NCBI RefSeq assembly: GCF_000337195.1
Contig: NZ_AOID01000031.1
Span: forward strand, 52,274-116,273
DNA length: 64,000 bases
DNA from: Natrinema versiforme JCM 10478
GTDB taxonomy: Archaea; Halobacteriota; Halobacteria; Halobacteriales; Natrialbaceae
Reading direction: 5' to 3'
Part shown: positions 1 through 64,000 of the stretch, one piece after another
Position numbering within the stretch: the stretch's first letter is position 1
Layout of the letters: each line of letters begins with the position of its first letter
The notes under the pieces: model-generated
What the model was told of the DNA's origin: nothing
Database searches by the model: none
What the model saw: only the letters and a program-made list of their open reading frames with translations
Translations under genes and position numbers: made by a program

Positions 1-23
1 TCAGAGATGTGTATAAGAGACAG
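1..23 (+). other. Residual Nextera/Tn5 adapter at contig end
   Basis: Bases 5-23 are identical to the 19-base Tn5 mosaic end AGATGTGTATAAGAGACAG used in Nextera libraries. The four bases before it (TCAG) differ by one base from the TCGG that precedes the mosaic end in the Nextera read-2 adapter. This is synthetic sequence left on a draft contig, not haloarchaeal DNA. An ATG at base 9 lies inside it and must not be used as a start codon. Confidence 0.95.
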
Positions 24-104
24 GAACGAGACGGCACCAGCCGAGCGATAATACGTGTCGTCGTTCACCCGCGAACACTGGGTCTCGCCCGACCGACATC
101 GGCC

Positions 105-953
105 GTGAAGCGTCGCGTGTTCCTCGGCACGGTCGGGTCGGCGGCCTCGCTCACCACGCTGGCGTACGCGACCCGCGACCCGAGCGAGACGCTCGCGGTC
201 CGGATCTGGTTCTCGGAGCGGGCCGCGGGCTACGACGGGGTCGGCGACCGCGTCCACGAGTATCTCGGGGCGACGCTCGCCCTCGAGCACTGGAAACTCG
301 AGGTCTCTCTTGGCGGCTCCGTCTCGGTCTCGACCGAGGACGCCGCGCGGCTCACCGCCCGCGGCGAGTGGCCGACGGCCGTCGCGGCGGGCGCGCTCGA
401 CCGCCGCGACCTCGAGCCGGTGGCGGATGCCAACCTGCTGGTGACCGACGGGGGGATGGAACGGGCACCGACCGGGTACGGAATCCCCCACATCGCCTCG
501 GTCGGCGGGGCTCGCCACATCGCCGCCCTCGAGCCGTTCGACGAACTGGCCGGCGACGACGCGCGCTCGATCGTTCCGTACGCGACGCCGACGCGGTCGA
601 TCCAGGTGCTCGTCCACGAAATCGGGCACGCGCTCGGATTGGAACACGACCACGGCGTCGCGTTTCGCGACGGCGAGGCCGTCATCCCGACGCCGATGCT
701 CGGAAGCTACGTGTGGGACCCGGCGTACGAGACCGACCGCCCGCACTGCGGGGCGGCGATTCCGAACACGGAGAACAGAACACGGAAACTCAGTCTTGCC
801 TTTTCGTCGTGTGCCCGCCGCGACCTCGCGACCTACGAGGGCGGGCTCTTCTCGGACGGCACCCTGCAGAGAGTCGAGCCGAAGGCTCCCGGTGGCGCGG
901 ACCGAGACACAGCGCCGAACGATCGGCAACGGGATCGGGACGTACTCGAGTAG
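105..953 (+). CDS. Tat-exported metzincin-like zinc metalloprotease
   Basis: A predicted secreted protein of 282 residues that probably cleaves peptides outside the cell. The GTG at 105 gives VKRRVFLGTVGSAA, a twin-arginine signal followed by a short hydrophobic stretch. Upstream in-frame codons run into adapter sequence at 1-23, so the longer reading frame is an artefact. Residues 171-181 read HEIGHALGLEH, the HExxHxxGxxH zinc site of metzincins, followed by D and H. Met198, in the segment TPMLGS, is placed to be the Met-turn. The C-terminus is charged and probably disordered. It stops seven bases before the end of the convergent repressor gene. The fold class is well supported; the substrate is unknown. 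Confidence 0.8.
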   Translation: MKRRVFLGTVGSAASLTTLAYATRDPSETLAVRIWFSERAAGYDGVGDRVHEYLGATLALEHWKLEVSLGGSVSVSTEDAARLTARGEWPTAVAAGALDRRDLEPVADANLLVTDGGMERAPTGYGIPHIASVGGARHIAALEPFDELAGDDARSIVPYATPTRSIQVLVHEIGHALGLEHDHGVAFRDGEAVIPTPMLGSYVWDPAYETDRPHCGAAIPNTENRTRKLSLAFSSCARRDLATYEGGLFSDGTLQRVEPKAPGGADRDTAPNDRQRDRDVLE

Positions 954-960
954 CGCGTCG

Positions 961-1308
961 TTACTCGTCGGCGTCGTCGTCCTCGCCGCGGGCGAAGCTA
1001 GCCTGTGGCTCGCCCTCCTGGTCCGTGCCGGCGTTTGGCCCTTCGATGAGCGCTTCGAAGTCGTCGACCTCGTCGTACTGGTCTCGGTACACCAGCGCCG
1101 CCTTTCCCGCGGAGGTGATCTCGTAGAGCCCGGACCGTTCGGCGGGGCCGATCTTGGTGACGAGCCCGTAGTCCTCGAGCACCGGCAGTCTGGTGTTGAT
1201 GTTCTTTCGGCTCTTGCCCGTGTGGGCAGCCAGATTCGTTGCGACGTTTCGTCCCTTGTCCTCGAGCGCCTCGAGGATCAGGAAATCAGTTGGTTGGCGG
1301 AGTTTCAC
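961..1308 (-). CDS. PhiH1 repressor-like winged-helix regulator
   Basis: A 115-residue DNA-binding protein of the haloarchaeal PhiH1-repressor-like family. The first 75 residues form a winged helix, with QPTDFLILEAL then KNINTRLPVLEDYGLV as recognition helix and GLYEITSAGKAAL as the wing. The tail is acidic and low-complexity (ending EDDDADE). The start is GTG. An AATATAG TATA-like box at about 1331-1339 lies roughly 27 bases upstream, which fits a leaderless transcript starting at this codon. Family members occur widely on haloarchaeal chromosomes. No phage genes are adjacent, so the name does not imply a prophage. The target is unknown; it may regulate itself. Confidence 0.8.
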   Translation of the reverse strand: MKLRQPTDFLILEALEDKGRNVATNLAAHTGKSRKNINTRLPVLEDYGLVTKIGPAERSGLYEITSAGKAALVYRDQYDEVDDFEALIEGPNAGTDQEGEPQASFARGEDDDADE

Positions 1309-1647
1309 TCTCGTTCACTCTCGTACCGGTCTATATTTCCAGTGGTAACTAATACTTTCGGCTCGAGGCCCGCTGTTTTCGTCGGTTATTTCCATCCGTA
1401 CTATTAAGTTGCTGTCCGACGTAGGTCTCGAGCGGGTGGGTCGAGCAACCCGCGACGGATCCCCCATCGTCGCACCCGAACCGAGCCCGGTTCACACCCG
1501 TTGCTCCCCGGTATCGGGCTCGGCCGCCACCTGCCCCTACTCGGCTCCCACCCCTCCCCCATCTGTCCTCCAATTGTCGGGTATTACAGCAGAGTGCCAA
1601 CAGTACGGGCACTGGCGGAATCGCGCTGCCACGACCGGTCGCCGGTA
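1309..1647. other. Intergenic region, 339 bases
   Basis: This holds the promoter of the repressor gene (TATA-like box at about 1331-1339, minus strand) and the 3' flank of otsB. No conserved-looking protein, RNA gene or clear repeat was seen. Open frames here are compositional. Confidence 0.5.
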
Positions 1648-2487
1648 TCAGTCGGCGGTCGCAGCCGGCGGCTCATCGGCGGCGGCCAGTTCGGCCCCGG
1701 TCGAACCGAGCCACGAGAGAAACGACGCGACCTCGACGGGGGACTCGACCCGATAGGAGGCACTCGAGGGACCGGTACCACCGACGCGGATCCCGATCCC
1801 GTCCGGTTCGACCGCTCGAAACGCCGATTCGTCGGTGACGTCGTCACCGATGTAGACGACGGTCGTGGCCGGTGGCTCGTCGGCGGCGATCAACTCGACC
1901 GCGTTCCCTTTACCCCACGGGAAGTCCGGCCCGATCTCGAGGATCCGTTTCCCGGTCGAAATCTCGACGGCATCACCGCCGAAGCGGTCGACGACGCCGT
2001 GCGTGATCCGGCGCACGGTCGGTTCGGCGGCCGGCGGTACGGACCGGAAGTGAACCGTCCCCGTCAGGCGCTTGTTCTCGATCCGGCAGTTCGGGACCGA
2101 CGAGAGGGCGGTCTCGAGGATCGAGCAGAGGCGGTCGATCCGGGCGGCGCGTTTGCGCGCGACCGGGTGGACGGCGATCGATCCGTTGCGGGCGAGTTCG
2201 AGCCCGTGGTTGCCGGCGTAGATCGCCGGGCCGTCGACGCGCTCGCGGACATCCGTCAGCGCGCGGCCGCTGACGACCGCCGTCGTTATCCCCGGCGTCG
2301 CCGCAAGGGTGGCCACCGCGTTTCGGTTGCGTTCGGTCGGCACCGCGGCGTCGGGATCCTCGACGATCGGCGCGAGGGTTCCGTCGAAGTCCAGACAGAC
2401 GAGGAGTCCGGCGGCGTCCGCGAGCCGATTGTGGAGTTGCGGTCGTCGCTCCTCGAGCGGCCGCGGCTGTGACTCGGTTTCAGCCAT
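1648..2487 (-). CDS. otsB: Trehalose-6-phosphate phosphatase
   Basis: Removes phosphate from trehalose 6-phosphate in the cytoplasm to give trehalose, an osmolyte and protectant. The 279-residue protein carries the HAD nucleophile motif LVCLDFDGTLAPIV near residue 30, a second HAD motif VVSGRAL, GNHGLEL, and the metal-binding segment YIGDDVTDESAF in the C-terminal third. These are diagnostic of the OtsB family and the length is normal. It lies three bases downstream of otsA on the same strand, so the two are almost certainly cotranscribed and act in sequence. The C-terminal alanine-rich tail is not part of the core domain. Confidence 0.95.
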   Translation of the reverse strand: MAETESQPRPLEERRPQLHNRLADAAGLLVCLDFDGTLAPIVEDPDAAVPTERNRNAVATLAATPGITTAVVSGRALTDVRERVDGPAIYAGNHGLELARNGSIAVHPVARKRAARIDRLCSILETALSSVPNCRIENKRLTGTVHFRSVPPAAEPTVRRITHGVVDRFGGDAVEISTGKRILEIGPDFPWGKGNAVELIAADEPPATTVVYIGDDVTDESAFRAVEPDGIGIRVGGTGPSSASYRVESPVEVASFLSWLGSTGAELAAADEPPAATAD

Positions 2488-2490
2488 CGA

Positions 2491-4227
2491 TTATGCTGGG
2501 GGAGTCGGTTCTTTCGAGTCTGAATCCGAATCTGTGTCCGAGCCGGAGCCAGCGCTGTTTTCCGCACTCGCATCGCCCGTCCGGCGGTCGCCGTGGACGC
2601 GTCTGATCCAGTCGAACTGCGTGTCCATCCACGCCTCGATGTCGCCGTTGAAGACGCGCTGGCGAAGCGTGTTCATCCGCCGCCGGCGCTCGTACGGCGG
2701 CATCGAGAGCGCGTGCTCGAGTTGGGACGCGAATCCGTCGACATCGGTCGGATCGATCGTCAGGGCGTGGGAGCCAAAGCGATCGTGTGCGCCGGTCCGA
2801 TTACTCAGTAGCAACGTCCCGTCGCCATCGACACTGGCGGCGAGGTACTCCTGTGCCACCAAGTTCATGCCGTCGATCAGCGGGCTCACGATCATCGTAT
2901 CCGCGCGCCGGTAGAGTGCATAGAGGTCTTCCTCGGGCAGCACGTCCTCGGTGTAGACGATCGGTTGCCACTCGTCGGTCTCGAAGCGGCGGTTGATCCG
3001 CGTTACTTCGCTGCGGACGAGTTCGCCGTACTGCTCGTAGGTCTCGATCTCCGTGCGCGACGGTGTCGCCTTCTGGAGGAACGTAAAGTCGCCACGCCAG
3101 TCCGGGTTCCGCTCGAAGAACCGCTCGAGGGCCGCAAGCCGCTCCGGAATCCCCTTGCTGTAGTCGAGGCGATCGAGCCCCAACCCGAGCATGGTGCCCT
3201 GCTGAATCCCGTACTCGTCGAACAGGTCGGAAAGCCGGTCGGGATCGGTCGACCGCGCTCCCCGGTCGTACGATTCGGCGTCGACGCCCATCGGCGTCGC
3301 GACGACCCGGGTCGTCGTTCCCTCGTACCGGACCGTTCGGTGAGCGTAATCGACGGCTGCTCCGGCCAGGAACCGGTCGACGCAATCCAGGAACTGATCG
3401 GCGTACCGCTCGACGTGGAAGCCGAGCAGATCGTTGCCGAGCAGTCCCTCGAGGACGGGACCGCCGGCCGGGCAGTGCCGAAACGTCGACGGCGACGGCC
3501 ACGGGATGTGCCAGAACTGCGCGACGGTCGCGCCGGCGGGGACCGACTCCCGGATCATCCGCGGCGCGAGCGCGAGGTGGTAGTCCTGCAGCCAGATCAC
3601 CGAGTCGTCGGTCGCGTGGTCGGCGACCGCCTCGGCGAACCGCTCGTTGACCGTCCGGTACCACTCGAAGTCGTTCGATCGGTCCTCGATCAGGTCGGGA
3701 AAGCCGTGACAGAGCGGCCAGAGGACCCGATTGCTGAACCCGTAGTAGTAGGAATCGACGGCTTCCTCGGAGAGATCGAGGCGGCGCAGCGTGTAGGCTT
3801 CCTCGTCCGGCGGGACGGCGACGCAGTTCCGCTCGTCCGTCACGTCGAAGTCGGCCTCGCCGTCGCCCCACGCGATCCACGTGCCGTCGGTCTTCTTGAC
3901 GACGGGATCGAGGCCCGCCGTCAGGCCGCCGGTCGGTTCGTCGACCGTGATCGATCGCGCGTCGGCCGTCGAGCGCGCGCCGCCGTCGGTCCCCGTCGGC
4001 GGGGAGCCGTCATCGCTCGCGGAATTGGCGTCCGCCGCCGAAGCGTCGTCTTCGTACTCGTGACGATACGGTTGCCGGTTCGAGACCACGATCAACGAAC
4101 CGGGACAGCTTGGACCGCTCGAGCCGGATGCTTCGTCCGTTCGGCCGCGACCGTCGGCCCGCCGCTGTCGTTTGCGTACAGTCGTCGACGACAACCGCTC
4201 GGTAACTCGCATTCGCTGAAATAGCAC
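2491..4227 (-). CDS. otsA: Trehalose-6-phosphate synthase (GT20)
   Basis: Transfers glucose from a nucleotide-glucose donor to glucose 6-phosphate, making trehalose 6-phosphate. This GT20 protein has SLIVVSNRQPY, the WLQDYHLALAPRMIR segment, FWHIPWPSP, LGFHVERYADQFL, GLDRLDYSKGIPERL and SPLIDGMNLVAQEYLA, all typical of OtsA. The first 45 residues are a poorly conserved basic extension, and about 60 acidic and serine/threonine-rich residues interrupt the N-terminal lobe after SNRQPYRHEYED. The track start is GTG at 4227; ATG at 4212 is an equally good start. A TATA-like CCTATTAA lies at about 4271-4278. It leads the otsA-otsB operon. Confidence 0.94.
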   Translation of the reverse strand: MLFQRMRVTERLSSTTVRKRQRRADGRGRTDEASGSSGPSCPGSLIVVSNRQPYRHEYEDDASAADANSASDDGSPPTGTDGGARSTADARSITVDEPTGGLTAGLDPVVKKTDGTWIAWGDGEADFDVTDERNCVAVPPDEEAYTLRRLDLSEEAVDSYYYGFSNRVLWPLCHGFPDLIEDRSNDFEWYRTVNERFAEAVADHATDDSVIWLQDYHLALAPRMIRESVPAGATVAQFWHIPWPSPSTFRHCPAGGPVLEGLLGNDLLGFHVERYADQFLDCVDRFLAGAAVDYAHRTVRYEGTTTRVVATPMGVDAESYDRGARSTDPDRLSDLFDEYGIQQGTMLGLGLDRLDYSKGIPERLAALERFFERNPDWRGDFTFLQKATPSRTEIETYEQYGELVRSEVTRINRRFETDEWQPIVYTEDVLPEEDLYALYRRADTMIVSPLIDGMNLVAQEYLAASVDGDGTLLLSNRTGAHDRFGSHALTIDPTDVDGFASQLEHALSMPPYERRRRMNTLRQRVFNGDIEAWMDTQFDWIRRVHGDRRTGDASAENSAGSGSDTDSDSDSKEPTPPA

Positions 4228-4394
4228 AGCGTCCCGACGTGTTGCCTCGCGGCCTGCGATCGCCGGGGGGTTAATAGGTTCCCGCTAGTAACCGGGCTAT
4301 CCGGACTGTTCGGTCTGCGTGAAAGTCACCGAGCTGGCTACCGCACTCACCTCCCAACCAAACGTTGATTTTCGGCTCGAGCGAACTCTCCCCC

Positions 4395-5534
4395 ATGGAA
4401 TTCCCGTTCGAGCGCCGGATCGCGGCCTGTCAGCGCCGACTCGAGCGCAATGGAGCCGATCTGGTCGTCTGCTTCCCGAGTCCGAACCTGACCTATCTGA
4501 CCGGCTTCGAGGAGTCGCCGTCCGAACGGCACCTGTTGCTGTTCGTTCCCGACACCGGCGACCCCGCGCTGGTCGCGCCGGCGATGTACGAGGAACAGCT
4601 GTCCGAGCTTCCGCTTTCGGAGCTTCGACTGCGGTGCTGGACCGACGCGGACGACCCGCTCGAGGTCGCCGAAGACGTACTGGAGGCCTATTCGCTCGGC
4701 CCGGCGACCGTCCTCGTCGACGACCGGATGTGGGCGACGTTCACGCAGGATTTGCGGGAACTCCTTCCCGACGCCGAGTTCGGCCTCGCGAGTGCCGTCC
4801 TCGAGCCGCTGCGAATCCGCAAGGACGACGTCGAACTCGCGGCGCTTCGGCGGGCCGGCGACCTCGCGGACCGCGTCTCGCTCGAGATCCGCGCACGCGG
4901 GGACGACCTGCTCGGGATGACCGAAGCAGAACTGGCGAGCGAGATCGATCGACTGCTCGCCGCGGCCGGCGGTGAGGAGCCGGCGTTCGAAACGATCGTC
5001 GCCGCCGGCCCGAACGGTGCCCGGCCTCACCACCACGGCGGCTCGCGGGAGATCGAGGCCGGCGATCCGATCGTCTTGGACTTCGGCGCGTTCGTCGAGT
5101 CCGAACTCGAGGCCGGAACGGCCCGCTATCCCGGCGACCAGACGCGGACGATCGTCGTCGGCGAACCGCCCGCCGAGTACGAGCGGGTCCACGATATCGT
5201 CAGGCAGGCCCAACAAGCTGCGGTCGACGCGATCGAGCCGGGTGTCACGGCCGGCTCGGTCGACCGCGCTGCCAGAGAAGTCATCGAGGACGCCGGCTAT
5301 GGCGACGCCTTCGTCCACCGGACCGGCCACGGCGTCGGTCTCGAGGTCCACGAACCGCCATACATCGTCGCGGGCAACGACCGCGAGCTCGAGCCCGGCA
5401 TGGTCTTTAGCGTCGAACCGGGGATCTACCTCGAGGGCGAGTTTGGCGTCCGGATCGAGGACCTCGTTGTGGTGACCGAGGACGGTGCCGAGCGACTGAA
5501 CGATACGCCGCGCGGCTGGGAGACTGGGCGCTGA
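4395..5534 (+). CDS. M24B family Xaa-Pro peptidase
   Basis: A probable dinuclear-metal aminopeptidase that releases residues ahead of proline (M24B, Xaa-Pro dipeptidase-like). The 379-residue protein has the N-terminal creatinase-like domain, including [13 protein letters not shown]. The C-terminal pita-bread domain supplies the expected metal ligands: Asp in LDFGAF, Asp in YPGDQTRT, His in [14 protein letters not shown], Glu in SVEPGIY and Glu in GVRIED. The ATG at 4395 was chosen because [16 protein letters not shown] matches the usual family N-terminus; a TTG at 4365 would add ten unremarkable residues. The gene stands alone between otsA and the origin region. Confidence 0.9.
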
Positions 5535-5542
5535 ATGGGAAG

Positions 5543-5616
5543 CTACCGCTGAGCGAGGAGTTATCGCTGAGTAGGGAGCCACCGCTGAGTGAGGAACTAT
5601 TGCTGAGTAGAGCGAC
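5543..5616. repeat. 18-bp imperfect tandem repeat, four copies
   Basis: CGCTGAG or TGCTGAG followed by a purine-rich GAGGAGT/TAGGGAGC segment starts at 5547, 5565, 5583 and 5601, an exact 18-base period. It lies just after the M24 peptidase stop codon, about 50 bases before the outermost origin box. No function is evident. Confidence 0.75.
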
Positions 5617-5662
5617 AGACAGTGTTCGAAACGGTGCGATGACTCGAGGCAGTGGAACGGGG

Positions 5663-5682
5663 ACACCGGGTTTCCGGTGAAA
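5663..5682 (-). promoter_or_regulatory. Origin recognition box A (outlying)
   Basis: The minus strand reads TTTCACCGGAAACCCGGTGT, the same 20-mer as boxes B, D and H. It lies beyond the 3' end of orc1/cdc6, in the same orientation as boxes B and C. Confidence 0.8.
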
Positions 5683-5764
5683 TGTCGGTTTGTTGCCCAC
5701 TGAACGGTGGCAATCGCGTCGAAATGCCTCGACAAGCTTTGGCGTGGCTCGGCGGTTCGCGGCG

Positions 5765-6970
5765 CTAGGACTCGTCGGTCTCGACGAGGACCGTCCGCAC
5801 GACCTCCGGATCCTCGAGTAACTGGTGTTCGGTGTAACTCCCCTCGGCGCTGCCGCCGCTCCGGCGGGCCTGCTCCAAGATGTCGAGGAACGCGTGTTCT
5901 TTCAGCAGGTCGCGCACCCGTCGGAGCGAGAGCGGTTCGGAGCGCTCCTGTCGGCAGATCTCCTCGTAGACGTCGTAGATCTTCGTCGTCCGGAACCCGT
6001 CTTCCTCGGTCGCGTTGAGCGAGAGCACCGCGAGCGCCTGCAGGACGTACCGCGAGTGCGGGGTCGAGCCGCGGATGAGTTCGCGGAAGCGATCGGTCTC
6101 GGCCCGCTCGCGGGCCTGCACGACGAACTCCTCGCGGACGGTCTCGCTGCCCTTCGACTGGGCGATCTCGCCGGCGTAACGGAGGATGTCGATCGCCTTC
6201 CGCGCGTCGCCGTGTTCCCGGGCGGCCAGCGCCGCGGCCCGGGGGATCACCGAGGGCTCGAGGACCCCATCCTTGAACGCGTCGCTGCGGGCCTGCATGA
6301 TGTCCCTGAGCTGGTTTGCGTCGTAAGGCGGGAAGACGAATTCACGCTCACAGAGGCTGGACTTCACCCGCTCGTCCAGTCGATCCTTGTACTTGATCTT
6401 GTTACTGATGCCGATCACCCCGATCTTACACGACTCGAGTTTGCCGGCCTCGCCCGCACGCGAGAGTTGCATGAGAATGTCGTCGTCGTCGAGTTTGTCG
6501 ACCTCGTCCAGAATCACGAGGACGACGTCGTACTGGGAGTCGAGTACTTTCCAAAGTCGCTTGTAGTACGTCGAGGTGCTGAGCCCCTTATCGGGGATTC
6601 GCACGTCGGTGCGCGCCGGTTCGTTCAGCGCGTGGGCGATCGTCTGGACGGCCTGGGTCTCCGTGTTGTCCTGTGCGCAGTCGACGTAGGCAAACGCCGA
6701 GGTGACGTCCTCGTCGCCCGCGACGCGGACGGCCCGTTCCGAGATGTACTTCGCACAGAGGGACTTTCCCGTCCCCGTCTTGCCGTAGATGAGGAGGTTG
6801 CTCGGGCTCTGGCCGAAGATCGCGGGGTTGACCGCGTTCGCGAGTTCCGAAATCTCGTCGCCCCGGCCGACGATTCGCCCCTCCGCGGGGAGGTGGTTGA
6901 TCTCGAGTAGTTCCTTGTTCTCGAAGATCGGGTCGTCGCGCGTGAACAGGTCGTCGCCGGAACTCGACAT
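5765..6970 (-). CDS. orc1/cdc6: Orc1/Cdc6 replication initiator ATPase
   Basis: Archaeal initiator that binds origin boxes, helps melt the origin and recruits the MCM helicase. The 401-residue protein has the AAA+ Walker A motif GKTGTGKS (63-70), Walker B LVILDEVDKL (151-160), sensor-1 region VIGISNKIKYKDRLDERV, and sensor-2 region around HGDARKAIDILRYAGEIA. The C-terminal winged helix holds EEICRQERSEPLSLRRVRDLL. Length is normal. The upstream intergenic region carries the matching recognition boxes. Box B begins only seven bases upstream of the start codon and overlaps the expected TATA position (about 7000), so self-repression is likely. Haloarchaea carry several such genes; each usually serves the origin beside it. 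Confidence 0.96.
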   Translation of the reverse strand: MSSSGDDLFTRDDPIFENKELLEINHLPAEGRIVGRGDEISELANAVNPAIFGQSPSNLLIYGKTGTGKSLCAKYISERAVRVAGDEDVTSAFAYVDCAQDNTETQAVQTIAHALNEPARTDVRIPDKGLSTSTYYKRLWKVLDSQYDVVLVILDEVDKLDDDDILMQLSRAGEAGKLESCKIGVIGISNKIKYKDRLDERVKSSLCEREFVFPPYDANQLRDIMQARSDAFKDGVLEPSVIPRAAALAAREHGDARKAIDILRYAGEIAQSKGSETVREEFVVQARERAETDRFRELIRGSTPHSRYVLQALAVLSLNATEEDGFRTTKIYDVYEEICRQERSEPLSLRRVRDLLKEHAFLDILEQARRSGGSAEGSYTEHQLLEDPEVVRTVLVETDES

Positions 6971-6976
6971 GGTCGA

Positions 6977-6996
6977 ACACCGGGTTTCCGGTGAAA
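6977..6996 (-). promoter_or_regulatory. Origin recognition box B, overlapping the orc1 promoter
   Basis: Minus strand TTTCACCGGAAACCCGGTGT, seven bases upstream of the orc1/cdc6 ATG. The CACTATTT segment directly upstream is the only TATA-like sequence at the leaderless distance, so initiator bound here should block its own promoter. Confidence 0.88.
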
Positions 6997-7152
6997 TAGT
7001 GTTTCCGTTTGGCAGCGCGGGCTCGAGTCCAAACGGAGACGGAGAGTACTGAGTCCTGAAACGGGTAGAATCGCCTGCTCAATTTTCAGTTGATTTGCTC
7101 GATTGGATTCACATGTGTTGACTGCCTCCGGTGATCGATCGGGTGTGGACAC

Positions 7153-7172
7153 ACACCGTGTTTCCGGTGAAA
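7153..7172 (-). promoter_or_regulatory. Origin recognition box C
   Basis: Minus strand TTTCACCGGAAACACGGTGT. It is the last left-hand box before the AT-rich unwinding stretch. Confidence 0.88.
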
Positions 7173-7338
7173 CGGGAAAATGGCGGGTGAGGGGTGCAGT
7201 TGAAACGGGGGTTTGACCTTCCCAACCGAGAGAATAGGAGACGAGATCACCGACAGCGGCGGGAATCATCGATTACGACAGCATCGAATCCGGCTATCGG
7301 CTCGAGTGGACGGTCATTCTGACTCCCTTTTCCGAACC

Positions 7339-7402
7339 ACTATTCTGATCTACTTAGTGGACTATAGACATAACATATACATATATGTAACTATAATAGA
7401 TC
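7339..7402. other. AT-rich duplex unwinding element
   Basis: This is the most AT-rich stretch of the origin, lying between converging boxes C and D. It contains the perfect 12-base palindrome TACATATATGTA at 7378-7389. The position and composition fit the first melted site; direct proof would need strand-opening data. Confidence 0.75.
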
Positions 7403-7518
7403 GTGATCGGAGCGTCATTCGCGGATATCGATCAAGACGGAGGTAGTTAGAGAGCGGAGTCGATTGAATCGAGTTCTCGCAATCAGTTCGCTGTTCACAG
7501 CGGCGGTCCGTTGCCGGC

Positions 7519-7538
7519 TTTCACCGGAAACCCGGTGT
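7519..7538 (+). promoter_or_regulatory. Origin recognition box D
   Basis: TTTCACCGGAAACCCGGTGT, the first right-hand box, in opposite orientation to boxes A to C. Confidence 0.88.
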
Positions 7539-7680
7539 GTGACCGCTGAATTCCCTGCGGAACGACGAGCCCTGACGGTTCGGTTCCGCTACATGCCGTC
7601 TCCCCTCTCACTACACCCCGAGATTTCTCGGGTGCCGTCTCACCCCACTCGCTGCTATCGTCCGACCCGCTTCGTGCCGT

Positions 7681-7700
7681 TTCACCGGAAACGTGGTGTG
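7681..7700 (+). promoter_or_regulatory. Origin recognition box E
   Basis: TTTCACCGGAAACGTGGTGT, one mismatch in the right half of the dyad. Confidence 0.85.
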
Positions 7701-7778
7701 AGTGCAGTCGCTCCGAACGATCTCTGAGCGAATCGTTCGCTCGAGACTCGATTCCGTCTCCCGATCGCCGAAAACCGG

Positions 7779-7798
7779 ATTCACCGGAAACACGGTGT
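7779..7798 (+). promoter_or_regulatory. Origin recognition box F
   Basis: ATTCACCGGAAACACGGTGT, differing from the consensus only at the first base. Confidence 0.85.
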
Positions 7799-7849
7799 GT
7801 CCGCCCGCGACGGACTCGTCCGTCGAGAACACGTTCGTCAGTGACGGGA

Positions 7850-7869
7850 ATCCACCGGAAAGACGGTGT
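7850..7869 (+). promoter_or_regulatory. Origin recognition box G (degenerate)
   Basis: ATCCACCGGAAAGACGGTGT, with three differences from the consensus, so probably a weaker site. Confidence 0.75.
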
Positions 7870-7933
7870 CCGCACAACTGGCTCTGGTCCCGCTAACCAC
7901 AGTCTTGACTATCGAACCCGATCGCCGCGCACC

Positions 7934-7953
7934 TTTCACCGGAAACCCGGTGT
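7934..7953 (+). promoter_or_regulatory. Origin recognition box H
   Basis: TTTCACCGGAAACCCGGTGT, identical to boxes A, B and D. Confidence 0.88.
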
Positions 7954-7995
7954 GTTACACTGTCATGGCCTTACTTCCTTCCCGATCCGCGTGAC

Positions 7996-8015
7996 TTTCA
8001 CCGGAAACACGGTGT
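7996..8015 (+). promoter_or_regulatory. Origin recognition box I
   Basis: TTTCACCGGAAACACGGTGT, the outermost clear right-hand box. A degenerate dyad TTCACCGGTCGATCGGTGA follows at about 8077 but lacks the GAAAC core. Confidence 0.88.
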
Positions 8016-8192
8016 GGGGGCCTCGCGACGCCCGATCCGGAGATCTCCCTGGGTGACGTGGCGACTCGCGATACCGTTCACCGGTCGATCGGTGATCGGC
8101 CGGCCTTTCCCGCTCACCGGCCGACTCTGCCGAATAGTGCTCGTTCGGCGATGCGTACCGGACCGCATCCGGTCCCGGTTGCCCCGGGTCGC

Positions 8193-8369
8193 TCAGTAGT
8201 AGTAGAGCTCGAGTTCGTGACCGCAGTTCCGACACTGGGTTTCCTTCCCCAGCAGTCGGTTCGAGTCGCTTTCCGCGTGGATCCCCGGACCTGGGGGAAC
8301 GGACGCGTCGACTGTTGCATCACACTCCGGACAGCCGATATGCATATCTGCGTGACCTGTGCGAGACAT
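8193..8369 (-). CDS. Small CxxC zinc-finger protein, 58 residues
   Basis: A short gene that length filters would miss. From ATG at 8369 it encodes 58 residues with two zinc knuckles: IGCPECDATVDA near residues 11-22 and ETQCRNCGHELELYYY at the C-terminus. Four cysteines in two CxxC pairs, about 35 residues apart, are enough for one zinc ribbon. Haloarchaea have many such small zinc-finger proteins, some shown to affect motility, biofilm or stress behaviour; none of that can be assigned here. It sits at the right edge of the origin and is transcribed toward it. Confidence 0.8.
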   Translation of the reverse strand: MSRTGHADMHIGCPECDATVDASVPPGPGIHAESDSNRLLGKETQCRNCGHELELYYY

Positions 8370-8591
8370 CGCTCGAGCGTATGCCGTGATCCCCGATAGT
8401 TATCGGAGCCGTACGGAATCACTGGCGCTCCCTTCCGATCGTTCGCGCACTATAGCATCGGATTTACGCCCCACACGCCGGAACCGAGTAGCGGTTCCCT
8501 TCGGCCGGTCGCCGGCCGTTCGACTCCGTCCGTGGATCGTTTCTCACTGAAAGCCGGTCTTTCCGGGTCGAAATCGACTGCCGCGGTGCGA

Positions 8592-9695
8592 CTATACGGT
8601 GTACGTGATGTCTTCGAACTCGAAAAAGGTCGTCTCGTAGCCGTCGTGGCGGGAAACCTGCGGCGGCGAGTCGACGGTAATCGTCACGCGGTCCCCGGTC
8701 GCGAGTTCGTCGACCGCGAGCCCGTAGTGATACCCAATCTCGTCGTCGAGCGCCTGCGAAAGCGGTCCCTCGCCGACCACCATCCCGTCGCGTTCGACGG
8801 TCGCAGAGAGCGAGGTAAGCGGGAGCAGGACGTCGTTGTACGGCGTTCTAGGGGATACCGCCAGATACGAGCCGCCGTCGGCGAACCGATCGGCGTCGGT
8901 GACGAGTGCGGCAAACGCCGCGTCGCCGCTGCGCTCGGTACCCAGCGACTCGCCGGGAAGTTCCTCGAACGCGGGGGCCTGCCCCATCGGCGGCGGGCCG
9001 AGTTCGCCGCCACCGTCGCCGTGGTCCATCAGCGACAGCGCGCCCTCCTCCCCCCACCGATCCTCGTCGATCGTCTGGAACGAGAGGCCATTGATGTCCG
9101 ACCGGGCGTACTCGAAGTCGACCTCGAGCGACCCCTGCGATTCCAGTCGCCCCTCGAAGCCGCCGGTACGCTCGAGGCTGCCCCCGACCGGACCGGCTCG
9201 AACGCGGACCGTGTACTCCCCCTCGCCGGGCAGTTGGACGTTGTCTCCGTAGTGAAAGCCCATCCGCTGGGAGATCATGGGCCACGGCGAAGAGATGCCG
9301 TCGTCGATCGGGGAACCGTCTTGTCGGATCTCGAGTTGCATGTCCGTCGGCAGAACGGTTCGTGTCTCGCGGTCCCAGACGGTAACCATGAGGTGCAGGC
9401 TGTCGTCGGTGCCGACCTCGACGAGTTCCGTCTCGTCGCCGTTGACGAGCCAAAAGCGGTGCGGGAAGGTATACGAGAGCGCGACCGCGTAGTCGCCGTC
9501 GGCGGCCATCCCGTAGCTCCGCATCTCCTCGCTCGAGGATGGGAGATAGACGGCGTCGGGGCGATTCTCCACGAGCGGCGGGTTCGCCCACGCGGATTCT
9601 TCTTCGAATCCGAGTCGCTCGAGACAGCCGGCGAGCCCGGCGGTTCCGACGGCTCCGATCCCGGCCGCGCCACGGAGGAAACCCCGACGATTCAT
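8592..9695 (-). CDS. Tat lipoprotein with P19-like metal-binding domain
   Basis: A 367-residue predicted surface lipoprotein. It begins MNRRGFLRG (twin-arginine) and has a lipobox ending in Cys24 (GLAGC). The middle segment MISQRMGFHYGDNVQLPGEGEYTVRVRAGP resembles the P19/Tp34 family of periplasmic iron- or copper-binding proteins, in which the HYG and loop residues lie near the metal. Methionines and histidines (PPPMGQAP, LMDHGDGGG, GYHYGL) are plentiful. It is divergently transcribed from the Sco-TlpA-CcdA operon, which supports a role in metal acquisition or cuproprotein assembly. The family call is by recognition of the motif; the metal is unknown. Confidence 0.65.
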   Translation of the reverse strand: MNRRGFLRGAAGIGAVGTAGLAGCLERLGFEEESAWANPPLVENRPDAVYLPSSSEEMRSYGMAADGDYAVALSYTFPHRFWLVNGDETELVEVGTDDSLHLMVTVWDRETRTVLPTDMQLEIRQDGSPIDDGISSPWPMISQRMGFHYGDNVQLPGEGEYTVRVRAGPVGGSLERTGGFEGRLESQGSLEVDFEYARSDINGLSFQTIDEDRWGEEGALSLMDHGDGGGELGPPPMGQAPAFEELPGESLGTERSGDAAFAALVTDADRFADGGSYLAVSPRTPYNDVLLPLTSLSATVERDGMVVGEGPLSQALDDEIGYHYGLAVDELATGDRVTITVDSPPQVSRHDGYETTFFEFEDITYTV

Positions 9696-9874
9696 TAGTG
9701 GTCGTTGGGAACCGGCGACAAAACGCCTGTTGGTTCACCGCTCGAACGGGCGGCAACGCCGCCGTCCTCGCTGGCCGACGAACGGTCCAGTCTCTCAGAG
9801 ACACAGTCTCGTGACCGCTCTCCTTCGTGAATCGAACCAATGAACCTTTGATTCGGCGTTCCCACGATCCACAT

Positions 9875-10633
9875 ATGGACCGGCGGACATACCTCGGCAC
9901 AGTCGGAATCGCAGGGTTGACCAGCGTTGCTGGCTGCCTCGGCGGGGTACTCAGCGGGGAGAACACGGGCGAGTCGAATACGACCCTCGGCAGCCCGGAG
10001 ATGAACCGAGGCGATCCCTCATATCCGATTCACGGCGAGGAGTTTCCGTCGTTCTCGCTTCGGGACCCACTCGCGGAGGAGACTGTTTCTCTCGAGGACA
10101 TCGTCGGCGAACGCCCGTTCGTGATCACGTACTTCTATTCGTCCTGCCCGGACGGCATGTGTCAACAGCTCCTCCAGCATCTCCATCGGATACAGGAAGA
10201 CGCCATCGAAAGCGACTACGCGGACGAACTCGGGTTGCTCGCGATGACGTTCGATCCCGACCGAGACACCGCCGAACCCCTCCGAACGTACGGGACGCAG
10301 ATGGGGATCGACGTCGATGCGGGCCACTGGCACTTCCTCCGCCCGTCGGACAACGAGACGGCCAAAACCCTCCTCGAAGAGACGTTCGGACTCCCGCTCA
10401 GGCGAGACGACGAGACGTCGGACGGGTCGGCGAACGAATCGACGAATGAATCGGCGAACGAATCGTCCGATACCGGTGGCGAGTACACGTTTACCCACTC
10501 CGCTCTCGTCCAACTCGTCAACGATCGCGGCATCGTCGAACGTGCCTACCCGAAAGCGTCCAACCAGCGCGACGGTGTCAACACGCAGGTGATGGTCGAG
10601 GACGTGCGAACGGTCGTGGGGGTGAACGAATAG
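9875..10633 (+). CDS. Sco1/SenC-like metallochaperone lipoprotein
   Basis: Probably delivers copper to, or reduces, the Cu-A site of a terminal oxidase outside the membrane. The ATG at 9875 gives MDRRTYLGTVGIAGLTSVAGC, a Tat signal with lipobox Cys21; the upstream GTG at 9827 would bury that signal. The thioredoxin-fold core includes FVITYFYSSCPDGMC and the late FTHSALVQLVNDRG, whose His matches the Sco copper ligand. The cysteines (Cys91 and Cys96) are spaced CxxxxC rather than the usual CxxxC. A serine/asparagine insert with three NES sequons precedes the last strand. The next gene starts two bases after its stop. Confidence 0.82.
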   Translation: MDRRTYLGTVGIAGLTSVAGCLGGVLSGENTGESNTTLGSPEMNRGDPSYPIHGEEFPSFSLRDPLAEETVSLEDIVGERPFVITYFYSSCPDGMCQQLLQHLHRIQEDAIESDYADELGLLAMTFDPDRDTAEPLRTYGTQMGIDVDAGHWHFLRPSDNETAKTLLEETFGLPLRRDDETSDGSANESTNESANESSDTGGEYTFTHSALVQLVNDRGIVERAYPKASNQRDGVNTQVMVEDVRTVVGVNE

Positions 10634-10634
10634 G

Positions 10635-11225
10635 ATGCGGCGACGTGACCTCCTCGCCGGTATCGGCAGCGCGGGCGTGCTCGTCGGCGGCGGTGCCGTC
10701 GCCGCGTTCGGTATCCCGTCTCCTAGCAACTCCACTAACGGGGAAAACGACTCCGACGACTCGTCCGGTATCGTCGGGAAGCGACGCGAACCCCTCGAGA
10801 TCGAGACGGTCGACGCGCCCGGGAGCGAGGCCGGTACCGTTCGGGTTCCGGCGTCGGATCAGCCGACTTTCATCGACTTCTTCGCGACGTGGTGTGCGCC
10901 CTGTGAGAAACAGATGGACGCGCTCGTCGAGGCACACCAGCGGGTCGGCGACGAGGTCCGCTTTCTGTCCGTGACGAGCGAATCGATCAGCGATAGCGAA
11001 CTCGCCGCGTGGTGGGACGAGCATGACGGCGACTGGACGATCGGCCTCGACCCGACCGCGGAACTCACCTCCCTCTACTGGGGGACGCCCTACCCCTCCG
11101 CCGTCTCGATCGACGCCTCGGGGCGCGTTCGGTGGGCCGAGACCGGCGTTAAGAGCGCGGACGAACTCGTCGCCGGAATCGAACGGGCCTTCGGGGACGG
11201 CGACACTGCCGACGGGGACGAGTAG
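10635..11225 (+). CDS. TlpA-like thiol-disulfide oxidoreductase
   Basis: A Tat-exported thioredoxin-fold protein of 196 residues that likely keeps exported cysteines or copper sites reduced. It starts MRRRDLLAGIGSAGVLVGG, followed by a short serine/asparagine-rich linker, then IDFFATWCAPCEKQMD with catalytic Cys87 and Cys90 and a cis-proline region GTPYPSAVSID. It follows the Sco gene by one base and precedes ccdA by one base, so the three are one operon in which CcdA would pass electrons from cytoplasmic thioredoxin to this protein. Confidence 0.88.
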   Translation: MRRRDLLAGIGSAGVLVGGGAVAAFGIPSPSNSTNGENDSDDSSGIVGKRREPLEIETVDAPGSEAGTVRVPASDQPTFIDFFATWCAPCEKQMDALVEAHQRVGDEVRFLSVTSESISDSELAAWWDEHDGDWTIGLDPTAELTSLYWGTPYPSAVSIDASGRVRWAETGVKSADELVAGIERAFGDGDTADGDE

Positions 11226-11226
11226 C

Positions 11227-11955
11227 ATGATCGATTCGGCGCTCGTGACGTCGATCTCGTTCGGATTGATATCCGGTGTTGCGACCTTTTTCTCTCCGTG
11301 TTCCTATCCGCTCCTCCCGGGGTACGTCGGCTTCTATGTCAGCCAGACCGAGGGCGATCGGGCGTCGCTGGGCGGTGCACTGAGTCGCGGGTTGGTCGCC
11401 GGTCTCGGTGTGCTCGTCACCTTCGGTGTCTTGCTCGGGGCGACGTTCTGGATCGGACACGAGACGCTGTCGGCCGTTACGTGGTTCGAACTCGTCGCTG
11501 GGATCGTCCTGATCGCGTTCGGGGTTCTGGTCGTCGTCGGCCGTGCGCCGTCGCCGTCGATCGCGCTTCCGAAGCGCCGCTCGAGCGTCCTCGGGTTCGC
11601 GATCTTCGGCGTCGGCTACGCGCTGGCGGCGGCGGGCTGTGTCGCACCGGTTTTCTTCGGCGTCGTCACCCGTTCGTTATCGCTCCCGACGACTCCGGCG
11701 GCCATCCTCCTCGGAACGTACGTCGGGAGTTTCGTCGTACTCATGGTCTCGCTGACCGTCGCGACCGGGATGGGGCTGGTCGCCAGCGCCGGCCGGCTCG
11801 CGGCCTACACTGGCACGCTCAAGCGCATCGCCGGTGCAGTCATGATTGCCGCCGGCATCGGGCAACTGTATCTCGCCATCGTCGTCCTCGATGTCATCAA
11901 TGTCATCGATATCATCAAGCAACTGTATCCCGCCATCGTCGTCCTCATCCCCTGA
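11227..11955 (+). CDS. ccdA: CcdA/DsbD-type transmembrane electron carrier
   Basis: A 242-residue membrane protein with about six helices that moves reducing power across the membrane. The two redox cysteines lie in the family contexts FFSPCSYPLLPG (Cys25) and AAAGCVAPVFFG (Cys138). The ATG at 11227 sits one base after the stop of the TlpA-like gene. The last 30 residues contain a duplicated segment: QLYLAIVVL is followed 19 residues later by QLYPAIVVL, encoded by a 57-base imperfect tandem repeat. This adds a hydrophobic stretch that the core family does not need. Confidence 0.9.
   Translation: MIDSALVTSISFGLISGVATFFSPCSYPLLPGYVGFYVSQTEGDRASLGGALSRGLVAGLGVLVTFGVLLGATFWIGHETLSAVTWFELVAGIVLIAFGVLVVVGRAPSPSIALPKRRSSVLGFAIFGVGYALAAAGCVAPVFFGVVTRSLSLPTTPAAILLGTYVGSFVVLMVSLTVATGMGLVASAGRLAAYTGTLKRIAGAVMIAAGIGQLYLAIVVLDVINVIDIIKQLYPAIVVLIP
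11862..11948 (+). repeat. 57-bp tandem duplication at the ccdA 3' end
   Basis: The sequence starting GCAACTGTAT at 11862 recurs at 11919 with few differences, keeping frame (19 codons). It extends the C-terminus of CcdA by an extra hydrophobic segment. Confidence 0.85.
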
Positions 11956-12078
11956 TCGCGGTGCGCAGAGACCACATTCGTCGTCCGCAACCGTCCGACT
12001 CGTCCGAAGCCGCCTGATCCCGTAACCGATATCGACAGACGGTATTGAAACTGCCATTTTCGACTATTACTCCAAACC

Positions 12079-12255
12079 ATGAGTGTGATTGTTTTATCTC
12101 CGATCACGTACAGGGTCCGGTTCGTGAGCCGATATCGGTGCCCGAACTGCCTCGAGGAGTCGGGAGTGGAGGTCGATCGAGCGGTAACAGATGATGGGTT
12201 GAAGCGACAGTTCGAGTGTCGGAACTGCGAGCACGTCTGGGACGTGGTCTTCTGA
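12079..12255 (+). CDS. Small zinc-ribbon protein, up to 58 residues
   Basis: A short gene with two CxxC pairs, RYRCPNCLEESG and FECRNCEHVWDVVF, that should fold as a zinc ribbon. ATG at 12079 gives 58 residues. A GTG at 12124 (VSRYRCPNC) gives 43 residues and lies about 30 bases after a TTTTAT box, the usual leaderless spacing, so the shorter form may be the real one. It lies between ccdA and the UspA gene on the same strand. Function unknown; nucleic-acid or protein binding is typical of this class. Confidence 0.65.
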   Translation: MSVIVLSPITYRVRFVSRYRCPNCLEESGVEVDRAVTDDGLKRQFECRNCEHVWDVVF

Positions 12256-12331
12256 GGATCGGGCCGTGAGTCCGGCAGGCAACGGCAGGTCAGGAACCTA
12301 TCCGGCCGTCTCCCGAACGAGTACGCAAGCG

Positions 12332-12754
12332 ATGTACCAGGATTTGCTGCTCGCGACGGACGGGAGCGACGCCGCCGACCGGGCGACCGATCACGCGATC
12401 GAACTGGCGAGCGGACTCGACGCGACCCTGCACGTCCTGTCCGTCTCCGAGGACGGGCCACAAGCCGGGAACAAGGAGGACAAGCTGCGTTCGGACCCGG
12501 AGAGCGAAGCCGAAACGGCCGCCGAACGCGCCAGAGACGCGGCGTCGCAAAACGGCGTCGAGGTGACCGCGGACATCCGACACGGCGTCCCACAGGAGCA
12601 GGTCGTCGACTTCGCGGAGACGAACCCGACCGATATGATCATCGTCGGGACGGCGGGCCGATCCGGGCTCGATCACCTGATCTCGGGTAGCGTCGCCGAG
12701 GAAATCGTCCGGAACGCGCCGGTGCCGGTCCTCACCGTTCGCGAACGTCCCTGA
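12332..12754 (+). CDS. Universal stress protein, UspA family
   Basis: A 140-residue cytoplasmic UspA-domain protein, normal for the family, that likely binds ATP and acts in stress responses. The N-terminus MYQDLLLATDGSDAADRATDHAIELA and the C-terminal ATP loop IIVGTAGRSGLDHLISGSVAEEIVRNAPVPVLTVR (G-x2-G-x9-G-S) are both intact. ATG at 12332 was chosen because it starts the first beta strand; the upstream ATG at 12266 would add 22 non-family residues. Confidence 0.93.
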   Translation: MYQDLLLATDGSDAADRATDHAIELASGLDATLHVLSVSEDGPQAGNKEDKLRSDPESEAETAAERARDAASQNGVEVTADIRHGVPQEQVVDFAETNPTDMIIVGTAGRSGLDHLISGSVAEEIVRNAPVPVLTVRERP

Positions 12755-12864
12755 CGTCCCGGGCCGATAGCGTGATCGAATCGGTGACGCGGACTCCTAC
12801 TCCCGTGTTACTCGCGAGTACGAAACAGATACTTAATCGGCGAGCGACCGATGCGGCCGCTATC

Positions 12865-13020
12865 GTGGCCGCTCGTCTCGCTCGTCCCCCCGCCGGCTCA
12901 CAGACACGGAGCGGTGAGACGGACCGATACCCTCGGCCGACGCTACCGGCTGGCTACGCGTCCACGCGTCTCGCCGTACTCGAGTCCCGGACGCGACCGT
13001 CCGAGGTGTTCTTCCCGTGA
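12865..13020 (+). other. Candidate leaderless upstream ORF ahead of the 13017 regulator
   Basis: GTG at 12865 lies about 33 bases after the TATA-like ATACTTAA (about 12829-12836). The frame encodes 51 residues (VAARLARPPAGS...) and ends with TGA at 13018-13020, inside the GTGA of the regulator start. The peptide is not recognisable; its value would be in translational coupling. Confidence 0.4.
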
Positions 13021-16000
13021 GCGACGGCACCGCGACCGTCGTCGGCGACGCGCTGTGCGTGCTCGTGGCCGGCGACTCCGACCCGGCCGACGACGCGATG
13101 GCCGCACTCGCCGCGCGGTTCGACGGCGTCTCGCTGCTCAGGGAGCGAACGCTCGAGGGAGCCCGCCAGCGACTCGCCGACCGGGAGGTACACTGCGTCG
13201 TCTGTCCGTTCGCGCCGACCGAGGACGGACCGACGCCGGCCGACGCGACCCTCGAGCGGCTCGCGGCCCGGGCCGACGACCGGCCGATCATCGCCGTCAC
13301 GGACGAGACAGCTGCTGATCGGGCGCTCGAGGCCGGAGCGAGCGACGTCGTCGGACGCGACGAGTCCGCGGCGGTGCTCGCCGCACGCGTCGGGAACGCC
13401 GCCGAGCGGGAGCGGTATCGGCTGGTCGCCGAGCGCTCGGACCGCCGCCACCGGTCGATCCTCGAGCACGCCGCGGCGGCGGTCTGGGTCTGCGACGCCA
13501 ACGGGGAAATCGAGTACGCGAGCCCGGCCGTCGAGTCACGGATGGGGTACACGCCGACCGAACTCGAGCGAACGACCATCACCCGGCTCGTCCACCCGGA
13601 CGATCGCGAGGCGGTCCGCGAGACGATCGCGTCCGCCGCGGCGGCCCCGATCGGGACGACCGACCGGGTCACGTGCCGGCTGGGCCACGCCGACGGCACG
13701 TGGCACGTCGCGGACCTGGTCTGTACGAACCGGCTCGCTGATCCGGCCCTCGAGGGCGTCGTCGTCACTCGAACCGGTCCCGGAGCGGCGACCGACGCGA
13801 CGGCCGGCAGCGACGACGCTCGAGCGGGGCTCGAGCGGCTCGAAGACGCGTTTTTCACCCTCGGCCCGCGGGGCGAGATCCGGTACGCAAACCGAGCGGC
13901 CGAGCGACTGCTCGCCGGCATCGCGGATCGATCGATCGACGGCGATATTCGGACGGGAACGGTCGTCTGGGAACTGCTGCCCGATCGGTTCGGTACGACG
14001 CTCGCCGATCGGGTTCGCGAGGCCGAGACGACCGAGTCGGTCGTCGAGTTCGAGCCGACCGATCCCGAACTCGAGGCCGATCTCTTCGTCGCCGTCCATC
14101 CCGGCGACGACGGCATCTCGGTCCACGTGCGGGAGTCCTCACCCGGTGCCGCGTCCGACGCGGCCGCGACTGACCGGGACCGCCTCGCGCTCCTCGAGTC
14201 GGTCGTCGATGCGTTAGACGAGGGCATCGCCGTCCTCGAGGGCTCGACGGTTCAGCTGGCGAATCCGGCCCTGCTGGACCTCGCGGAGACGGACTCGCTC
14301 GTCGGCCGGGACCTCGAGGTGGTGTTCGACGACGACCTCGCGGCAACGATCCGAGAGCGGGCTCAGTCGCCGGTCGTCAGGTGGATGGACCCCGTGACGG
14401 GCGAGTTCGCGACCGACGCGACCGCTTCGGTCGACGTGTTCGTCGCGCCCTTGCCCGATCCGGATCGAACGCTCTGTGTCGTCCGCGACAGGCGAGAGTC
14501 CCGCGCCGCCGCACTGTCGACGATCCGGCGGACCGTCGCGACGCTTCGCCGCGCCGAAACGCCGGCCGCTATTCGAGAAAGTGTCACCGACGCCGTCCGC
14601 GAGTGTGCCGACGCCGACGCGGCCGTCTGGTACCGCGCCGACGACGACCACCTCCGACCGGCGACCGTGACGACGAGAGAGACGACAGCGGAACGGGCTC
14701 CCGGCGGTGACGGGCCGGGGATCGAGCCATCACCGATCAACCCCGCCGACACGCCGTTTGCGGGACTCCTCGAGAGCGGCGAGCCGACCGTCTACGACCG
14801 CGCGGAATTCGGCGACGCGCTCTCCCGGGCCGGCCTCCGCGCCGAGCGACTCCTCGCCGTCCCGGTCGCGGATCGGGGGCTCGTCCTCGCGACGAGTACG
14901 GAGCCGATGGCGTTCGACGGGATCGAGACGGAGTCGCTCGAGATTCTCTCCGACGCCGCCGGGCCAGCGCTCGCGGCCCTCGAGTGCGCCGAGAGTCTTC
15001 GGACGTGCCAGCGCGACCGGGATCGAGTGCGGAGCGCCGCGGAGCGGGCCGAGCATGTGTGGGACGACGCGCGGACGTTGCTTGACGCCGACACGCGCGA
15101 AACGGTCGAGCGGCGGCTCTGCGAGGCGGTCGTCTCCCTCGAGCCGACCGAACCAGCCGACGGGATCGAACTCGCGTGGGTCGGTCGCGCGGACGACGCT
15201 CGCGAGCGGATCGTCCCCGAGACGTGGGCCGGTCGCGACGGCGAGTTCCTCGAGTCGATGACGGTGCCGCTGGATCGGGCCGCCGACTCGCCAACCGGAA
15301 CGGCCGCGACGACCCGCGACCCAGCCGTTGTCGAGACCCTCGAGACGGATGCTGCCGGTCGGCCGCCGGATGGCGACGGGGACGATCGCCGCAACCGCCT
15401 GCTCGAGCGCGGGTTTCGGGCCGCGCTGCGCGTCCCGATCGAATCAGACGACCGACGGTACGGAACGCTCACGGCGTACGCGGGGCGGTCCGCGGCGTTC
15501 GACGACGCCACCCGCCGCGCTTGTGACCGCCTCGCGACGATCGCCGGTGAAGCGATCGCCGCGATCGAGACGAGACGCGCGCTCCTCGCCGACCGCGTCA
15601 CCGAACTCGAGGTCGTCTGCCGGGACGATGCGGAGCCGCTCTCGGCGATCGCTCACCGGCTCGGCCGACGGGTCGACGTTCGGGCCGTGATCCCGCGGTC
15701 GTCGGGCGGCTCGACGGTGTTCTGCTCGCTCCCCGAGGCCGCGGTCGACGCGGAGAGGGATGCGGTTCGCGAGACCGTCGGCTCGCTGCCCGCGGTCGAC
15801 TCGCTCTCGATCGCCGGCCGCGGGTCCGGTGAGACCGTCCTCGAGATCGGGCTGGCCGAGTCCGCCGAGCCGTCCGTCGCGCGGACGATCGCGGACCACG
15901 GCGGCGTCCTCCGATCGCTCGCTCCGGTCGACGACCGGACCAGGCTCACGATCGACCTCGGGGAGCCGGTCAGTGTCCGGTCGTTTCTCCGGGCGCTCGA

Positions 16001-16280
16001 GGCGATCCACCCCGGCACGGAACTGGTCGCGCGCCGGGACCGGGACCGGCCGCCGCGGGCGACGCGGCCGTTCGAAACGCTCGCCGCGGATCTCTCGGAG
16101 CGACAGCGTCGCACGCTCGAGGCGGCCTATTACGGCGGTTTTTTCGAGTGGCCCCGCGAGCGCACCGGCGAGGAAGTCGCCGAGTCGCTCGGCGTCTCAC
16201 AGCCCACGTTCAGCCGGCATCTGCGGATCGCACAGCGAAAGCTGTTCACGCTGCTGTTCGACGGCCGCGGCGGCGAGTGA
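13017..16280 (+). CDS. Bat-like multi-PAS/GAF HTH-10 transcriptional regulator
   Basis: A large 1087-residue sensor-regulator of the bacterio-opsin activator type. In order: a receiver-like domain lacking a clear phospho-acceptor set (about 5-130), a PAS domain (about 145-265, with YASPAVESRMGYTPTELE), two weaker PAS-like segments (about 275-480), two GAF-like regions (about 500-860), the Bat-type domain (about 870-1000) and an HTH-10 domain at the C-terminus (LSERQRRTLEAAYYGGFFEWPRERTGEEVAESLGVSQPTFSRHLR). Such proteins bind a small signal, light cofactor or redox cue and control transcription. The GTG start overlaps the stop of an upstream ORF. The signal is unknown. Confidence 0.88.
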   Translation: MSDGTATVVGDALCVLVAGDSDPADDAMAALAARFDGVSLLRERTLEGARQRLADREVHCVVCPFAPTEDGPTPADATLERLAARADDRPIIAVTDETAADRALEAGASDVVGRDESAAVLAARVGNAAERERYRLVAERSDRRHRSILEHAAAAVWVCDANGEIEYASPAVESRMGYTPTELERTTITRLVHPDDREAVRETIASAAAAPIGTTDRVTCRLGHADGTWHVADLVCTNRLADPALEGVVVTRTGPGAATDATAGSDDARAGLERLEDAFFTLGPRGEIRYANRAAERLLAGIADRSIDGDIRTGTVVWELLPDRFGTTLADRVREAETTESVVEFEPTDPELEADLFVAVHPGDDGISVHVRESSPGAASDAAATDRDRLALLESVVDALDEGIAVLEGSTVQLANPALLDLAETDSLVGRDLEVVFDDDLAATIRERAQSPVVRWMDPVTGEFATDATASVDVFVAPLPDPDRTLCVVRDRRESRAAALSTIRRTVATLRRAETPAAIRESVTDAVRECADADAAVWYRADDDHLRPATVTTRETTAERAPGGDGPGIEPSPINPADTPFAGLLESGEPTVYDRAEFGDALSRAGLRAERLLAVPVADRGLVLATSTEPMAFDGIETESLEILSDAAGPALAALECAESLRTCQRDRDRVRSAAERAEHVWDDARTLLDADTRETVERRLCEAVVSLEPTEPADGIELAWVGRADDARERIVPETWAGRDGEFLESMTVPLDRAADSPTGTAATTRDPAVVETLETDAAGRPPDGDGDDRRNRLLERGFRAALRVPIESDDRRYGTLTAYAGRSAAFDDATRRACDRLATIAGEAIAAIETRRALLADRVTELEVVCRDDAEPLSAIAHRLGRRVDVRAVIPRSSGGSTVFCSLPEAAVDAERDAVRETVGSLPAVDSLSIAGRGSGETVLEIGLAESAEPSVARTIADHGGVLRSLAPVDDRTRLTIDLGEPVSVRSFLRALEAIHPGTELVARRDRDRPPRATRPFETLAADLSERQRRTLEAAYYGGFFEWPRERTGEEVAESLGVSQPTFSRHLRIAQRKLFTLLFDGRGGE

Positions 16281-16506
16281 GCCGTCGGGGTCACTCGGTA
16301 GTCCGTTCTTACCGGCCGTTCGAGCCCGATAATTCACTCTTTCCGTTTCAATCAAAGCGGATGACTCGCTGATAGATGAATCAATATAGCGGTCGGGTTC
16401 GGCTCGAGTTCCGTGTATAGCGTCCACGACCATGTACTCGGCTCGTAATACATCGTTCAATGAGTGCGTTCGAGGTAAGCAGTAATTATGGCGGTCATCT
16501 CTCCGG

Positions 16507-17295
16507 ATGGCAGATGTGCCGATGAGTATCGATATCGCCGACGCGGAGGAGGTGGCCGATACCGAGGGTGTGACCGAGGCCGAAGACGTAACCGACATCG
16601 ACTCCGAACCCGCTGCCGAAACCGGCAGTCGGTCCGGAATCCCGTCCGAGGCCGAGGGCGGAATCGTCGCCCAACTCCGGCTCGACCACCCGGACCTGTT
16701 CCTGCGCTCGACGTTGCGACGGGCCTCGGATATCACCGTCGAGCCCGAGTACTGGACGACCGTCGAACCGGGGCGGACTCTCGTCTTCGTCACCGCCTAC
16801 GGCTCCGACTTCGACGACTTCGAAGCCGCCCTCGAGACGGACCCCACCGTCGCCGAGCCGGTCCTCGTCGATCGCTATCCCGACCGGCGGGTCTACCGCG
16901 TCGCGGTCACCGACTGCGCGCGCACCTTCACTGCCGAAACCGCCGCCGTCGGCGGCCGGGTCCTCGAACTCTCGAGCGCTCGGAACGGGTGGCTCGTTCA
17001 ACTTCGGTTCCCCGACCGCGAGCGCCTCGTTTCGTTCAACGAGTACTGTCGCGAGCGAGATATCTCGGTCACGGTCGATCACCTCCGCGTCTCCGACGAC
17101 GAGGGCGACGGCGTCGTCGCCCTGACCGACAAGCAACAGGAGTTACTCGCCGTCGCCCACGAGGAGGGGTACTTCGACGTTCCCCGCGGCATCTCCCAGG
17201 ACGAACTCGCGGACCGGCTCGACGTCTCGAAGTCGGCCGTCTCCCAACGGCTCCGGCGGGCGATCGGCGAACTCTGTGCGGCGACGCTTTCCTGA
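16507..17295 (+). CDS. HTH-10 family transcriptional regulator
   Basis: A 262-residue regulator with an acidic, repetitive N-terminus (DAEEVADTEGVTEAEDVTD), a Bat-type ligand domain and a C-terminal HTH-10 domain: LTDKQQELLAVAHEEGYFDVPRGISQDELADRLDVSKSAVSQRLRRAIGEL. The ATG at 16507 lies about 23 bases after a GTAATTATG box (16480-16489), as expected for a leaderless transcript. It follows the large Bat-like regulator on the same strand but has its own promoter. Target genes are unknown. Confidence 0.88.
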   Translation: MADVPMSIDIADAEEVADTEGVTEAEDVTDIDSEPAAETGSRSGIPSEAEGGIVAQLRLDHPDLFLRSTLRRASDITVEPEYWTTVEPGRTLVFVTAYGSDFDDFEAALETDPTVAEPVLVDRYPDRRVYRVAVTDCARTFTAETAAVGGRVLELSSARNGWLVQLRFPDRERLVSFNEYCRERDISVTVDHLRVSDDEGDGVVALTDKQQELLAVAHEEGYFDVPRGISQDELADRLDVSKSAVSQRLRRAIGELCAATLS

Positions 17296-17479
17296 ACGCA
17301 ATCGGCTGCAGTCGACCGGTTTCTCGGGCTCGTCTTCGAGACGATCCATACCCATCGCTCCGTGTCGAGTCTGAAATGAGAAAATCGAACCACGGACCGA
17401 GTCGATCGGAGCCGGACGGGGCGTCTCGAGGCGGGATCGAACGAGTGCGACCGGGCTCGTCCCGACGCCTCCGGACGAC

Positions 17480-17665
17480 TTACTCTTCGTCTTCGTCGTC
17501 GTCTTTCATCGAGCCGAGCTGGTCGACCAGCTCGTCCGTCGAGACGTCGGACTCGAACGACATTTCGCCCTGATGATCGTTTTCGTGGACGTTAACGGCA
17601 TCTACGTCCTCGTCGTCGGTCGTCTGCTCTTTTTGTTCGGATTCGTCGTAGCTACCAAAACCCAT
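17480..17665 (-). CDS. DUF5786 family acidic small protein
   Basis: A 61-residue, very acidic protein starting MGFGSYDESEQKEQ, the conserved opening of the haloarchaeal DUF5786 family. The central HENDHQGEMSFESDVSTDELVDQLGSMKDD is also family-like. No catalytic residues or zinc ligands are visible. Function is unknown; strong conservation across haloarchaea suggests a basic cellular role. It is transcribed alone. Confidence 0.88.
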   Translation of the reverse strand: MGFGSYDESEQKEQTTDDEDVDAVNVHENDHQGEMSFESDVSTDELVDQLGSMKDDDEDEE

Positions 17666-18094
17666 ACGTGGTAGTCTCGCCCCACCCCAAAAGGTGTGGC
17701 GGTTTATTCTATCTCGACGCGCTCCGCACTGCGCGGCCGGCCGCGCGATCGACGCTCTCTGTTCCGGTCGTCCGTAGCGGACTCACAGTCCGCTCGAGGC
17801 TCGTTCGTGGCCGGTTCGGGCCACCGTCGCGGTCGCCGTTCGACCCGCCGATCGAACGGCGCTTGTTCCCGCTCCCTACCGCTGGTTGGCGACGAATACC
17901 GCTCGTTCGTCGCTCCGTACTCGAACACCGGGTGGCTGTTCGGTCGGCATACGATTCCGACGACCGCGCCAGCGCCCGGAAATCCGACGCGTGAGCCGCT
18001 CTGAGAAATTTACTGTCGGAAATTAACGATAGAAATATCGTCACCGCGCAGTATTTGAGACGCCCGTCACGACCGGCCAGCGGCGGAGTACACG

Positions 18095-18118
18095 CGGACT
18101 ACGGGATTCAGTAGTCCG
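18095..18118. promoter_or_regulatory. Inverted repeat abutting the glmS-side TATA box
   Basis: CGGACTAC at 18095-18102 pairs with GTAGTCCG at 18111-18118, ending one base before the TATA-like CTATAGTAA. The position, over the BRE region, would suit a repressor operator. Confidence 0.45.
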
Positions 18119-18155
18119 TCTATAGTAATGGGTTCGGGAGGTTTGCAATTCGATT

Positions 18156-18323
18156 ATGGTTGCGTACCGCCCACCCTCTCGACCGACCGCTGTGGACCGC
18201 CGGACCGCCCCGTCCCATTCCCGCTCTCCGCCGGAGGCCGGCGGGTCCAACGACGCGTCGTCTGCAGGAACCGCTCTCGTGTCCGGGCCACACGTCAGTC
18301 TCGAACGGCCCGACGGTCGGTGA
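18156..18323 (+). other. Candidate leaderless upstream ORF ahead of glmS
   Basis: ATG at 18156 lies about 32 bases after the TATA-like box at 18120-18128. The frame encodes 55 residues (MVAYRPPSRPTAVD...) and stops at 18321-18323, seven bases before the glmS ATG. The sequence is low-complexity and unrecognised. Confidence 0.4.
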
Positions 18324-18330
18324 TCAGCAG

Positions 18331-20142
18331 ATGTGTGGAATCATCGGCCGCGTCGGCGACGGTAACGCCCTCGAGCCGCTTCTGACCGGACTGGAGAACC
18401 TCGAGTATCGGGGCTACGACTCGGCCGGCGTCGCCGTCCAGAACGGCTCCGGTATCAAGGTCCAGAAACGGTCCGGGCGGGTCGAGGAACTGAAGGAATC
18501 GATCGGCGACCCACTCACGGGCGAGGTCGGGATCGGCCACACGCGCTGGTCGACCCACGGGCCGCCGACCGACGCGAACGCCCACCCGCACACGGACGAA
18601 AGCGAAGACGTCGCGGTCGTCCACAACGGGATTATCGAGAACTACGCCGCGCTCCGGGAACGGCTGGCGGCAAACGGCTACGAGTTCACGAGCGACACCG
18701 ACACCGAGGTCATCCCCCACCTCGTCCAGTACTACCTCGACGCGGGCTTCGACAGCGAGGCGGCGTTCCGGCAGGCGATCGACGAACTCGAGGGCAGCTA
18801 CGCCGTCACCGCGATGGTCTCGGGCGAGCACGTCCTCTACGCCGCCCGGCAGGGCTCCCCGCTCGTGGTCGGCATGGAAGACGGCGAGTACTTCCTCGCG
18901 AGCGACGTGCCGGCCTTCCTCGAGTACACCGACAACGTGGTCTACCTCGAGGACGGCGACGTCGTCGTCGTCGACGAGGACGGCGTCGAGTTCACCGACC
19001 TCGAGGGGGACTCCGTCGTGCGCACGCCCGAGACGGTCGAGTGGGACCCCGAGCAGGCGGGGAAAGGCGAGTACGATCACTTCATGCTCAAGGAGATCAA
19101 CGAACAGCCGACCTCGCTGGCCCAAGCGATCGAGGGACGGGTTGATTCTGCGACCGAACGGATCGCCCTGTCCGATTTCGAACCCGACACCTTCGAGGAC
19201 GTCGACAGCGTCCAGTTCGTCGCCTGTGGTACCTCCTACCACGCCGCCCTGTACGGCTCGCTCACGCTGAATCAGGCCGGCGTGCAGTCGACCGCGCTGC
19301 TCGCAAACGAGTACAGCGTGTCCGCGCCGCCGATCGATGACGACACGCTGGTGATCGCGGTCACCCAGAGCGGCGAGACGGCCGACACGCTCACTGCGCT
19401 TCGACGGGCCGACGCCGAGGGCGCTCGCACGCTCACGGTGACGAACGTCGTCGGGTCGACGGCCGCCCGCGAGGCCGACGACGCGCTGTTCATCCGCGCC
19501 GGGCCGGAGATCGGCGTCGCCGCGACGAAGACGTTCTCCTCCCAGGCCGTCATGCTCACGCTGCTCGGCCAGCGCATCGCCGGCGACCTGCAGGGCGAGC
19601 CGCCGGCCGATCTCAAGTCGCTGCTGCCGGAACTCGAGTCGATGCCCGGACGGCTCGACGACTTGCTCGCGTCGTCGGCCGCCGAGTCGATCGCCGAACA
19701 GTACAGCGACAGTCAGTCGTACTTCTTCATCGGCCGCGGCCTCGGCTTCCCCGTGGCGCTCGAGGGGGCGCTGAAGTTCAAGGAGATCACCTACGAGCAC
19801 GCCGAAGGCTTCGCCTCGGGCGAACTCAAACACGGGCCGCTGGCGCTGGTCACGCCCGAGACGCCGGTGTTCGCGATCTTCACGGGTCAAGAGGACGAGA
19901 AGACACTGAAAAACGCCGAGGAGGCCCAGACCCGCGGCGCGCCCGTCATCGCGGTCTGTCCGGACGGCCACCCGGCCGTCAAGGCCGCCGACGAGCACCT
20001 CTCGATTCCCGAGACCGAGCCGAACCTGGCGGGGCTGCTCGCGAACGTCCAGCTCCAACTGGTCTCCTACTACGCGGCCGACCTGCTCGACCGACCGATC
20101 GATAAGCCGCGAAACCTCGCGAAGAGCGTCACTGTTGAATAG
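18331..20142 (+). CDS. glmS: Glutamine-fructose-6-phosphate aminotransferase
   Basis: Makes glucosamine 6-phosphate from fructose 6-phosphate and glutamine, the first committed step to UDP-GlcNAc. The 603-residue protein starts MCGIIGRVGDG; Cys2 becomes the N-terminal nucleophile of the glutaminase, which fixes the start at 18331. The glutaminase half has LEYRGYDSAGVA, TRWSTHGPP and HNGIIENY. The isomerase half has two SIS domains (VACGTSYHAALYG, TQSGETADTLTALR, KTFSSQA, EHAEGFASGELKHGPLAL) and the C-terminal DKPRNLAKSVTVE. Its product is the substrate of the glmM encoded about 1.3 kb downstream. The roughly 180-base leader is unusual for haloarchaea. Confidence 0.97.
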   Translation: MCGIIGRVGDGNALEPLLTGLENLEYRGYDSAGVAVQNGSGIKVQKRSGRVEELKESIGDPLTGEVGIGHTRWSTHGPPTDANAHPHTDESEDVAVVHNGIIENYAALRERLAANGYEFTSDTDTEVIPHLVQYYLDAGFDSEAAFRQAIDELEGSYAVTAMVSGEHVLYAARQGSPLVVGMEDGEYFLASDVPAFLEYTDNVVYLEDGDVVVVDEDGVEFTDLEGDSVVRTPETVEWDPEQAGKGEYDHFMLKEINEQPTSLAQAIEGRVDSATERIALSDFEPDTFEDVDSVQFVACGTSYHAALYGSLTLNQAGVQSTALLANEYSVSAPPIDDDTLVIAVTQSGETADTLTALRRADAEGARTLTVTNVVGSTAAREADDALFIRAGPEIGVAATKTFSSQAVMLTLLGQRIAGDLQGEPPADLKSLLPELESMPGRLDDLLASSAAESIAEQYSDSQSYFFIGRGLGFPVALEGALKFKEITYEHAEGFASGELKHGPLALVTPETPVFAIFTGQEDEKTLKNAEEAQTRGAPVIAVCPDGHPAVKAADEHLSIPETEPNLAGLLANVQLQLVSYYAADLLDRPIDKPRNLAKSVTVE

Positions 20143-21076
20143 CGCCGGAGCACAGTTCGGTTCCGCCGCTCGCTGGTTTTCGGGTGTCGGCGTCCTCGTG
20201 ATTCGATCCGCTGCGCTCGAGTCCCGGTTTCGTCTCGCGGTCGAACCCGACCGCTCCCGGATATCGTTCATCTCGGCGCTACGGCAGAAGACAATCGGAC
20301 TCGAGTAGGGGTCAGCGAGGCCGCAGGACCCGAGACCACCCCCGTAGTCCGGTCCGCACGGCGTCGGTAGTACGACCCGTACTCGAACGATGTCGGAATC
20401 GAACGTGGAGGGTCACTGCGGTGATCGAACAGTCCGATGGCGGCACCACCGGACTCGTGGGTATCGACCGATACCCTCCAGTTGGACTAGGTGTTCGAGA
20501 CGATATAAAGGGACTACCTGATAACCGTGGTATATCAGACACCATAGGTAAAACGAAAGTCGCGCGAGACCCGGCCGCGACCGGATCGAGCCGCGCCTAC
20601 CGGTCTCGATCGACTGTTTCGCCGGGTTCGGTCGTCGCGCCGCGAACGCACGCGTTCGGTCCGACGGATAATTGTAGAACGTGTAAGGCGAAACCCACCG
20701 CTTTAGCGGTGGGTAGCTCACACGGCTGTTATAGCACAGAACTGAATTGATTTCTTTCTGACTGATTTCTACGCCGCTGACGGCATCGACTGCCCACTCG
20801 ATTCCAGTCGGTCCCGAATCCGAGTCACCCTCGAGTCGCCGCTCTCGCCGATCCCGGTCGACGCCCCCAGATCTTCTAGTCAGCCTGCCATTTATCGCCG
20901 GTGAAATATCTAGTTACCGTCTCGAAATATCGTATTTCTCACGAAAGAGCCGCTGAAACTCTCGATGTCGGGACTGTCTCTCCGGCCGGTCCATCACCGC
21001 CGAAATCATCGACTAACCATCGCGAGGTGAATTATGCGGTCTATAGTAAATACCGTTCTGTCGCTACGGGTTGTTG
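20143..21076. other. Intergenic region, 934 bases
   Basis: The region contains a perfect stem-loop at 20693-20714 resembling an IS200/IS605 right end, a TATA-like GATATAAA near 20503, and the TATA box of the next gene (21041-21050). No protein homologous to a transposase can be read on either side of the stem-loop. The remaining sequence shows no recognisable feature. Confidence 0.5.
20693..20714 (+). repeat. Hairpin resembling an IS200/IS605 (TnpB-type) right end
   Basis: ACCCACCGC-TTTA-GCGGTGGGT forms a perfect 9-bp stem with a four-base loop. Hairpins of this CCCACCGC...GCGGTGGG form follow TnpB genes in many haloarchaeal IS200/IS605-group elements. No tnpA or tnpB frame is present here, so this would be a solo end or decayed remnant. 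It could instead be a terminator-like structure. Confidence 0.5.
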
Positions 21077-21283
21077 ATGTCGACGGATCCATCCGCCAAG
21101 TGGACGCCCATGACGTCCGGCCAGCAAACGACCGCCCCTCGGTGTGTCAACTGTGGCAACCAGGTGACGCGACAGTTCGCCCGCGTCTTCGGCGACAACC
21201 GCGATGTCGTCCACGCCTGTCCCGACTGCGCGACGTACCGCGAGATGAAGACCTCCGATTTCATCCCGAAAGAAGCGAGATAG
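21077..21283 (+). CDS. DUF7563-type small zinc-finger protein
   Basis: A 68-residue protein with two CxxC pairs in APRCVNCGNQVTRQFARVFGDNRDVVHACPDCATYREM, matching a conserved haloarchaeal family of small zinc-finger proteins (DUF7563). ATG at 21077 lies about 31 bases after CTATAGTAAATA (21041-21050), so a leaderless start there is likely. A second ATG at 21110 begins closer to the conserved core. Function unknown. It stands alone between glmS and the convergent glmM. Confidence 0.82.
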   Translation: MSTDPSAKWTPMTSGQQTTAPRCVNCGNQVTRQFARVFGDNRDVVHACPDCATYREMKTSDFIPKEAR

Positions 21284-21452
21284 CCGTTTCGTACGCTCAC
21301 CCCGCCTCGAGCGCCGTCCCAAGGCCTTCGTTCGCCGCCGAATCGTGAATTTCGCGGGACAGCACGTCCTTTTCATACGGTTCGCCGTAAGTCATTGCCG
21401 GCCCAACGCCGACCGCTGGGATCGGGCCGGAAACCCGTTACAGCGATCCGTA

Positions 21453-22778
21453 TCAGGCGTCCACCGCGACCGTCTCGGTAACGAGTGCCCGTGCGGTCTC
21501 GAACAGTTCCTCGGCGTCGGCCGCCGACCGCGCCTCCGCGGTCACGCGGATCAGCGGCTGCGTGCCGCTCGCACGGAGCAGGAACCAGCCGCGCTCGGTT
21601 TCGACTCTGACGCCGTCGAGCGTTTCGATGTCGTCGTATCGCTCGCGAACCCGCTCGGCCACGTCGGCCATCACTTCCGCTTTGTCCTCGACTTCGATCG
21701 ATGTCCGCCGGATCGGATACTGCTCGATATCGGCGACGAGTTCGGACAGCGATCCCCGTTCGGCGACCAGTTCGACCAGCTTGCAGGCCGCGAACGGGCC
21801 GTCCGGACAGCGGGTCTCCTCGGGCCAGATCCACGCACCGCTCGGTTCGCCGCCGAAGACGACATCGGGCTCGGTCGTCCGCTCTGCGACGTAGACGTCA
21901 CCGACCTGCGTGCGCGTCAGCGACGCGCCGACGCCGGCCAGCGCGTCGTCGACGGCGAGACTGGTATCGACCGGCGCGGCGACGCGGTCATCCTCGCCCG
22001 CCGCCTCGCGAGCGAAGATGGCGAGGAGCGCGTCTTTCGGCACGAACGTCCCGGTTCCGTCGACGGCCAGCATCCGATCGGCGTCGCCGTCGTGGGCGAC
22101 CCCGAGTTCGGCGTCCGTCGCCGCGACCAGTGTCGACAGCGTCGCGAGGGTCTCCTCGGTCGGCTCGCTGGGCCGTCCGGGGAACGAGCCGTCCTCCTGT
22201 CCGTTCAGGGTCCGCACTTGACAGCCGAGCTCGTCGAGCACCGCCGCCGTGATCCCGCCGGCCCCGTTGCCTACGTCGACGACGACGCTGGGTTCGCGCT
22301 CGAGGTCGACCGCGTCTCGGAGCGCGGCGGCGTGGTGATCCCGGACGCCCTCGCGACGGTATCGGTCGCCGACGCCGTCCCAATCGGCCAGTTCGTAGTC
22401 GTCCTCGCGAATCCGCCGTTCGATCGCCGCACGCTGGTCGGGTCCGAACGCCTTCCCCGAGGGATTCCAGAGCTTGATCCCGTTGTCCGTCGCCGGGTTG
22501 TGCGAGGCCGTCACGACGACGCCCGCGTCGGCCTCGAGGTGGTCGATCGCGCGGGCGATCGTCGGCGTCGCCTCGATGTCGACCGTCAGCACGTCCGCGC
22601 CGCACTCGCGCAGTCCCGCACCGACCGCGTCGACGAACATCGATCCGCTCTCGCGGACGTCGCGACCGACGACGACCCGATCGTGTCCCTCCGAGGCGAC
22701 CGCGCGGCCGACCGACAGTGCCACGGCCGCCGTCACCTCGCTGCCGACCCGTCCGCGGATACCGCTGGTTCCGAACAT
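21453..22778 (-). CDS. glmM: Phosphoglucosamine mutase / phosphohexomutase
   Basis: Interconverts glucosamine 6-phosphate and glucosamine 1-phosphate, or a related hexose phosphate, as a phosphoserine enzyme. The 441-residue protein begins MFGTSGIRGRVG and has the catalytic serine loop VVVTASHNPATDNGIKLW, the metal loop AHDGDADRMLAVDG, the sugar-binding GGEPSGAWIW and the phosphate-binding RASGTQPLIRVT. ATG at 22778 was chosen because every family member starts at this motif; a TATA-like box lies about 30 bases upstream. Nearness to glmS favours the glucosamine substrate, but archaeal paralogues also act on mannose or glucose phosphates. Confidence 0.88.
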   Translation of the reverse strand: MFGTSGIRGRVGSEVTAAVALSVGRAVASEGHDRVVVGRDVRESGSMFVDAVGAGLRECGADVLTVDIEATPTIARAIDHLEADAGVVVTASHNPATDNGIKLWNPSGKAFGPDQRAAIERRIREDDYELADWDGVGDRYRREGVRDHHAAALRDAVDLEREPSVVVDVGNGAGGITAAVLDELGCQVRTLNGQEDGSFPGRPSEPTEETLATLSTLVAATDAELGVAHDGDADRMLAVDGTGTFVPKDALLAIFAREAAGEDDRVAAPVDTSLAVDDALAGVGASLTRTQVGDVYVAERTTEPDVVFGGEPSGAWIWPEETRCPDGPFAACKLVELVAERGSLSELVADIEQYPIRRTSIEVEDKAEVMADVAERVRERYDDIETLDGVRVETERGWFLLRASGTQPLIRVTAEARSAADAEELFETARALVTETVAVDA

Positions 22779-23169
22779 ACCTCCCTCTGACAGCGGCGAG
22801 CGCCTTACTATGCACGGGTTAATCCGATCCCCCGTCCGAAACGGAGCCAGATCCCGGTCTCGAGGCCGCTCCGGCATCGTCCGTGCCATTCGACAGCGAC
22901 CGCTCGCAGCGACTGCCGCTCGTTCCCGGTCGATCGCCCCATCGTTAGTTCCTCCCTGTCGTTCTGAACTGTCAGTGCCGTATATATGAGTTACACCGGT
23001 ACGCTCGAGTGAGAATGAAACCGGCACAGCACGCCGCCGACGGACGGCATTCGCGAGCCGACGGCACCGCGACTCGGCTCCGGCCGACCGGGACGAGAAG
23101 CGTCGATCGATCGCCGACTCGAGCGCCGCGATCCGAACCTACACCGGCCGATTCCATCGACCGCCACCT
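22779..23169. other. Divergent intergenic region, 391 bases
   Basis: Carries the glmM promoter (TATA-like CATAGTAAG on the minus strand at about 22803-22812), a strong GTATATATGAG box at 22979-22989 for the plus strand, and a short upstream ORF that ends on the next gene's start codon. Confidence 0.6.
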
Positions 23170-23173
23170 ATGA
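23009..23173 (+). other. Candidate leaderless upstream ORF ahead of the 23170 regulator
   Basis: GTG at 23009 and in-frame ATG at 23015 lie 25-31 bases after the GTATATATG box. The frame encodes 52-54 residues (MKPAQHAADGRHSR...) rich in Arg, Pro and Thr. It ends with TGA overlapping the ATGA of the regulator start. Confidence 0.42.
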
Positions 23174-23460
23174 GCGCGACCGAACCGGATCCTGAACTGG
23201 AGGAGGCGGCCGAGTCCGGCGAGAACAGCGGCGACGGCGACAGCGACGACGCGCTCGCCGAACTCCCGCCCAGCGCGAAACTGGTCTACAAAGTCCTCGA
23301 GTACGAAGCGCCGCTGACCCAAGAGGGGATCGCGGCCGAATCCCGGCTCTGTCCCCGGACCGTTCGCTACGCGCTCGGGAAATTAGCGGATCGGGACCTC
23401 GTCACCAGCCGCGTCTGTCTCGAGGACGCCCGGCAGTCGAAGTATCGGATCGCCGAGTAG
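23170..23460 (+). CDS. MarR/TrmB-like winged-helix regulator
   Basis: A 96-residue protein with an acidic 35-residue N-terminus and one winged helix: LPPSAKLVYKVLEYEAPLTQEGIAAESRLCPRTVRYALGKLADRDLVTSRVCLEDARQSKYRI. This short form is common in haloarchaea. The ATG overlaps the stop of an upstream ORF. It lies divergent from glmM and could regulate it, but nothing in the sequence shows the target. Confidence 0.82.
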   Translation: MSATEPDPELEEAAESGENSGDGDSDDALAELPPSAKLVYKVLEYEAPLTQEGIAAESRLCPRTVRYALGKLADRDLVTSRVCLEDARQSKYRIAE

Positions 23461-23490
23461 AGCGCGGAGCGGCCGCCGTGACGATCGCCG

Positions 23491-24501
23491 TTACCGGTGT
23501 TTCTGGTACCGATCGACCAGCAGGTCGACCCCGAAGGAGCCGGACGTGATCTCGTAGTAGGTCTCGAGTCGCGGGTTGAACTTCGCCTTGTACCGGTTGA
23601 TGCTCGGCACGCCGGCCCCGACGAGGTCGTACTCCTCGGCCGAGCCGTGCAGGCCGTCGCGCATGACGTGCCAGTCCAGCAGATCGTTGATCGCGATATC
23701 GACGTCGGCGTCGGGTTTGACGCCGCCTTGCCACCGGTACCGCGTCCGCTCGGACTCGACGACCAAGATCCCCCCGAGGAACTCGCCGTCGACGCGACAG
23801 ACGTAGGGCCGGATCGCCCCGTCGGGAAGCGTTTCGTAGAGCGAGCGAGCGAAGTCGGTACTCAGCCGGAACGGTTCGTCCTGGCTCTGGTAGCGCTCCC
23901 TGACCTTCTCGACGATGCGCTCGACGTCGTCGGCGTCGCCCTCCTCGATCGTGTAACTGTCCTCGTCGGCGTTCCGGATGTTGCTCCGCGCGTCGCTGCT
24001 GAACCGCTTCAATAGGTCGTCCTCGCTGCCCTCGAGGTCGACGACGTACGTGTTTCCGGGTTCGACGTCGTACTCGCTCCAGACGAACGGCCGGATGTCG
24101 TCGAACTCCGCCGTGACGAACTTGCAGTACAGCGGCGAGATCTCGTCGTCGACCCACTCGAGACAGCCCTCGATGAACCGCTTGGTCCGGCGGTCGACCT
24201 TGCGCTGTTTCAGCTTGTCGACGTTCAGCAGCGACGGGCCGAGGTACGATGTCCACGAGTGTGGGGGCGGCGAGAAGGCCCCGGTGACTGGCCCCTTGGT
24301 GTACTCGAAAACCGGGAAGACGCCGACCGGTTCCTGCCCCTTGAAGCCGGCGAGCAGGTGCGGCGTCGATCCGGTGTCCTCGGCCTGCAACCGGAGCGCT
24401 TCGGCCCGGAAGAACGGGTTCGTGCCGTCGGATCGCTCGACGTAGCGGTTCCACTCGTCCGCATCGGTGCGCGGATCAAGGACGCGTATCTCGATACTCA
24501 T
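23491..24501 (-). CDS. FemAB-like GNAT acyltransferase
   Basis: A 336-residue cytoplasmic acyltransferase with two GNAT-like halves, resembling the FemAB/BioF2-type proteins that attach amino-acyl or acyl groups to glycans. Recognisable segments are NPFFRAEALRLQAEDTGSTPHLLAGF, GPVTGAFSPPPHSWTSYLGPSLL, SSDARSNIRNADEDSYTIEEGDADD and FLGGILVVESERTRYRWQGGVKPD. The ATG at 24501 overlaps the stop of the phosphodiesterase-like gene (ATGA), so the two are translationally coupled. The acceptor is unknown; the neighbourhood suggests a surface glycan or glycolipid. Confidence 0.8.
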   Translation of the reverse strand: MSIEIRVLDPRTDADEWNRYVERSDGTNPFFRAEALRLQAEDTGSTPHLLAGFKGQEPVGVFPVFEYTKGPVTGAFSPPPHSWTSYLGPSLLNVDKLKQRKVDRRTKRFIEGCLEWVDDEISPLYCKFVTAEFDDIRPFVWSEYDVEPGNTYVVDLEGSEDDLLKRFSSDARSNIRNADEDSYTIEEGDADDVERIVEKVRERYQSQDEPFRLSTDFARSLYETLPDGAIRPYVCRVDGEFLGGILVVESERTRYRWQGGVKPDADVDIAINDLLDWHVMRDGLHGSAEEYDLVGAGVPSINRYKAKFNPRLETYYEITSGSFGVDLLVDRYQKHR

Positions 24502-26126
24502 AGATAGCCAAGGTCGGACAGTCGGTCTTCGACGGTCCCGTCGTCGGTCGCCGTGATCGGCTCCCGGTCGTAGGCCGGGTACGGTTCCTCTGCGCTCCCG
24601 TCGACGACCGGGAGCGCCTCGCCGTCCATCGCGGCGTCGATCGGCACGTCGAACAGCGAACAGATCGTCGGTGCGACGTCGAAGATCGACGCCCCCTCGA
24701 GCGAGGCGGATTCGTCGAACGCCGGGCCGGCGGCCGCGACGACGCCGGTTCGCTTGTGATTCCACGAGTCCATCGGCTCGCCGAACCGCGGCTTACCGAG
24801 GTCGGCGTCGAGTTCGTTGTCGAACCCCGCCGGAACCGTCACGATATCGGGGGCGTCGTCGACGTACTCTCCCTCGAAGTACCGCTCGCGGGGCTCGACG
24901 GCGTCGAACACCGGCTTCCCGTCGGGTGTCCGCACGGCCGAGAGCGTCTCGATGAGGTCCTCGCGGACGGACTCGTAGGCCGACTCGGGCACCTGCCCGT
25001 TGGGCTCGCGGCCGGCGAGGTTGATGCGGACGCCGAGTTCGCTCTTCGAGCGGACGTAGGCCCGAGACGCCGGAAAGTCGACCTGTTCGCTCGCTGCCCG
25101 GATCATGTCGTTTGGCACCCGCGTGCCGATGGCTTCTTTCAGGCCCACGCGGTCGAGCGCGCTCGCGACGCGCTGGGTCGTGAGCCCGGCCGTCGCGGCG
25201 AGGTTCATCGCCCGCTCGAGCGGACTCGCCTCGCTCTCACCGGCTTCGGCCCCCTCGAGGAGGTCGTTCTCCCAGGACGTCGACCAGTTCGGCATCCCCG
25301 CGCCGCCGCTCCGGGACTGCACGTAGCCCTCGGCCTGGAGGAGTTCGTTGATCCGGAACGCCTCGCCGGACACTTTCCCCATGCCGTGGTCGCTGACCAC
25401 GAGGACGTTGTCGGGATCGGTCCGCTCGAGTGTCTCGGCGAGCTGGCGGTCGACCGCGCGGTAGACCGCCTCGATCGCTCGCTTGTCCCCGGGTCGCTCG
25501 TGAAACACGGAGTCGGTCTGCTGGAACTGCAGAAAGCCGAAATCGGGTTCCATCCGCCGGCAGAGATACCGGAACGCCTTCCCGCGGAGTTCGATCGTGC
25601 GTTCGTACCCATCGATCGAGCGGGCCGGTGCCGGCCCGCTCCGTGGGTAGAGCCAGTAGTCGCCGCCGCAGGCGAACTTGACGTCCTCGAGGATCCCCTC
25701 CGGGTGACAGTCCGGGTCTTCGGGGGCGGTCAGCCCAGGAATCAACGCGCCGTCGAAGGCCCGCGCGGGATGGGTCACGGGAACGTTGACGACGACGCTC
25801 GAGAGACCGTGATCGCTCAGGAGTTCCCAGACGGGACGCTCCCGGACGTGGGTGCCGTTGACGACGCTCCAGTCGTAGCCGTCGAACGAGAGGAAGTCGT
25901 AGACGCCGTGCTTGCCCGGATTCTTGCCCGTGTACAGCGACGGCCACGCGCTCGCCGTCCACGGCGGAATCTGGGACTCGAGTGGCCCCGCCGCCCCGCC
26001 CTCGAACACCCCCTGAAGGGTCGGAAGTTCGCCCGACTCGAATAGCGGCTCGAGCACCGGTAAACAGCCGGCGTCGAGCCCAACGACGAGCAGACGAAGG
26101 TCTTTATTGTCGGTCGAACCTGCCAT
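24498..26126 (-). CDS. Type I phosphodiesterase / alkaline phosphatase-like enzyme
   Basis: A 542-residue member of the alkaline phosphatase superfamily (type I phosphodiesterase/nucleotide pyrophosphatase group). Metal ligands lie in VVGLDAGC and VVSDHGMGK. The nucleophile is in the segment PPWTASAWPSLYTGKNPGKHGVYDF, with a further ligand HERPGDK. It has no signal peptide or membrane helix, so it is probably cytoplasmic. It is the promoter-proximal gene of a two-gene operon; an ATAACAAAG element lies 29 bases upstream of its ATG. A paralogue is encoded at 47190-48782. Such genes recur in haloarchaeal glycan clusters; the substrate could be a nucleotide sugar or polyprenyl-linked glycan. Confidence 0.85.
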   Translation of the reverse strand: MAGSTDNKDLRLLVVGLDAGCLPVLEPLFESGELPTLQGVFEGGAAGPLESQIPPWTASAWPSLYTGKNPGKHGVYDFLSFDGYDWSVVNGTHVRERPVWELLSDHGLSSVVVNVPVTHPARAFDGALIPGLTAPEDPDCHPEGILEDVKFACGGDYWLYPRSGPAPARSIDGYERTIELRGKAFRYLCRRMEPDFGFLQFQQTDSVFHERPGDKRAIEAVYRAVDRQLAETLERTDPDNVLVVSDHGMGKVSGEAFRINELLQAEGYVQSRSGGAGMPNWSTSWENDLLEGAEAGESEASPLERAMNLAATAGLTTQRVASALDRVGLKEAIGTRVPNDMIRAASEQVDFPASRAYVRSKSELGVRINLAGREPNGQVPESAYESVREDLIETLSAVRTPDGKPVFDAVEPRERYFEGEYVDDAPDIVTVPAGFDNELDADLGKPRFGEPMDSWNHKRTGVVAAAGPAFDESASLEGASIFDVAPTICSLFDVPIDAAMDGEALPVVDGSAEEPYPAYDREPITATDDGTVEDRLSDLGYL

Positions 26127-26150
26127 GGTGGCGTTGTCCGGTCGGGTCGG

Positions 26151-26159
26151 CTTTGTTAT
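26151..26159 (-). promoter_or_regulatory. ATAACAAAG promoter element
   Basis: Minus-strand ATAACAAAG followed by CC, centred 29 bases upstream of the ATG at 26126, at the TATA position of a leaderless transcript. Confidence 0.6.
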
Positions 26160-26373
26160 GCAACCCGCTCAGGAGTCGTAAGCTCGCGCTGCCCGCTCTA
26201 CGATCGGGATAGCAAATCAGCCCGCGTGACAGTCAGGATTGATCGACGCGTGTACGCGCCGATTTCCGCGCGATCGGCGGGTTGTACCGTCCCTATCACT
26301 AAGGTCCCGCTCGACGCCGTATTACGCCGATGACCGTCGCTACCGCTCCCGTCTCCTCGGACCGATCTCAGGC

Positions 26374-27495
26374 ATGATCAGCGCTACTCCATCCGTCTTC
26401 GACGTTTCCGTCTCGCGATCGGGGCCGGGGATCGACCGGTTCGTCGAACGACACGCCCCCGACAGCACGCACACGTACTACGGTGCCGGGAAAGTCGCGC
26501 TCCGGGACGGCCTCGCCGGCCTCGTCGAACCCGGCGGAAACGTCCTCGTTCCCGCCTACCTCTCGCCGGCCGTCGTCGAACCGTTCCACGACCTCGGACT
26601 CGAGTCGCGGTTCTACGCCGTCGAGGAGACCCTCGCGCCGGATTTCGGGGACCTCGAATCCCGGATCGACGACGACACCGTCGCGGTGATGTCGGTCAAC
26701 TACTTCGGGTTCCCACAGCCCGGCCTCGAGCGAATCGCGTCGCTTTCCGACGAGTACGACTGCTATCACATCGACGACAACGCCCACTCGCCGCTCAGTG
26801 TTCACGACGGAACGCTGCTCGGCACTCACGGTGACCTCGGCGTCACGACGCTGCGGAAGTTGCTGCCGGTCCCCGACGGCGCGGTGCTCTACTGCACCGA
26901 CGACGAGGTCACATCGAACTTCACTCCCTCCTCGCTGGCCGGCCGTTCCGGCCGGATCGCGACCGCCGACTGCCGGTACGTGGCTGGTTCGGTCGCCGAA
27001 CGCGTCCTCGAGACCAGCCCGTCGCTCCACCGGTCGGTCGAGGCCTTCCTCTCCGACGGCGGCGACGACTCGTCGTCCGTGGACCCGAGCGGCCGCTACG
27101 AGGCCGCGAAAGTCCCCATGTCGCGGTTCGCGGCGCTCGTCGCGGACGCCGCCGATCCCGAGGCGATCCGGGCCACTCGACGGGAGAACTTCCGGACGTG
27201 GCAGGAGATCCTAGACGGGCGCGACGATCTGACCCCGCTCTACGATCGGCTGCCGACGGGAATCAGCCCGTACGAGTTTCCGGTGCGGGCAAGCGAGTCG
27301 GAGGCGTTTCTCGCGGAACTCGAGGACTGTGGTGTCGTCGGTGCCCACACGTGGCCGATCCTCCGTCAGTCCGTCCGCGAGGACGAGACCTACGAAACGT
27401 CGACCCGGCTCGCGGACGAACTCGTCGCGCTGCCGGTCCATCAGGGTATTGGGCCGTCGGCGATCGAGGCCGTCGGGGACCGACTGCGGCGGTGA
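26374..27495 (+). CDS. DegT/DnrJ/EryC1-like PLP-dependent aminotransferase
   Basis: A 373-residue protein of the PLP-dependent sugar aminotransferase fold. HTYYGAGKVALRDGLAGLVEPGGNVLVPAYLSPAVVEPF corresponds to the cofactor phosphate-binding start, CYHIDDNAHSP gives the Asp that contacts the pyridine nitrogen, and TTLRKLLPVPDGAVLYC gives the Schiff-base lysine context. ATG at 26374 was preferred because the 45 residues before it look non-coding. It diverges from the phosphodiesterase-FemAB operon and ends near the convergent HerA gene. The substrate, probably a keto-sugar, is unknown. Confidence 0.78.
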   Translation: MISATPSVFDVSVSRSGPGIDRFVERHAPDSTHTYYGAGKVALRDGLAGLVEPGGNVLVPAYLSPAVVEPFHDLGLESRFYAVEETLAPDFGDLESRIDDDTVAVMSVNYFGFPQPGLERIASLSDEYDCYHIDDNAHSPLSVHDGTLLGTHGDLGVTTLRKLLPVPDGAVLYCTDDEVTSNFTPSSLAGRSGRIATADCRYVAGSVAERVLETSPSLHRSVEAFLSDGGDDSSSVDPSGRYEAAKVPMSRFAALVADAADPEAIRATRRENFRTWQEILDGRDDLTPLYDRLPTGISPYEFPVRASESEAFLAELEDCGVVGAHTWPILRQSVREDETYETSTRLADELVALPVHQGIGPSAIEAVGDRLRR

Positions 27496-27565
27496 AGCCG
27501 TCTCTTTTGTCACGTCCGCCGATCGAACGCGAGTGCTTCCCGGTCGACCGAATGCGAATCCAGCG

Positions 27566-29296
27566 CTACCGATCGGCGGCCGCCGCCGGCAGTTCCGCGC
27601 GGACGTCGTCGCTCAGCGCGTACGCCCGTTCGGCCGACCGCTCGAGCAGCCCCTCCGTGCGAAGCTCCGAGACAAGACTTTGGACGGCGACCCGCGAACG
27701 GTCGACTCGAGCAGCGACGGTCTCCGTCCGGAGGCGGCCCTCCGTTGCGAACAGTTCCAGAATCGTCTCGGCCGTCTCGGCCGAACACTGCGAGCCCTCG
27801 CACGCGCGAGTGACTCGATCGCCGATCCACGCCACCTCGAGCAGCTCCGACAGTTCGCGCTCCTCGTCCGCGACGACGAACCCCGACTCGTCGTCGGCCG
27901 CCGGCTCTTGATCCGGGTCCTCGTCGACGGGCGTGTAGCCGAACTCGATGTCGTCGCCGCCGGCTTGGACGATCGACGACGCCGAATCGCCGTCGCTTGC
28001 AGCGTTCTCGTCCTCGCCGGTCGCCGATTCGCTTTCCTCGCTCTCGAGGTCGCGGACGACCTCGCGCAACTGCTCGTTTTCCGCCCGGAGCCGATCGACT
28101 TCCGCCGACTGTCCCGCGAGTCGATCTTCGAGGTGCTCGATCCGCTCGTCGCGTGCCTCGAGCTCCTCCTGTAGCTCGTCCCGTTCGGCCTCGAGATCGG
28201 CGATTTCCTCGTGAAGCCGGCGCAGGTCCTCGCCCTCGGCGGGGAGTTGCGACTGGACGGTGTCCGTGTTGCTCAGCGCGTCGGCCATCTGTCTGGCCGC
28301 ACTCGAGACGTCCCGCGCCGACGAGAGTTCGTCTTCGAGGGTCTCGATGCGTTTCTCCTTTTTCTCGAGTTCGGTCTCGAGTTCGTTGATCCGGTCCTGT
28401 TCGCGCTCCTTGCGCTCGGAGATGTTCTGGAGGTCGCCGACCAGCGCGTCGGAGACGGACTTGAGTTCGGGCCGTTCGAAATCGTCGAGGCCGGGGGTCG
28501 CGCCGGCGTCGAAGGTCCGCTTGCGGCGGAACTGGATCTTCCGGACGTCGACCTCGGTCCAATCGGTCTGGACGAACGCCTGGCCGTCGTCGAGATCGGA
28601 GACGAGTTCCTTGTACTCGGTGTCGATGATCCGGCCGACGACCTTCGTGTCGTTGTCCCAGGTCAGCCGGTGCCAGACGAGCCAGTTCGCCTGCGTGATG
28701 AAGTCCTTCTTGACGTCGGCCGGCCGCTGGCTGATCCCGACGATGCCGAGGCCGTGTTTGCGCCCGCGCTTGCTGATCTTGATCAGCAGGTTGCCGGTCT
28801 CGCCGACGCCGCCGCCTTCCGGGATGTACTCGTGGACCTCCTCGACGACCAGCAGGAACGGCTTCTTCATCTTCTTCTCCTTGACGAACAGCTGGCGGGC
28901 GACTTCCCGGAGCAACTCGTCTGCCACGTCCTCGTCGAGATAGCCCGAGACGTCGAGGATGACGGGCACGTTCTCCTCGAGGGCGATCGTGGCCATCTGC
29001 TCGGCGTGTTCCGGCCCGATCTGGATGTCACACTCCTCGTCGGCCCCCGCGTGGAGCATCTCGTACTCCTCTTTGAGCCCGTAGTACTCGCCGTCCGTGT
29101 CGACGATGAGGAGGGGGTAGCCGGCCTCGAGCAGTTCCTCGGCGATCACCGATGCGGTGTTCGATTTGCCGGAGCCCGATTTCCCCGTCACGAACCCGCG
29201 ACCGGTCAGCAGTTCGACGACGGGCAGTTTGAGGTCGGCACCGCTGTCCGTCTCACCGACGAGGATCTGTCGCTGCTTGGATTCCTCGTCGCTCAC
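27566..29296 (-). CDS. HerA-like (DUF87) ATPase with coiled coil and winged helix
   Basis: A 576-residue P-loop ATPase. The N-terminal HerA/FtsK-type domain has Walker A GKSGSGKSNT (about 38-47), Walker B FLLVVEEVHEY and the arginine-finger region around GISQRPADVKK. A long heptad-rich coiled coil follows (about 285-430), then a serine/acidic linker and a C-terminal winged-helix segment with LRTETVAARVDRSRVAVQSLVSEL. This is not canonical HerA, which lacks the coiled coil and winged helix, and no nurA or mre11-rad50 is adjacent. It may be a DNA translocase with a DNA-binding tail. The XPB-like helicase gene lies 130 bases upstream on the same strand. Confidence 0.85.
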   Translation of the reverse strand: MSDEESKQRQILVGETDSGADLKLPVVELLTGRGFVTGKSGSGKSNTASVIAEELLEAGYPLLIVDTDGEYYGLKEEYEMLHAGADEECDIQIGPEHAEQMATIALEENVPVILDVSGYLDEDVADELLREVARQLFVKEKKMKKPFLLVVEEVHEYIPEGGGVGETGNLLIKISKRGRKHGLGIVGISQRPADVKKDFITQANWLVWHRLTWDNDTKVVGRIIDTEYKELVSDLDDGQAFVQTDWTEVDVRKIQFRRKRTFDAGATPGLDDFERPELKSVSDALVGDLQNISERKEREQDRINELETELEKKEKRIETLEDELSSARDVSSAARQMADALSNTDTVQSQLPAEGEDLRRLHEEIADLEAERDELQEELEARDERIEHLEDRLAGQSAEVDRLRAENEQLREVVRDLESEESESATGEDENAASDGDSASSIVQAGGDDIEFGYTPVDEDPDQEPAADDESGFVVADEERELSELLEVAWIGDRVTRACEGSQCSAETAETILELFATEGRLRTETVAARVDRSRVAVQSLVSELRTEGLLERSAERAYALSDDVRAELPAAAADR

Positions 29297-29426
29297 TGGC
29301 CCACCACCTCGCGTCCGCGCGGCTCGTTCATACTATCAGTACAGTTCGAATACGCGACCTTCAATATTGGCCTCGGCTCCGTCCTCGATAGCCGCCGGAC
29401 TGCGGGACACTCCCAAGACCGGCCGC

Positions 29427-31349
29427 TCAGTCCTCGTCGCGCTCGACCGTCTGTTCGCGGACCGTCATCCCCTTGCGGCCCAGATGCTGGAGCTGTTTTC
29501 GGGCGAAATCCTCCTCGCGTGTGCCCCGCGTCGCGAGCACGTAGACGAGCGCGCCGCCCGCTGGCCGCATCGTCCGTCCGGCCCGCTGAGTCCCCTGCCG
29601 GCGGGAGCCGCCGAGCCCGGAGGCGACGATCGCCAAGTCGGCGGTCGGCAGGTCGATCCCCTCGTCGCCGACCCGAGAGATGAGCAACAGATCGCGCTCG
29701 TCCCGGCGGAACTCGTCCAACAGCCGCCGGCGCTCGTGGTGTGGCGTCTCGCCGCTGAGGAACGGGACCTCGAGCGCCTCGGAGAGCTCCCGGCCCTGTT
29801 CGAGGTAGTCGACGAAGACGATGGCCTTCGCGTCGGGGTGGGCCGACAGCAGGTAGCGGACCTCGTCGATCTTGCCTCGGTTGCGCGCGGCGATCCGGTA
29901 CTTTTCCCGGCCGTCGGCCGAGCCGTAGGCGTTTGCCTGTTCGTCGTCGCCCCACGGCACGTAGCGTATCTCGAGTTCGGGTTCGGCGACGTGGCCCGCG
30001 TCGAACAGCGCTTCCCAGTCGGTGCCGATCGGCGGCCCGACGAGGGTGAAGATCTCGGTCTGGCGGTCGTCTTCCCGAATCGGACTGGCCGACAGTCCGA
30101 GTCGGTGTTTGGACTGCAGGTGCGTACTGCGCCGGTAGACGTCCGAAGGGACGTGCTGGCACTCGTCGAAGATCACCAACCCCCACTCGCGGTCGTCGAA
30201 CAGCGAGCGGTGCCGATCCATCCCCGCGATCTGGTAGGTCGCGATCGTCACCGGGCGGACCTCCTTGCGGCCGCCGTGGTACTGGCCGATCTGGTGGGCC
30301 TCGAGCGAGGTGTACTCGAGGATCGTATCGGCCCACTGCTGGGCGAGGTCGCGGCTCGGCACCAAGACGAGGGTCTCGCCGTCGACGTGGGCCATCGCGC
30401 CCATTGCGGCGACGGTCTTCCCGCTGCCCGGCGGGCCGACGAAGACGCCCTCGCCGGCCTCGGCGAAGCGATCGACCCACGTCCGCTGGTAGTCCCGCAG
30501 CGACACCTCGAGATCGATCGGCAGTTCCTCGCCGGACTCGAGTTCGCGGTGGTCCTGGACCGGATAGCCGGCCTCGTAGAGGATGCGCTTGATCGCGGCT
30601 TCGGAGCCCTCCTGGACCCAGTCTTCGGTCTCGGAGATCGGCGCGTGGACGTGTTCCTCGTCTAACTTCTGGCGGGCGACGTTGCCCATGATCTCCGCGC
30701 TCTGGCCCTCGAGGACGGTGTAGCCGTCGTCGTGGGTCACAAGCCGGAACTGGTGGGCCCGGTCCCACTGGCTCTCGACCCAGTCCTCGAGTTTCTCGGA
30801 TCGCTGGCCCAGCGCCTGCCGCATCGTCCGCGCGAGATCCTCGAAGGAGTCGTGTGGGGTCCCCCAGATGTCCTCCGGTCGAACGACGTAGCGATAGCCC
30901 TGCTCGCCGTTGCCGTCCGCGAGGTGGGCGAACTGCGAGAGTTGCGCGCGCGTGAACTGGTCCGGGCGGTCGACGATAATCTCCCGGCGCTTCGGGAAGA
31001 CGACCACCCGCTCGCGATCGGTGAGGTCCTCGAGTTCGGTCGGATACCAGACCACCGGATCGGTCGAGACGGCGTGGCGCTGTAGCTCGCCTCGCTCGGC
31101 GAGGGCCTCGAGTCGAGTGGTGGCCGCTTCGTGAGGGATCTCGAGGGCTCGAGAGACGGCCGCGGCGGTGAGGACCGGGCGGCCCTCCCGCTGGCTGGCG
31201 TCGTGGAAGTCGGCGATCGTGAACTCGGCGGCGGCCTCGCTGTCGCCGTCGGCTCCCTCGTCGCCGGCGTCGGTCGGCGCCGCGTCACCCGACGCTGTGG
31301 GCTCGCCTCGCTGCTCGTCTGCGGGGGTCGGAGAACGATCGTCGGTCAC
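29427..31349 (-). CDS. XPB/Rad25-like DNA helicase (SF2)
   Basis: A 640-residue superfamily 2 helicase of the archaeal XPB type. An acidic N-terminus precedes a winged-helix-like segment (about 45-100), a damage-recognition-like region, then the helicase core: Walker A GPPGSGKT (305-312), motif II DECQ (395-398, where DEAH or DEVH is more usual), motif III GLSASP, and the second RecA lobe with RVGDEGIDLPTADLAIV and QRAGRTMRP. It probably unwinds DNA in repair or transcription. It is transcribed ahead of the HerA-like gene. Confidence 0.9.
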   Translation of the reverse strand: MTDDRSPTPADEQRGEPTASGDAAPTDAGDEGADGDSEAAAEFTIADFHDASQREGRPVLTAAAVSRALEIPHEAATTRLEALAERGELQRHAVSTDPVVWYPTELEDLTDRERVVVFPKRREIIVDRPDQFTRAQLSQFAHLADGNGEQGYRYVVRPEDIWGTPHDSFEDLARTMRQALGQRSEKLEDWVESQWDRAHQFRLVTHDDGYTVLEGQSAEIMGNVARQKLDEEHVHAPISETEDWVQEGSEAAIKRILYEAGYPVQDHRELESGEELPIDLEVSLRDYQRTWVDRFAEAGEGVFVGPPGSGKTVAAMGAMAHVDGETLVLVPSRDLAQQWADTILEYTSLEAHQIGQYHGGRKEVRPVTIATYQIAGMDRHRSLFDDREWGLVIFDECQHVPSDVYRRSTHLQSKHRLGLSASPIREDDRQTEIFTLVGPPIGTDWEALFDAGHVAEPELEIRYVPWGDDEQANAYGSADGREKYRIAARNRGKIDEVRYLLSAHPDAKAIVFVDYLEQGRELSEALEVPFLSGETPHHERRRLLDEFRRDERDLLLISRVGDEGIDLPTADLAIVASGLGGSRRQGTQRAGRTMRPAGGALVYVLATRGTREEDFARKQLQHLGRKGMTVREQTVERDED

Positions 31350-31522
31350 TGCCCGGCCCTAACGGCGGTGCGGATAAACGGATTTCGCTCGCCGACGGCG
31401 GCTCGCGGTCGGCCCGTGCCGGGCTCCGTTCCGGCGGGGGCTCGAGCCGACGGTTCCTCGAGACCGAACCGGAAGCCGAAACGGGTGGTACCTATATGCG
31501 ACTGGCCGTCATCCGTGATAGT

Positions 31523-31711
31523 ATGTACCGCGCGATCCTCCCCGAGGGACAGATCGAATGCGACCGGTACGACCGGAGCGAAAACGGCGTCGATCTCTAC
31601 GACGGAGACGATCAGTTCATCGCCTTCGTGCCCTACGCCAATCTCCACGCGCTGGCCGACGAGGACCTCTACACCGGCGACACGAGCGAGGACGAGCGCT
31701 CGATCATGTAG
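31523..31711 (+). CDS. Conserved small haloarchaeal protein, 62 residues
   Basis: A 62-residue acidic protein, MYRAILPEGQIECDRYDRSENGVDLYDGDDQFIAFVPYANLHALADEDLY, predicted to be mostly beta strand. An upstream in-frame ATG at 31496 lies inside the TATA-like CCTATATG (31491-31498), which is 29 bases before 31523. The leaderless start at 31523 is therefore chosen. The final eight bases overlap the 3' end of the convergent TFB gene. Function unknown. Confidence 0.75.
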   Translation: MYRAILPEGQIECDRYDRSENGVDLYDGDDQFIAFVPYANLHALADEDLYTGDTSEDERSIM

Positions 31712-32663
31712 CTGGCTGCTGATCGATCGCCTCGAGTTGCTCGCGATACCGGTTCCGAACCGTGACGACGGTCGTCTGGGCGGTGTCGGCGACCGCTCGC
31801 TGCGGGATGGTCTCGTCACAGAGCAGGCCGGCGGCGTAGATGGCTGCGGCGGCGAATCCCGTCGGCGACTTGCCGGAGTGGAGCCCCTGCTCGGTCGTCC
31901 GATCGATGATGTCGATGGCCTTGGTTTCGACGTCCTTGTCGACGTCTAACTCCGAGCAAAACCGCGGGACGAACTGCCGGGGGTTCGTCGGCTCCAAGTT
32001 GATGTCCAGCTCGTCCGCGATGTAGCGGTAGGTCCGGCCGATCTCCCGCTGGTCGACGCGTGAAACGGCCGTTACTTCCTCGAGGCTCCGGGGAATGTCC
32101 TCCTTACGACACGCCGTGTAGAGGGCGCTGGTCGCGACGCCCTCGATCGAGCGCCCGCGGATGAGGTCCTGCTCGAGGGCCTGCCGGTAGATGACGCTTG
32201 CAGTCTCTTTTACTGGCTTGGGGACGCCTAACGCGCTTACCATGCGGTCGATCTCGGAGAGGGCGTACTTGAGGTTGCGTTCGCCCGCGTTTTTCGTTCG
32301 GATTCGTTCCTGCCAGACCCGGAGTCGATGGAGTTGGCCGTGTTTATCGGCCGACATCGAGTGGCCGTTTGCGTCCTTGTTGCGCCAGTCGATGGTCGTC
32401 GTCAGCCCCCGGTCGTGCATCGACTGGGTCAGCGGCGCGCCGACCCGGGAGAGTTCGTCGTGTTCCTGTGCGTTGAACGCGCGCCACTCCGGCCCGTAAT
32501 CGATGGGATCTTCGGTAAGGACGAGACCACACTCCGCACAGACCTGTTCCCCGCGGTCCGGATCGTGAACGATCGTGTCGGTCTCGCAGTCGGGACACAG
32601 ACCGGTCTCGACCTCCTCGGACTGTGATTCGGTGCTGTGTTGATCGATGATAGACCGCGTCAT
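31704..32663 (-). CDS. tfb: Transcription initiation factor TFB
   Basis: Archaeal TFIIB that bridges TBP-bound promoters and RNA polymerase. The 319-residue protein has an N-terminal zinc ribbon (Cys23, Cys26, Cys42, Cys45), the B-reader/linker region with DYGPEWRAFNAQEHDELSRVGAPLT, and two cyclin repeats, including KETASVIYRQALEQDLIRGRSIEGVATSALYTACR and KSPTGFAAAAIYAAGLL. ATG at 32663 gives MTRSIIDQHS, usual for the family; the upstream start at 32705 adds 14 unrelated residues. Haloarchaea encode several TFBs with different promoter preferences, so this is one of a set. Confidence 0.95.
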   Translation of the reverse strand: MTRSIIDQHSTESQSEEVETGLCPDCETDTIVHDPDRGEQVCAECGLVLTEDPIDYGPEWRAFNAQEHDELSRVGAPLTQSMHDRGLTTTIDWRNKDANGHSMSADKHGQLHRLRVWQERIRTKNAGERNLKYALSEIDRMVSALGVPKPVKETASVIYRQALEQDLIRGRSIEGVATSALYTACRKEDIPRSLEEVTAVSRVDQREIGRTYRYIADELDINLEPTNPRQFVPRFCSELDVDKDVETKAIDIIDRTTEQGLHSGKSPTGFAAAAIYAAGLLCDETIPQRAVADTAQTTVVTVRNRYREQLEAIDQQPAT

Positions 32664-32842
32664 CAGTACCGGAGGAAAGTCATGCTGCCACTGTAAGGGG
32701 TTCACATGGTTTCGCGGGAAACACCGACTTACGAGCCCACCGGGTATCGGTCAGTGTGTCGATTCACCGGACCGATCACGGCGACTCATATACCGGGAAT
32801 CGCCGGTCTGTTCCGGTCGATAGCTCCGAAGAGAGGTAGAGA

Positions 32843-32893
32843 GCGATACGACCGTCAACTGCCTCGAGCGAACAGCTACGACGGTCGTATCGC
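32843..32893. repeat. 14-bp perfect inverted repeat
   Basis: GCGATACGACCGTC at 32843-32856 is exactly complementary to GACGGTCGTATCGC at 32880-32893, with a 23-base spacer. It lies about 180 bases upstream of tfb. Confidence 0.8.
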
Positions 32894-33247
32894 GACCGTG
32901 TCCCATCGGTCGTGTCCGGGCGAAACGGCCGTCAGCCGGTCGTTTCGACCCATCATGGCCAATGTGGGCATGACACATGAAAGCTGGCGATCGTTGTCCC
33001 GGGCCGGGCCCGTAAACCGATGGTTCACGGAGTAAATCCGTCGTTCGGCTGTGAACTGTCGTTCGACTTTATCGTGATCGGTTCGAACGTTCGGTACCAG
33101 TGCCGTGTTTGAAAACAGTCCGTCGGACCGCACTAGCGTCGAGTTCCCCCGCAGACGGGGTGGGCGTACGCCGCCGATATACGACCGCAATCAGGTGATA
33201 CCGAGCGGCTTCGACGGCGGCCGGAACCGCCCGTCACAGCGGCGGTC

Positions 33248-33269
33248 AGACGGTGTGGCGACACCGTCT
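33248..33269. repeat. 9-bp stem-loop
   Basis: AGACGGTGT-GGCG-ACACCGTCT, a perfect stem with a four-base loop. It ends about 50 bases before the TATA-like box of the DUF7344 gene and could be an operator. Confidence 0.6.
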
Positions 33270-33350
33270 AGAAGCCGTCCCGTACCTCCTTTGCAGCCGG
33301 TGCGAAACGTGGCTGTGCTTAAGAGTATCTCTGTTGGTGTTCAACTTGGT

Positions 33351-33485
33351 GTGTCAATCGTGATTTCGACCTGCCGTTCGAACGTACAGCGGTCGCCGTT
33401 GGGCCGACGCTTCGGGACGACGAAGGCTCGGTGTCAGGGGACCCCCAGCTCGAATGGAGTCTATACAGCCGGAGGGGCGGCATAA
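33351..33485 (+). other. Candidate leaderless upstream ORF ahead of the 33485 gene
   Basis: GTG at 33351 lies about 30 bases after CTTAAGAG (33318-33325). The 44-residue frame (VSIVISTCRSNVQR...) ends with TAA at 33483-33485, overlapping the next ATG as TAATG. Confidence 0.42.
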
Positions 33486-34081
33486 TGTCCTCGATCGATA
33501 CGTCGCTCCCGGACGAGATCGCGTCGGTCGCCGACGCCGACGAGGACGAACGGCTCTCCAAGGACGTTATTTTCGAGCTCTTAAAGAATCGCCGTCGCCG
33601 GGAAGTCCTCGCGTACTTGCTGGAAGCCGACGAAACGGTCACCCTCGGGGAGCTCGCCGAACAGATCGCGGCATGGGAAAACGACACCGAGGTCAACGCG
33701 CTCAGCTCCGACCAGCGCAAACGGGTCTACGTCGCCCTCTATCAGACCCACCTGCCGAAGATGGACGACGCCGGGATCGTCGAGTACGATCAGGACCGCG
33801 GGCTGATCTCGCTCGCGGACAACGCCGACCTGCTCATGATGTACCTCGACACCGACACCCACCGACAGGACCGCTGGGATCGGTGGTACGCCGGACTCAG
33901 CGTGGTCGGTGCCACCCTCCTCGGCGCGGCGCTTCTCGGCGCGCCGCTGCTTTCGGCCGTGCCGCTTGCCGCCCTCGCGGGCGTCGTCGTCGCCGCCTTC
34001 CTCTGTCTCTCGACCGCACACGTCGTCCGAAACCGTTCCCAAGAACGCAACGTCGACGGCAAGCTCTCCCGGATCGAGTGA
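33485..34081 (+). CDS. DUF7344 winged-helix protein with C-terminal membrane helices
   Basis: A 198-residue protein of the haloarchaeal DUF7344 group. The DNA-binding-like half has LSKDVIFELLKNRRRREVLAYLLEADETVTLGELAEQIAAWENDTE and KRVYVALYQTHLPKMDDAGIVEYD. It is followed by two predicted membrane helices (about 140-185), so it may be a membrane-tethered regulator. ATG at 33485 was chosen because it overlaps the upstream ORF stop and gives an acidic N-terminus typical of the family. A paralogue is encoded at 62872-63408. Target unknown. Confidence 0.82.
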   Translation: MSSIDTSLPDEIASVADADEDERLSKDVIFELLKNRRRREVLAYLLEADETVTLGELAEQIAAWENDTEVNALSSDQRKRVYVALYQTHLPKMDDAGIVEYDQDRGLISLADNADLLMMYLDTDTHRQDRWDRWYAGLSVVGATLLGAALLGAPLLSAVPLAALAGVVVAAFLCLSTAHVVRNRSQERNVDGKLSRIE

Positions 34082-34666
34082 TCCGAGGATCACGCCGACG
34101 GTCCATCTCTTAACTACAAACGTCCGGCCGGAGTACTCCTCTCGTTCGTCTCGAGTCCTGTGACGGTTGTTCGGTCCTCGAGCCGCTCGAACGTCTCGAC
34201 CCACCCGACCGCGTCTCACCCTTCGTCCCGCAAGCGGCGCAGGCGTCCCGGTCGCCCCAGTCGGGTGGGGCAACCGACGGCCGCTGGTGTCGGATCGCTA
34301 AGAAGGCTTTTTATTACCTGATTCCCTACGGTCAGACGGCTCCCGACGACCGTCATCCACTACCGGAACAGTCGCGTGCCAGCAGCTGTTCCTGGCGCGG
34401 GAGCCGCTTTTCGAGTGTCCCACGCGTGTCCTTCGAGAGCCGTCTCTGACCGATCGTGACCCCGCTCGAGCCGGCAGGTCTCGAATCGCAACGCCGAGTC
34501 GTCTTCTCTGGTGTCGACGGAACGAACCAGCGACCGCTGTGCGAGTCGTCCCAGCAGTGGGTTGGTATCAGTAACAGGTCCGTACTGGGTCGGCACGCCG
34601 CGAGATGGTTAGCGGTCGTGAAGTAATCGGTCTAAAACTAATGATCGGAGTACTGTCCGCTTTGTC
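34082..34666. other. Intergenic region, 585 bases
   Basis: Contains a T-rich AAGGCTTTTTATTACC segment near 34303-34319, possibly a terminator for the DUF7344 gene, and the TATA-like TCTAAAACTA about 31 bases before the next ATG. Nothing else was recognised. Confidence 0.5.
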
Positions 34667-35830
34667 ATGGTCGTTCGAACCGCAGTCGTCGGCGCAGGAA
34701 CGGTCTCGCGAGCGCATCTCGCGGGCGCGCAGAACAACCCTGACATGGAACTGGTCGCGGTCTGTGATCTCGACGAGGAACTGGCTCGGGAACGGGCTCG
34801 AGAGTTCGGGACGATGGCCGTCACGGACTTCACCGAACTCCTCGACGAGCTCGATTGCCTGCACGTGTGTACGCCGGTCCAGACCCACTTCGAGATCGCC
34901 CGGCAGGCGATCGAGGCCGGCGTCGGCGTCATCATCGAAAAACCCGCGACCGTCACGGCCGAGGAGGTCGAACAGCTACAGACGCTCTCGCGCGAACACG
35001 ACACGCCAGTTACGGTCATCCACAACCACCTGTTCTACCCGGCGGTCCGCAAGGCCCGCGAGCTGATCGACGCCGGCGAACTCGGCCACGTTAAGTCCGT
35101 GGATACGCTCTACGCGGGGCTCACTCCGCCAGATCAGGTCAATCGGGGGTCGTGGGTGTTCGAACTCCCCGGCGGCGAATTCGAGGAGGGGCTTCCCCAC
35201 CCGATCTACTCGGTCCTCGGCATCGGCGGCTGGCCCGAACGCGATGAAGATATCTCCGCACAGACTGTCCTCTCGACTAATTACGAGGAGGACTTCGAGT
35301 ACGACCAAGCCCAAGCGCAGTACGTCTCCGCGGAGGGTGCCCTCTGTAACGTGACGATGCTCTCGGGGACGCTGCCCCAGCGCCTTCACGTGATCACGGG
35401 CTCCGAGAAGTCGCTCATCGTCGACGAGATCAACCAGTCGCTCTACGAGGTCGACGAGGACTACACGTCCTCGGTCATCGCCCGTTCGAAGAAGAGCCTC
35501 GATGTCTCCCTCGCACAGGCCTCCAGCACGCTCGAGAACGTCAAGGCGGTCGCGACCTCGCGGTTCGACGACAGCTGGGAGTCGGAGACCAAGACGAACT
35601 CCCACTGTGCGATCTTCGACGAGTTCGTCGACGCGATCGAGGGCGACGCCGAGGTCCCGGTGCCCCTCGAGCAGTCGAAATGGACGATCCGCATCATGGA
35701 GACCATCCGCGACGCTGCCCGACCGAGCCGCGAGGGGAGTGCGGCGGACCCGTCGGAAGCGGCCGACACCGTGCTGGCGGAGGAGCCCGTCACGCCCGAC
35801 GACGAGGAGTCCGTTCCGGCCGACCTGTAG
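34667..35830 (+). CDS. Gfo/Idh/MocA family sugar oxidoreductase
   Basis: A 387-residue NAD(P)-dependent dehydrogenase. The Rossmann motif VVGAGTVSRAHLAGA starts at residue 7, the family EKP motif is in GVIIEKPATVT, and the C-terminal beta domain has LPHPIYSVLGIGGW, where the family active-site His/Asp region normally lies. The last 35 residues are acidic linker. A TATA-like box lies 31 bases upstream, fitting a leaderless start. The flippase gene follows by 34 bases, so the pair probably belongs to one glycan pathway. Substrate unknown, likely a nucleotide-linked or polyprenyl-linked sugar. Confidence 0.85.
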   Translation: MVVRTAVVGAGTVSRAHLAGAQNNPDMELVAVCDLDEELARERAREFGTMAVTDFTELLDELDCLHVCTPVQTHFEIARQAIEAGVGVIIEKPATVTAEEVEQLQTLSREHDTPVTVIHNHLFYPAVRKARELIDAGELGHVKSVDTLYAGLTPPDQVNRGSWVFELPGGEFEEGLPHPIYSVLGIGGWPERDEDISAQTVLSTNYEEDFEYDQAQAQYVSAEGALCNVTMLSGTLPQRLHVITGSEKSLIVDEINQSLYEVDEDYTSSVIARSKKSLDVSLAQASSTLENVKAVATSRFDDSWESETKTNSHCAIFDEFVDAIEGDAEVPVPLEQSKWTIRIMETIRDAARPSREGSAADPSEAADTVLAEEPVTPDDEESVPADL

Positions 35831-35864
35831 CGACCGGCGATAGCCGCCCAGTTCCTCGTTTCCA

Positions 35865-37328
35865 ATGTCACTCTCACAGCGTCTCGTCCGCGGAGTCAAG
35901 GCCACGTTCGGTGCCGAACTGCTTCGACTCGGCGCGCAAGGGGCGATCACCCTGTTGCTCACGCGGGTTTTCCTCTCGCCCGACGAGTACGGGCTGATAT
36001 TCCTCGCCATCGCCGTCTTTTCGATCGGGACCCTGTTCGGAACCCTCGGAATCCCGAAGTCGATGGCGAAGTTTGTCACCGAGTATCGAAACACCGACGA
36101 GTCCCAGATCCGTCACATCGTCCGCTCGTCGATCGCGTTCAACGTCTTCACCGTGGCGGTCGTCTGCGTCCTGTTCTTCCTCTTCCGGGACGTGATCGCC
36201 GCCGCCTACGGCGAGCCGGGGCTGGAACCGCTACTGGCGCTCGGTGTCATCTACATCGTCGTCAAGGTCGCACACGGCTACCTGCTGATCGCGTTCCAGG
36301 GCTTCGGCAAAGTCACCCTGACTGCGGCGACCAGTACGGTCTCGAGCGTCGGGCGACTCGGCTTCATCGTCCTCTTTGTGGTCGCCGGCTTCGGCGCGTA
36401 CGGCGCGCTGGCCGGCTTCGTCGCCGGCTATCTGGGCTCCGTGCTCGTCGGGAGCTACTTCCTTTATCAGATCCTTGCGTCGTATCCGGCAACCGACGCC
36501 GGTGAGCCCGGCCTCTCGAAACGCATCATCAGGTACAGCCTGCCGCTGACGGCCTCCCAAGGCGCGAACACGCTGTACAAGCGCGTTGACACGCTGATGG
36601 TCGGCTTCTTCCTGACCCCGGTGGCCGTCGGCTTCTACGAACTCGCCAAGCAGGTCTCGACGTTCGTGATCGCGCCCGCGGACTCGCTCGGCTTTACCGT
36701 CGCGCCGACGTTCGGCGAGCACAAGTCGTCCGAACAACTCGAGCGGGCCGCCCGCGTCTACGAGCAGTCCCTCGAGTACGTCCTCCTGTTGTACCTGCCG
36801 GCGGTCGCCGGGATCGTCCTCCTCGCGGATCCCGGCATCCGGTTCGTCTTCGGCGAGGCCTACGCCGGCGCTGCGCCGGTCTTGCAGGTGTTTAGCGTCT
36901 ACGTCCTGTTTCAGGCGATCGATAAGATCACCAACGACAGCCTCGATTACCTGGGGCGGGCGACCGAACGCGCGGTCGGGAAAGGGATCACCGGCGGGAT
37001 GAACTTCGGGCTGAACCTCCTCTTGATCCCCGCGATCGGCGTCGTCGGCGCGGCGACCTCGACGGCGCTCTGTTACGGCCTCATGGTGGTGTACAACGTC
37101 TATCTCATCGACCGCGAACTCGACCTTCACTGGCGGCGACTCGGGAAGTCGATCGGGGCCGCCGGCGGCGTGACCCTCGCGATGACCGCCGCCGTCGTCG
37201 CCTTACAGCCGTTCGTCACCGGAATCGCGACCCTGCTCGCGGTCATCGCCGCCGGCGTCGCGGTCTGGGCGGTGCTGTCCGTCGCGAGCGGGCTCGTCGA
37301 CGTTTACGAGATCAAAGCTCACATCTAA
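35865..37328 (+). CDS. Wzx/AglR-like oligosaccharide flippase (MOP superfamily)
   Basis: A 487-residue polytopic membrane protein with about 12-14 helices that likely flips lipid-linked oligosaccharide to the outer face of the membrane. The N-terminus SLSQRLVRGVKATFGAELLRLGAQGAITLLLTRVFLSPDEYGLIFLAIAVF and the central YSLPLTASQGANTLYKRVDTLMVGFFLTPVAVGFYELAKQVS are characteristic of polysaccharide-type MOP exporters. Haloarchaeal relatives take part in N-glycosylation or exopolysaccharide export; which applies here cannot be told from the sequence. Confidence 0.9.
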   Translation: MSLSQRLVRGVKATFGAELLRLGAQGAITLLLTRVFLSPDEYGLIFLAIAVFSIGTLFGTLGIPKSMAKFVTEYRNTDESQIRHIVRSSIAFNVFTVAVVCVLFFLFRDVIAAAYGEPGLEPLLALGVIYIVVKVAHGYLLIAFQGFGKVTLTAATSTVSSVGRLGFIVLFVVAGFGAYGALAGFVAGYLGSVLVGSYFLYQILASYPATDAGEPGLSKRIIRYSLPLTASQGANTLYKRVDTLMVGFFLTPVAVGFYELAKQVSTFVIAPADSLGFTVAPTFGEHKSSEQLERAARVYEQSLEYVLLLYLPAVAGIVLLADPGIRFVFGEAYAGAAPVLQVFSVYVLFQAIDKITNDSLDYLGRATERAVGKGITGGMNFGLNLLLIPAIGVVGAATSTALCYGLMVVYNVYLIDRELDLHWRRLGKSIGAAGGVTLAMTAAVVALQPFVTGIATLLAVIAAGVAVWAVLSVASGLVDVYEIKAHI

Positions 37329-37817
37329 CCCGACACCCGCCTATCGGCGATAACGCGCCGCGTTCATCGCGTCGACGGTCGTTTTCTTCGAGTCGGCTGA
37401 TTCGGTCACCCACGTGAGTCGCTGCTCGCGGGAGTTCCGTCGGACTCCCACGATCGCTGCGCTCCGCTGTTCCACTGTCCCCTTCCACCTACAGCGGGTT
37501 CTGGCTCGCAGATATATTATTTCTCGAATGTTTCGTAAATGGACTCGATAGCCGCCGATTGCCGCAATCGGCGTTCAGTCGGCGTTCAATTTTGTCCGTG
37601 TTTTGTAACTTATCGCCGGTGTAGACGGTCCGCGTATCCGGATGAAACGCCGGTAATAGACTCTTACCTCGGAGCCGTCTGCTGATTCCAATATAAAACA
37701 ACCGTACTATAATACAATATATTAAATAAGAAATAGACACGAATCCGTGATAGTCTGTTTATTTTATGAAGAATTAAGGAGAAAGTTTATGGTGGCATAC
37801 TTTCGTTACCCGAACGC
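37329..37817. other. AT-rich intergenic region, 489 bases
   Basis: It contains a 9-bp stem-loop (CGCCGATTG-CCG-CAATCGGCG, 37553-37573) and, from about 37680, a strikingly AT-rich stretch leading to the beta-helix gene, with TATA-like boxes at about 37758-37768 and 37785-37791. No gene was recognised. The composition differs sharply from the rest of the window. Confidence 0.6.
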
Positions 37818-39881
37818 ATGGCACGCGACAATTCGGTATTGGATGACGACGAATCATCGGATAGCGGCCTCGAGAGCGGCGATGGGAGCGGTAATAACAG
37901 ATTACTCGACCGACGCTCGTACCTGAAGCTGACGGGTGCGGCGTCCGTGGTCGGCGGCGGACTGGCGACCGGCAGCGCGGCCGCCGCTGAGGACTACGAG
38001 GTCATCGAAGCCTCCAACGAGTGGTACCGCCTCGACGACGGCGAGGTCTTCGAGAACAAGATCATCGACTTCTCGAACGGCAACTGGTTCGGCCTCTACG
38101 CTCGAGACTCGACGAACTGGACCATTCGGAACGTCGGCTTCGTCGGGACCCACCGCCACGACAGGCACGCGATTGCGGTCGCCGACGTCGGCGGCAACAC
38201 GTCGACCATCGAAAACGTCTACATGGGAGACGGCTGTATCCGGCCGAGCAGCTACAGTTCCCACGGGCAGTGTGGGATCTGGGTCGCCCCGGAACACAGC
38301 GGCCACATCGACATTCGGAACTGCAACGTCCAGGACTGGCCCAACAACGGGATCTACGCGTCCGCCCCCGGCTACAACGGCAACGGTGGCACCGTCCACA
38401 TCGACAGTTGCTACGCGGCGAACAACTACGTCTCGAGCTTCCGACTGAGCTCCGACGGCTCGAAGTGTACGAATTCCGTGGCGTACAACGACGGCAACGG
38501 CCGGTACAACGGCCGCTGTTTCTGGGGCTGGAACCCCGGACGGATGGAGGTCTCGAACTGCGACTTCAGTTCCGGGTCCTACAACAACGCGATTCACCTC
38601 GGCCGGAACGGCGAGACGACCCGAATCAGCATCGACAACACGCAGTTCGACGGGATCAGCCAGCGCGGGAACGTCCAACTCTCCCGCGGGAGCGGGCTCG
38701 GGTCCAACCCCGATCTCTCGATGCCCGAGGGCGTCCCGACCTCCGCCGAAGAGGCTGCGAGCGGCGGCTCCTCCGAGCCCTCGCCCGGCCCCGAACCGGG
38801 GCAAGACACATCCGAATCGTCGCTGGCGAACACGATCGTCTTCGACGGGAACGGCACGGCCGACGCCACGAGCTACGAGTTCGTCGTCAGCGACGCGGTC
38901 GAGGCGAGCACCGACGAAAACGCGACCATCGACCAAGCGGCGTCGGTCGACGGCAACCGCGCCAGCGGCACCGTCGCCGACTACCTCGACGCGTTCCGGT
39001 TCGACGGCCAGATCGAGCGCCTGTCGGTCGACGGTGACGCGACCGTCCGCGTCAACGGCGTCGAGATCGATCCCGCCGATATCGACGATGTCCTGCAGAA
39101 CATCATCCTGATCAACGGGAGCGACGAGGACTCGACTCGCTACGAGTTCTCCGTCAGCGGCGAGGTCGAGCGAAGCAGCTACGACGGTGCCTCGATCGAC
39201 GACGAGGACGCCATCGAGGACGGCACCGTCTACGGCGGCGTCGCCGACTGGAAGGACGCCTTCAAATTCAGCGGCGAGATCGAACAGTTGACCGTCGACG
39301 GCCCCGGTACGGCCTCCGTCAACGGCGAGCGAGTCGATCCCACGGACTTCGGTGCGGACCTCCCTCACGTCCTCGAGGTACAGGGGCCGGGCGTTCCGGT
39401 CGGCTTCGAGATCACGGTCGACGGCGAGATCGAGTTCGCGGGCGACGACGACCCCGAGGACGAGGCGACGACCATCTCGGGCTCGACGGTCCAGAGCACC
39501 GTCACCAGCGACAGTCTCCGCTTCCGTTTCTCCGGGGCGTTGACCGATGTCACGATGACCGGCGGCAAGGCGACGGTCACGGTCGACGGCGAGGAGATCG
39601 ACCTCGAGGAGTACGGCGACCCCGAACTCCTCCCGCACGCGATCGTCTTCGACGGCACCGGTGCCGGACCGAGTACGTACTCGTTCCGCGTGACGGGCAA
39701 GGTCATCAAGGCTCAGTACCGAGACGCATCGATCAACGACGCCGACGTCATCGAGGACACGACGGTCCGCGGCGGCGTCGACGGCTGGCTCGACGCCTAC
39801 TGGTTCGACGGCGACATCGAGGACTTCAAGATCCTCGGCGACGCCACGGTCGACGTCCAGTACAACGCACGCGAGCAGTAA
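37818..39881 (+). CDS. Tat-secreted beta-helix protein with four C-terminal repeats
   Basis: A 687-residue exported protein. An acidic 28-residue leader precedes a Tat signal (LDRRSYLKLTGAASVVGG, Arg32-Arg33). Residues about 60-300 form a right-handed parallel beta-helix of the pectate-lyase-like type, with IENVYMGDG, HIDIRNCNVQDWPNNGIYAS and MEVSNCDFSSGSYNNAIHLG rungs. A Pro/Ser/Glu linker (about 308-335) joins it to four repeats of roughly 85 residues, each ending in a variant of VDGDATVRVNGVEID. No catalytic residues could be assigned. It may bind or cut a polysaccharide, or be a surface adhesin. A shorter homologue is encoded convergently at 40592-41545. Confidence 0.82.
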   Translation: MARDNSVLDDDESSDSGLESGDGSGNNRLLDRRSYLKLTGAASVVGGGLATGSAAAAEDYEVIEASNEWYRLDDGEVFENKIIDFSNGNWFGLYARDSTNWTIRNVGFVGTHRHDRHAIAVADVGGNTSTIENVYMGDGCIRPSSYSSHGQCGIWVAPEHSGHIDIRNCNVQDWPNNGIYASAPGYNGNGGTVHIDSCYAANNYVSSFRLSSDGSKCTNSVAYNDGNGRYNGRCFWGWNPGRMEVSNCDFSSGSYNNAIHLGRNGETTRISIDNTQFDGISQRGNVQLSRGSGLGSNPDLSMPEGVPTSAEEAASGGSSEPSPGPEPGQDTSESSLANTIVFDGNGTADATSYEFVVSDAVEASTDENATIDQAASVDGNRASGTVADYLDAFRFDGQIERLSVDGDATVRVNGVEIDPADIDDVLQNIILINGSDEDSTRYEFSVSGEVERSSYDGASIDDEDAIEDGTVYGGVADWKDAFKFSGEIEQLTVDGPGTASVNGERVDPTDFGADLPHVLEVQGPGVPVGFEITVDGEIEFAGDDDPEDEATTISGSTVQSTVTSDSLRFRFSGALTDVTMTGGKATVTVDGEEIDLEEYGDPELLPHAIVFDGTGAGPSTYSFRVTGKVIKAQYRDASINDADVIEDTTVRGGVDGWLDAYWFDGDIEDFKILGDATVDVQYNAREQ

Positions 39882-40591
39882 TTCCGTCGCGGTTTCGACG
39901 ACGGTTCGGATCGGTTCGGTCTATTTCGGCGCTTCCTCTCGATTCTCGACCCGTGAGAACCTGATACGTCCCGATTTCCGACTCGAATAAACGGTTTCCT
40001 CCTGTTCACCGACCGGACGAGGGTGGGGTTCTCTCCGACTGCCAAGACTCATTTCCACCCTCGCTTCCGCTCCGATTTTCCAAACCGGCCCGTTTCTCGA
40101 CGTGGCTCGAGTAGTGGGATTCCACACGCTGACGGGTCGAGTCGTTGCCGGCAGTTCGCCAAGCAGTCAGTCCGGTTTTGGGCTCTTACGGACCCCGGAC
40201 GAGCATGGCGATTCGCCGTACGGCCGACTCGAGCGGACCGACGGCCTCGAGTATCGAACTCGAGGACTGCAACTGAGCACTACTCCCCACTCCGCGCTGC
40301 ATACAGTCGGGTCGATACCACGGTCTCGACGAACGCTGGGCTACAATTCTCGCTCTCCTTGATGGGTGTCGACACACCGATCGAACGAAGCAAAGCAGTA
40401 CAAAGTACGAAAAACGAGTCCGCGATCGCGCGGTGAAGCCGCGTGCACATCATCACGCGGCGGAGGGTGCGTCAGCGGGGGACTGCAACGGCGTGGAGGG
40501 AGGGACGTCAGCGGAGGGGTGGTGGCGTCAGCGGGGGAGGCGTCAGCGGATCGGTGGAGGGGACGTCAGCGGGATCGCGGCGACGGTCGCG
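39882..40591. other. Intergenic region between convergent beta-helix genes, 710 bases
   Basis: Its right part (40439-40575) holds a 7-bp stem-loop (CCGCGTG/CACGCGG, 40439-40460) and five copies of CGTCAGCGG, all 3' of the minus-strand beta-helix gene. The left 500 bases contain open frames without recognisable proteins, and could be decayed sequence. Confidence 0.5.
40470..40572. repeat. Five direct copies of CGTCAGCGG
   Basis: Copies start at 40470, 40506, 40526, 40541 and 40564, separated by purine-rich GGAGGG-type spacers. In the transcript of the minus-strand beta-helix gene they read CCGCTGACG, within a C-rich 3' untranslated region. Confidence 0.75.
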
Positions 40592-41545
40592 TTAGTTCTG
40601 GGAGCCGGCGGCCGCTTCTTCGGGGCTAGTCGGCACGCCCTCGGGGATGACCGCCTCGGGGTCGGTGCCGACGCTGTCGCCGAGTTGGACGCTCGAGCCG
40701 GCCTCTTCGGAAATCCCGGCCTGTTCGTCGTACTCGGTTTCCGCGACGGTGACCTCCGTCGGGTTGCCGTTCGCACCGGCGACGATGGCGTTGTTCTGGC
40801 CGTTCATCTGGATCTGACAGCCCTCGACCTCGACCGTGCCGGGGGCCCACGCCCAGATACCGCGGCCCACGTAGCCCTCGCTGGCGTCAACGTAGACGCT
40901 CGAGTTGGTGACCTTACTCCCTTCGGTGCCGAGACGGAAGTGCGAGACGTAACAGTTCGCGGCGAAGCTGCTGTCGATGTGGATCGTGCCGCCGCCCTTG
41001 TTGCCGGGGGCGGAGCCGTAGATCGCGTTGTCCGAGAAGTTCTGGATGTTGACGTTCTCGAAGTCGATGTGGCCGTTGTGATCCGGGGCGACCCAGAAGG
41101 CGGTCTGCCCGTGGCCGTTCGGATTGGTGTTGCCCGTGCTCGCGCCGTCGCCGAGGTAGACGTTTTCGACGGTGGACGTGCCGTTGCCCGTATCGGAGAT
41201 GCCGAACGTGGCGGTCCCGGAGCCGGAGGTGTTCTCGCCTTTGAAACCGACGTTCCGAATCGTCCAGTCGCTGCTGTGGGCGGTGACGATGATGTCCTGG
41301 CCGGTCGTCATGTCGATGAGTTTGTTCTCCCAGGTCTCACCGGCGTCGATGGTGATCGTCTGGCCCTCGGCTTCGATGACCTCGTAGTCGTCCTGGGCAG
41401 CGGCGGCGGTGCCGGCACCGCCGATCGCAGTTGCCGCGGTCGCCACCGCGGCGAGCGAGCGAACGTAGTTCCGGCGGGTTAATCCGCTGTTACGGCCTGC
41501 AGTCGGGGTCGCTTCCGTGTCGGACGTACGGGGATTCTGCGCCAT
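40592..41545 (-). CDS. Tat-secreted beta-helix protein
   Basis: A 317-residue exported protein homologous to the beta-helix half of the 37818 protein. Shared features are DYEVIEAEGQTITIDAGETWENKLID, SDWTIRNVGFKG, STVENVYLGDG, TAFWVAPDHNGHIDFENVNIQNFSDNAIYGSAPG and the ending IPEGVPTSPEEAA. Tat arginines are Arg24-Arg25 (GLTRRNYVRSLAAVATAATAIGG). ATG at 41545 was chosen because it gives a normal signal leader and lies about 27 bases after GGGTATAAG. It lacks the four C-terminal repeats of its homologue. Function uncertain: polysaccharide binding or cleavage. Confidence 0.82.
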   Translation of the reverse strand: MAQNPRTSDTEATPTAGRNSGLTRRNYVRSLAAVATAATAIGGAGTAAAAQDDYEVIEAEGQTITIDAGETWENKLIDMTTGQDIIVTAHSSDWTIRNVGFKGENTSGSGTATFGISDTGNGTSTVENVYLGDGASTGNTNPNGHGQTAFWVAPDHNGHIDFENVNIQNFSDNAIYGSAPGNKGGGTIHIDSSFAANCYVSHFRLGTEGSKVTNSSVYVDASEGYVGRGIWAWAPGTVEVEGCQIQMNGQNNAIVAGANGNPTEVTVAETEYDEQAGISEEAGSSVQLGDSVGTDPEAVIPEGVPTSPEEAAAGSQN

Positions 41546-42048
41546 ACAATTCCGTAACACCAACTTATACCCATAAACTTTTCCTTGGACATATTGCTTA
41601 AATTTACAGAATGTGTTTCTAACACTGTAGGATCGGACACAATCTACCGGCAATCACTCACGAAGATACGAACGAATTGATGACAAACGTCTGCCCCGTA
41701 ATCACGTAATTTCCGAGGAAATACGAGAATATCGCCCGGAGAACCGTGTTCGACGCGGCATTCGCCAGTGTCGGTGTAATCGGCCGTCCGGCAGCGACGC
41801 GGCCGTTTCGACCGGACAGTATCGTGTTTCTCGAGTCGTAATCGTCTTTTACCGGCCGGTTTACTCTGTTTTGATCGATCCGCGGTCGATTGGCACGCCT
41901 CGAGGAGAGTGTCGCCTGTGGACTGGTTGGATTCAGATATCGACTCGAGGGAGAAAGACGACGAGTGGGACGACCGAGCGCTCGTCTCGACGAACGGAGA
42001 CGAATCAGCGCTGACAGCGAATCGCGGGCCTCGAGCGGGCGGGAAACG
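41546..42048. other. Intergenic region, 503 bases
   Basis: AT-rich near the beta-helix start, with GGGTATAAG on the minus strand at about 41568-41576. The rest, up to the end of the 42049 gene, shows no recognisable feature. Confidence 0.5.
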
Positions 42049-43842
42049 CTACGGCTCGCTGCTGACCGCGTACATCTCGAACTCGTCGTTCGAGATCACC
42101 TTGTTCGCGCCCGGCTCAGTATTGAGGCCCTCGAGGGCGGCGTTGCGGTAGTTGAGTTCCTCGTAGACGGCGATCTCTTTCGTCTTGTCCCACTCGGTGA
42201 CGGTGAAGTAGTACTCGTCGGTCGGATAGGCCCCGCTGTAGTTGCCCTGGGAAAACACGGTGGCGTTGACGGAGCCGGTGGCCGCCGACGCGCCGCCGAT
42301 TCGGTCGCCGCCGCCGGAGATACCGTTGATCCCGTGATCGTACCGGTAGGGGTCGTACCCCATGCCGGCGTAGGGAACGTCCTCAGCCCCGTGGTCTAAC
42401 CCGCTTTCGTAGCCGCTCATCATTTCGGGGGTCACGTGCTGGCCCGGATTGTAGATCAGCGGCGAGGCGAACACCGTCATCAGCCCGAGGACGAGACAGG
42501 CCCCGAGGACCAGTGCCGTGACCGCGTTCGCGCCCGGTCTCGAGATCACGCCCGAGAGCCCCCCCATGAACTGTGCGAGCGCGACCCCGGCGAGGATCGT
42601 CAGGAGCACGTAGATGAAGCCGACCTGTCGGAACGCCATCGTCGGGGTCCCGACGAAGTAGACGGCGAACAGCCCGCCAAGCGGGACGAGCGCCAGCGCG
42701 ATGTAGTTGACGAACGACCTCGTCTCGCCGTCGAGTCTCGTCCGGCCGAGCCAGACGGCCAGCACGAACAGGCCGACGATGAGGCCGATGATCGCCGCGT
42801 CGAGGAAGAGTTTGACGAACAGTTCGGTGAGACTGCCGCCGATATCAGTAAGCGACCCGCCCCGCTGGTCGACCTCGGTCCCGGCACCGATATCCTGCAT
42901 CAGCAGGCCAGAAATGAGCCCGCTCGCGGCGCTTCTGAACCGTTCGTTGCCGAGCGCCCAGAGCCCGAACATCCCCCCGAGGGTGATCGTGTGCGCGTAC
43001 GTCGTCGGGTGCTCGAGCATCGGGTGGTCGTCGAACCGCCACCGGGCGAGGAACTGGACGCCGCTGATCGCGCCGACGAGGATGACGATATTGAACATCT
43101 GCTGGGGATGGACCAACAGGAGCGCGAGCGCGGTCAGATAGACGAGCGCGCTGAACGGCGACAGTCCGAACGGGAGCCCCTCGAGCGTCGACCGCCGCCG
43201 GAGGTAGGCGACGAGCGCGAAGACGACGGGCGGGACGAGAAACAGCGCGTTCGAGTTGGTGTGGACGCCCATGAACGTCGCGATATTGTTGACCGGTAAC
43301 ACCATCCACGAGACGATCGCGGCGAGGCCGACCGCCAGTCCGCCGCCGGCCATGCCGCGGACGGTCAGCGGGACGAAGATGGCGAACGGGACGAACAGGA
43401 CGACCATCCCGATCAGGAGGCCGCGTTCGATCGGCACACCCCCGAGGAAGTGCAGCACGGTCGCGATGGCGTGGAGTCCCGGATAGAACAGTTCGTGCGG
43501 TGCGGTCCCACCGCTGACGATGTCCCGCGTCCAGCCCAGATGCGTGAGCGCGTCGCCCATGCCGGCAAACCGGTAGTTCCGGATCACGGGCAGACTCACG
43601 ATGGCCGTCACCGTCATCGCGCCGAGTGCGATTCCGAGCCCCTGCTGGCGGCCGCGACACGAGAGGGCCGTCCCGACCGCGATGGCTAACGCGAGCGCGA
43701 ATCCGGCCCAGACGACCGTCGGCGACCCCACGTAGACCGAGGACTCATAGGCCGTCGCCGGGTTCGCTCTCGCCACGAGAACGCCCGCCGCGACCGCGAG
43801 AAACCCGGCCGCGATCGTCGCGTTGAGCGTCGCCCGTCTCAT
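42049..43842 (-). CDS. Polytopic membrane protein, possible GT-C-type glycosyltransferase
   Basis: A 597-residue membrane protein with about 12 predicted helices and a soluble C-terminal domain of about 120 residues. After the first helices comes GMGDALTHLGWTRDIVSGG, an acidic loop positioned like the first-loop Asp/Glu site of GT-C glycosyltransferases, then YPGLHAIATVLHFLGGVP. The C-terminal domain contains FTVTEWDKTKEIAVYEELNYR. The GT-C idea rests on topology and neighbours, not a confirmed motif. An ATAACAAAC element lies 73 bases upstream and a 14-codon upstream ORF ends on the start codon (ATGA). Confidence 0.7.
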   Translation of the reverse strand: MRRATLNATIAAGFLAVAAGVLVARANPATAYESSVYVGSPTVVWAGFALALAIAVGTALSCRGRQQGLGIALGAMTVTAIVSLPVIRNYRFAGMGDALTHLGWTRDIVSGGTAPHELFYPGLHAIATVLHFLGGVPIERGLLIGMVVLFVPFAIFVPLTVRGMAGGGLAVGLAAIVSWMVLPVNNIATFMGVHTNSNALFLVPPVVFALVAYLRRRSTLEGLPFGLSPFSALVYLTALALLLVHPQQMFNIVILVGAISGVQFLARWRFDDHPMLEHPTTYAHTITLGGMFGLWALGNERFRSAASGLISGLLMQDIGAGTEVDQRGGSLTDIGGSLTELFVKLFLDAAIIGLIVGLFVLAVWLGRTRLDGETRSFVNYIALALVPLGGLFAVYFVGTPTMAFRQVGFIYVLLTILAGVALAQFMGGLSGVISRPGANAVTALVLGACLVLGLMTVFASPLIYNPGQHVTPEMMSGYESGLDHGAEDVPYAGMGYDPYRYDHGINGISGGGDRIGGASAATGSVNATVFSQGNYSGAYPTDEYYFTVTEWDKTKEIAVYEELNYRNAALEGLNTEPGANKVISNDEFEMYAVSSEP

Positions 43843-43883
43843 GTCCTCTCACCGTGCTCGTCCGGGCCAGTCTCGAGATACAT
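43839..43883 (-). other. Candidate leaderless upstream ORF ahead of the 43842 gene
   Basis: ATG at 43883 lies 32 bases after the ATAACAAAC element centre. The frame MYLETGPDEHGERT ends with TGA overlapping the ATGA of the membrane-protein start. Confidence 0.45.
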
Positions 43884-44220
43884 CTTGCCCGTGAGGTCGG
43901 CGCTGGCGTGGTTTGTTATACGGCTCCTACCGTCGAAATCGCCGGGCGGCAGCGGCCTCCGATCGCAAATCCGAGTACCAATCGGTGTCGATCCCCGCGG
44001 GTTCCGCGACTCGAGCGGCGATTCGTCCCCTAACCGGAAGCGACTGCCCGTAACCGGACCGGGCTGGCGTCACTCTCCGCCACAACCGAGGTATGCCGTT
44101 CCTATCGATTCCGAACAGTCGGCTATGGATTGCATTCTCGATTCCGTACCGATCAACGGTTCTGGTGGTTTTTGTAGCCGGTCGTGATCCGCTCACTCGA
44201 GAGCTACACGCCTTTCACCT
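43843..44220. other. Divergent intergenic region, 378 bases
   Basis: Holds the promoter element and upstream ORF of the membrane-protein gene. Upstream of the PP-loop gene no good TATA box was seen at the leaderless distance. Confidence 0.5.
43911..43919 (-). promoter_or_regulatory. ATAACAAA(C) promoter element
   Basis: Minus-strand ATAACAAAC, one base from the shared ATAACAAAG, 32 bases before the upstream ORF start at 43883. Confidence 0.5.
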
Positions 44221-45528
44221 ATGTCATCGATTATCATTGATCGGATCTCCGCCGATGACGGGACCCTCGAGTGCTCGGTGCGTACCTCGGCCGACCTCGA
44301 GCGGTTCTTCAGCGACGAATCGTTTCGGACCAGCTACGATGTCTCGATCGCAGACGTGCCCGATGGGGTGCTCGCGATCCCGGTCCTCGCACAGGTCTGT
44401 CCAGTCGCGTGGGCCAACGGCGCGGACGTCTACGTCGACGAGGTCGACGCGACGTTCGCTCGAGCGCTCGAAGAGGTCAAGGAGTCGCTGTGTGAGATGC
44501 ACGACTTCCTCGAGGGGGGAACCCTCTACGCGCGGCGGACGATCGAGCCGGAGCCGACGACGGGCGACGAGAGCGGCCTGCTCTTTACCGGCGGCGTCGA
44601 TTCAACGTGTTCGTACGTCCGCCACCGCGAGGAATCGCCAACGCTGGTCAGTATCCGCGGCTGGACGATCACTCCCGATTCCGCGGACGACGAGAAGTGG
44701 GACGCCCTGCGATCGCGCGTCTCGAGCTTCGCCGCCGATCACGACTGCGAGACCGCGTTCGTCGAGTCGAACATGCTCTCCTTTCTCGACCATCCCATGC
44801 TGTTGGCCCACTACAAGCGCCACGTCGACGGCGGCTGGTACAGTTCCGTCGGCCACGGGCTCGGGCTGCTCGGTCTCTGCGCTCCAATGGCCTACGCCCG
44901 CGGCATGGACGACCTCTACGTCGCCGCGACTCACTGGGACGGGATCGACCTCGAGTGGGGGTCCCGACCCGACATCGACGACCACGTCCGGTGGGCCGGC
45001 ACGCAGTGTCACCACGACGCCTACGAACTCACCCGACAGGAGCGGATCGATGTCATCGCCGACTACGTCCGTACCGAAGACCCCGACCTCCAGCTGCAGA
45101 CCTGCAACGAGCAGATGGCGGGCAACTGCGGCGAGTGCGAGAAGTGCTACCGCACCGCCGTCGGACTCCGCCTCGCCGGGCTCGAGCCCGCCGATCACGG
45201 CTACCCGTTCGCCGACTCGGACTACCACCGACTCCGCCGCTCCCTCGAGCGCGGCGACTGGGTGCTCGGCGAGGACGAGCGACACATGTGGGCGGACATC
45301 CGCGAGCGCGCCAGCGAGACCGAGCCCGCGACGCCGGCCGAACGGATGTTCTTCGAGTGGCTCGAGACCGCCGAACTGGACGAACTGATCTCGGCCTCGG
45401 AGCCGCCGCTCTCCCATCGGCTCCTCCGGGCCGGCGCGAGGAACGCGCCGACTACCGTCTACAACACCGTCTACCCGGCCTGGCTCACGGCGAAAACCGG
45501 CCTCCGCCATGTCCGATCAGATCGGTAA
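44221..45528 (+). CDS. QueC-like PP-loop protein in a glycan cluster
   Basis: A 435-residue protein with an adenylation PP-loop, LLFTGGVDSTCSYVR (about 120-134), a variant of SGGxDS. A cysteine cluster CNEQMAGNCGECEKCYRTAVGLRLAG (C-x7-C-x2-C-x2-C) matches the zinc site of QueC, the 7-cyano-7-deazaguanine synthase. The N-terminal 100 residues and C-terminal 100 residues are not part of QueC, so it is probably not a queuosine/archaeosine enzyme. PP-loop enzymes activate a carboxylate or carbonyl with ATP for N or S transfer, so amidation of a sugar acid is a reasonable guess. Neighbours are surface-glycan genes. Confidence 0.75.
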   Translation: MSSIIIDRISADDGTLECSVRTSADLERFFSDESFRTSYDVSIADVPDGVLAIPVLAQVCPVAWANGADVYVDEVDATFARALEEVKESLCEMHDFLEGGTLYARRTIEPEPTTGDESGLLFTGGVDSTCSYVRHREESPTLVSIRGWTITPDSADDEKWDALRSRVSSFAADHDCETAFVESNMLSFLDHPMLLAHYKRHVDGGWYSSVGHGLGLLGLCAPMAYARGMDDLYVAATHWDGIDLEWGSRPDIDDHVRWAGTQCHHDAYELTRQERIDVIADYVRTEDPDLQLQTCNEQMAGNCGECEKCYRTAVGLRLAGLEPADHGYPFADSDYHRLRRSLERGDWVLGEDERHMWADIRERASETEPATPAERMFFEWLETAELDELISASEPPLSHRLLRAGARNAPTTVYNTVYPAWLTAKTGLRHVRSDR

Positions 45529-45669
45529 CCGGTTGGCTCGGCCCGGAACTGGTCCGCTGTCGTCGTCTCGCGGTCCGAGTCTCCCTGCCAGCCCCTGGGT
45601 CGACGGGCGACCGATTGTTTCCGACGGGCCGAGTCCGTATACTGCCCGCCACGCTTTTCTCCGCGCTGT

Positions 45670-47091
45670 GTGAACGTATCCCGCAGTGAGACGATGCACG
45701 TTGACATCGGCGATCTGGCCTCGATCCTGCTCGAGCACGCCCAGGACAAACTCGCCGTGGTCGACGAGTCAGGGGAGTACCTCTACGTCAACGACGCGAG
45801 CGCGCCCATTCTCGGCTACGAGCCCCACCAACTCGTCGGCGAGCGTGCACAGGACTTCGTTCATCCCGACGACAAGCAGGCGGTCGCGGATCGATTCGCA
45901 CAGCTCAACGCATCGGGCAACCGGTCGTCGACGGTCCGGTATCGTCACGCGACACGGAGCGGCGGGTGGGTGTGGCTCGAGAGTCGCTTTACCGTCCTGC
46001 CAGACGATGCCCTCGACGGCTACGCCGTCAGTTCGCGCGACATCTCCGAGCAGGTGGCCGCGGAGCAAGACCGCCGGGACGCCGAGAGCCGGCTCCGAAC
46101 AATCGCCGGCACTGTCGGCGACGTCCTCTGGATGTTCGACGGCGACTGGGCCGAGGTCCTGTTCGTCAACCCGGCCTACGAGGACATCTTCGGCCAATCC
46201 GTCGCGGCCCTCGAGGCCGATCCACAGCAGTTTCTCGAGGTCGTCCATCCTGACGACGTGTCCTGCGTTCGCGAGGCGATGGGCCGCGCCTCGAGCGGTG
46301 AGTCGGTCGACGTCGAGTACCGCGTCGATCCGACCACCGACTACGGCCGCTGGGTCTGGGTGCAGGCCGAACCGATCGTCGAGGACGGCGAGGTCGTCCG
46401 GATCGTCGGCTTCACTCGAGACATTACCGATCGGCGGCGGCGGGAGCGCCAGTTGGCCGTCATGGACAACCTCCTCCGGCACAACCTGCGGAACGATCTG
46501 GCGGTCATCCTCGGCAACGCCGAGTGTATCGCCCGCGAGGCCGAGGAGCCGTCCCGCGGGCGCGCGGAAATCATCCGCCAGCAGGGAGCGGACCTCCTCG
46601 AGAGCGCCGACAAGCAACGCGAAATCATCGATCTGCTCACGGCGCGGGCGGTCCCCGACGAGATCGATCTCGTGCCCCTCGTCGCCGACGCGGTCGAAAC
46701 GGTCCGCGAGGCGTCTCCGAACGCGACGATCGAGGCGGTGCTTCCCGCCTCGGCCACCGCCACCGCGCTGTACGAGATTCAACTGGCCGTGACGGAACTG
46801 CTCGAGAACGCCATCGACCACGCGCCGGACGAATCGTCGGACATCTCGGTTACCGTTCGATCTCGGCCTGAAACGGTCGATATCGAGATCCGGGACAGTT
46901 GTCCGCCGGTTCCGGAAGTCGAGTTTCGCGTCCTGACCGGCGACTGGGCAATGAACGACGTCTATCACACATCGGGGCTCGGGCTGTGGCTCGTCTACTG
47001 GGTCGTCGACCTCTCGGACGGCCACATCGCGTTCGAGCGCACCGAGACGGGAAACGAGATCACCGTGACGCTGCCCCGCGGCCAGCCGTAG
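45670..47091 (+). CDS. PAS-domain sensor histidine kinase
   Basis: A 473-residue soluble kinase. Two PAS domains (about 20-130, with YVNDASAPILGYEPHQLVGERAQDFVHPDD; and about 145-265, with FVNPAYEDIFGQS) precede a haloarchaeal HisKA segment LLRHNLRNDLAVILGNAE and a HATPase with N-box ELLENAIDHAP and G-box GLGLWLVYWVVDLSDGH. GTG at 45670 was chosen because the TATA-like CGTATACTG (centre about 45640) lies 30 bases upstream, fitting a leaderless start; ATG at 45694 is the alternative. No receiver-domain partner lies beside it. The signal is unknown. Confidence 0.88.
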   Translation: MNVSRSETMHVDIGDLASILLEHAQDKLAVVDESGEYLYVNDASAPILGYEPHQLVGERAQDFVHPDDKQAVADRFAQLNASGNRSSTVRYRHATRSGGWVWLESRFTVLPDDALDGYAVSSRDISEQVAAEQDRRDAESRLRTIAGTVGDVLWMFDGDWAEVLFVNPAYEDIFGQSVAALEADPQQFLEVVHPDDVSCVREAMGRASSGESVDVEYRVDPTTDYGRWVWVQAEPIVEDGEVVRIVGFTRDITDRRRRERQLAVMDNLLRHNLRNDLAVILGNAECIAREAEEPSRGRAEIIRQQGADLLESADKQREIIDLLTARAVPDEIDLVPLVADAVETVREASPNATIEAVLPASATATALYEIQLAVTELLENAIDHAPDESSDISVTVRSRPETVDIEIRDSCPPVPEVEFRVLTGDWAMNDVYHTSGLGLWLVYWVVDLSDGHIAFERTETGNEITVTLPRGQP

Positions 47092-47189
47092 TCGCAGTCC
47101 AGTGGCTCCCACCGAAGAGCCGGACACGGACCCCGACAGCGGGGGCGTAGAACAGTGCTCGGACCGGTCGCGGTCGCCAATCGGCCGCG

Positions 47190-48782
47190 TTACTCCATGT
47201 AGCCGAGGCCCTTCAGCCGATCCTCGACATCGTCGAAGTCCTCGTCGACCTCCTCGTCGTTCTCGATCCGCGTCAGCGTCGTGCGCTCGACTTTGGTCCG
47301 CGCGGGCGTGCCCGCCTCGTCGAAGGCGTCGAACAGTACCCGCCCGTCGGCGTTCTCCGGGACCGGCTCGCCGATCCCGTGGAGCAGCGTCGGGGCGACG
47401 TCGACCACTCGAGCCCCGCGGAGTTCCGCGCCGGGGGCGATCGACGGCCCGCGACAGAGGACGATCCCCTCGCTGCGGTGGCTCGCGTCGTAGGTCCCCG
47501 TGTCGCCGAGCACCTCGTCTGCCATCCCGCTGCGGGACTCGTAGACGCCGCGGCCGCCGACCACCAGATCCGGCGAGTCCTCGTCCGTCGGGAACAGCTC
47601 GTCGCCGTCGTGGACCTCGAGCAGCGCCTCGCCGTCGTCGTCGGTCGCCGACTCGAAGGCGGCGCGGATGTCGGCTTTCACCTGTGGCACTTCGCTCGGC
47701 GAGACGACGCCGCTGTCGAAGCGCTCGGTGTCGTTGATATAACAGTTACCCGTGTCGTGGACGAAGGCGACGGTCCGGTCGTAGTCGACGTCGTAGAGGG
47801 CGTGATCGCCGGGGATCTGTTCGGCGACGGAGTCGACCAGCCGTCGGGGCAGCGATTGGACGAGCGTCTCCTCGGTGATCCCGACCCGATTGAGTGCCCC
47901 GGTGATGGCGTCCCGGGAGATGCCGAGGCTCGCGAGCGCGCCGCGGGTGCCGTCGTCCTCGCGCCGGAACAGGTAGCCCTCCTGTTCTAAGATGCGGTTG
48001 ACGTAGACGAGCTCCTCGATCGGGCCGAAGCCGTGGTCGGAGACGACGTAGAGGTCCGCGTCGTGATCGTCCGTATAGTCCATGACCTCGCCGAGGATCT
48101 CGTCGAGTTTCTTGTAGTGAGCCAGCAACCGATCCATGTCCCAGATGAGGTGTTGGAACCGGTCCGGGGCGGTGTAGACGAAAAAGAACAGCTGCCAGTC
48201 GTCGCCCGCCCGATCCATCTGGGTCCGCATCAGTTCGCGGCGCTTCGCGAGCATGTCGTCGACGGCGACCTCGAAGTCGTCCAGCCGATCGGCGTACTCC
48301 GGATAGTCGAGGCTGATGTCGTAGTCGGGGATCCGGGAGTCGATCTCGTCTTGCAGGTCGGGCGGATGCGCGAACTCCCGATCCGTCGAGGGCGTCATCA
48401 TTCCCGTGACCATGGTGCCGTCGATCTCGCGGGCCGGATACGTCATCGGGACGTTCCCGACGTGGGCGGGCCCGAGCTGGTCCCACAGGGCCGGCTGTGC
48501 CAGATCCTGGCTCGTATACATCTCGTGGCTATATTCCGACGAGAGGTTCTGGAACCCGTATATGCCGTGTTTGTCCGGCCAGACCCCCGTGGCGATCGAC
48601 GGCCACGCAAGCGGCGTCGTCGGTGGGCGAGTGCTATCGAGCGTTCCGGACGCGCCTTCCTCGCGCATCCGAGCGAAGTTGGGGAGTTCCCCCTCGTCGC
48701 TCCATCGCTCGATGAGTCTCCACGGCACGCCGTCGAGTCCGAGCACGAACGCTCGCTCGGAGGGAGTCGTAGATCCGCTCAT
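47190..48782 (-). CDS. Type I phosphodiesterase / alkaline phosphatase-like enzyme (paralogue)
   Basis: A 530-residue alkaline-phosphatase-superfamily protein with metal and nucleophile motifs VLGLDGVPW, PPTTPLAWPSIATGVWPDKHGIYGF and VVSDHGFGPIEELVYVNRIL, and a late metal site region YDASHRSEGIVLCRGPSI. It lacks a signal peptide. It resembles the 24498-26126 protein in length, motifs and the ending (DRLKGLGYME compared with DRLSDLGYL), so the two are probably paralogues. An ATAACAAAG element lies 61 bases upstream of its ATG. The role in glycan metabolism is inferred from neighbours. Confidence 0.83.
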   Translation of the reverse strand: MSGSTTPSERAFVLGLDGVPWRLIERWSDEGELPNFARMREEGASGTLDSTRPPTTPLAWPSIATGVWPDKHGIYGFQNLSSEYSHEMYTSQDLAQPALWDQLGPAHVGNVPMTYPAREIDGTMVTGMMTPSTDREFAHPPDLQDEIDSRIPDYDISLDYPEYADRLDDFEVAVDDMLAKRRELMRTQMDRAGDDWQLFFFVYTAPDRFQHLIWDMDRLLAHYKKLDEILGEVMDYTDDHDADLYVVSDHGFGPIEELVYVNRILEQEGYLFRREDDGTRGALASLGISRDAITGALNRVGITEETLVQSLPRRLVDSVAEQIPGDHALYDVDYDRTVAFVHDTGNCYINDTERFDSGVVSPSEVPQVKADIRAAFESATDDDGEALLEVHDGDELFPTDEDSPDLVVGGRGVYESRSGMADEVLGDTGTYDASHRSEGIVLCRGPSIAPGAELRGARVVDVAPTLLHGIGEPVPENADGRVLFDAFDEAGTPARTKVERTTLTRIENDEEVDEDFDDVEDRLKGLGYME

Positions 48783-48838
48783 GGGTATTGTATGAGACGT
48801 CGAAGACGCCTGCTGTCCTGTGGGTCGCCCGATGAGCG

Positions 48839-48847
48839 CTTTGTTAT
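48839..48847 (-). promoter_or_regulatory. ATAACAAAG promoter element
   Basis: Minus-strand ATAACAAAG, 61 bases upstream of the ATG at 48782, implying a leader of about 30 bases. No start codon lies at the leaderless distance. Confidence 0.55.
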
Positions 48848-48989
48848 AGAGAGGTTTCAGGGGCGTCTCCGATCGAGGCGACCCTGTTCGGTGACGTTAC
48901 CGGCTCGCTCGCCGCTCGCTCGTCTCCCGGCGCTGTGCGGCCCGTACGCGTGCCCAGCGGCGTCCGATCGCGGTCCCGACAAGGCCTCC

Positions 48990-48998
48990 ATAACAAAG
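48990..48998 (+). promoter_or_regulatory. ATAACAAAG promoter element
   Basis: ATAACAAAG followed by CC, centred 29 bases before an ATG (49023) that opens a 14-codon upstream ORF overlapping the deacetylase start. Confidence 0.6.
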
Positions 48999-49022
48999 CC
49001 ATCCAAACGCGACCGTTCGGAT

Positions 49023-49067
49023 ATGAAACGCGTTCAATCGTGGTGGGATCAGTGGGCAGCGTCGTAA
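49023..49067 (+). other. Candidate leaderless upstream ORF ahead of the deacetylase
   Basis: ATG at 49023 encodes MKRVQSWWDQWAAS and stops at 49065-49067, overlapping all three possible GTG starts of the deacetylase (49040, 49043, 49052) in another frame. Confidence 0.45.
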
Positions 49068-49984
49068 TCTCCCTCGACGCCGAACTCGGCTGGGGATTTC
49101 ACGACCTCGCCGAACCGCCGAGTGACCGCGTCGACGCCGGCCGCCGCGGTTGGTCGGTCATGGTCGAACTCCTCGAGGAATTTGACGTGCCCGCGACGTG
49201 GGCCGTCGTCGGCCACCTCATGCTCGACTCCTGTGACGGCAGCCACACCGACCATCCGGCTCCCGACGGCTGGTTCGAACACGAGCGGACCGACTGGGCC
49301 GACCGCGAGGAACTTCGGTTCGGTCCCGACCTCGTCAGCGACGTCCTCGAGTCCGATGTCGATCACGAGTTCGCCAGCCACTCGTTTTCCCACGTCCTGT
49401 TCGGCCGCCCGGAAACCGACCGCGAGCTCGCCGTCGCCGAACTCGAGCGCAGCCGCGAGATCGCGGCCGACTGGAACCAGTCGGTCGACTCGTTCATCTA
49501 TCCGCGCAACGATATCGGCCACCGCGACGTGCTGGCCGAGCAGGGTATCAGGGCCTACCGCGGTAAATCACCGACGCGAGACGGCGTTCGCGGCGTCTTC
49601 GACTCGACCATCCGGGATCAGTCGATGCTGGTCGAACCGGCCGTCGACGAGCACGGGCTAGTCAACGTCCCCGCGTCGATGTTCCTCTTCGGGTTCGAAG
49701 GGCCGGCGCGGACGGTCGCGGAATCGATCTGGGAGGACCCGATGGTCGCGTTGGCCCGCCGCGGGATCGACGAGGCCGCACGCACAGACGGGCTCTTTCA
49801 CATGTGGCTCCATCCGAACAACCTGACTCACGAGCGGGACGACAAGCGGATGCGAGCGATCCTCTCTCACCTCGAGCGCCGGCGCTCCGCGACCGATCTC
49901 ACCGTCGAGACGCTAGCCGATGTCGCCGACCGGATCGTCGGTCCCGCGGGTTTTGAGGAGCAGGCGACGGTGAGTTGGAACTAA
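49052..49984 (+). CDS. Polysaccharide deacetylase-family protein
   Basis: A 310-residue NodB-fold (carbohydrate esterase 4-like) protein that probably removes N- or O-acetyl groups from a glycan. It has VVISLDAELGWGFHD (catalytic/metal Asp), VPATWAVVGHLML, EFASHSFSHVLFG (two metal His), FIYPRNDIGHRDVL (conserved R-N-x-x-G-x-x-x-L) and LFHMWLHPNNL (late His). GTG at 49052 puts VGSVVISLD at the N-terminus as in relatives; GTG at 49040 or 49043 is possible. The only ATG near the expected transcript start is out of frame and opens a 14-codon upstream ORF. No signal peptide was seen. Confidence 0.85.
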   Translation: MGSVVISLDAELGWGFHDLAEPPSDRVDAGRRGWSVMVELLEEFDVPATWAVVGHLMLDSCDGSHTDHPAPDGWFEHERTDWADREELRFGPDLVSDVLESDVDHEFASHSFSHVLFGRPETDRELAVAELERSREIAADWNQSVDSFIYPRNDIGHRDVLAEQGIRAYRGKSPTRDGVRGVFDSTIRDQSMLVEPAVDEHGLVNVPASMFLFGFEGPARTVAESIWEDPMVALARRGIDEAARTDGLFHMWLHPNNLTHERDDKRMRAILSHLERRRSATDLTVETLADVADRIVGPAGFEEQATVSWN

Positions 49985-50042
49985 CCGCCACTCGGCGGTC
50001 GAATGGGGGTGCTACTCGCCGTCGCGAACGGGTATGACGACG

Positions 50043-50051
50043 ATAACAAAG
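50043..50051 (+). promoter_or_regulatory. ATAACAAAG promoter element
   Basis: ATAACAAAG followed by CCC, centred 31 bases before the ATG at 50078; it fits a leaderless transcript for the three-gene operon. Confidence 0.62.
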
Positions 50052-50077
50052 CCCGCAGGCGACCCGTTTTCGGGCAG

Positions 50078-51187
50078 ATGGCACTACCGCTTCTGAATCG
50101 ATGGACCGACTCGAGTGCACTGTCCCTCGGGATCCTCGGCGTCGGCAACATCGGCCTGGTACACTTGAAGTCCGCAGTCGCGATGCCCGATGTCGAGGTC
50201 GTCGCGGCCGCCGACGCCGTCCCCGGGAACCGCGATCGAGCCGAACGCGCCGGCGTGTCTCGCACCTACGACGACTACGCGACGCTGCTCGAGTCCGAGG
50301 ACCTGGACGCGGCCGTCGTCGCACTGCCGCCGTTCCTCCACGCCGAGGCCGTCGAACGGGCCGCCGCGGCCGGCGTCGACGTCTTCGTCGAGAAACCGCT
50401 CGCGCGCTCGACCGAGGAGGCCGACGAGATGCTCGAGACCGCCCGCGAGGCGGGCATCGCCGTCGGCGTCGATCACACGCTGCGCTACCAGCCGGACATG
50501 GCCGGCGTCAAGGCGGCCTACGACGAGGGCGGCGTCGGCCACGTCCCCTACGCCTCGATCACGCGGCTCAACGACCATCCGCTGGGGAAGCCACCCGCCG
50601 ACGAGGCGCCGCCGGAGTGGCCGATGGACCCCGACGCCGCCGGCGGCGGCTCCCTCGTCGAACTCGGCGTCCACTGTTTCGACCTCCTCGAGTGGCTGTT
50701 CGGCGACCTCGAGGTCCAAGACGCGTCGATGGGCCGAACGCTGGAGACCGAGGCCGAGGACGCCGCGACCGTGCTCATGGCGGCTCCCGAGACGGGGACG
50801 ACGATCACGCTCCACTGTGGCACCTACCAGTGGGAGCAACTGCCGGAGGTAAACACCCGGCTGCGCCTCGAGGGCGTGACGGGGACGATCAGCAATCAGG
50901 AGCACCTGCCCGAGAACTTCTACGCCGGCGCTGCAAAGTCTGCTCTGTCGAACGTCGGCGGCCGATTCACGAACGACGAGCCGGACGTCTTCGGACCGAC
51001 GTTCTACCTGCAGGCCCATTACGACGCGCTGGCGGACTTCTGTGACGCGATCCGCGAGGGCGAGCGGCCACCGGTCGACGGCGCCGACGGCCGGCGAACC
51101 ATCGAACTCGCCGAAACGGCCTACGAACTGGCCGCCGAGAGCGACGGCGAGGCGGCCGAACCCGAGACCCCGGAGGTGACCCTATGA
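50078..51187 (+). CDS. Gfo/Idh/MocA family sugar oxidoreductase
   Basis: A 369-residue dehydrogenase with Rossmann motif LGILGVGNIGLVHLK, family motif VFVEKPLARST, and a C-terminal domain with GGGSLVELGVHCFDLLEWLFGD carrying the D/H active-site region. ATG at 50078 lies 31 bases after the ATAACAAAG element and gives the Rossmann fold at the right distance. It is the first of three genes joined by ATGA overlaps (with a DUF362 protein and an epimerase). The three probably modify one sugar or cyclitol; the substrate is unknown. Confidence 0.86.
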   Translation: MALPLLNRWTDSSALSLGILGVGNIGLVHLKSAVAMPDVEVVAAADAVPGNRDRAERAGVSRTYDDYATLLESEDLDAAVVALPPFLHAEAVERAAAAGVDVFVEKPLARSTEEADEMLETAREAGIAVGVDHTLRYQPDMAGVKAAYDEGGVGHVPYASITRLNDHPLGKPPADEAPPEWPMDPDAAGGGSLVELGVHCFDLLEWLFGDLEVQDASMGRTLETEAEDAATVLMAAPETGTTITLHCGTYQWEQLPEVNTRLRLEGVTGTISNQEHLPENFYAGAAKSALSNVGGRFTNDEPDVFGPTFYLQAHYDALADFCDAIREGERPPVDGADGRRTIELAETAYELAAESDGEAAEPETPEVTL

Positions 51188-52113
51188 GCGCGACGCCGGT
51201 CCGCGCGACCGCGGTCGACGCTGCCGATCGGCGCGGCAGCTGGATTCCCGACATCGACGCCCGGATGGCGGCCTTCGAGCCGCCCGTTCGGGACCTCCTC
51301 GAGCCGTCCCTCGAGACGCTGGCCGACGCCGACCGGATCACGCTCGTCCCGGACGCCCACTACCCGTTTCATCCCTCCTCGGGCATGGTCACCGACCCCG
51401 CCGTGATCGGAGCGATCGTCGCGCGCCTCGAGGGGCGGACGGACGCCGACATCGCCGTCGCCGGCGCGAGCAACGACCGGATCGCCTTCGATCGGACCGC
51501 CGAGTACCTCGGCTACGCGAGCCTGCTCGAGCGGTTCGACGCGGATCTCGTCGATCTGACGGACGACCGCCGCGTGGACGACATCTGCGAAGTCGATCGG
51601 AACCCGACCGCGGTCTCGGTCCCGAGCCGGCTCGCCGAGAGCACCGCAGTCGTCGTCCCGTCGCTGCGGCCGTCCGAGGACGGGCCCGTCGCGGGCGCGA
51701 TGCGAACGCTCGCCGGAACCGTCGACTGCGACGCCGATCCCGCGCGGGTGCCGGTCGCGGCGACGCGCGCCGTCGACCCCGCGCTCGCCGTCCTCGACGC
51801 GACGACCGCCTACGGCGGCGCACCCGCTGCGGGCGATACCCTGTTCGCGGGCTCCCCCGTCGACGTCGACGCCGTCGCGACCGCGTTGCTCGGGCGCTCG
51901 CTCGAGACCGACGCGGCCCTCGAGACGGCCCGCGGTGACGACGGCCCGGTCTCCGTCGAGGGCGACGTCGACTTCGACCGGCTCCGAGAACGGGTTCCCG
52001 ACGGCGAGTTGCCGCCGCCGGACGAGACCCATCCCGCCGTCTCGACCGCCTACCGCGTCTACGCAGCGGTGGCCGGCGACGCCGTCCCGCCGCAACTCGA
52101 GGGCGGTCGATGA
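51184..52113 (+). CDS. DUF362 domain protein
   Basis: A 309-residue protein resembling DUF362: LVPDAHYPFHPSSGMVTDPAVIGAIVARLEGRTDADIAVAGAS is the diagnostic N-terminal region. No ferredoxin-type cysteine clusters, present in some DUF362 proteins, are visible, so it is not a redox protein of that kind. It lies between an oxidoreductase and an epimerase, overlapping both by ATGA, which implies strict co-expression and possibly a complex. Its reaction is unknown. Confidence 0.7.
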   Translation: MSATPVRATAVDAADRRGSWIPDIDARMAAFEPPVRDLLEPSLETLADADRITLVPDAHYPFHPSSGMVTDPAVIGAIVARLEGRTDADIAVAGASNDRIAFDRTAEYLGYASLLERFDADLVDLTDDRRVDDICEVDRNPTAVSVPSRLAESTAVVVPSLRPSEDGPVAGAMRTLAGTVDCDADPARVPVAATRAVDPALAVLDATTAYGGAPAAGDTLFAGSPVDVDAVATALLGRSLETDAALETARGDDGPVSVEGDVDFDRLRERVPDGELPPPDETHPAVSTAYRVYAAVAGDAVPPQLEGGR

Positions 52114-53090
52114 CCGCGATGACCGACGCACGCACGGCCGCGGTCACCGGTGCCACCGGCTTTCTCGGCTCGCGGCTCTGTGACCGCTTGCTCGCGAAGG
52201 GTTGGACCGTCCGCGGGCTCAGCCGCCCGACCTCGGACCGGGGCGACCTCGAGGGCGTCGAGTGGTACGTCGGCGATCTCTCCGATCGGGAGACGCTGCG
52301 CGATCTCGTCGACGGAGCCGATGCGGTCTTCCACCTCGCGGGGATCGGCCTCTGGAACGCCGGTCCCGAGACCGTCTGGAACGTCAACCGCGACGGGACC
52401 GAGCGTGTGCTCGAGGCCTGTCGCGACGGCGACACAGGTCGCGTCGTCTTCACCAGCACCGCCGGGACGCGCCGGCCGCCGGTGGACGCCGACCTCGCCG
52501 ACGAGACGGATGTGGCCGAGCCGATCGGTGCCTATCAGGCGTCGAAGGCCGAGGCGGAGGGCCTCGTCGATCGGTACGCCGACACGGGTGGGGACGCCGT
52601 CACGGTTCATCCGACCTCGATCTTCGGCCCCGGCGACGAGGAGTTCACCGCCCAACTGCTCTCGATGGGCGTCGACCGGACGATGCCAGCCCACCTCCCG
52701 GGCGGGCTGAGCATCGTCGGTGTCTCGGATGTCATCGATGGCATTCTCGCCGCATACGAGCACGGGACCAGCGGGGAGCACTACATCCTCGGTGGCGAGA
52801 ACCTCTCCTACGAGTGTGCCGTCTCCCGGATCGCCAACGCCGCCGACGGCACCCCCGCCCGAATCCGCGTCCCGGCGACCGCGATTCGGGCCGCCGGCCC
52901 CGTCGCCGAGGCCGTCGACGCCGTCGCCAACCGCCGGATGTTCCCCTTCGACCGGCAGATGGCCGACCTCGCGACCCAGCGGCTGTTCTACAGCTCGCGG
53001 AAAGCGAGCGAGGAACTGGGTTACGAGTACCGGCCGATCGAAGACCACGTACCGGAAGCGATGGAGTGGTATCGGACGGAAGTGCGGTAG
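52110..53090 (+). CDS. NAD-dependent epimerase/dehydratase (extended SDR)
   Basis: A 326-residue extended short-chain dehydrogenase with nucleotide-binding motif VTGATGFLGSRLCDRLL, VFHLAGIG, TSTAGT and the catalytic YxxxK as YQASK. It has the length and C-terminal region (ISIVG-like LSIVGVSDVIDGILAAYEHG, GEHYILGGENLSY) of sugar epimerases and dehydratases. It is the last gene of the oxidoreductase-DUF362-epimerase operon. Substrate unknown; a nucleotide sugar is most likely. Confidence 0.87.
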   Translation: MTAMTDARTAAVTGATGFLGSRLCDRLLAKGWTVRGLSRPTSDRGDLEGVEWYVGDLSDRETLRDLVDGADAVFHLAGIGLWNAGPETVWNVNRDGTERVLEACRDGDTGRVVFTSTAGTRRPPVDADLADETDVAEPIGAYQASKAEAEGLVDRYADTGGDAVTVHPTSIFGPGDEEFTAQLLSMGVDRTMPAHLPGGLSIVGVSDVIDGILAAYEHGTSGEHYILGGENLSYECAVSRIANAADGTPARIRVPATAIRAAGPVAEAVDAVANRRMFPFDRQMADLATQRLFYSSRKASEELGYEYRPIEDHVPEAMEWYRTEVR

Positions 53091-53168
53091 TCGTCGTGCC
53101 CCGCTTCTGAGACCAAGAGCCGAGACGGAACGGAGCCGCGGGCAGCGGCCGTCTCGAGTCGATCGCAG

Positions 53169-53600
53169 CTACGGCGGGTTTTCGTGGCCGTTCAGCGTCG
53201 ACGGATCGCCGGCCTCGAGCGCGTCCCACCAGCACTTGATGACGGCGAGCGTGACCAGTTCCGGTTCCTCGTGAGCGATACACGACTCCCGGTGCTCGGC
53301 GGGATTCTCGGGCGGATGGAAGTGTTTGTCGGGGTAGTCCGGTCGAATCTCCCATCCGAACCGGAACTCGAGATCGCGCTCGCTGTAGTGGTACTTGTAT
53401 CCGTGATTCGTCCACCACTGAACGTCGAATCGGCAGGTATCCGCTTCGAACCCGGTGGCGAGCGTGACCTGCAGTTCGACCGGATCGATCGCGCTCGGAA
53501 CGTAGTCGACGTCGGTGACCAGCCCGTTTAGTCGATTCCGAAAAACGCCCTCGACTGCGCGTAACGCGTCCCAGTCGACCGGGCCTCGCTCCTCAGACAT
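53169..53600 (-). CDS. Candidate toxin-like protein of a two-gene pair (TumE-like)
   Basis: A 143-residue soluble protein without membrane segments. A histidine-rich core FDVQWWTNHGYKYHYSERDLEFRFGWEIRPDYPDKHFHPPEN followed by HEEPELVTLAVIKCWWD resembles the TumE/DUF6516 arrangement, in which an aromatic strand is followed by a PH.KH motif. Its ATG overlaps the 3' end of the winged-helix gene upstream by eight bases, so expression is coupled. The toxin label is an inference from fold hints and gene order only. Confidence 0.55.
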   Translation of the reverse strand: MSEERGPVDWDALRAVEGVFRNRLNGLVTDVDYVPSAIDPVELQVTLATGFEADTCRFDVQWWTNHGYKYHYSERDLEFRFGWEIRPDYPDKHFHPPENPAEHRESCIAHEEPELVTLAVIKCWWDALEAGDPSTLNGHENPP

Positions 53601-54180
53601 TCTCCGCGCGCTCTCCGCGGATACTTCGCGAGTCGACGAGTCGTGTTTCGGTAAACGAAAGTGCGGTTTTCGCGAACGCCAAGTTCCGACGCGTCGTTTT
53701 CCATCGAGAGAGATCGTCCCACCCGTCCTCGTCGTCCGGCTCCAAGCCGGCGACGAGTTCGTCCGGGCTCGTGGCGTCGTACGCGTCTTCGAACTCCCGA
53801 ATCCGCGATTTCATCTCGCGGATCGACCGTTCTAACTCCTCGCGCGAGTGCTCGTCGGCGAGCCGTTGCACTCGCTCGAGCCGCCGCTGATCGGGATTGC
53901 GGCGGAATCGCGTCGCGTTTCCGTCGTCCGTCGTCGCTGCACGTCCCGTCTCGGCGAGCGCCGTGAGGTGTTTGCGTGCGGTCGGTTCGGAAACGCGCGC
54001 CCGATCGGCGATCTCGCTCGCACTCTGCCAGTCAGTCGTCCGAGCGAGGACCGCTTCGACGCGCTCGAACGCCGTCGTCGCGGCCGTCCACTTGCGTTCG
54101 GCCGCGTCGTTCGCGTCGTCGCCGGCATCCGATTCCGGAAACGGATCGATATCGGTGACTCGCGAATCGTTCTCCGTCAT
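53593..54180 (-). CDS. Winged-helix protein (DUF7342-like), candidate antitoxin
   Basis: A 195-residue protein with an acidic N-terminus, a winged helix (TTDWQSASEIADRARVSEPTARKHLTALAETGRAATTDDGNATRFRRN) and a charged helical C-terminus (RLADEHSREELERSIREMKSRIREFEDAY) suited to dimerisation. Haloarchaeal DUF7342 proteins have this architecture and often precede a small partner gene, as here. A TATA-like AACATATC lies about 32 bases upstream of the ATG. It probably autoregulates the pair. Confidence 0.72.
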   Translation of the reverse strand: MTENDSRVTDIDPFPESDAGDDANDAAERKWTAATTAFERVEAVLARTTDWQSASEIADRARVSEPTARKHLTALAETGRAATTDDGNATRFRRNPDQRRLERVQRLADEHSREELERSIREMKSRIREFEDAYDATSPDELVAGLEPDDEDGWDDLSRWKTTRRNLAFAKTALSFTETRLVDSRSIRGERAENV

Positions 54181-54268
54181 AGCTCATCCCACGCACTGGC
54201 AAAAGATATGTTTTGGGCCGAAAATTATACTTTGAGACGGTGGTGGCACGCTGCCCAAAGCGAACCGC

Positions 54269-55258
54269 TCACTCGAGCCCGGTCGCGCCCTGCACCCGCG
54301 TTTTCTCGCTGCCGGCCTCGGTTTCGATCACCGTCCCGGCGACCCGCTCGTAGACCGCGAGCATTCGGTCGGCCGTCCGCTCGATGCTGACCTCGTGAGC
54401 GGCCTCGCGGCCGTTCGACCGTTCGTTACGCTCGAGGACGTCGATCAGTCCGCGAACGAGGTCCTCGTCGCTCGTCGCGACGCGGGAGGGGTCGACGCCG
54501 GCCAGTCGCTCCCGGACGTCGCCGACGTCGACGGCGACGACGGGGAGGTTGCAGGCGAGCGCCTCCTTGACAGAGTTGGGCGAGCCCTCGCTGTCGGAGG
54601 TCAGGACGAGGGCGTCGGCCGCGTTCATGTAGTCCGAGACCGCGTCGTGATCGACGCCGGAGACAGTCCGGAGTCGGACCGGACGCTTGAGGAGGTTGTC
54701 GACGACGTTCACGACGCGTTCGGCCCGCGGATGATTTTTCACCCCGCGTGCGGGCGAGTACGGGAACAACACGTCGTATGCAGATTCGTCCTCGTCCCAG
54801 CCCACGGTTTCTTTCGCTCGCTCCTGTGGCTCCGGCCGGAACATCTCCAAGTCCACCCCGTCGGGGATCACCGTACAGTCGCGGCCGAGCACCTCCCGCA
54901 TCTCCTCGGACATGACGACGACCTCGTCACAGAACGGCGCGGACGCTCGGCTGACGGGGGCGATGGGGCCGTGAACGTCCGACCCCCACAGCGAGAGGAC
55001 GACCGGCTTGCGGAGCTGTGCGAGCGCCATCGGTGCCGTCAGCCCGTAGTGGGCGTGGATCAGGTCGTAGCCGTTTCCGGCCTCCCTGATGACCTCCGGC
55101 ACCGTCCGGATGTAATCCGCCGGGCTCCGGTCGGTGTCGGCGGCGACCTCGCCGGCCACCGGCACCGTGGTAAAGGAGACGCCTCGCTCCTCGAGTGCCG
55201 CCATCTGCTGGTTCATGAAGGGAGCGTCGGCGTTCGCGGTGAGCGTGAGGACGTGCAT
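54269..55258 (-). CDS. GT4-family glycosyltransferase
   Basis: A 329-residue GT-B glycosyltransferase. The N-terminal lobe has IHAHYGLTAPMALAQL and LSLWGSDVHG; the linker has VIPDGVDLEMFRP; the C-terminal lobe has the GT4 signature NAADALVLTSDSEGSPNSVKEALACNLPVVAVDVGDVRE, with the E-x7-E donor-binding pair. It adds a sugar from a nucleotide donor to a glycan or lipid acceptor on the cytoplasmic side. An ATAACAAAA element lies 35 bases upstream. It diverges from the DUF354-type gene. Confidence 0.92.
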   Translation of the reverse strand: MHVLTLTANADAPFMNQQMAALEERGVSFTTVPVAGEVAADTDRSPADYIRTVPEVIREAGNGYDLIHAHYGLTAPMALAQLRKPVVLSLWGSDVHGPIAPVSRASAPFCDEVVVMSEEMREVLGRDCTVIPDGVDLEMFRPEPQERAKETVGWDEDESAYDVLFPYSPARGVKNHPRAERVVNVVDNLLKRPVRLRTVSGVDHDAVSDYMNAADALVLTSDSEGSPNSVKEALACNLPVVAVDVGDVRERLAGVDPSRVATSDEDLVRGLIDVLERNERSNGREAAHEVSIERTADRMLAVYERVAGTVIETEAGSEKTRVQGATGLE

Positions 55259-55288
55259 CTCGGTGGGGAAAGAGACGACCTCGCGGCG

Positions 55289-55297
55289 TTTTGTTAT
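55289..55297 (-). promoter_or_regulatory. ATAACAAA(A) promoter element
   Basis: Minus-strand ATAACAAAA centred 35 bases before the GT4 ATG at 55258. Confidence 0.55.
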
Positions 55298-55387
55298 CCG
55301 CAGGGCCCGCTCGAGTTTTCTTCACGTACACCTAGACGTGCGGGCCGTATCCGGCGACTTCCGTGCGAGACCCCCCGTAGCGATGCT

Positions 55388-55396
55388 ATTACAAAG
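55388..55396 (+). promoter_or_regulatory. ATTACAAAG promoter element (variant)
   Basis: One base from ATAACAAAG, centred 30 bases before the ATG at 55422; the divergent partner of the 55289 element. Confidence 0.5.
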
Positions 55397-55421
55397 GGTC
55401 GACGACGGGTAGCTATCCTCG

Positions 55422-56522
55422 ATGCGGATCCTCGTCTTGGCGAATACGCCAGCACACGTCCACCTGTATCGACACGCCGTCGACCGCCTCGAACGAGCGG
55501 GACACGACGTGCTCGTGCTGACCCGGGAGTACGCCTGTACGACCGACCTACTCGACTATTTCGACATGCCCTACCGGGTGTACGGTGACCACGAAACCGA
55601 CGGCTACTCGGCGCTCGGGTTCGCTCGCGAACTCGGCGGCCAGTTCCTCACCATCGGGACCGAAGCGGTCCGGTTCGATCCCGACGTGATCTTCGGCCGG
55701 GGTCCCTACGCGGCCTACGCCGGCACGCTCTCGCGGTCGCCGGTCGTGCTCGTCCTCGACGACGAGCCCGGCGACTTCAACCACACCGTCTCGCGGCCCT
55801 TCGCCGACTGCATCCTCTCCCCGGAAGTCACCCGCCGCGATCTCGGCGACGCTCACTACACCTTCGACGGCTTCAAGGAGTGCGCTTATCTCCACCCCGA
55901 CGTCTTCGAGGCCGACGACGATGTCCGGGAGTACCTCGACGTCGAACCCGACGAACCGTACGTTCTCGTCCGCTTCAACGCCCTCGACGCACTCCACGAC
56001 ACCGATCTCGAGGGGTTCCGTCCCGAGCAGCGACGGGACCTGATCGAGCGCCTGAGCGAGGACGCGACGGTCTTCGTCTCCGACGAGGGCGGCGAGATGG
56101 ACCTGCGGGACCTCCCCGCGCGGTCCTACGACCTCCATCCCGCACTGATTCACGACGCGATGGCCGAGGCCGACCTGCTGGTGGCCGACACCGGCACGAT
56201 GGCCACCGAGGCCGCGCTGCTCGGCACGCCCGCGTTCCGCTATCGCGGCACCGACGACCACGAGTACGGCGAGTTCCAGGAACTCGAGCGCGCCGGGCTG
56301 GCCGAGCAGTTCGATAGCTACGACGCGGTCCGCGATCGCTCCCTCGAGATCCTCGCTGCCGACGACGCGGACGCCCGGTGGCAACGCAAACGGCGGGAGT
56401 ACGCGGCCGATCTCGTGAACCTCACCGACCTGCTCGTTGACGTAGCCACCTCCCGTGGGGAACTCGAGCGACTCGACCGCTCGACGAAGCGCGTGTTGCA
56501 ACCCCGTTCGCGGTCGATGTAG
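55422..56522 (+). CDS. DUF354 family GT-B-like protein
   Basis: A 366-residue protein of the DUF354 family, related to GT-B enzymes such as UDP-GlcNAc 2-epimerase and MurG. MRILVLANTPAHVHLYRHAVDRLERAGHDVLVLTRE is the family start, RGPYAAYAGTLSRSPVVLVLDDEPGD follows, and the C-terminal lobe has IHDAMAEADLLVADTGTMATEAALLGTPAFRY, a donor-binding-like segment. It probably modifies or transfers an activated sugar. Divergent from the GT4 gene, with a matching promoter element, so both are probably expressed together. Confidence 0.83.
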   Translation: MRILVLANTPAHVHLYRHAVDRLERAGHDVLVLTREYACTTDLLDYFDMPYRVYGDHETDGYSALGFARELGGQFLTIGTEAVRFDPDVIFGRGPYAAYAGTLSRSPVVLVLDDEPGDFNHTVSRPFADCILSPEVTRRDLGDAHYTFDGFKECAYLHPDVFEADDDVREYLDVEPDEPYVLVRFNALDALHDTDLEGFRPEQRRDLIERLSEDATVFVSDEGGEMDLRDLPARSYDLHPALIHDAMAEADLLVADTGTMATEAALLGTPAFRYRGTDDHEYGEFQELERAGLAEQFDSYDAVRDRSLEILAADDADARWQRKRREYAADLVNLTDLLVDVATSRGELERLDRSTKRVLQPRSRSM

Positions 56523-56628
56523 CGGCGCTCGACCGGCTTTCGCGGCGATATCGACGATTCCGTCGGTTCGCCGGTCACGAAACACTTTTGGCCATCTCCG
56601 GAAAAGAGCCGACTAGTCCCCCCGTTCT

Positions 56629-56835
56629 ATGAGTCTCTCTACACTCCTCAGTGAGCTGTTCTCCGGCGATGAGACAGCCGCTGAATCACCCGATACAGCC
56701 CCGGAGGGCGGCGAGAACGTGCCCTCGGTCACGGTCGTCCACGAGTGTCGAAACTGCGGGACGAACGTCTCGGCCGGCACGACGCAGTGTCCCGCCTGCG
56801 AGGGCGATGACATCGTGACGTACTCGATCGAGTGA
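56629..56835 (+). CDS. Small zinc-ribbon protein, 68 residues
   Basis: A 68-residue protein with an acidic, flexible N-terminus and a C-terminal zinc ribbon: HECRNCGTNVSAGTTQCPACEGDDIVTYSIE, with two CxxC pairs 12 residues apart. The segment FSGDETAAESPDTAPEGGENV is disordered. It lies between glycan genes but shows no enzymatic feature. Function unknown. Confidence 0.8.
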   Translation: MSLSTLLSELFSGDETAAESPDTAPEGGENVPSVTVVHECRNCGTNVSAGTTQCPACEGDDIVTYSIE

Positions 56836-56992
56836 TCGACGGCCGACGGCGATCGCTCGGTCCATCGGGAGAGGGATCGTTCGGCCGTTCGAACCTCGCA
56901 GCAGAAACGTCTCCGGTTGCTCACAGCCGCACACTACCCCCGAAAATAGCGCCCTTCCGTCCGGCCGTCGCACGCGCTCGAAGGGGACCCCG

Positions 56993-58087
56993 TTACCGCG
57001 GCTCGCTCCGCGCCGGCACTCGCTCGTCGCGATCCCCGTCGGGCTCGTCGGGCCGGGCCTGTTCCGTCGCGTCGGCACACTGCACCTCGAGGTCCTCGTT
57101 GGCCTCGGCGTCGAGCCTGATCGCGGTGCCGAGCGAGACCAACCCGAGCAGGCCGGCGACGAACGAGGCGATGCCGGCCGTGAAGCCGTCGTTGCCGTCG
57201 ATCGCTCGCGCGACGGAGCCGAGAACGCCCGCCGCGCCGCCGACGAGCCCCGCGGTCCCGGCGGCGTAGTAGACAACGGCCGGGTTGAACGACCGGACCA
57301 CGTACCGCGTCTTCAGCCGCCAGCAGAAGCTCCGGAGCAACAGCAGCGAGACGAACCGGACGAACGGCACGTACTTGATGCTGCTCTCCTCGTCGCCGTA
57401 GACGGCCGACATGGGTACGTCTGCGACCCGACAGCCCGCCACGTTGAGGTGGGTCAGGAGGTGATTGAGGAAGCCGTACTGGTCGGTGATCGACTCGAGG
57501 TCGAGTTCCTCGATCGCCTCGCGCGAGATGGCCGTGTAGCCGTTCTGCGGGTCGCCGATCGACCAGTAGCCCGAGGCGAACTTCGAGAGGCCGGTGAGCA
57601 TCGCGTTCCCGACGAGGCGGAACGTCGACATGTCCGCGCGGTCCTCGGCGCTGCGCAGCCGGTTGCCCTTGGCGTAGTCTGCCTCGCCCGTGACGACCGG
57701 GTCGATGATCCGGTCGAGGATGGCGGGGTCCATCTGCCCGTCGCCGTTCATCACCGCGACGACGTCGATCCCGTCCTCGGCGGCGCGCCGGTAGCCGGTC
57801 TTGACCGCCGCGCCGTAGCCGTGGTTTTCCTCGTGGCGGATCGGCACGACGCGCCGACCGTCGCCGCCGTCGGCTACCGCCAGCTCCGAGTCGGCGGTCT
57901 CGTCGTCCGTCTCCTCGTTGACCCGGTCGGCGATCCGCTGGATCACGTTCCAGCTCTCGTCCGGCGACCTGTCGTCGACGGCGTAGATGCGGTCGACGAA
58001 GTCCGGGACCGTCTCGATGACGCGGCCGACGAAGGCCGCCTCGTCGTAGGCCGTCACGACGACGCCGATCTGCTTGCCCTTATACAT
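56993..58087 (-). CDS. GT2-family glycosyltransferase with membrane helices
   Basis: A 364-residue GT-A glycosyltransferase. The N-terminus IGVVVTAYDEAAFVGRVIETVPDFVDRIYAVDDRSPDESW, the acidic metal site VMNGDGQMDP and the acceptor region IGDPQNGYTAISREAIEEL are GT2 signatures. Two C-terminal helices (about 270-320) anchor it to the membrane, as in dolichol-phosphate sugar synthases. The start overlaps the 3' end of the nucleotide-sugar dehydrogenase gene by eight bases. As the last gene of the diamino-uronic acid operon, it is the likely enzyme that transfers that sugar to a polyprenyl phosphate or glycan. Confidence 0.88.
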   Translation of the reverse strand: MYKGKQIGVVVTAYDEAAFVGRVIETVPDFVDRIYAVDDRSPDESWNVIQRIADRVNEETDDETADSELAVADGGDGRRVVPIRHEENHGYGAAVKTGYRRAAEDGIDVVAVMNGDGQMDPAILDRIIDPVVTGEADYAKGNRLRSAEDRADMSTFRLVGNAMLTGLSKFASGYWSIGDPQNGYTAISREAIEELDLESITDQYGFLNHLLTHLNVAGCRVADVPMSAVYGDEESSIKYVPFVRFVSLLLLRSFCWRLKTRYVVRSFNPAVVYYAAGTAGLVGGAAGVLGSVARAIDGNDGFTAGIASFVAGLLGLVSLGTAIRLDAEANEDLEVQCADATEQARPDEPDGDRDERVPARSEPR

Positions 58088-59567
58088 CGTTGCCTCCGTC
58101 CGTGCGGTGGGCCGCCGGTTCGCCGTCGGCGGCCGCCGCTCGTTCGGTCGGCTCCGCCGAGCCGGTCTCGCCCGCGCTATCGGGCGATCCCCGCGGCGGT
58201 CGGCCGTCGCTCGAGCCGCCGAGATCGTACTCGCGGTGTGGCGTTTCCGAGAGGTCGACCGCGTCCCGGCCGTCGAGGACCACCATCGGCTCGAGGGCGG
58301 GCCAGTCGATGCGATCGAAGTCCGCGTGCGGGGTGACGATCACGGCGGCGTCGAACCCTTCGTCGGCGATTTCGTCGATTCCCACGGCTCGAGCGCCGTA
58401 ATCGGCCGGATCGACGAGCGGGTCGACGCCCGCGATATCGGCCCCCCGCTCACGCAGGCCGTCGATGATTCCCAGCGCGGGCGATGCGCGGGTCTCCTCG
58501 ACGCCCGGTCGATACGTCACGCCGAGGACGATGACCGAGGCGTCCGCGAGGTCGGTGCCGGTCGCCGCGAGTTCCCGCTCGAGGCGGTCGACGACGACCG
58601 CTGGCATTTCGTCGTTGACCCGGCGAGCCGTCTCGGTCACGGCCATCGGCTCGTCGGTGCGGCCGAGCAGGAAGTGCGGGTAGTACGGAATGCAGTGGCC
58701 GCCGACGCCCGGGCCGGGATCGTGGAGCTGGCACATCGGCAGGTCGTTGGCCGTGTCGATCGCCTCACGAACGGAGATCTCGAGTTCGTCCGCGAGCCGC
58801 CCCAACTCGTTTGCCAGCCCGATGTTCACGTCGCGGTAGAGCCCCTCGAACACCTTGACGGACTCCGCGGTCGTCGCGTCCGAGACAGGATGGACCTCGT
58901 TGTCCGAGAGTTCGTCGTAGACGATCGCCGCCGCGCGCGTGCTCTCGTCGTCGACGCCGCCGACGACCTTGGGGTACTGGCCGCGGATGTCCCGGAGCGC
59001 CGTCCCAGAGGACGTCCGCTCCGGACAGAACGCGAGCCCGAACTCGTCGGGCTCGAGGCCGCTCTCGCTCGCGAGGTGGGGCCGGAGGACGTCCCGACAG
59101 GTGCCCGGCGGGAGCGTCGACTCGGCGATCACCAGATCGCCGGGCGCGAGGCCGGCCGCGATGTCGTCGGCGACCGACTCGACCGTCGCGAGGTTCGGCT
59201 CGTTGTCGTCGTCCAGCAGCGTCGGGACGATGATGACGTGGATCCGCGCCGCGTCGGCGGCCGCCGATCCGTCGGTCGTTGCCGTGAGCCGGCCGGCGTC
59301 GACCTGTTCGGCGACCAGGTCGTCGAGGCCGGGCTCGCCGACGACGTGGCTCTCGCCGTCCGAAACCGTCTCGACGACGGCCGGATCGACGTCGACGCCG
59401 GTCACGTTCCCCATCGTCTCGGCGTAGACCGCCGCGAGCGGGAGCCCCATCTTGCCGAGCCCGTAGACGGCGACCGGAACGTCACCGCTCGTTACCCGGT
59501 CGCGCTGTCGGCTCGGCGACTGGCTCGAGCCGTAGAGTCCCTCTCCCTCGGTCGAGGACTCCGCCAT
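58080..59567 (-). CDS. UDP-N-acetylhexosamine 6-dehydrogenase (WbpA/WecC-like)
   Basis: Oxidises a UDP-HexNAc at C6 to the uronic acid with two NAD. The 495-residue protein has the Rossmann motif VAVYGLGKMGLPLAAVYAETMGNVTGVDVD, AESTLPPGTC, FCPERTSSGTALRDIRGQYPKVVGG, and the catalytic Cys in GPGVGGHCIPYYPHFL, followed by the C-terminal UDP-binding domain. ATG at 59567 overlaps the previous stop as TGATG. The first 28 residues and last 45 residues are low-complexity extensions. With the three neighbouring genes it would complete UDP-GlcNAc(3NAc)A synthesis. Confidence 0.9.
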   Translation of the reverse strand: MAESSTEGEGLYGSSQSPSRQRDRVTSGDVPVAVYGLGKMGLPLAAVYAETMGNVTGVDVDPAVVETVSDGESHVVGEPGLDDLVAEQVDAGRLTATTDGSAAADAARIHVIIVPTLLDDDNEPNLATVESVADDIAAGLAPGDLVIAESTLPPGTCRDVLRPHLASESGLEPDEFGLAFCPERTSSGTALRDIRGQYPKVVGGVDDESTRAAAIVYDELSDNEVHPVSDATTAESVKVFEGLYRDVNIGLANELGRLADELEISVREAIDTANDLPMCQLHDPGPGVGGHCIPYYPHFLLGRTDEPMAVTETARRVNDEMPAVVVDRLERELAATGTDLADASVIVLGVTYRPGVEETRASPALGIIDGLRERGADIAGVDPLVDPADYGARAVGIDEIADEGFDAAVIVTPHADFDRIDWPALEPMVVLDGRDAVDLSETPHREYDLGGSSDGRPPRGSPDSAGETGSAEPTERAAAADGEPAAHRTDGGNDV

Positions 59568-60604
59568 CAGGCCTCCACCTCCGGCTCTCGGCGCGTCTCG
59601 TCGTCGGTCTCGTCGTCGGTTTCGTCTTCCGGCCCCGTGGCGAGCCGGTCGATCAACTGGGCCGTCTCGAGGGCGGCGATGCCGTCCTCGGCGGTGACCG
59701 CCGGTTCGGAGCCGTCTCGAGCGGCCGCGACGAACGACTCGAGTTCGTTCCGGAGCGGCTCGCCGGTGTCGACGCGGGGCCGCTCGACGACGCTCTCGTG
59801 GCGGTACCGGGACTGGCCGTCGTCCGTGAGGTACTCGGGGTAGGAGTCGCGGTGGATCAACACCGACTGCTCGAGATAGTCGACCTCGACGAGACACTCG
59901 CGGGCGGTGACGGTGAGTTTGCGCACCTTCTTCTGGGTGACGCGGCTCGCGGTCACCGTCGCGACGACGTCGTCGTACTCGATGGTCGCGGTGGCGTACT
60001 GGCCGCTTTCGGTCCCCATGGCGGTGACCGAGTGGGGCCGCTCGCCGAGGATCGAGCCGACGATGTCGACGTCGTGGACCATCAGGTCGAAGATGACGTT
60101 GCCCGGCGCGGTCCGATCGATCGGCGGCCCGAGTCGTTCGGCTTCGACGCTGATCACGTCCAGATCGTCGATCAGGTCAGCGACCGTCTGGACCGCGGGG
60201 TTGAACCGTTCGATGTGGCCGACCTGTAAGACCAGTCCCCCCTCGCGGGCCTGCTCGGCGAGTTGCTGGCCCTGTTCGACGGTCTCCGCGATCGGTTTCT
60301 CGACGAGCACGTCGACGCCCGCCTCGAGACAGGTCGAGACCGTCTCGTAGTGGGCGTGTGTCGGCACCGCGACCGTTACGACATCACAGCGCTCGAGGAG
60401 CGTCTCGAGGTCGACCGGTTCGGTTCCGTACTCGGCGGCGACCCGCCGCGCGATTTCCTCGTCGCGGTCGGTGATGCCGGCGAGTTCGACCGCCGGCAGT
60501 TCGTCGTAGACGCGCGCGTGGTTTTCGCCCATCGAGCCGACGCCGATGACGCCGGCTCGGATCGGTTCGTCGGTCGTCTCGTCCGTCCGTCTGGTGGTGC
60601 TCAT
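59567..60604 (-). CDS. WbpB/WlbA-like sugar 3-dehydrogenase (Gfo/Idh/MocA)
   Basis: Oxidises C3 of UDP-GlcNAcA in the pathway to UDP-GlcNAc(3NAc)A. The 345-residue protein has Rossmann motif GVIGVGSMGENHARVYDEL, EKP motif VLVEKPIAETVEQGQQL, VGHIERFNP and the family signature GNVIFDLMVHDVDIVGSILG, which is typical of the WlbA/WbpB subgroup. It overlaps the upstream aminotransferase stop (ATGA) and touches the downstream 6-dehydrogenase start. The acidic C-terminus (DETDDETDDETRREPE) is low-complexity. Confidence 0.88.
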   Translation of the reverse strand: MSTTRRTDETTDEPIRAGVIGVGSMGENHARVYDELPAVELAGITDRDEEIARRVAAEYGTEPVDLETLLERCDVVTVAVPTHAHYETVSTCLEAGVDVLVEKPIAETVEQGQQLAEQAREGGLVLQVGHIERFNPAVQTVADLIDDLDVISVEAERLGPPIDRTAPGNVIFDLMVHDVDIVGSILGERPHSVTAMGTESGQYATATIEYDDVVATVTASRVTQKKVRKLTVTARECLVEVDYLEQSVLIHRDSYPEYLTDDGQSRYRHESVVERPRVDTGEPLRNELESFVAAARDGSEPAVTAEDGIAALETAQLIDRLATGPEDETDDETDDETRREPEVEA

Positions 60605-61821
60605 TGGGTGGTGAAGTGATCGCGGACTGCTTCGACGACGGTCCGTTGGTCGCGCTCGGAGAGGGCGGGGTGGACCGGCAGCGAGAGAACCTCGTCGCCC
60701 GCCCGTTCGGCCTCGGGCAGCGACGCTGCGGCCGTGCTGACCGTCTCGTAGGCCGGCTGGCGGTGGATCGGCGTCTCGTAGTAGATGCCGGTCCCGACCT
60801 CGCGCTCGGAGAGCGTCTCCGCGAGCGCGTCCCGGTCGTCGGTTCGAACGGTGTACTGGTGGTAGACGTGGCGGGAGCCGGTCGGTTCCGTCGGCGTCTC
60901 GAGCGGGAGATCGCCGAGTCGCTCGTCGTAGAACGCGGCGTTCTCGCGGCGCGCGCGGTTGAATTCGGCGACCCGCTCGAGTTGGACGCGGCCGATCGCC
61001 GCCGCGACGCTCGTCATGCGGTAGTTGTGGCCGAGGGCGACGTGGTCGTAGCTCCCGGTACCGCTCATATCTCGGCCGTGATTGACGTAGCTCGCGGCGC
61101 GGTCGGCGACGTCGTCGCGGTCGGTGACGACCATCCCGCCCTCGCCGGTCGTCATGTTCTTGGTCGGATAGAACGAGAAACACGCGGCGTCGCCGAACTC
61201 GCCGACTCGCCGGCCGTCGATCTTCGCCCCGTGGGCCTGACAGGCGTCCTCGATGACGAACAGGTCCCGCGCGTCGGCGATGTCACACAGCGCCGGCATG
61301 TCGGCCGGCAGCCCGTAGAGGTGAACCGGGAGGATGCCGACGATATCGTCCCGCTCGTCGAGCACCCGTTCGACATCGGCCGGGTCCAGCGTGTACGTCT
61401 CGGGATCGATATCGGCGAAGACCGGTGTCCCGCCCGCCAGCCGGATCGCGTTCGCGCTCGCGACGAACGAAAACGGCGAGGTGATGACCGCGTCGCCGTC
61501 CTCGAGTCCGACGGCCTCGAGCGCGGCGTGGAGCGCGGTCGTCCCGTTTGCGGTCGCGACGCCCGTCTCGGTCCCACAGTAGGCCGCGAATTCCTCCTCG
61601 AACGCCCTGACTTCCGGGCCGTCGGCGAGCCGGCCGTCCTCGAGGATCGATTCGACTCGCCCCACGGCCTCGGCGCTGAGTTCGGGATCGGCGATCGGCA
61701 CCGGCGTCGTCGCCTCCCGGTCGGGGTCGATCTCGGCGTCGGCCGTGTCGGTTCCCGCACCGGAACCGGTGCCGGCGTCGATGCTCGTCTCGGTCTCGGC
61801 GTTCGTCTCGGTGTCGGTCAT
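60601..61821 (-). CDS. WbpE/WlbC-like sugar 3-aminotransferase (DegT family)
   Basis: PLP enzyme that converts the 3-keto sugar nucleotide to the 3-amino sugar. After a 40-residue acidic, threonine-rich leader, the 406-residue protein shows NGTTALHAALEAVGLEDGDAVITSPFSFVASANAI, FVIEDACQAHGAKIDG, the Schiff-base lysine in CFSFYPTKNMTTGEGGMVVT and GHNYRMTSVAAAIGRVQLERV. All are DegT/WbpE family signatures. It overlaps both neighbours (ATGA), so the operon is translated as a coupled unit. Confidence 0.92.
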   Translation of the reverse strand: MTDTETNAETETSIDAGTGSGAGTDTADAEIDPDREATTPVPIADPELSAEAVGRVESILEDGRLADGPEVRAFEEEFAAYCGTETGVATANGTTALHAALEAVGLEDGDAVITSPFSFVASANAIRLAGGTPVFADIDPETYTLDPADVERVLDERDDIVGILPVHLYGLPADMPALCDIADARDLFVIEDACQAHGAKIDGRRVGEFGDAACFSFYPTKNMTTGEGGMVVTDRDDVADRAASYVNHGRDMSGTGSYDHVALGHNYRMTSVAAAIGRVQLERVAEFNRARRENAAFYDERLGDLPLETPTEPTGSRHVYHQYTVRTDDRDALAETLSEREVGTGIYYETPIHRQPAYETVSTAAASLPEAERAGDEVLSLPVHPALSERDQRTVVEAVRDHFTTQ

Positions 61822-62405
61822 GCGAGTTGGTTCGCCCCCTCGAGCGGGTCCGGTAGCGCTTGGATGGTCGCCGGCGACCCGACGGCCATGCTGTCCGCCG
61901 GCACGTCCTCCGTGACGACGGCACCGGCCGCGACGAACGCGTTCTCGCCGATCGTAACGCCGGGTAACAGCGTCGCGTTCGCGCCGATCGACGCGCCGTC
62001 CGCGATCGTCGGCCCCTCGAGCCCGTCGTCAGTCCGGACGGGGTACTGATCGTTCGTCAGCACGGCCCCTGGCCCGACGAAAACGTTGTCGCCGATCGTC
62101 GTCTGGGTCGGGACGTAGACGTTCGTCTGGAGGCTGACGTGCGAGCCGATCGTTGTCTGCCCGTCGATGACCGTCTTGGTGCCGACGAGCACGTCGTCGC
62201 CGATCGTCGTCCCCTCGCGGACGAGGACGTCGTGTCCCGTCGCGAAGCCGTCGCCGATCGTCACGTCGCCGTAGATAATCGATCCGGCCCTGATCGTCGC
62301 GTCGTCGCCGATCCGCGTCGGCTCGTCGAACTCGCCGTAGCCGACCGTCGCGTCCTCGATCGTACAGTCGTCGCCGCGGACGACGTCGCGAATCGCCTCG
62401 CTCAT
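61818..62405 (-). CDS. WbpD/WlbB-like N-acetyltransferase (hexapeptide repeat)
   Basis: A 195-residue left-handed beta-helix acetyltransferase that would acetylate the 3-amino group. Hexapeptide repeats run through most of the protein (IGDDATIRAGSIIYGDVTIGDGFATGHDVLVREGTTIGDDVLVGT), with FVGPGAVLTNDQYPVR as the loop seen in sugar N-acetyltransferases. ATG at 62405 is taken as the start because the repeats begin soon after; it overlaps the stop of an upstream ORF. A leaderless TTG at 62552, in frame and 31 bases after an ATAACAAAG element, would add 49 residues. It is the first gene of the five-gene operon. Confidence 0.9.
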   Translation of the reverse strand: MSEAIRDVVRGDDCTIEDATVGYGEFDEPTRIGDDATIRAGSIIYGDVTIGDGFATGHDVLVREGTTIGDDVLVGTKTVIDGQTTIGSHVSLQTNVYVPTQTTIGDNVFVGPGAVLTNDQYPVRTDDGLEGPTIADGASIGANATLLPGVTIGENAFVAAGAVVTEDVPADSMAVGSPATIQALPDPLEGANQLA

Positions 62406-62527
62406 CGCGGACCACCGCCGTCCTGACGGGAGTCGTTCCGGGCCTCGCTCGAGCGAACGCGATACCGCGTCGTCGCGTCCGTTCGGACCGCTGATCGACA
62501 TCGTGGTCGGTCGCGTATTCGTTTCAT
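62402..62527 (-). other. Candidate upstream ORF ahead of the acetyltransferase
   Basis: ATG at 62527 opens a 41-residue frame (MKRIRDRPRCRSAV...) that ends with TGA overlapping the ATGA of the acetyltransferase start at 62405. It begins about 56 bases after the ATAACAAAG centre, so it would have a leader of about 25 bases. Confidence 0.38.
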
Positions 62528-62871
62528 AGTGAATCGATACCCGCGTGGGCAATCGTGCTCACACAGCCGGTAACGAGGCTTTGTTATCCCCGGCCTGAGG
62601 GTCCCGTAGCCGCGAACTACAGCCTCACCGAGGGGGAAAAGCGCGATCACCGGGAGCGGCCCGCCTACAGCCGTGATCGTACGTTGACACTCGTCTCGAA
62701 CGTTGAAACATCGGCGTAGGAGTCAGTCATCGCCGCTAACTGGTACAATTCCCTTTCGGACGGGTAGCCGAGTGATAGTAAAGTGTCACAGGCTGGCATC
62801 CGGTGGTGTGAGGAATTCGACTACACCCGTCAGACGGGAACGGGATCCGATCCGAGACGACGAGGACACAC
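62406..62871. other. Divergent intergenic region, 466 bases
   Basis: Contains the ATAACAAAG element and leader of the diamino-uronic acid operon on the minus strand, and the TATA-like GATAGTAAAG (62773-62782) and upstream ORF of the DUF7344 gene on the plus strand. Confidence 0.55.
62579..62587 (-). promoter_or_regulatory. ATAACAAAG promoter element
   Basis: Minus-strand ATAACAAAG followed by CC, upstream of the five-gene diamino-uronic acid operon. Confidence 0.6.
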
Positions 62872-62879
62872 ATGTCTGA
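62808..62879 (+). other. Candidate leaderless upstream ORF ahead of the 62872 gene
   Basis: GTG at 62808 lies 30 bases after GATAGTAAAG. The 23-residue frame (VRNSTTPVRRERDP...) ends with TGA at 62877-62879, overlapping the start of the DUF7344 gene in another frame. Confidence 0.42.
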
Positions 62880-63408
62880 CAGCGAACTCACGCAAGCCAA
62901 ACTGTTCGACGTATTCAGCAACGCACGCAGGCGGCGCACGGTTCAGTTCCTGAAACGACAGGGCGGTTCCTGCGATCTCGCACCGCTCGTGGAGCAGGTC
63001 GCCGCTTGGGAGAACGACACCGACCCCGACGACGTGACCCGGACCCAGCGCCGGCGGGTCTACATCTCGTTGTACCAGACCCACCTGCCGATGCTTGAGG
63101 ACCACGGGATCGTCGACTGGGACCCGGACGGACACGAAATAGAGCTTTTGCCGAGCGAAGACCGCTTCGAGCCGTACCTCGATCGCCATCTCGAAGACCA
63201 GCGCCAGTGGCACCGCCTCTACGCCGCCGTGACCGCGGTCGGCGTCGTCGCGTTCGGGCTCTCGGCGCTCGCGGTCGGTCCGCTGACGACGGCCGCCGCG
63301 CCGGTCGTCGCACTGGGGCTCTGTTTCGCCGTCCTCGTTCTCTCGATCGTACAGCACGTCTCGCGTCGTCCAGGACTCGCCCGTCCGTTCGGACGTGCGA
63401 GCCGATAA
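62872..63408 (+). CDS. DUF7344 winged-helix protein with C-terminal membrane helices
   Basis: A 178-residue paralogue of the 33485-34081 protein. The shared core is LFDVFSNARRRRTVQFLKRQGGSCDLAPLVEQVAAWENDTDPDDVTRTQRRRVYISLYQTHLPMLEDHGIVDWD, and two membrane helices follow (about 120-160). A membrane-tethered regulator is likely. It diverges from the diamino-uronic acid operon and could control it, but no binding site can be named. Confidence 0.84.
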   Translation: MSDSELTQAKLFDVFSNARRRRTVQFLKRQGGSCDLAPLVEQVAAWENDTDPDDVTRTQRRRVYISLYQTHLPMLEDHGIVDWDPDGHEIELLPSEDRFEPYLDRHLEDQRQWHRLYAAVTAVGVVAFGLSALAVGPLTTAAAPVVALGLCFAVLVLSIVQHVSRRPGLARPFGRASR

Positions 63409-63702
63409 CCGCTGCTCGGTGTCAGTTTCGGTCCCCGTCACACTCCTCCTGTAGTCGTCTGTGTCTCGTCTGCCGGCCCCGCACAGCGTCGGCGCTCGAG
63501 ACGGCGAGGCGCGACACTGCCGACTGACCGGGTCGTACTGGCGCTGTTGCTGCTCGTCGCGCGCGACAATGGGTTCCCGATCGCGACCCCATCGACTCCC
63601 GGATGGTCGACCCCGTCAAAAAACAGCGACTCGAGCCGCACTACGGCTATTATCTGTCGAGATACGACGCGCCGACCGCGACTCGAACGATCCGGAAGCG
63701 CG
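63409..63702. other. Intergenic region, 294 bases
   Basis: Between the convergent DUF7344 and DUF1616 genes. Several open frames exist on both strands, none with recognisable domains. No hairpin-plus-T terminator was clear. Confidence 0.4.
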
Positions 63703-64000
63703 TTACTCGCCGGTCACCGTCACCCAGAAGTGGGTCGCCTCGTCCGCGTTCTCGTTCGTCGGGGTCGCCGGCGGCTCGTCCGCGTAGAGCAACACGCTGA
63801 TCCGGACCGTCTCGCCCGACTCCGCCGTCGGCGTCACCGACCGCTCCCCGGTTCCGGTCGCGCCGTCCGAGACGCTCGCGTCGATCCGCCGTAACTCGGT
63901 TCGATCGACGACCTCCCTGTCCTCGAGGCGCTGTTCTTGGACGACGACCGTGTAGTCCTGGTCGGTTCCCTCTTGGTTCTCGATCGCGATCGTCAGCGGG
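63703..64000 (-). CDS. DUF1616 domain membrane protein, C-terminal part (runs off the window)
   Basis: The last 98 codons of a gene that continues past base 64000. The readable part, PLTIAIENQEGTDQDYTVVVQEQRL and later GETVRISVLLYADEPPATPTNENADEATHFWVTVTGE, is the beta-sandwich C-terminus of haloarchaeal DUF1616 proteins. Those carry N-terminal membrane helices that are outside this window. The stop TAA is at 63703-63705. DUF1616 genes often sit in haloarchaeal surface-glycan clusters, so it probably belongs to the adjacent glycan region. Confidence 0.82.
   Translation of the reverse strand, partial: PLTIAIENQEGTDQDYTVVVQEQRLEDREVVDRTELRRIDASVSDGATGTGERSVTPTAESGETVRISVLLYADEPPATPTNENADEATHFWVTVTGE

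Follow-up and report, generated by a model that had tools for sequence, protein, structure and literature searches.

Organization of the locus

The window, the whole 64,000-nucleotide stretch of Natrinema versiforme JCM 10478 DNA that was analysed, carries an orc1/cdc6 initiator gene surrounded by nine copies of a repeated box, which form opposed arrays around an AT-rich core. The features of the locus are as follows.

4365..5534, plus strand: M24 (Xaa-Pro) peptidase gene that borders the empty site of origin-less genomes on one side
5663..5682, minus strand: terminal box, past the 3' end of orc1/cdc6; in N. altunense an inversion breakpoint falls in its homologue
5765..6970, minus strand: orc1/cdc6 initiator gene, 401 aa, AAA+ and winged-helix (TIGR02928, 435 bits, residues 15-384)
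6977..6996, minus strand: promoter box, spanning 26 to 7 bp upstream of the orc1/cdc6 start codon; putative autorepression operator
7153..7172, minus strand: inner box of the gene-side array, exact consensus
7191..7213, plus strand: second element, ORB-like, GGGGTGCAGTTGAAACGGGGGTT; its distance from the inner box is 41 bp
7330..7419, no strand: AT-rich stretch, candidate unwinding element, GC 0.32, with the palindrome TACATATATGTA at 7378-7389
7519..7538, plus strand: innermost box of the distal array
7680..7699, plus strand: distal-array box, 2 mismatches
7779..7798, plus strand: distal-array box
7850..7869, plus strand: distal-array box, 3 mismatches, the weakest
7934..7953, plus strand: distal-array box
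7996..8015, plus strand: outermost distal-array box, exact consensus; its homologue holds the other inversion breakpoint; no other box of the window has a G run
8592..9695, minus strand: flanking twin-arginine-signal (TAT) protein gene, the other side of the empty site

The inverted arrays around an AT-rich core beside orc1/cdc6, described in an earlier sequence-only reading, are borne out by the window sequence, and all nine boxes lie at the positions and on the strands proposed, except that the one placed at 7681 starts at 7680. The 20-mer that they were said to share is exact in two of them (7153 and 7996); five others have one mismatch, the box at 7680 has two and that at 7850 has three. 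None of 100 dinucleotide shuffles contained a box match, giving a chance expectation of zero. Zero-mismatch matches to the box pattern number ten in the 4.19-Mb genome, nine at this locus and one at C26:126800, and the wide genomic dispersal that the same reading had named as an argument against an origin is not seen. The proposal that the origin brackets its initiator gene also holds, with the terminal box sitting 82 bp beyond the orc1/cdc6 stop codon.

The lone exact box elsewhere (G000:C26:126800-126817; L001:1501-1518 and L114) lies between convergent mutS and yihY-like genes. A box with at most one mismatch follows mutS by 11-129 bp in 8 of 22 origin-bearing Natrinema-genus genomes and in none of the 7 origin-less ones, and in two genomes (G023 and G027) it is roughly midway between oriC1 and the accessory origin. 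Within the window, four imperfect 18-bp tandem units of the CGCTGAGTAGGGAGCCAC type (5529-5618) lie between the end of the peptidase gene and the terminal box. The interval between the array and the TAT gene contains a small conserved zinc-ribbon-like open reading frame of about 58 aa that ends in ELYYY (8193-8369, minus strand) and is retained in origin-less genomes as well.

The initiator and its promoter box

The initiator matches Orc1-1 of S. solfataricus (2qby_A, E 2e-64, aligned over 14-399) and ORC1 of A. pernix (2v1u_A, E 2e-60), and its closest named relatives are from Natrinema species, at 97% identity. It is one of 13 Orc1/Cdc6 matches in the genome. As in ori-cdc6 pairs, the orc1/cdc6 gene is full-length, encodes both AAA+ and winged-helix domains and directly adjoins the intergenic region, and inverted repeated boxes flank an AT-rich element.

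Conservation was followed across 35 loci, comprising the window and 34 relatives with an Orc 77-100% identical, which span Natrialbales and several other haloarchaeal genera. A promoter box precedes the initiator start in all 35, at -26 to -38 bp, directly 3' of a conserved motif, CAAACGGAA or CAAACAGTAAAG, which is a possible core promoter. This invariant placement suggests autorepression of the initiator. Boxes downstream of the gene occur in 26 of the 35 loci, at one to nine per locus and usually one to three; the window has one. Nine follow orc in a Halorientalis marina plasmid, and seven of these recur every 39 bp in the manner of plasmid iterons (L066:7232-7671); in Haloterrigena sp. H1 about 0.65 kb of extra DNA, possibly a mobile element, separates orc from its downstream box. 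Cumulative GC skew has a local peak at position 59,000 of the contig that holds the window (C31) and its whole-contig maximum at 13 kb, lending the origin weak support.

Linkage of the box family to the initiator family

Boxes surround the Orc1/Cdc6 ortholog at every one of the 35 loci, for a total of 297, whereas none was found beside the genes of those 51-57% identical Orc relatives that were scanned. Among 29 Natrinema-genus genomes, 22 possess both a 94-100% identical ortholog and the boxes, and the remaining seven have neither. This joint presence and absence across loci and genomes indicates that the box travels with the initiator. Linkage of a box family to an Orc family is a general haloarchaeal pattern in the survey by Wu et al. 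2012 (PMC3528665), which also includes origins with ORBs on both sides of the gene.

Two other candidate sites were set aside. A box-like site found at -2.2 to -3.0 kb in many relatives falls inside the TAT-signal gene, on the conserved coding motif DTVLPVD, and is probably coding. The sequence TCCACGGGAAACGGGGG, considered as an ORB upstream of the 55% family, is conserved together with its flank and is probably coding too.

Box asymmetry, polarity and the absent G-string

The 297 boxes yield the consensus TTYCACCGGAAACnYGGTGTG, in which only pairs 4-7/16-19 are symmetric (0.93-1.00). Pairs 2/21, 3/20, 10/13 and 11/12 are antisymmetric (0.00-0.11), most of these positions being nearly invariant, and the 5' TT, the central GGAAAC and the 3' GGTGT are likewise asymmetric and nearly invariant. 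Orientation is almost fixed: distal to the AT-rich core, boxes point one way by 150 to 4, and those downstream of the gene share one direction in 46 of 47 cases. On the gene side the ratio is 71 to 23, with nearly all 23 exceptions representing one conserved inner box. The boxes thus have their 3' ends facing outward, and the mutated G-strings described in PMC3936714 imply the same polarity for H. hispanica oriC1. The sequence-only reading had taken the CACCG...CGGTG dyad to mean that each box could bind in two orientations, and a related model has Orc bound there as a symmetric dimer. The CACC/GGTG arms are indeed 93-100% conserved; however, the asymmetric invariant positions, the nearly fixed polarity and the precedent of Sulfolobus ORBs, each bound by one Orc1-1 monomer with defined polarity (PMC12141716), make two-orientation binding unlikely and leave that model with very little probability.

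Known haloarchaeal ORBs end in a G-string, which the AAA+ domain is believed to read and which is reportedly essential to ARS activity at H. hispanica oriC1. Runs of at least four G occur in only 13 of the 297 boxes, and in one of the nine in the window, while alternating GT or GC follows the box in 147 of 297, about half. The Wu et al. 2012 survey (PMC3528665) demanded a 3' G-string as a search criterion for haloarchaeal origins and reported it for known ones, in contrast to the boxes here. Because the G-string is missing, the locus is filed as a variant and not as a standard ori-cdc6 member. Its absence had escaped the sequence-only reading. So had the promoter position of one box, the additional ORB-like element, the derivation of the locus from a plasmid, its inversion and its losses.

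The AT-rich core and a second ORB-like element

From the initiator gene outward, the order of elements is promoter box, inner box, ORB-like element, AT-rich peak and distal array. An AT peak occupies the equivalent position between opposed boxes throughout the family, and the 12-base palindrome reported at 7378-7389 does lie inside the most AT-rich stretch of the intergenic region. In 23 loci the inner box has an inverted partner 61-65 bp away (19 loci) or 71-72 bp away (4 loci), a distance of about six or seven helical turns, and the ORB-like element adjoins this partner. The window retains the inner box and the ORB-like element and lacks the inverted partner. In N. hispanicum, the array contains about 1.5 kb of extra DNA, possibly a mobile element.

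The second element, AACCCCCGTTTCAACTGGACCCC, is present in 29 of 35 loci at a distance of 39-42 bp from the inner box; at least 19 of 23 positions match in 23 loci, against a maximum of 17 in shuffles. Read as the reverse complement, TCCAGTTGAAACGGGGG, it has TCCAGTTGAAACG in common with an oriC1 ORB found elsewhere in the genome (C45:97501). The five best genomic matches to a 17-mer of the element comprise the element itself and four sites on the oriC1 contig (C45), three of which fall within 6 kb around the oriC1 initiator. In its 5' part, TCCAGTTGAAACG, the element resembles oriC1 ORBs, but it has 2 bp fewer than they do between GAAAC and the G run. As a true oriC1 ORB the element was rejected: on a matrix built from 47 oriC1 ORBs it scores about -19 to +10 against 36-41, although these values exceed shuffles in most loci. 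The low score lowered the designation from oriC1 ORB to ORB-like.

The element may be bound by the oriC1 initiator, the local initiator or another protein. A speculative and rather improbable reading is that TCCAGTTGAAACGGGGG serves as a docking site for Orc1/Cdc6A, through which the oriC1 initiator would license or silence the accessory plasmid-derived origin. Cdc6A has been proposed as a factor common to several origins on the ground that cdc6A, unlike oriC1, is very hard to delete (PMC3936714). If the docking model were true, the element would be the cis-element for the cross-origin coordination proposed for Cdc6A (PMC3936714).

Comparison with known origins

The oriC1 of the same genome lies on another contig (C45), where a 605-aa Orc1/Cdc6, encoded at 94638-96452, is accompanied by an inverted ORB pair with long G-strings and by signal-peptidase and DNA-polymerase small-subunit genes, named from reading their translations. 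The hallmarks of oriC1, namely cdc6A, the signal peptidase and polymerase neighbours and the G-string ORBs, are at C45 and not at the window locus. The two systems share an AT-rich core between inverted boxes beside orc1/cdc6 (oriC1-cdc6A, PMC4010727), a common register TYCA...GAAAC..GG and the same outward polarity. They differ in that oriC1 has two ORBs with long G-strings (TCCACTCGAAACGAAGGGGTGGGGG), whereas the present locus has nine boxes with a GT-rich tract or none, and another initiator. Around oriC1 (L174, C45), ORB-like sites with G runs also occur within coding sequence, as an inverted pair in a linker of the DNA-polymerase small subunit and a single site in the linker of the oriC1 initiator (91786, 91841 and 95726).

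A parallel in layout is oriC2-cdc6E of Haloarcula hispanica (PMC3936714), likened here by description and not by Orc or box sequence. ORB repeats flank cdc6 on both sides, as they do here, and both are accessory origins beside oriC1 with possibly titrating downstream ORBs. The H. hispanica locus has a 722-bp ORB-rich downstream region, compared with the usual one to three boxes in this family (one in the window), and it has the G-string that is absent here. In Sulfolobus oriC1 (PMC12141716), inverted ORBs around an AT-rich region are joined by an extra conserved element, ucm; this likeness too is one of description. Where ucm is a non-ORB element, the extra element here is ORB-like and stands beside a box instead of within the AT-rich core.

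Plasmid relatives, probable losses and an inversion

Collinearity with the H. turkmenica plasmid pHTUR04, interrupted by one rearrangement, extends over the entire window (1-64,000) and about 100 kb of its contig (67 open frames). The origin of this 172-kb plasmid (HTUR_RS24630) has an Orc 90% identical and shares with the window the boxes, the ORB-like element (at -212) and the order of neighbouring genes, in contrast to the chromosomal setting of the Natrinema locus in contiguous relatives. PLSDB contains 39 plasmids with an Orc at least 60% identical to that of the window, most of them 60-600 kb, and the Orc lineage resides mostly on secondary replicons of roughly 70-400 kb. This distribution makes a plasmid state look ancestral. 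Contiguous Natrinema relatives carry the locus on the chromosome, and in the closest of them (G027) it shares a contig (C2) with oriC1 and mutS. Chromosomal placement in the strain of the window, where the locus is on a separate 135-kb contig (C31), would follow from these relatives.

In the seven origin-less genomes, the M24 peptidase gene directly adjoins the TAT-signal gene, forming an empty site. These genomes fall in three places on the oriC1-initiator gene tree, and one of them (G024) has kept a decayed terminal box, TTTTCACCGAAAACTCAGTGTCCC, at the matching spot. All Natrialbales loci examined have the origin in this neighbourhood, which makes losses the simpler explanation, and the pattern suggests that the origin was lost more than once in Natrinema.

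In N. altunense and N. pallidum (L036/L037), the cassette of orc and arrays is inverted relative to its flanks. Base-by-base alignment of N. altunense with N. gari places both breakpoints inside the terminal boxes. The inversion was probably a single event between 21-bp inverted copies, with no recombinase implied.

Proposed function

Taken with the anatomy of the locus, the observed conservation, co-occurrence, synteny, empty sites and inversion point with good confidence to an accessory ori-cdc6 replicator-initiator pair of a plasmid-type lineage, now in the Natrinema chromosome, with directional Orc loading, self-repression and titration. The mechanism is proposed from anatomy and precedent. 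The 401-aa Orc1/Cdc6 would bind the boxes in one fixed orientation, so that the opposed arrays would put Orc on either side of the AT-rich element (7330-7419), which would then melt for MCM loading. At the 6977-6996 box, between the likely core-promoter motif and the start codon, Orc would repress its own gene. The outer and downstream boxes would provide extra binding capacity, as in oriC2D of H. hispanica, where a downstream ORB cluster acts as a negative regulator (PMC3936714). With oriC1 also present, the origin would be dispensable in Natrinema. The absent G-string and the seven Natrinema-genus species that live without this origin count against this explanation.

A possible alternative, though of somewhat less than even probability, is that the origin is dormant or decaying, the chromosome starting at oriC1 and the present locus firing rarely or when other origins fail. 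Dormant origins are documented in Haloferax mediterranei (PMC4595724), and the absence from three separate parts of the genus tree, the empty sites and the relic box in G024 are in keeping with such a state. An apparent counterpart, which favours an origin here, exists in Natrinema J7: its predicted oriC5 and oriC6 flank a 1206-bp gap, the length of the orc1/cdc6 gene here, and its oriC6 (210 bp, 66.67% GC) equals exactly the downstream spacer of the N. gari ortholog. This correspondence rests on lengths and GC and not on sequence, and the J7 upstream spacer, when compared, did not agree in length. Plasmid pFJ3, which carries the J7 region, yielded some 39 cfu/ug, about 50-fold fewer than the roughly 2000 of the best J7 vectors (PMC5350488), a weak ARS that agrees with dormancy and counts against the main explanation. 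The apparent counterpart therefore probably replicates poorly, or else the resident copy works against it, as happens with oriC2 plasmids in H. hispanica (PMC3936714); the origin may accordingly be weak, dormant or incompatible with a resident copy. Against dormancy, the boxes and the initiator are intact in 22 of 29 genomes, and the promoter box has been retained at every locus.

It is improbable that the boxes serve mainly as operators through which an Orc-type regulator controls transcription, and do not make up a replication origin. The constant presence of one box at the initiator promoter, the lone box elsewhere in the genome and the known non-initiator Orc1-2 regulator of Sulfolobales (PMC9738581) fit this idea, but six of the nine boxes form a polarised array far upstream, across the AT-rich core, box copies are otherwise confined to the locus, and the Orc family is found on many plasmids, which need an initiator.

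Significance

The locus is best regarded, from its sequence and that of its relatives, as a genuine, conserved accessory replicator of plasmid type in the chromosome, with a box class that lacks the G-string and with predicted replication activity. A second type of haloarchaeal initiator box, without the G-string, provides a test of how Orc proteins choose origins. Self-repression by archaeal initiators can be tested with the invariant promoter box, and action of the oriC1 initiator on other origins with the second ORB-like element. The Natrinema series, in which the origin is plasmid-borne in relatives, chromosomal, inverted, or lost with a relic left behind, constitutes a natural record of the fate of a captured origin.
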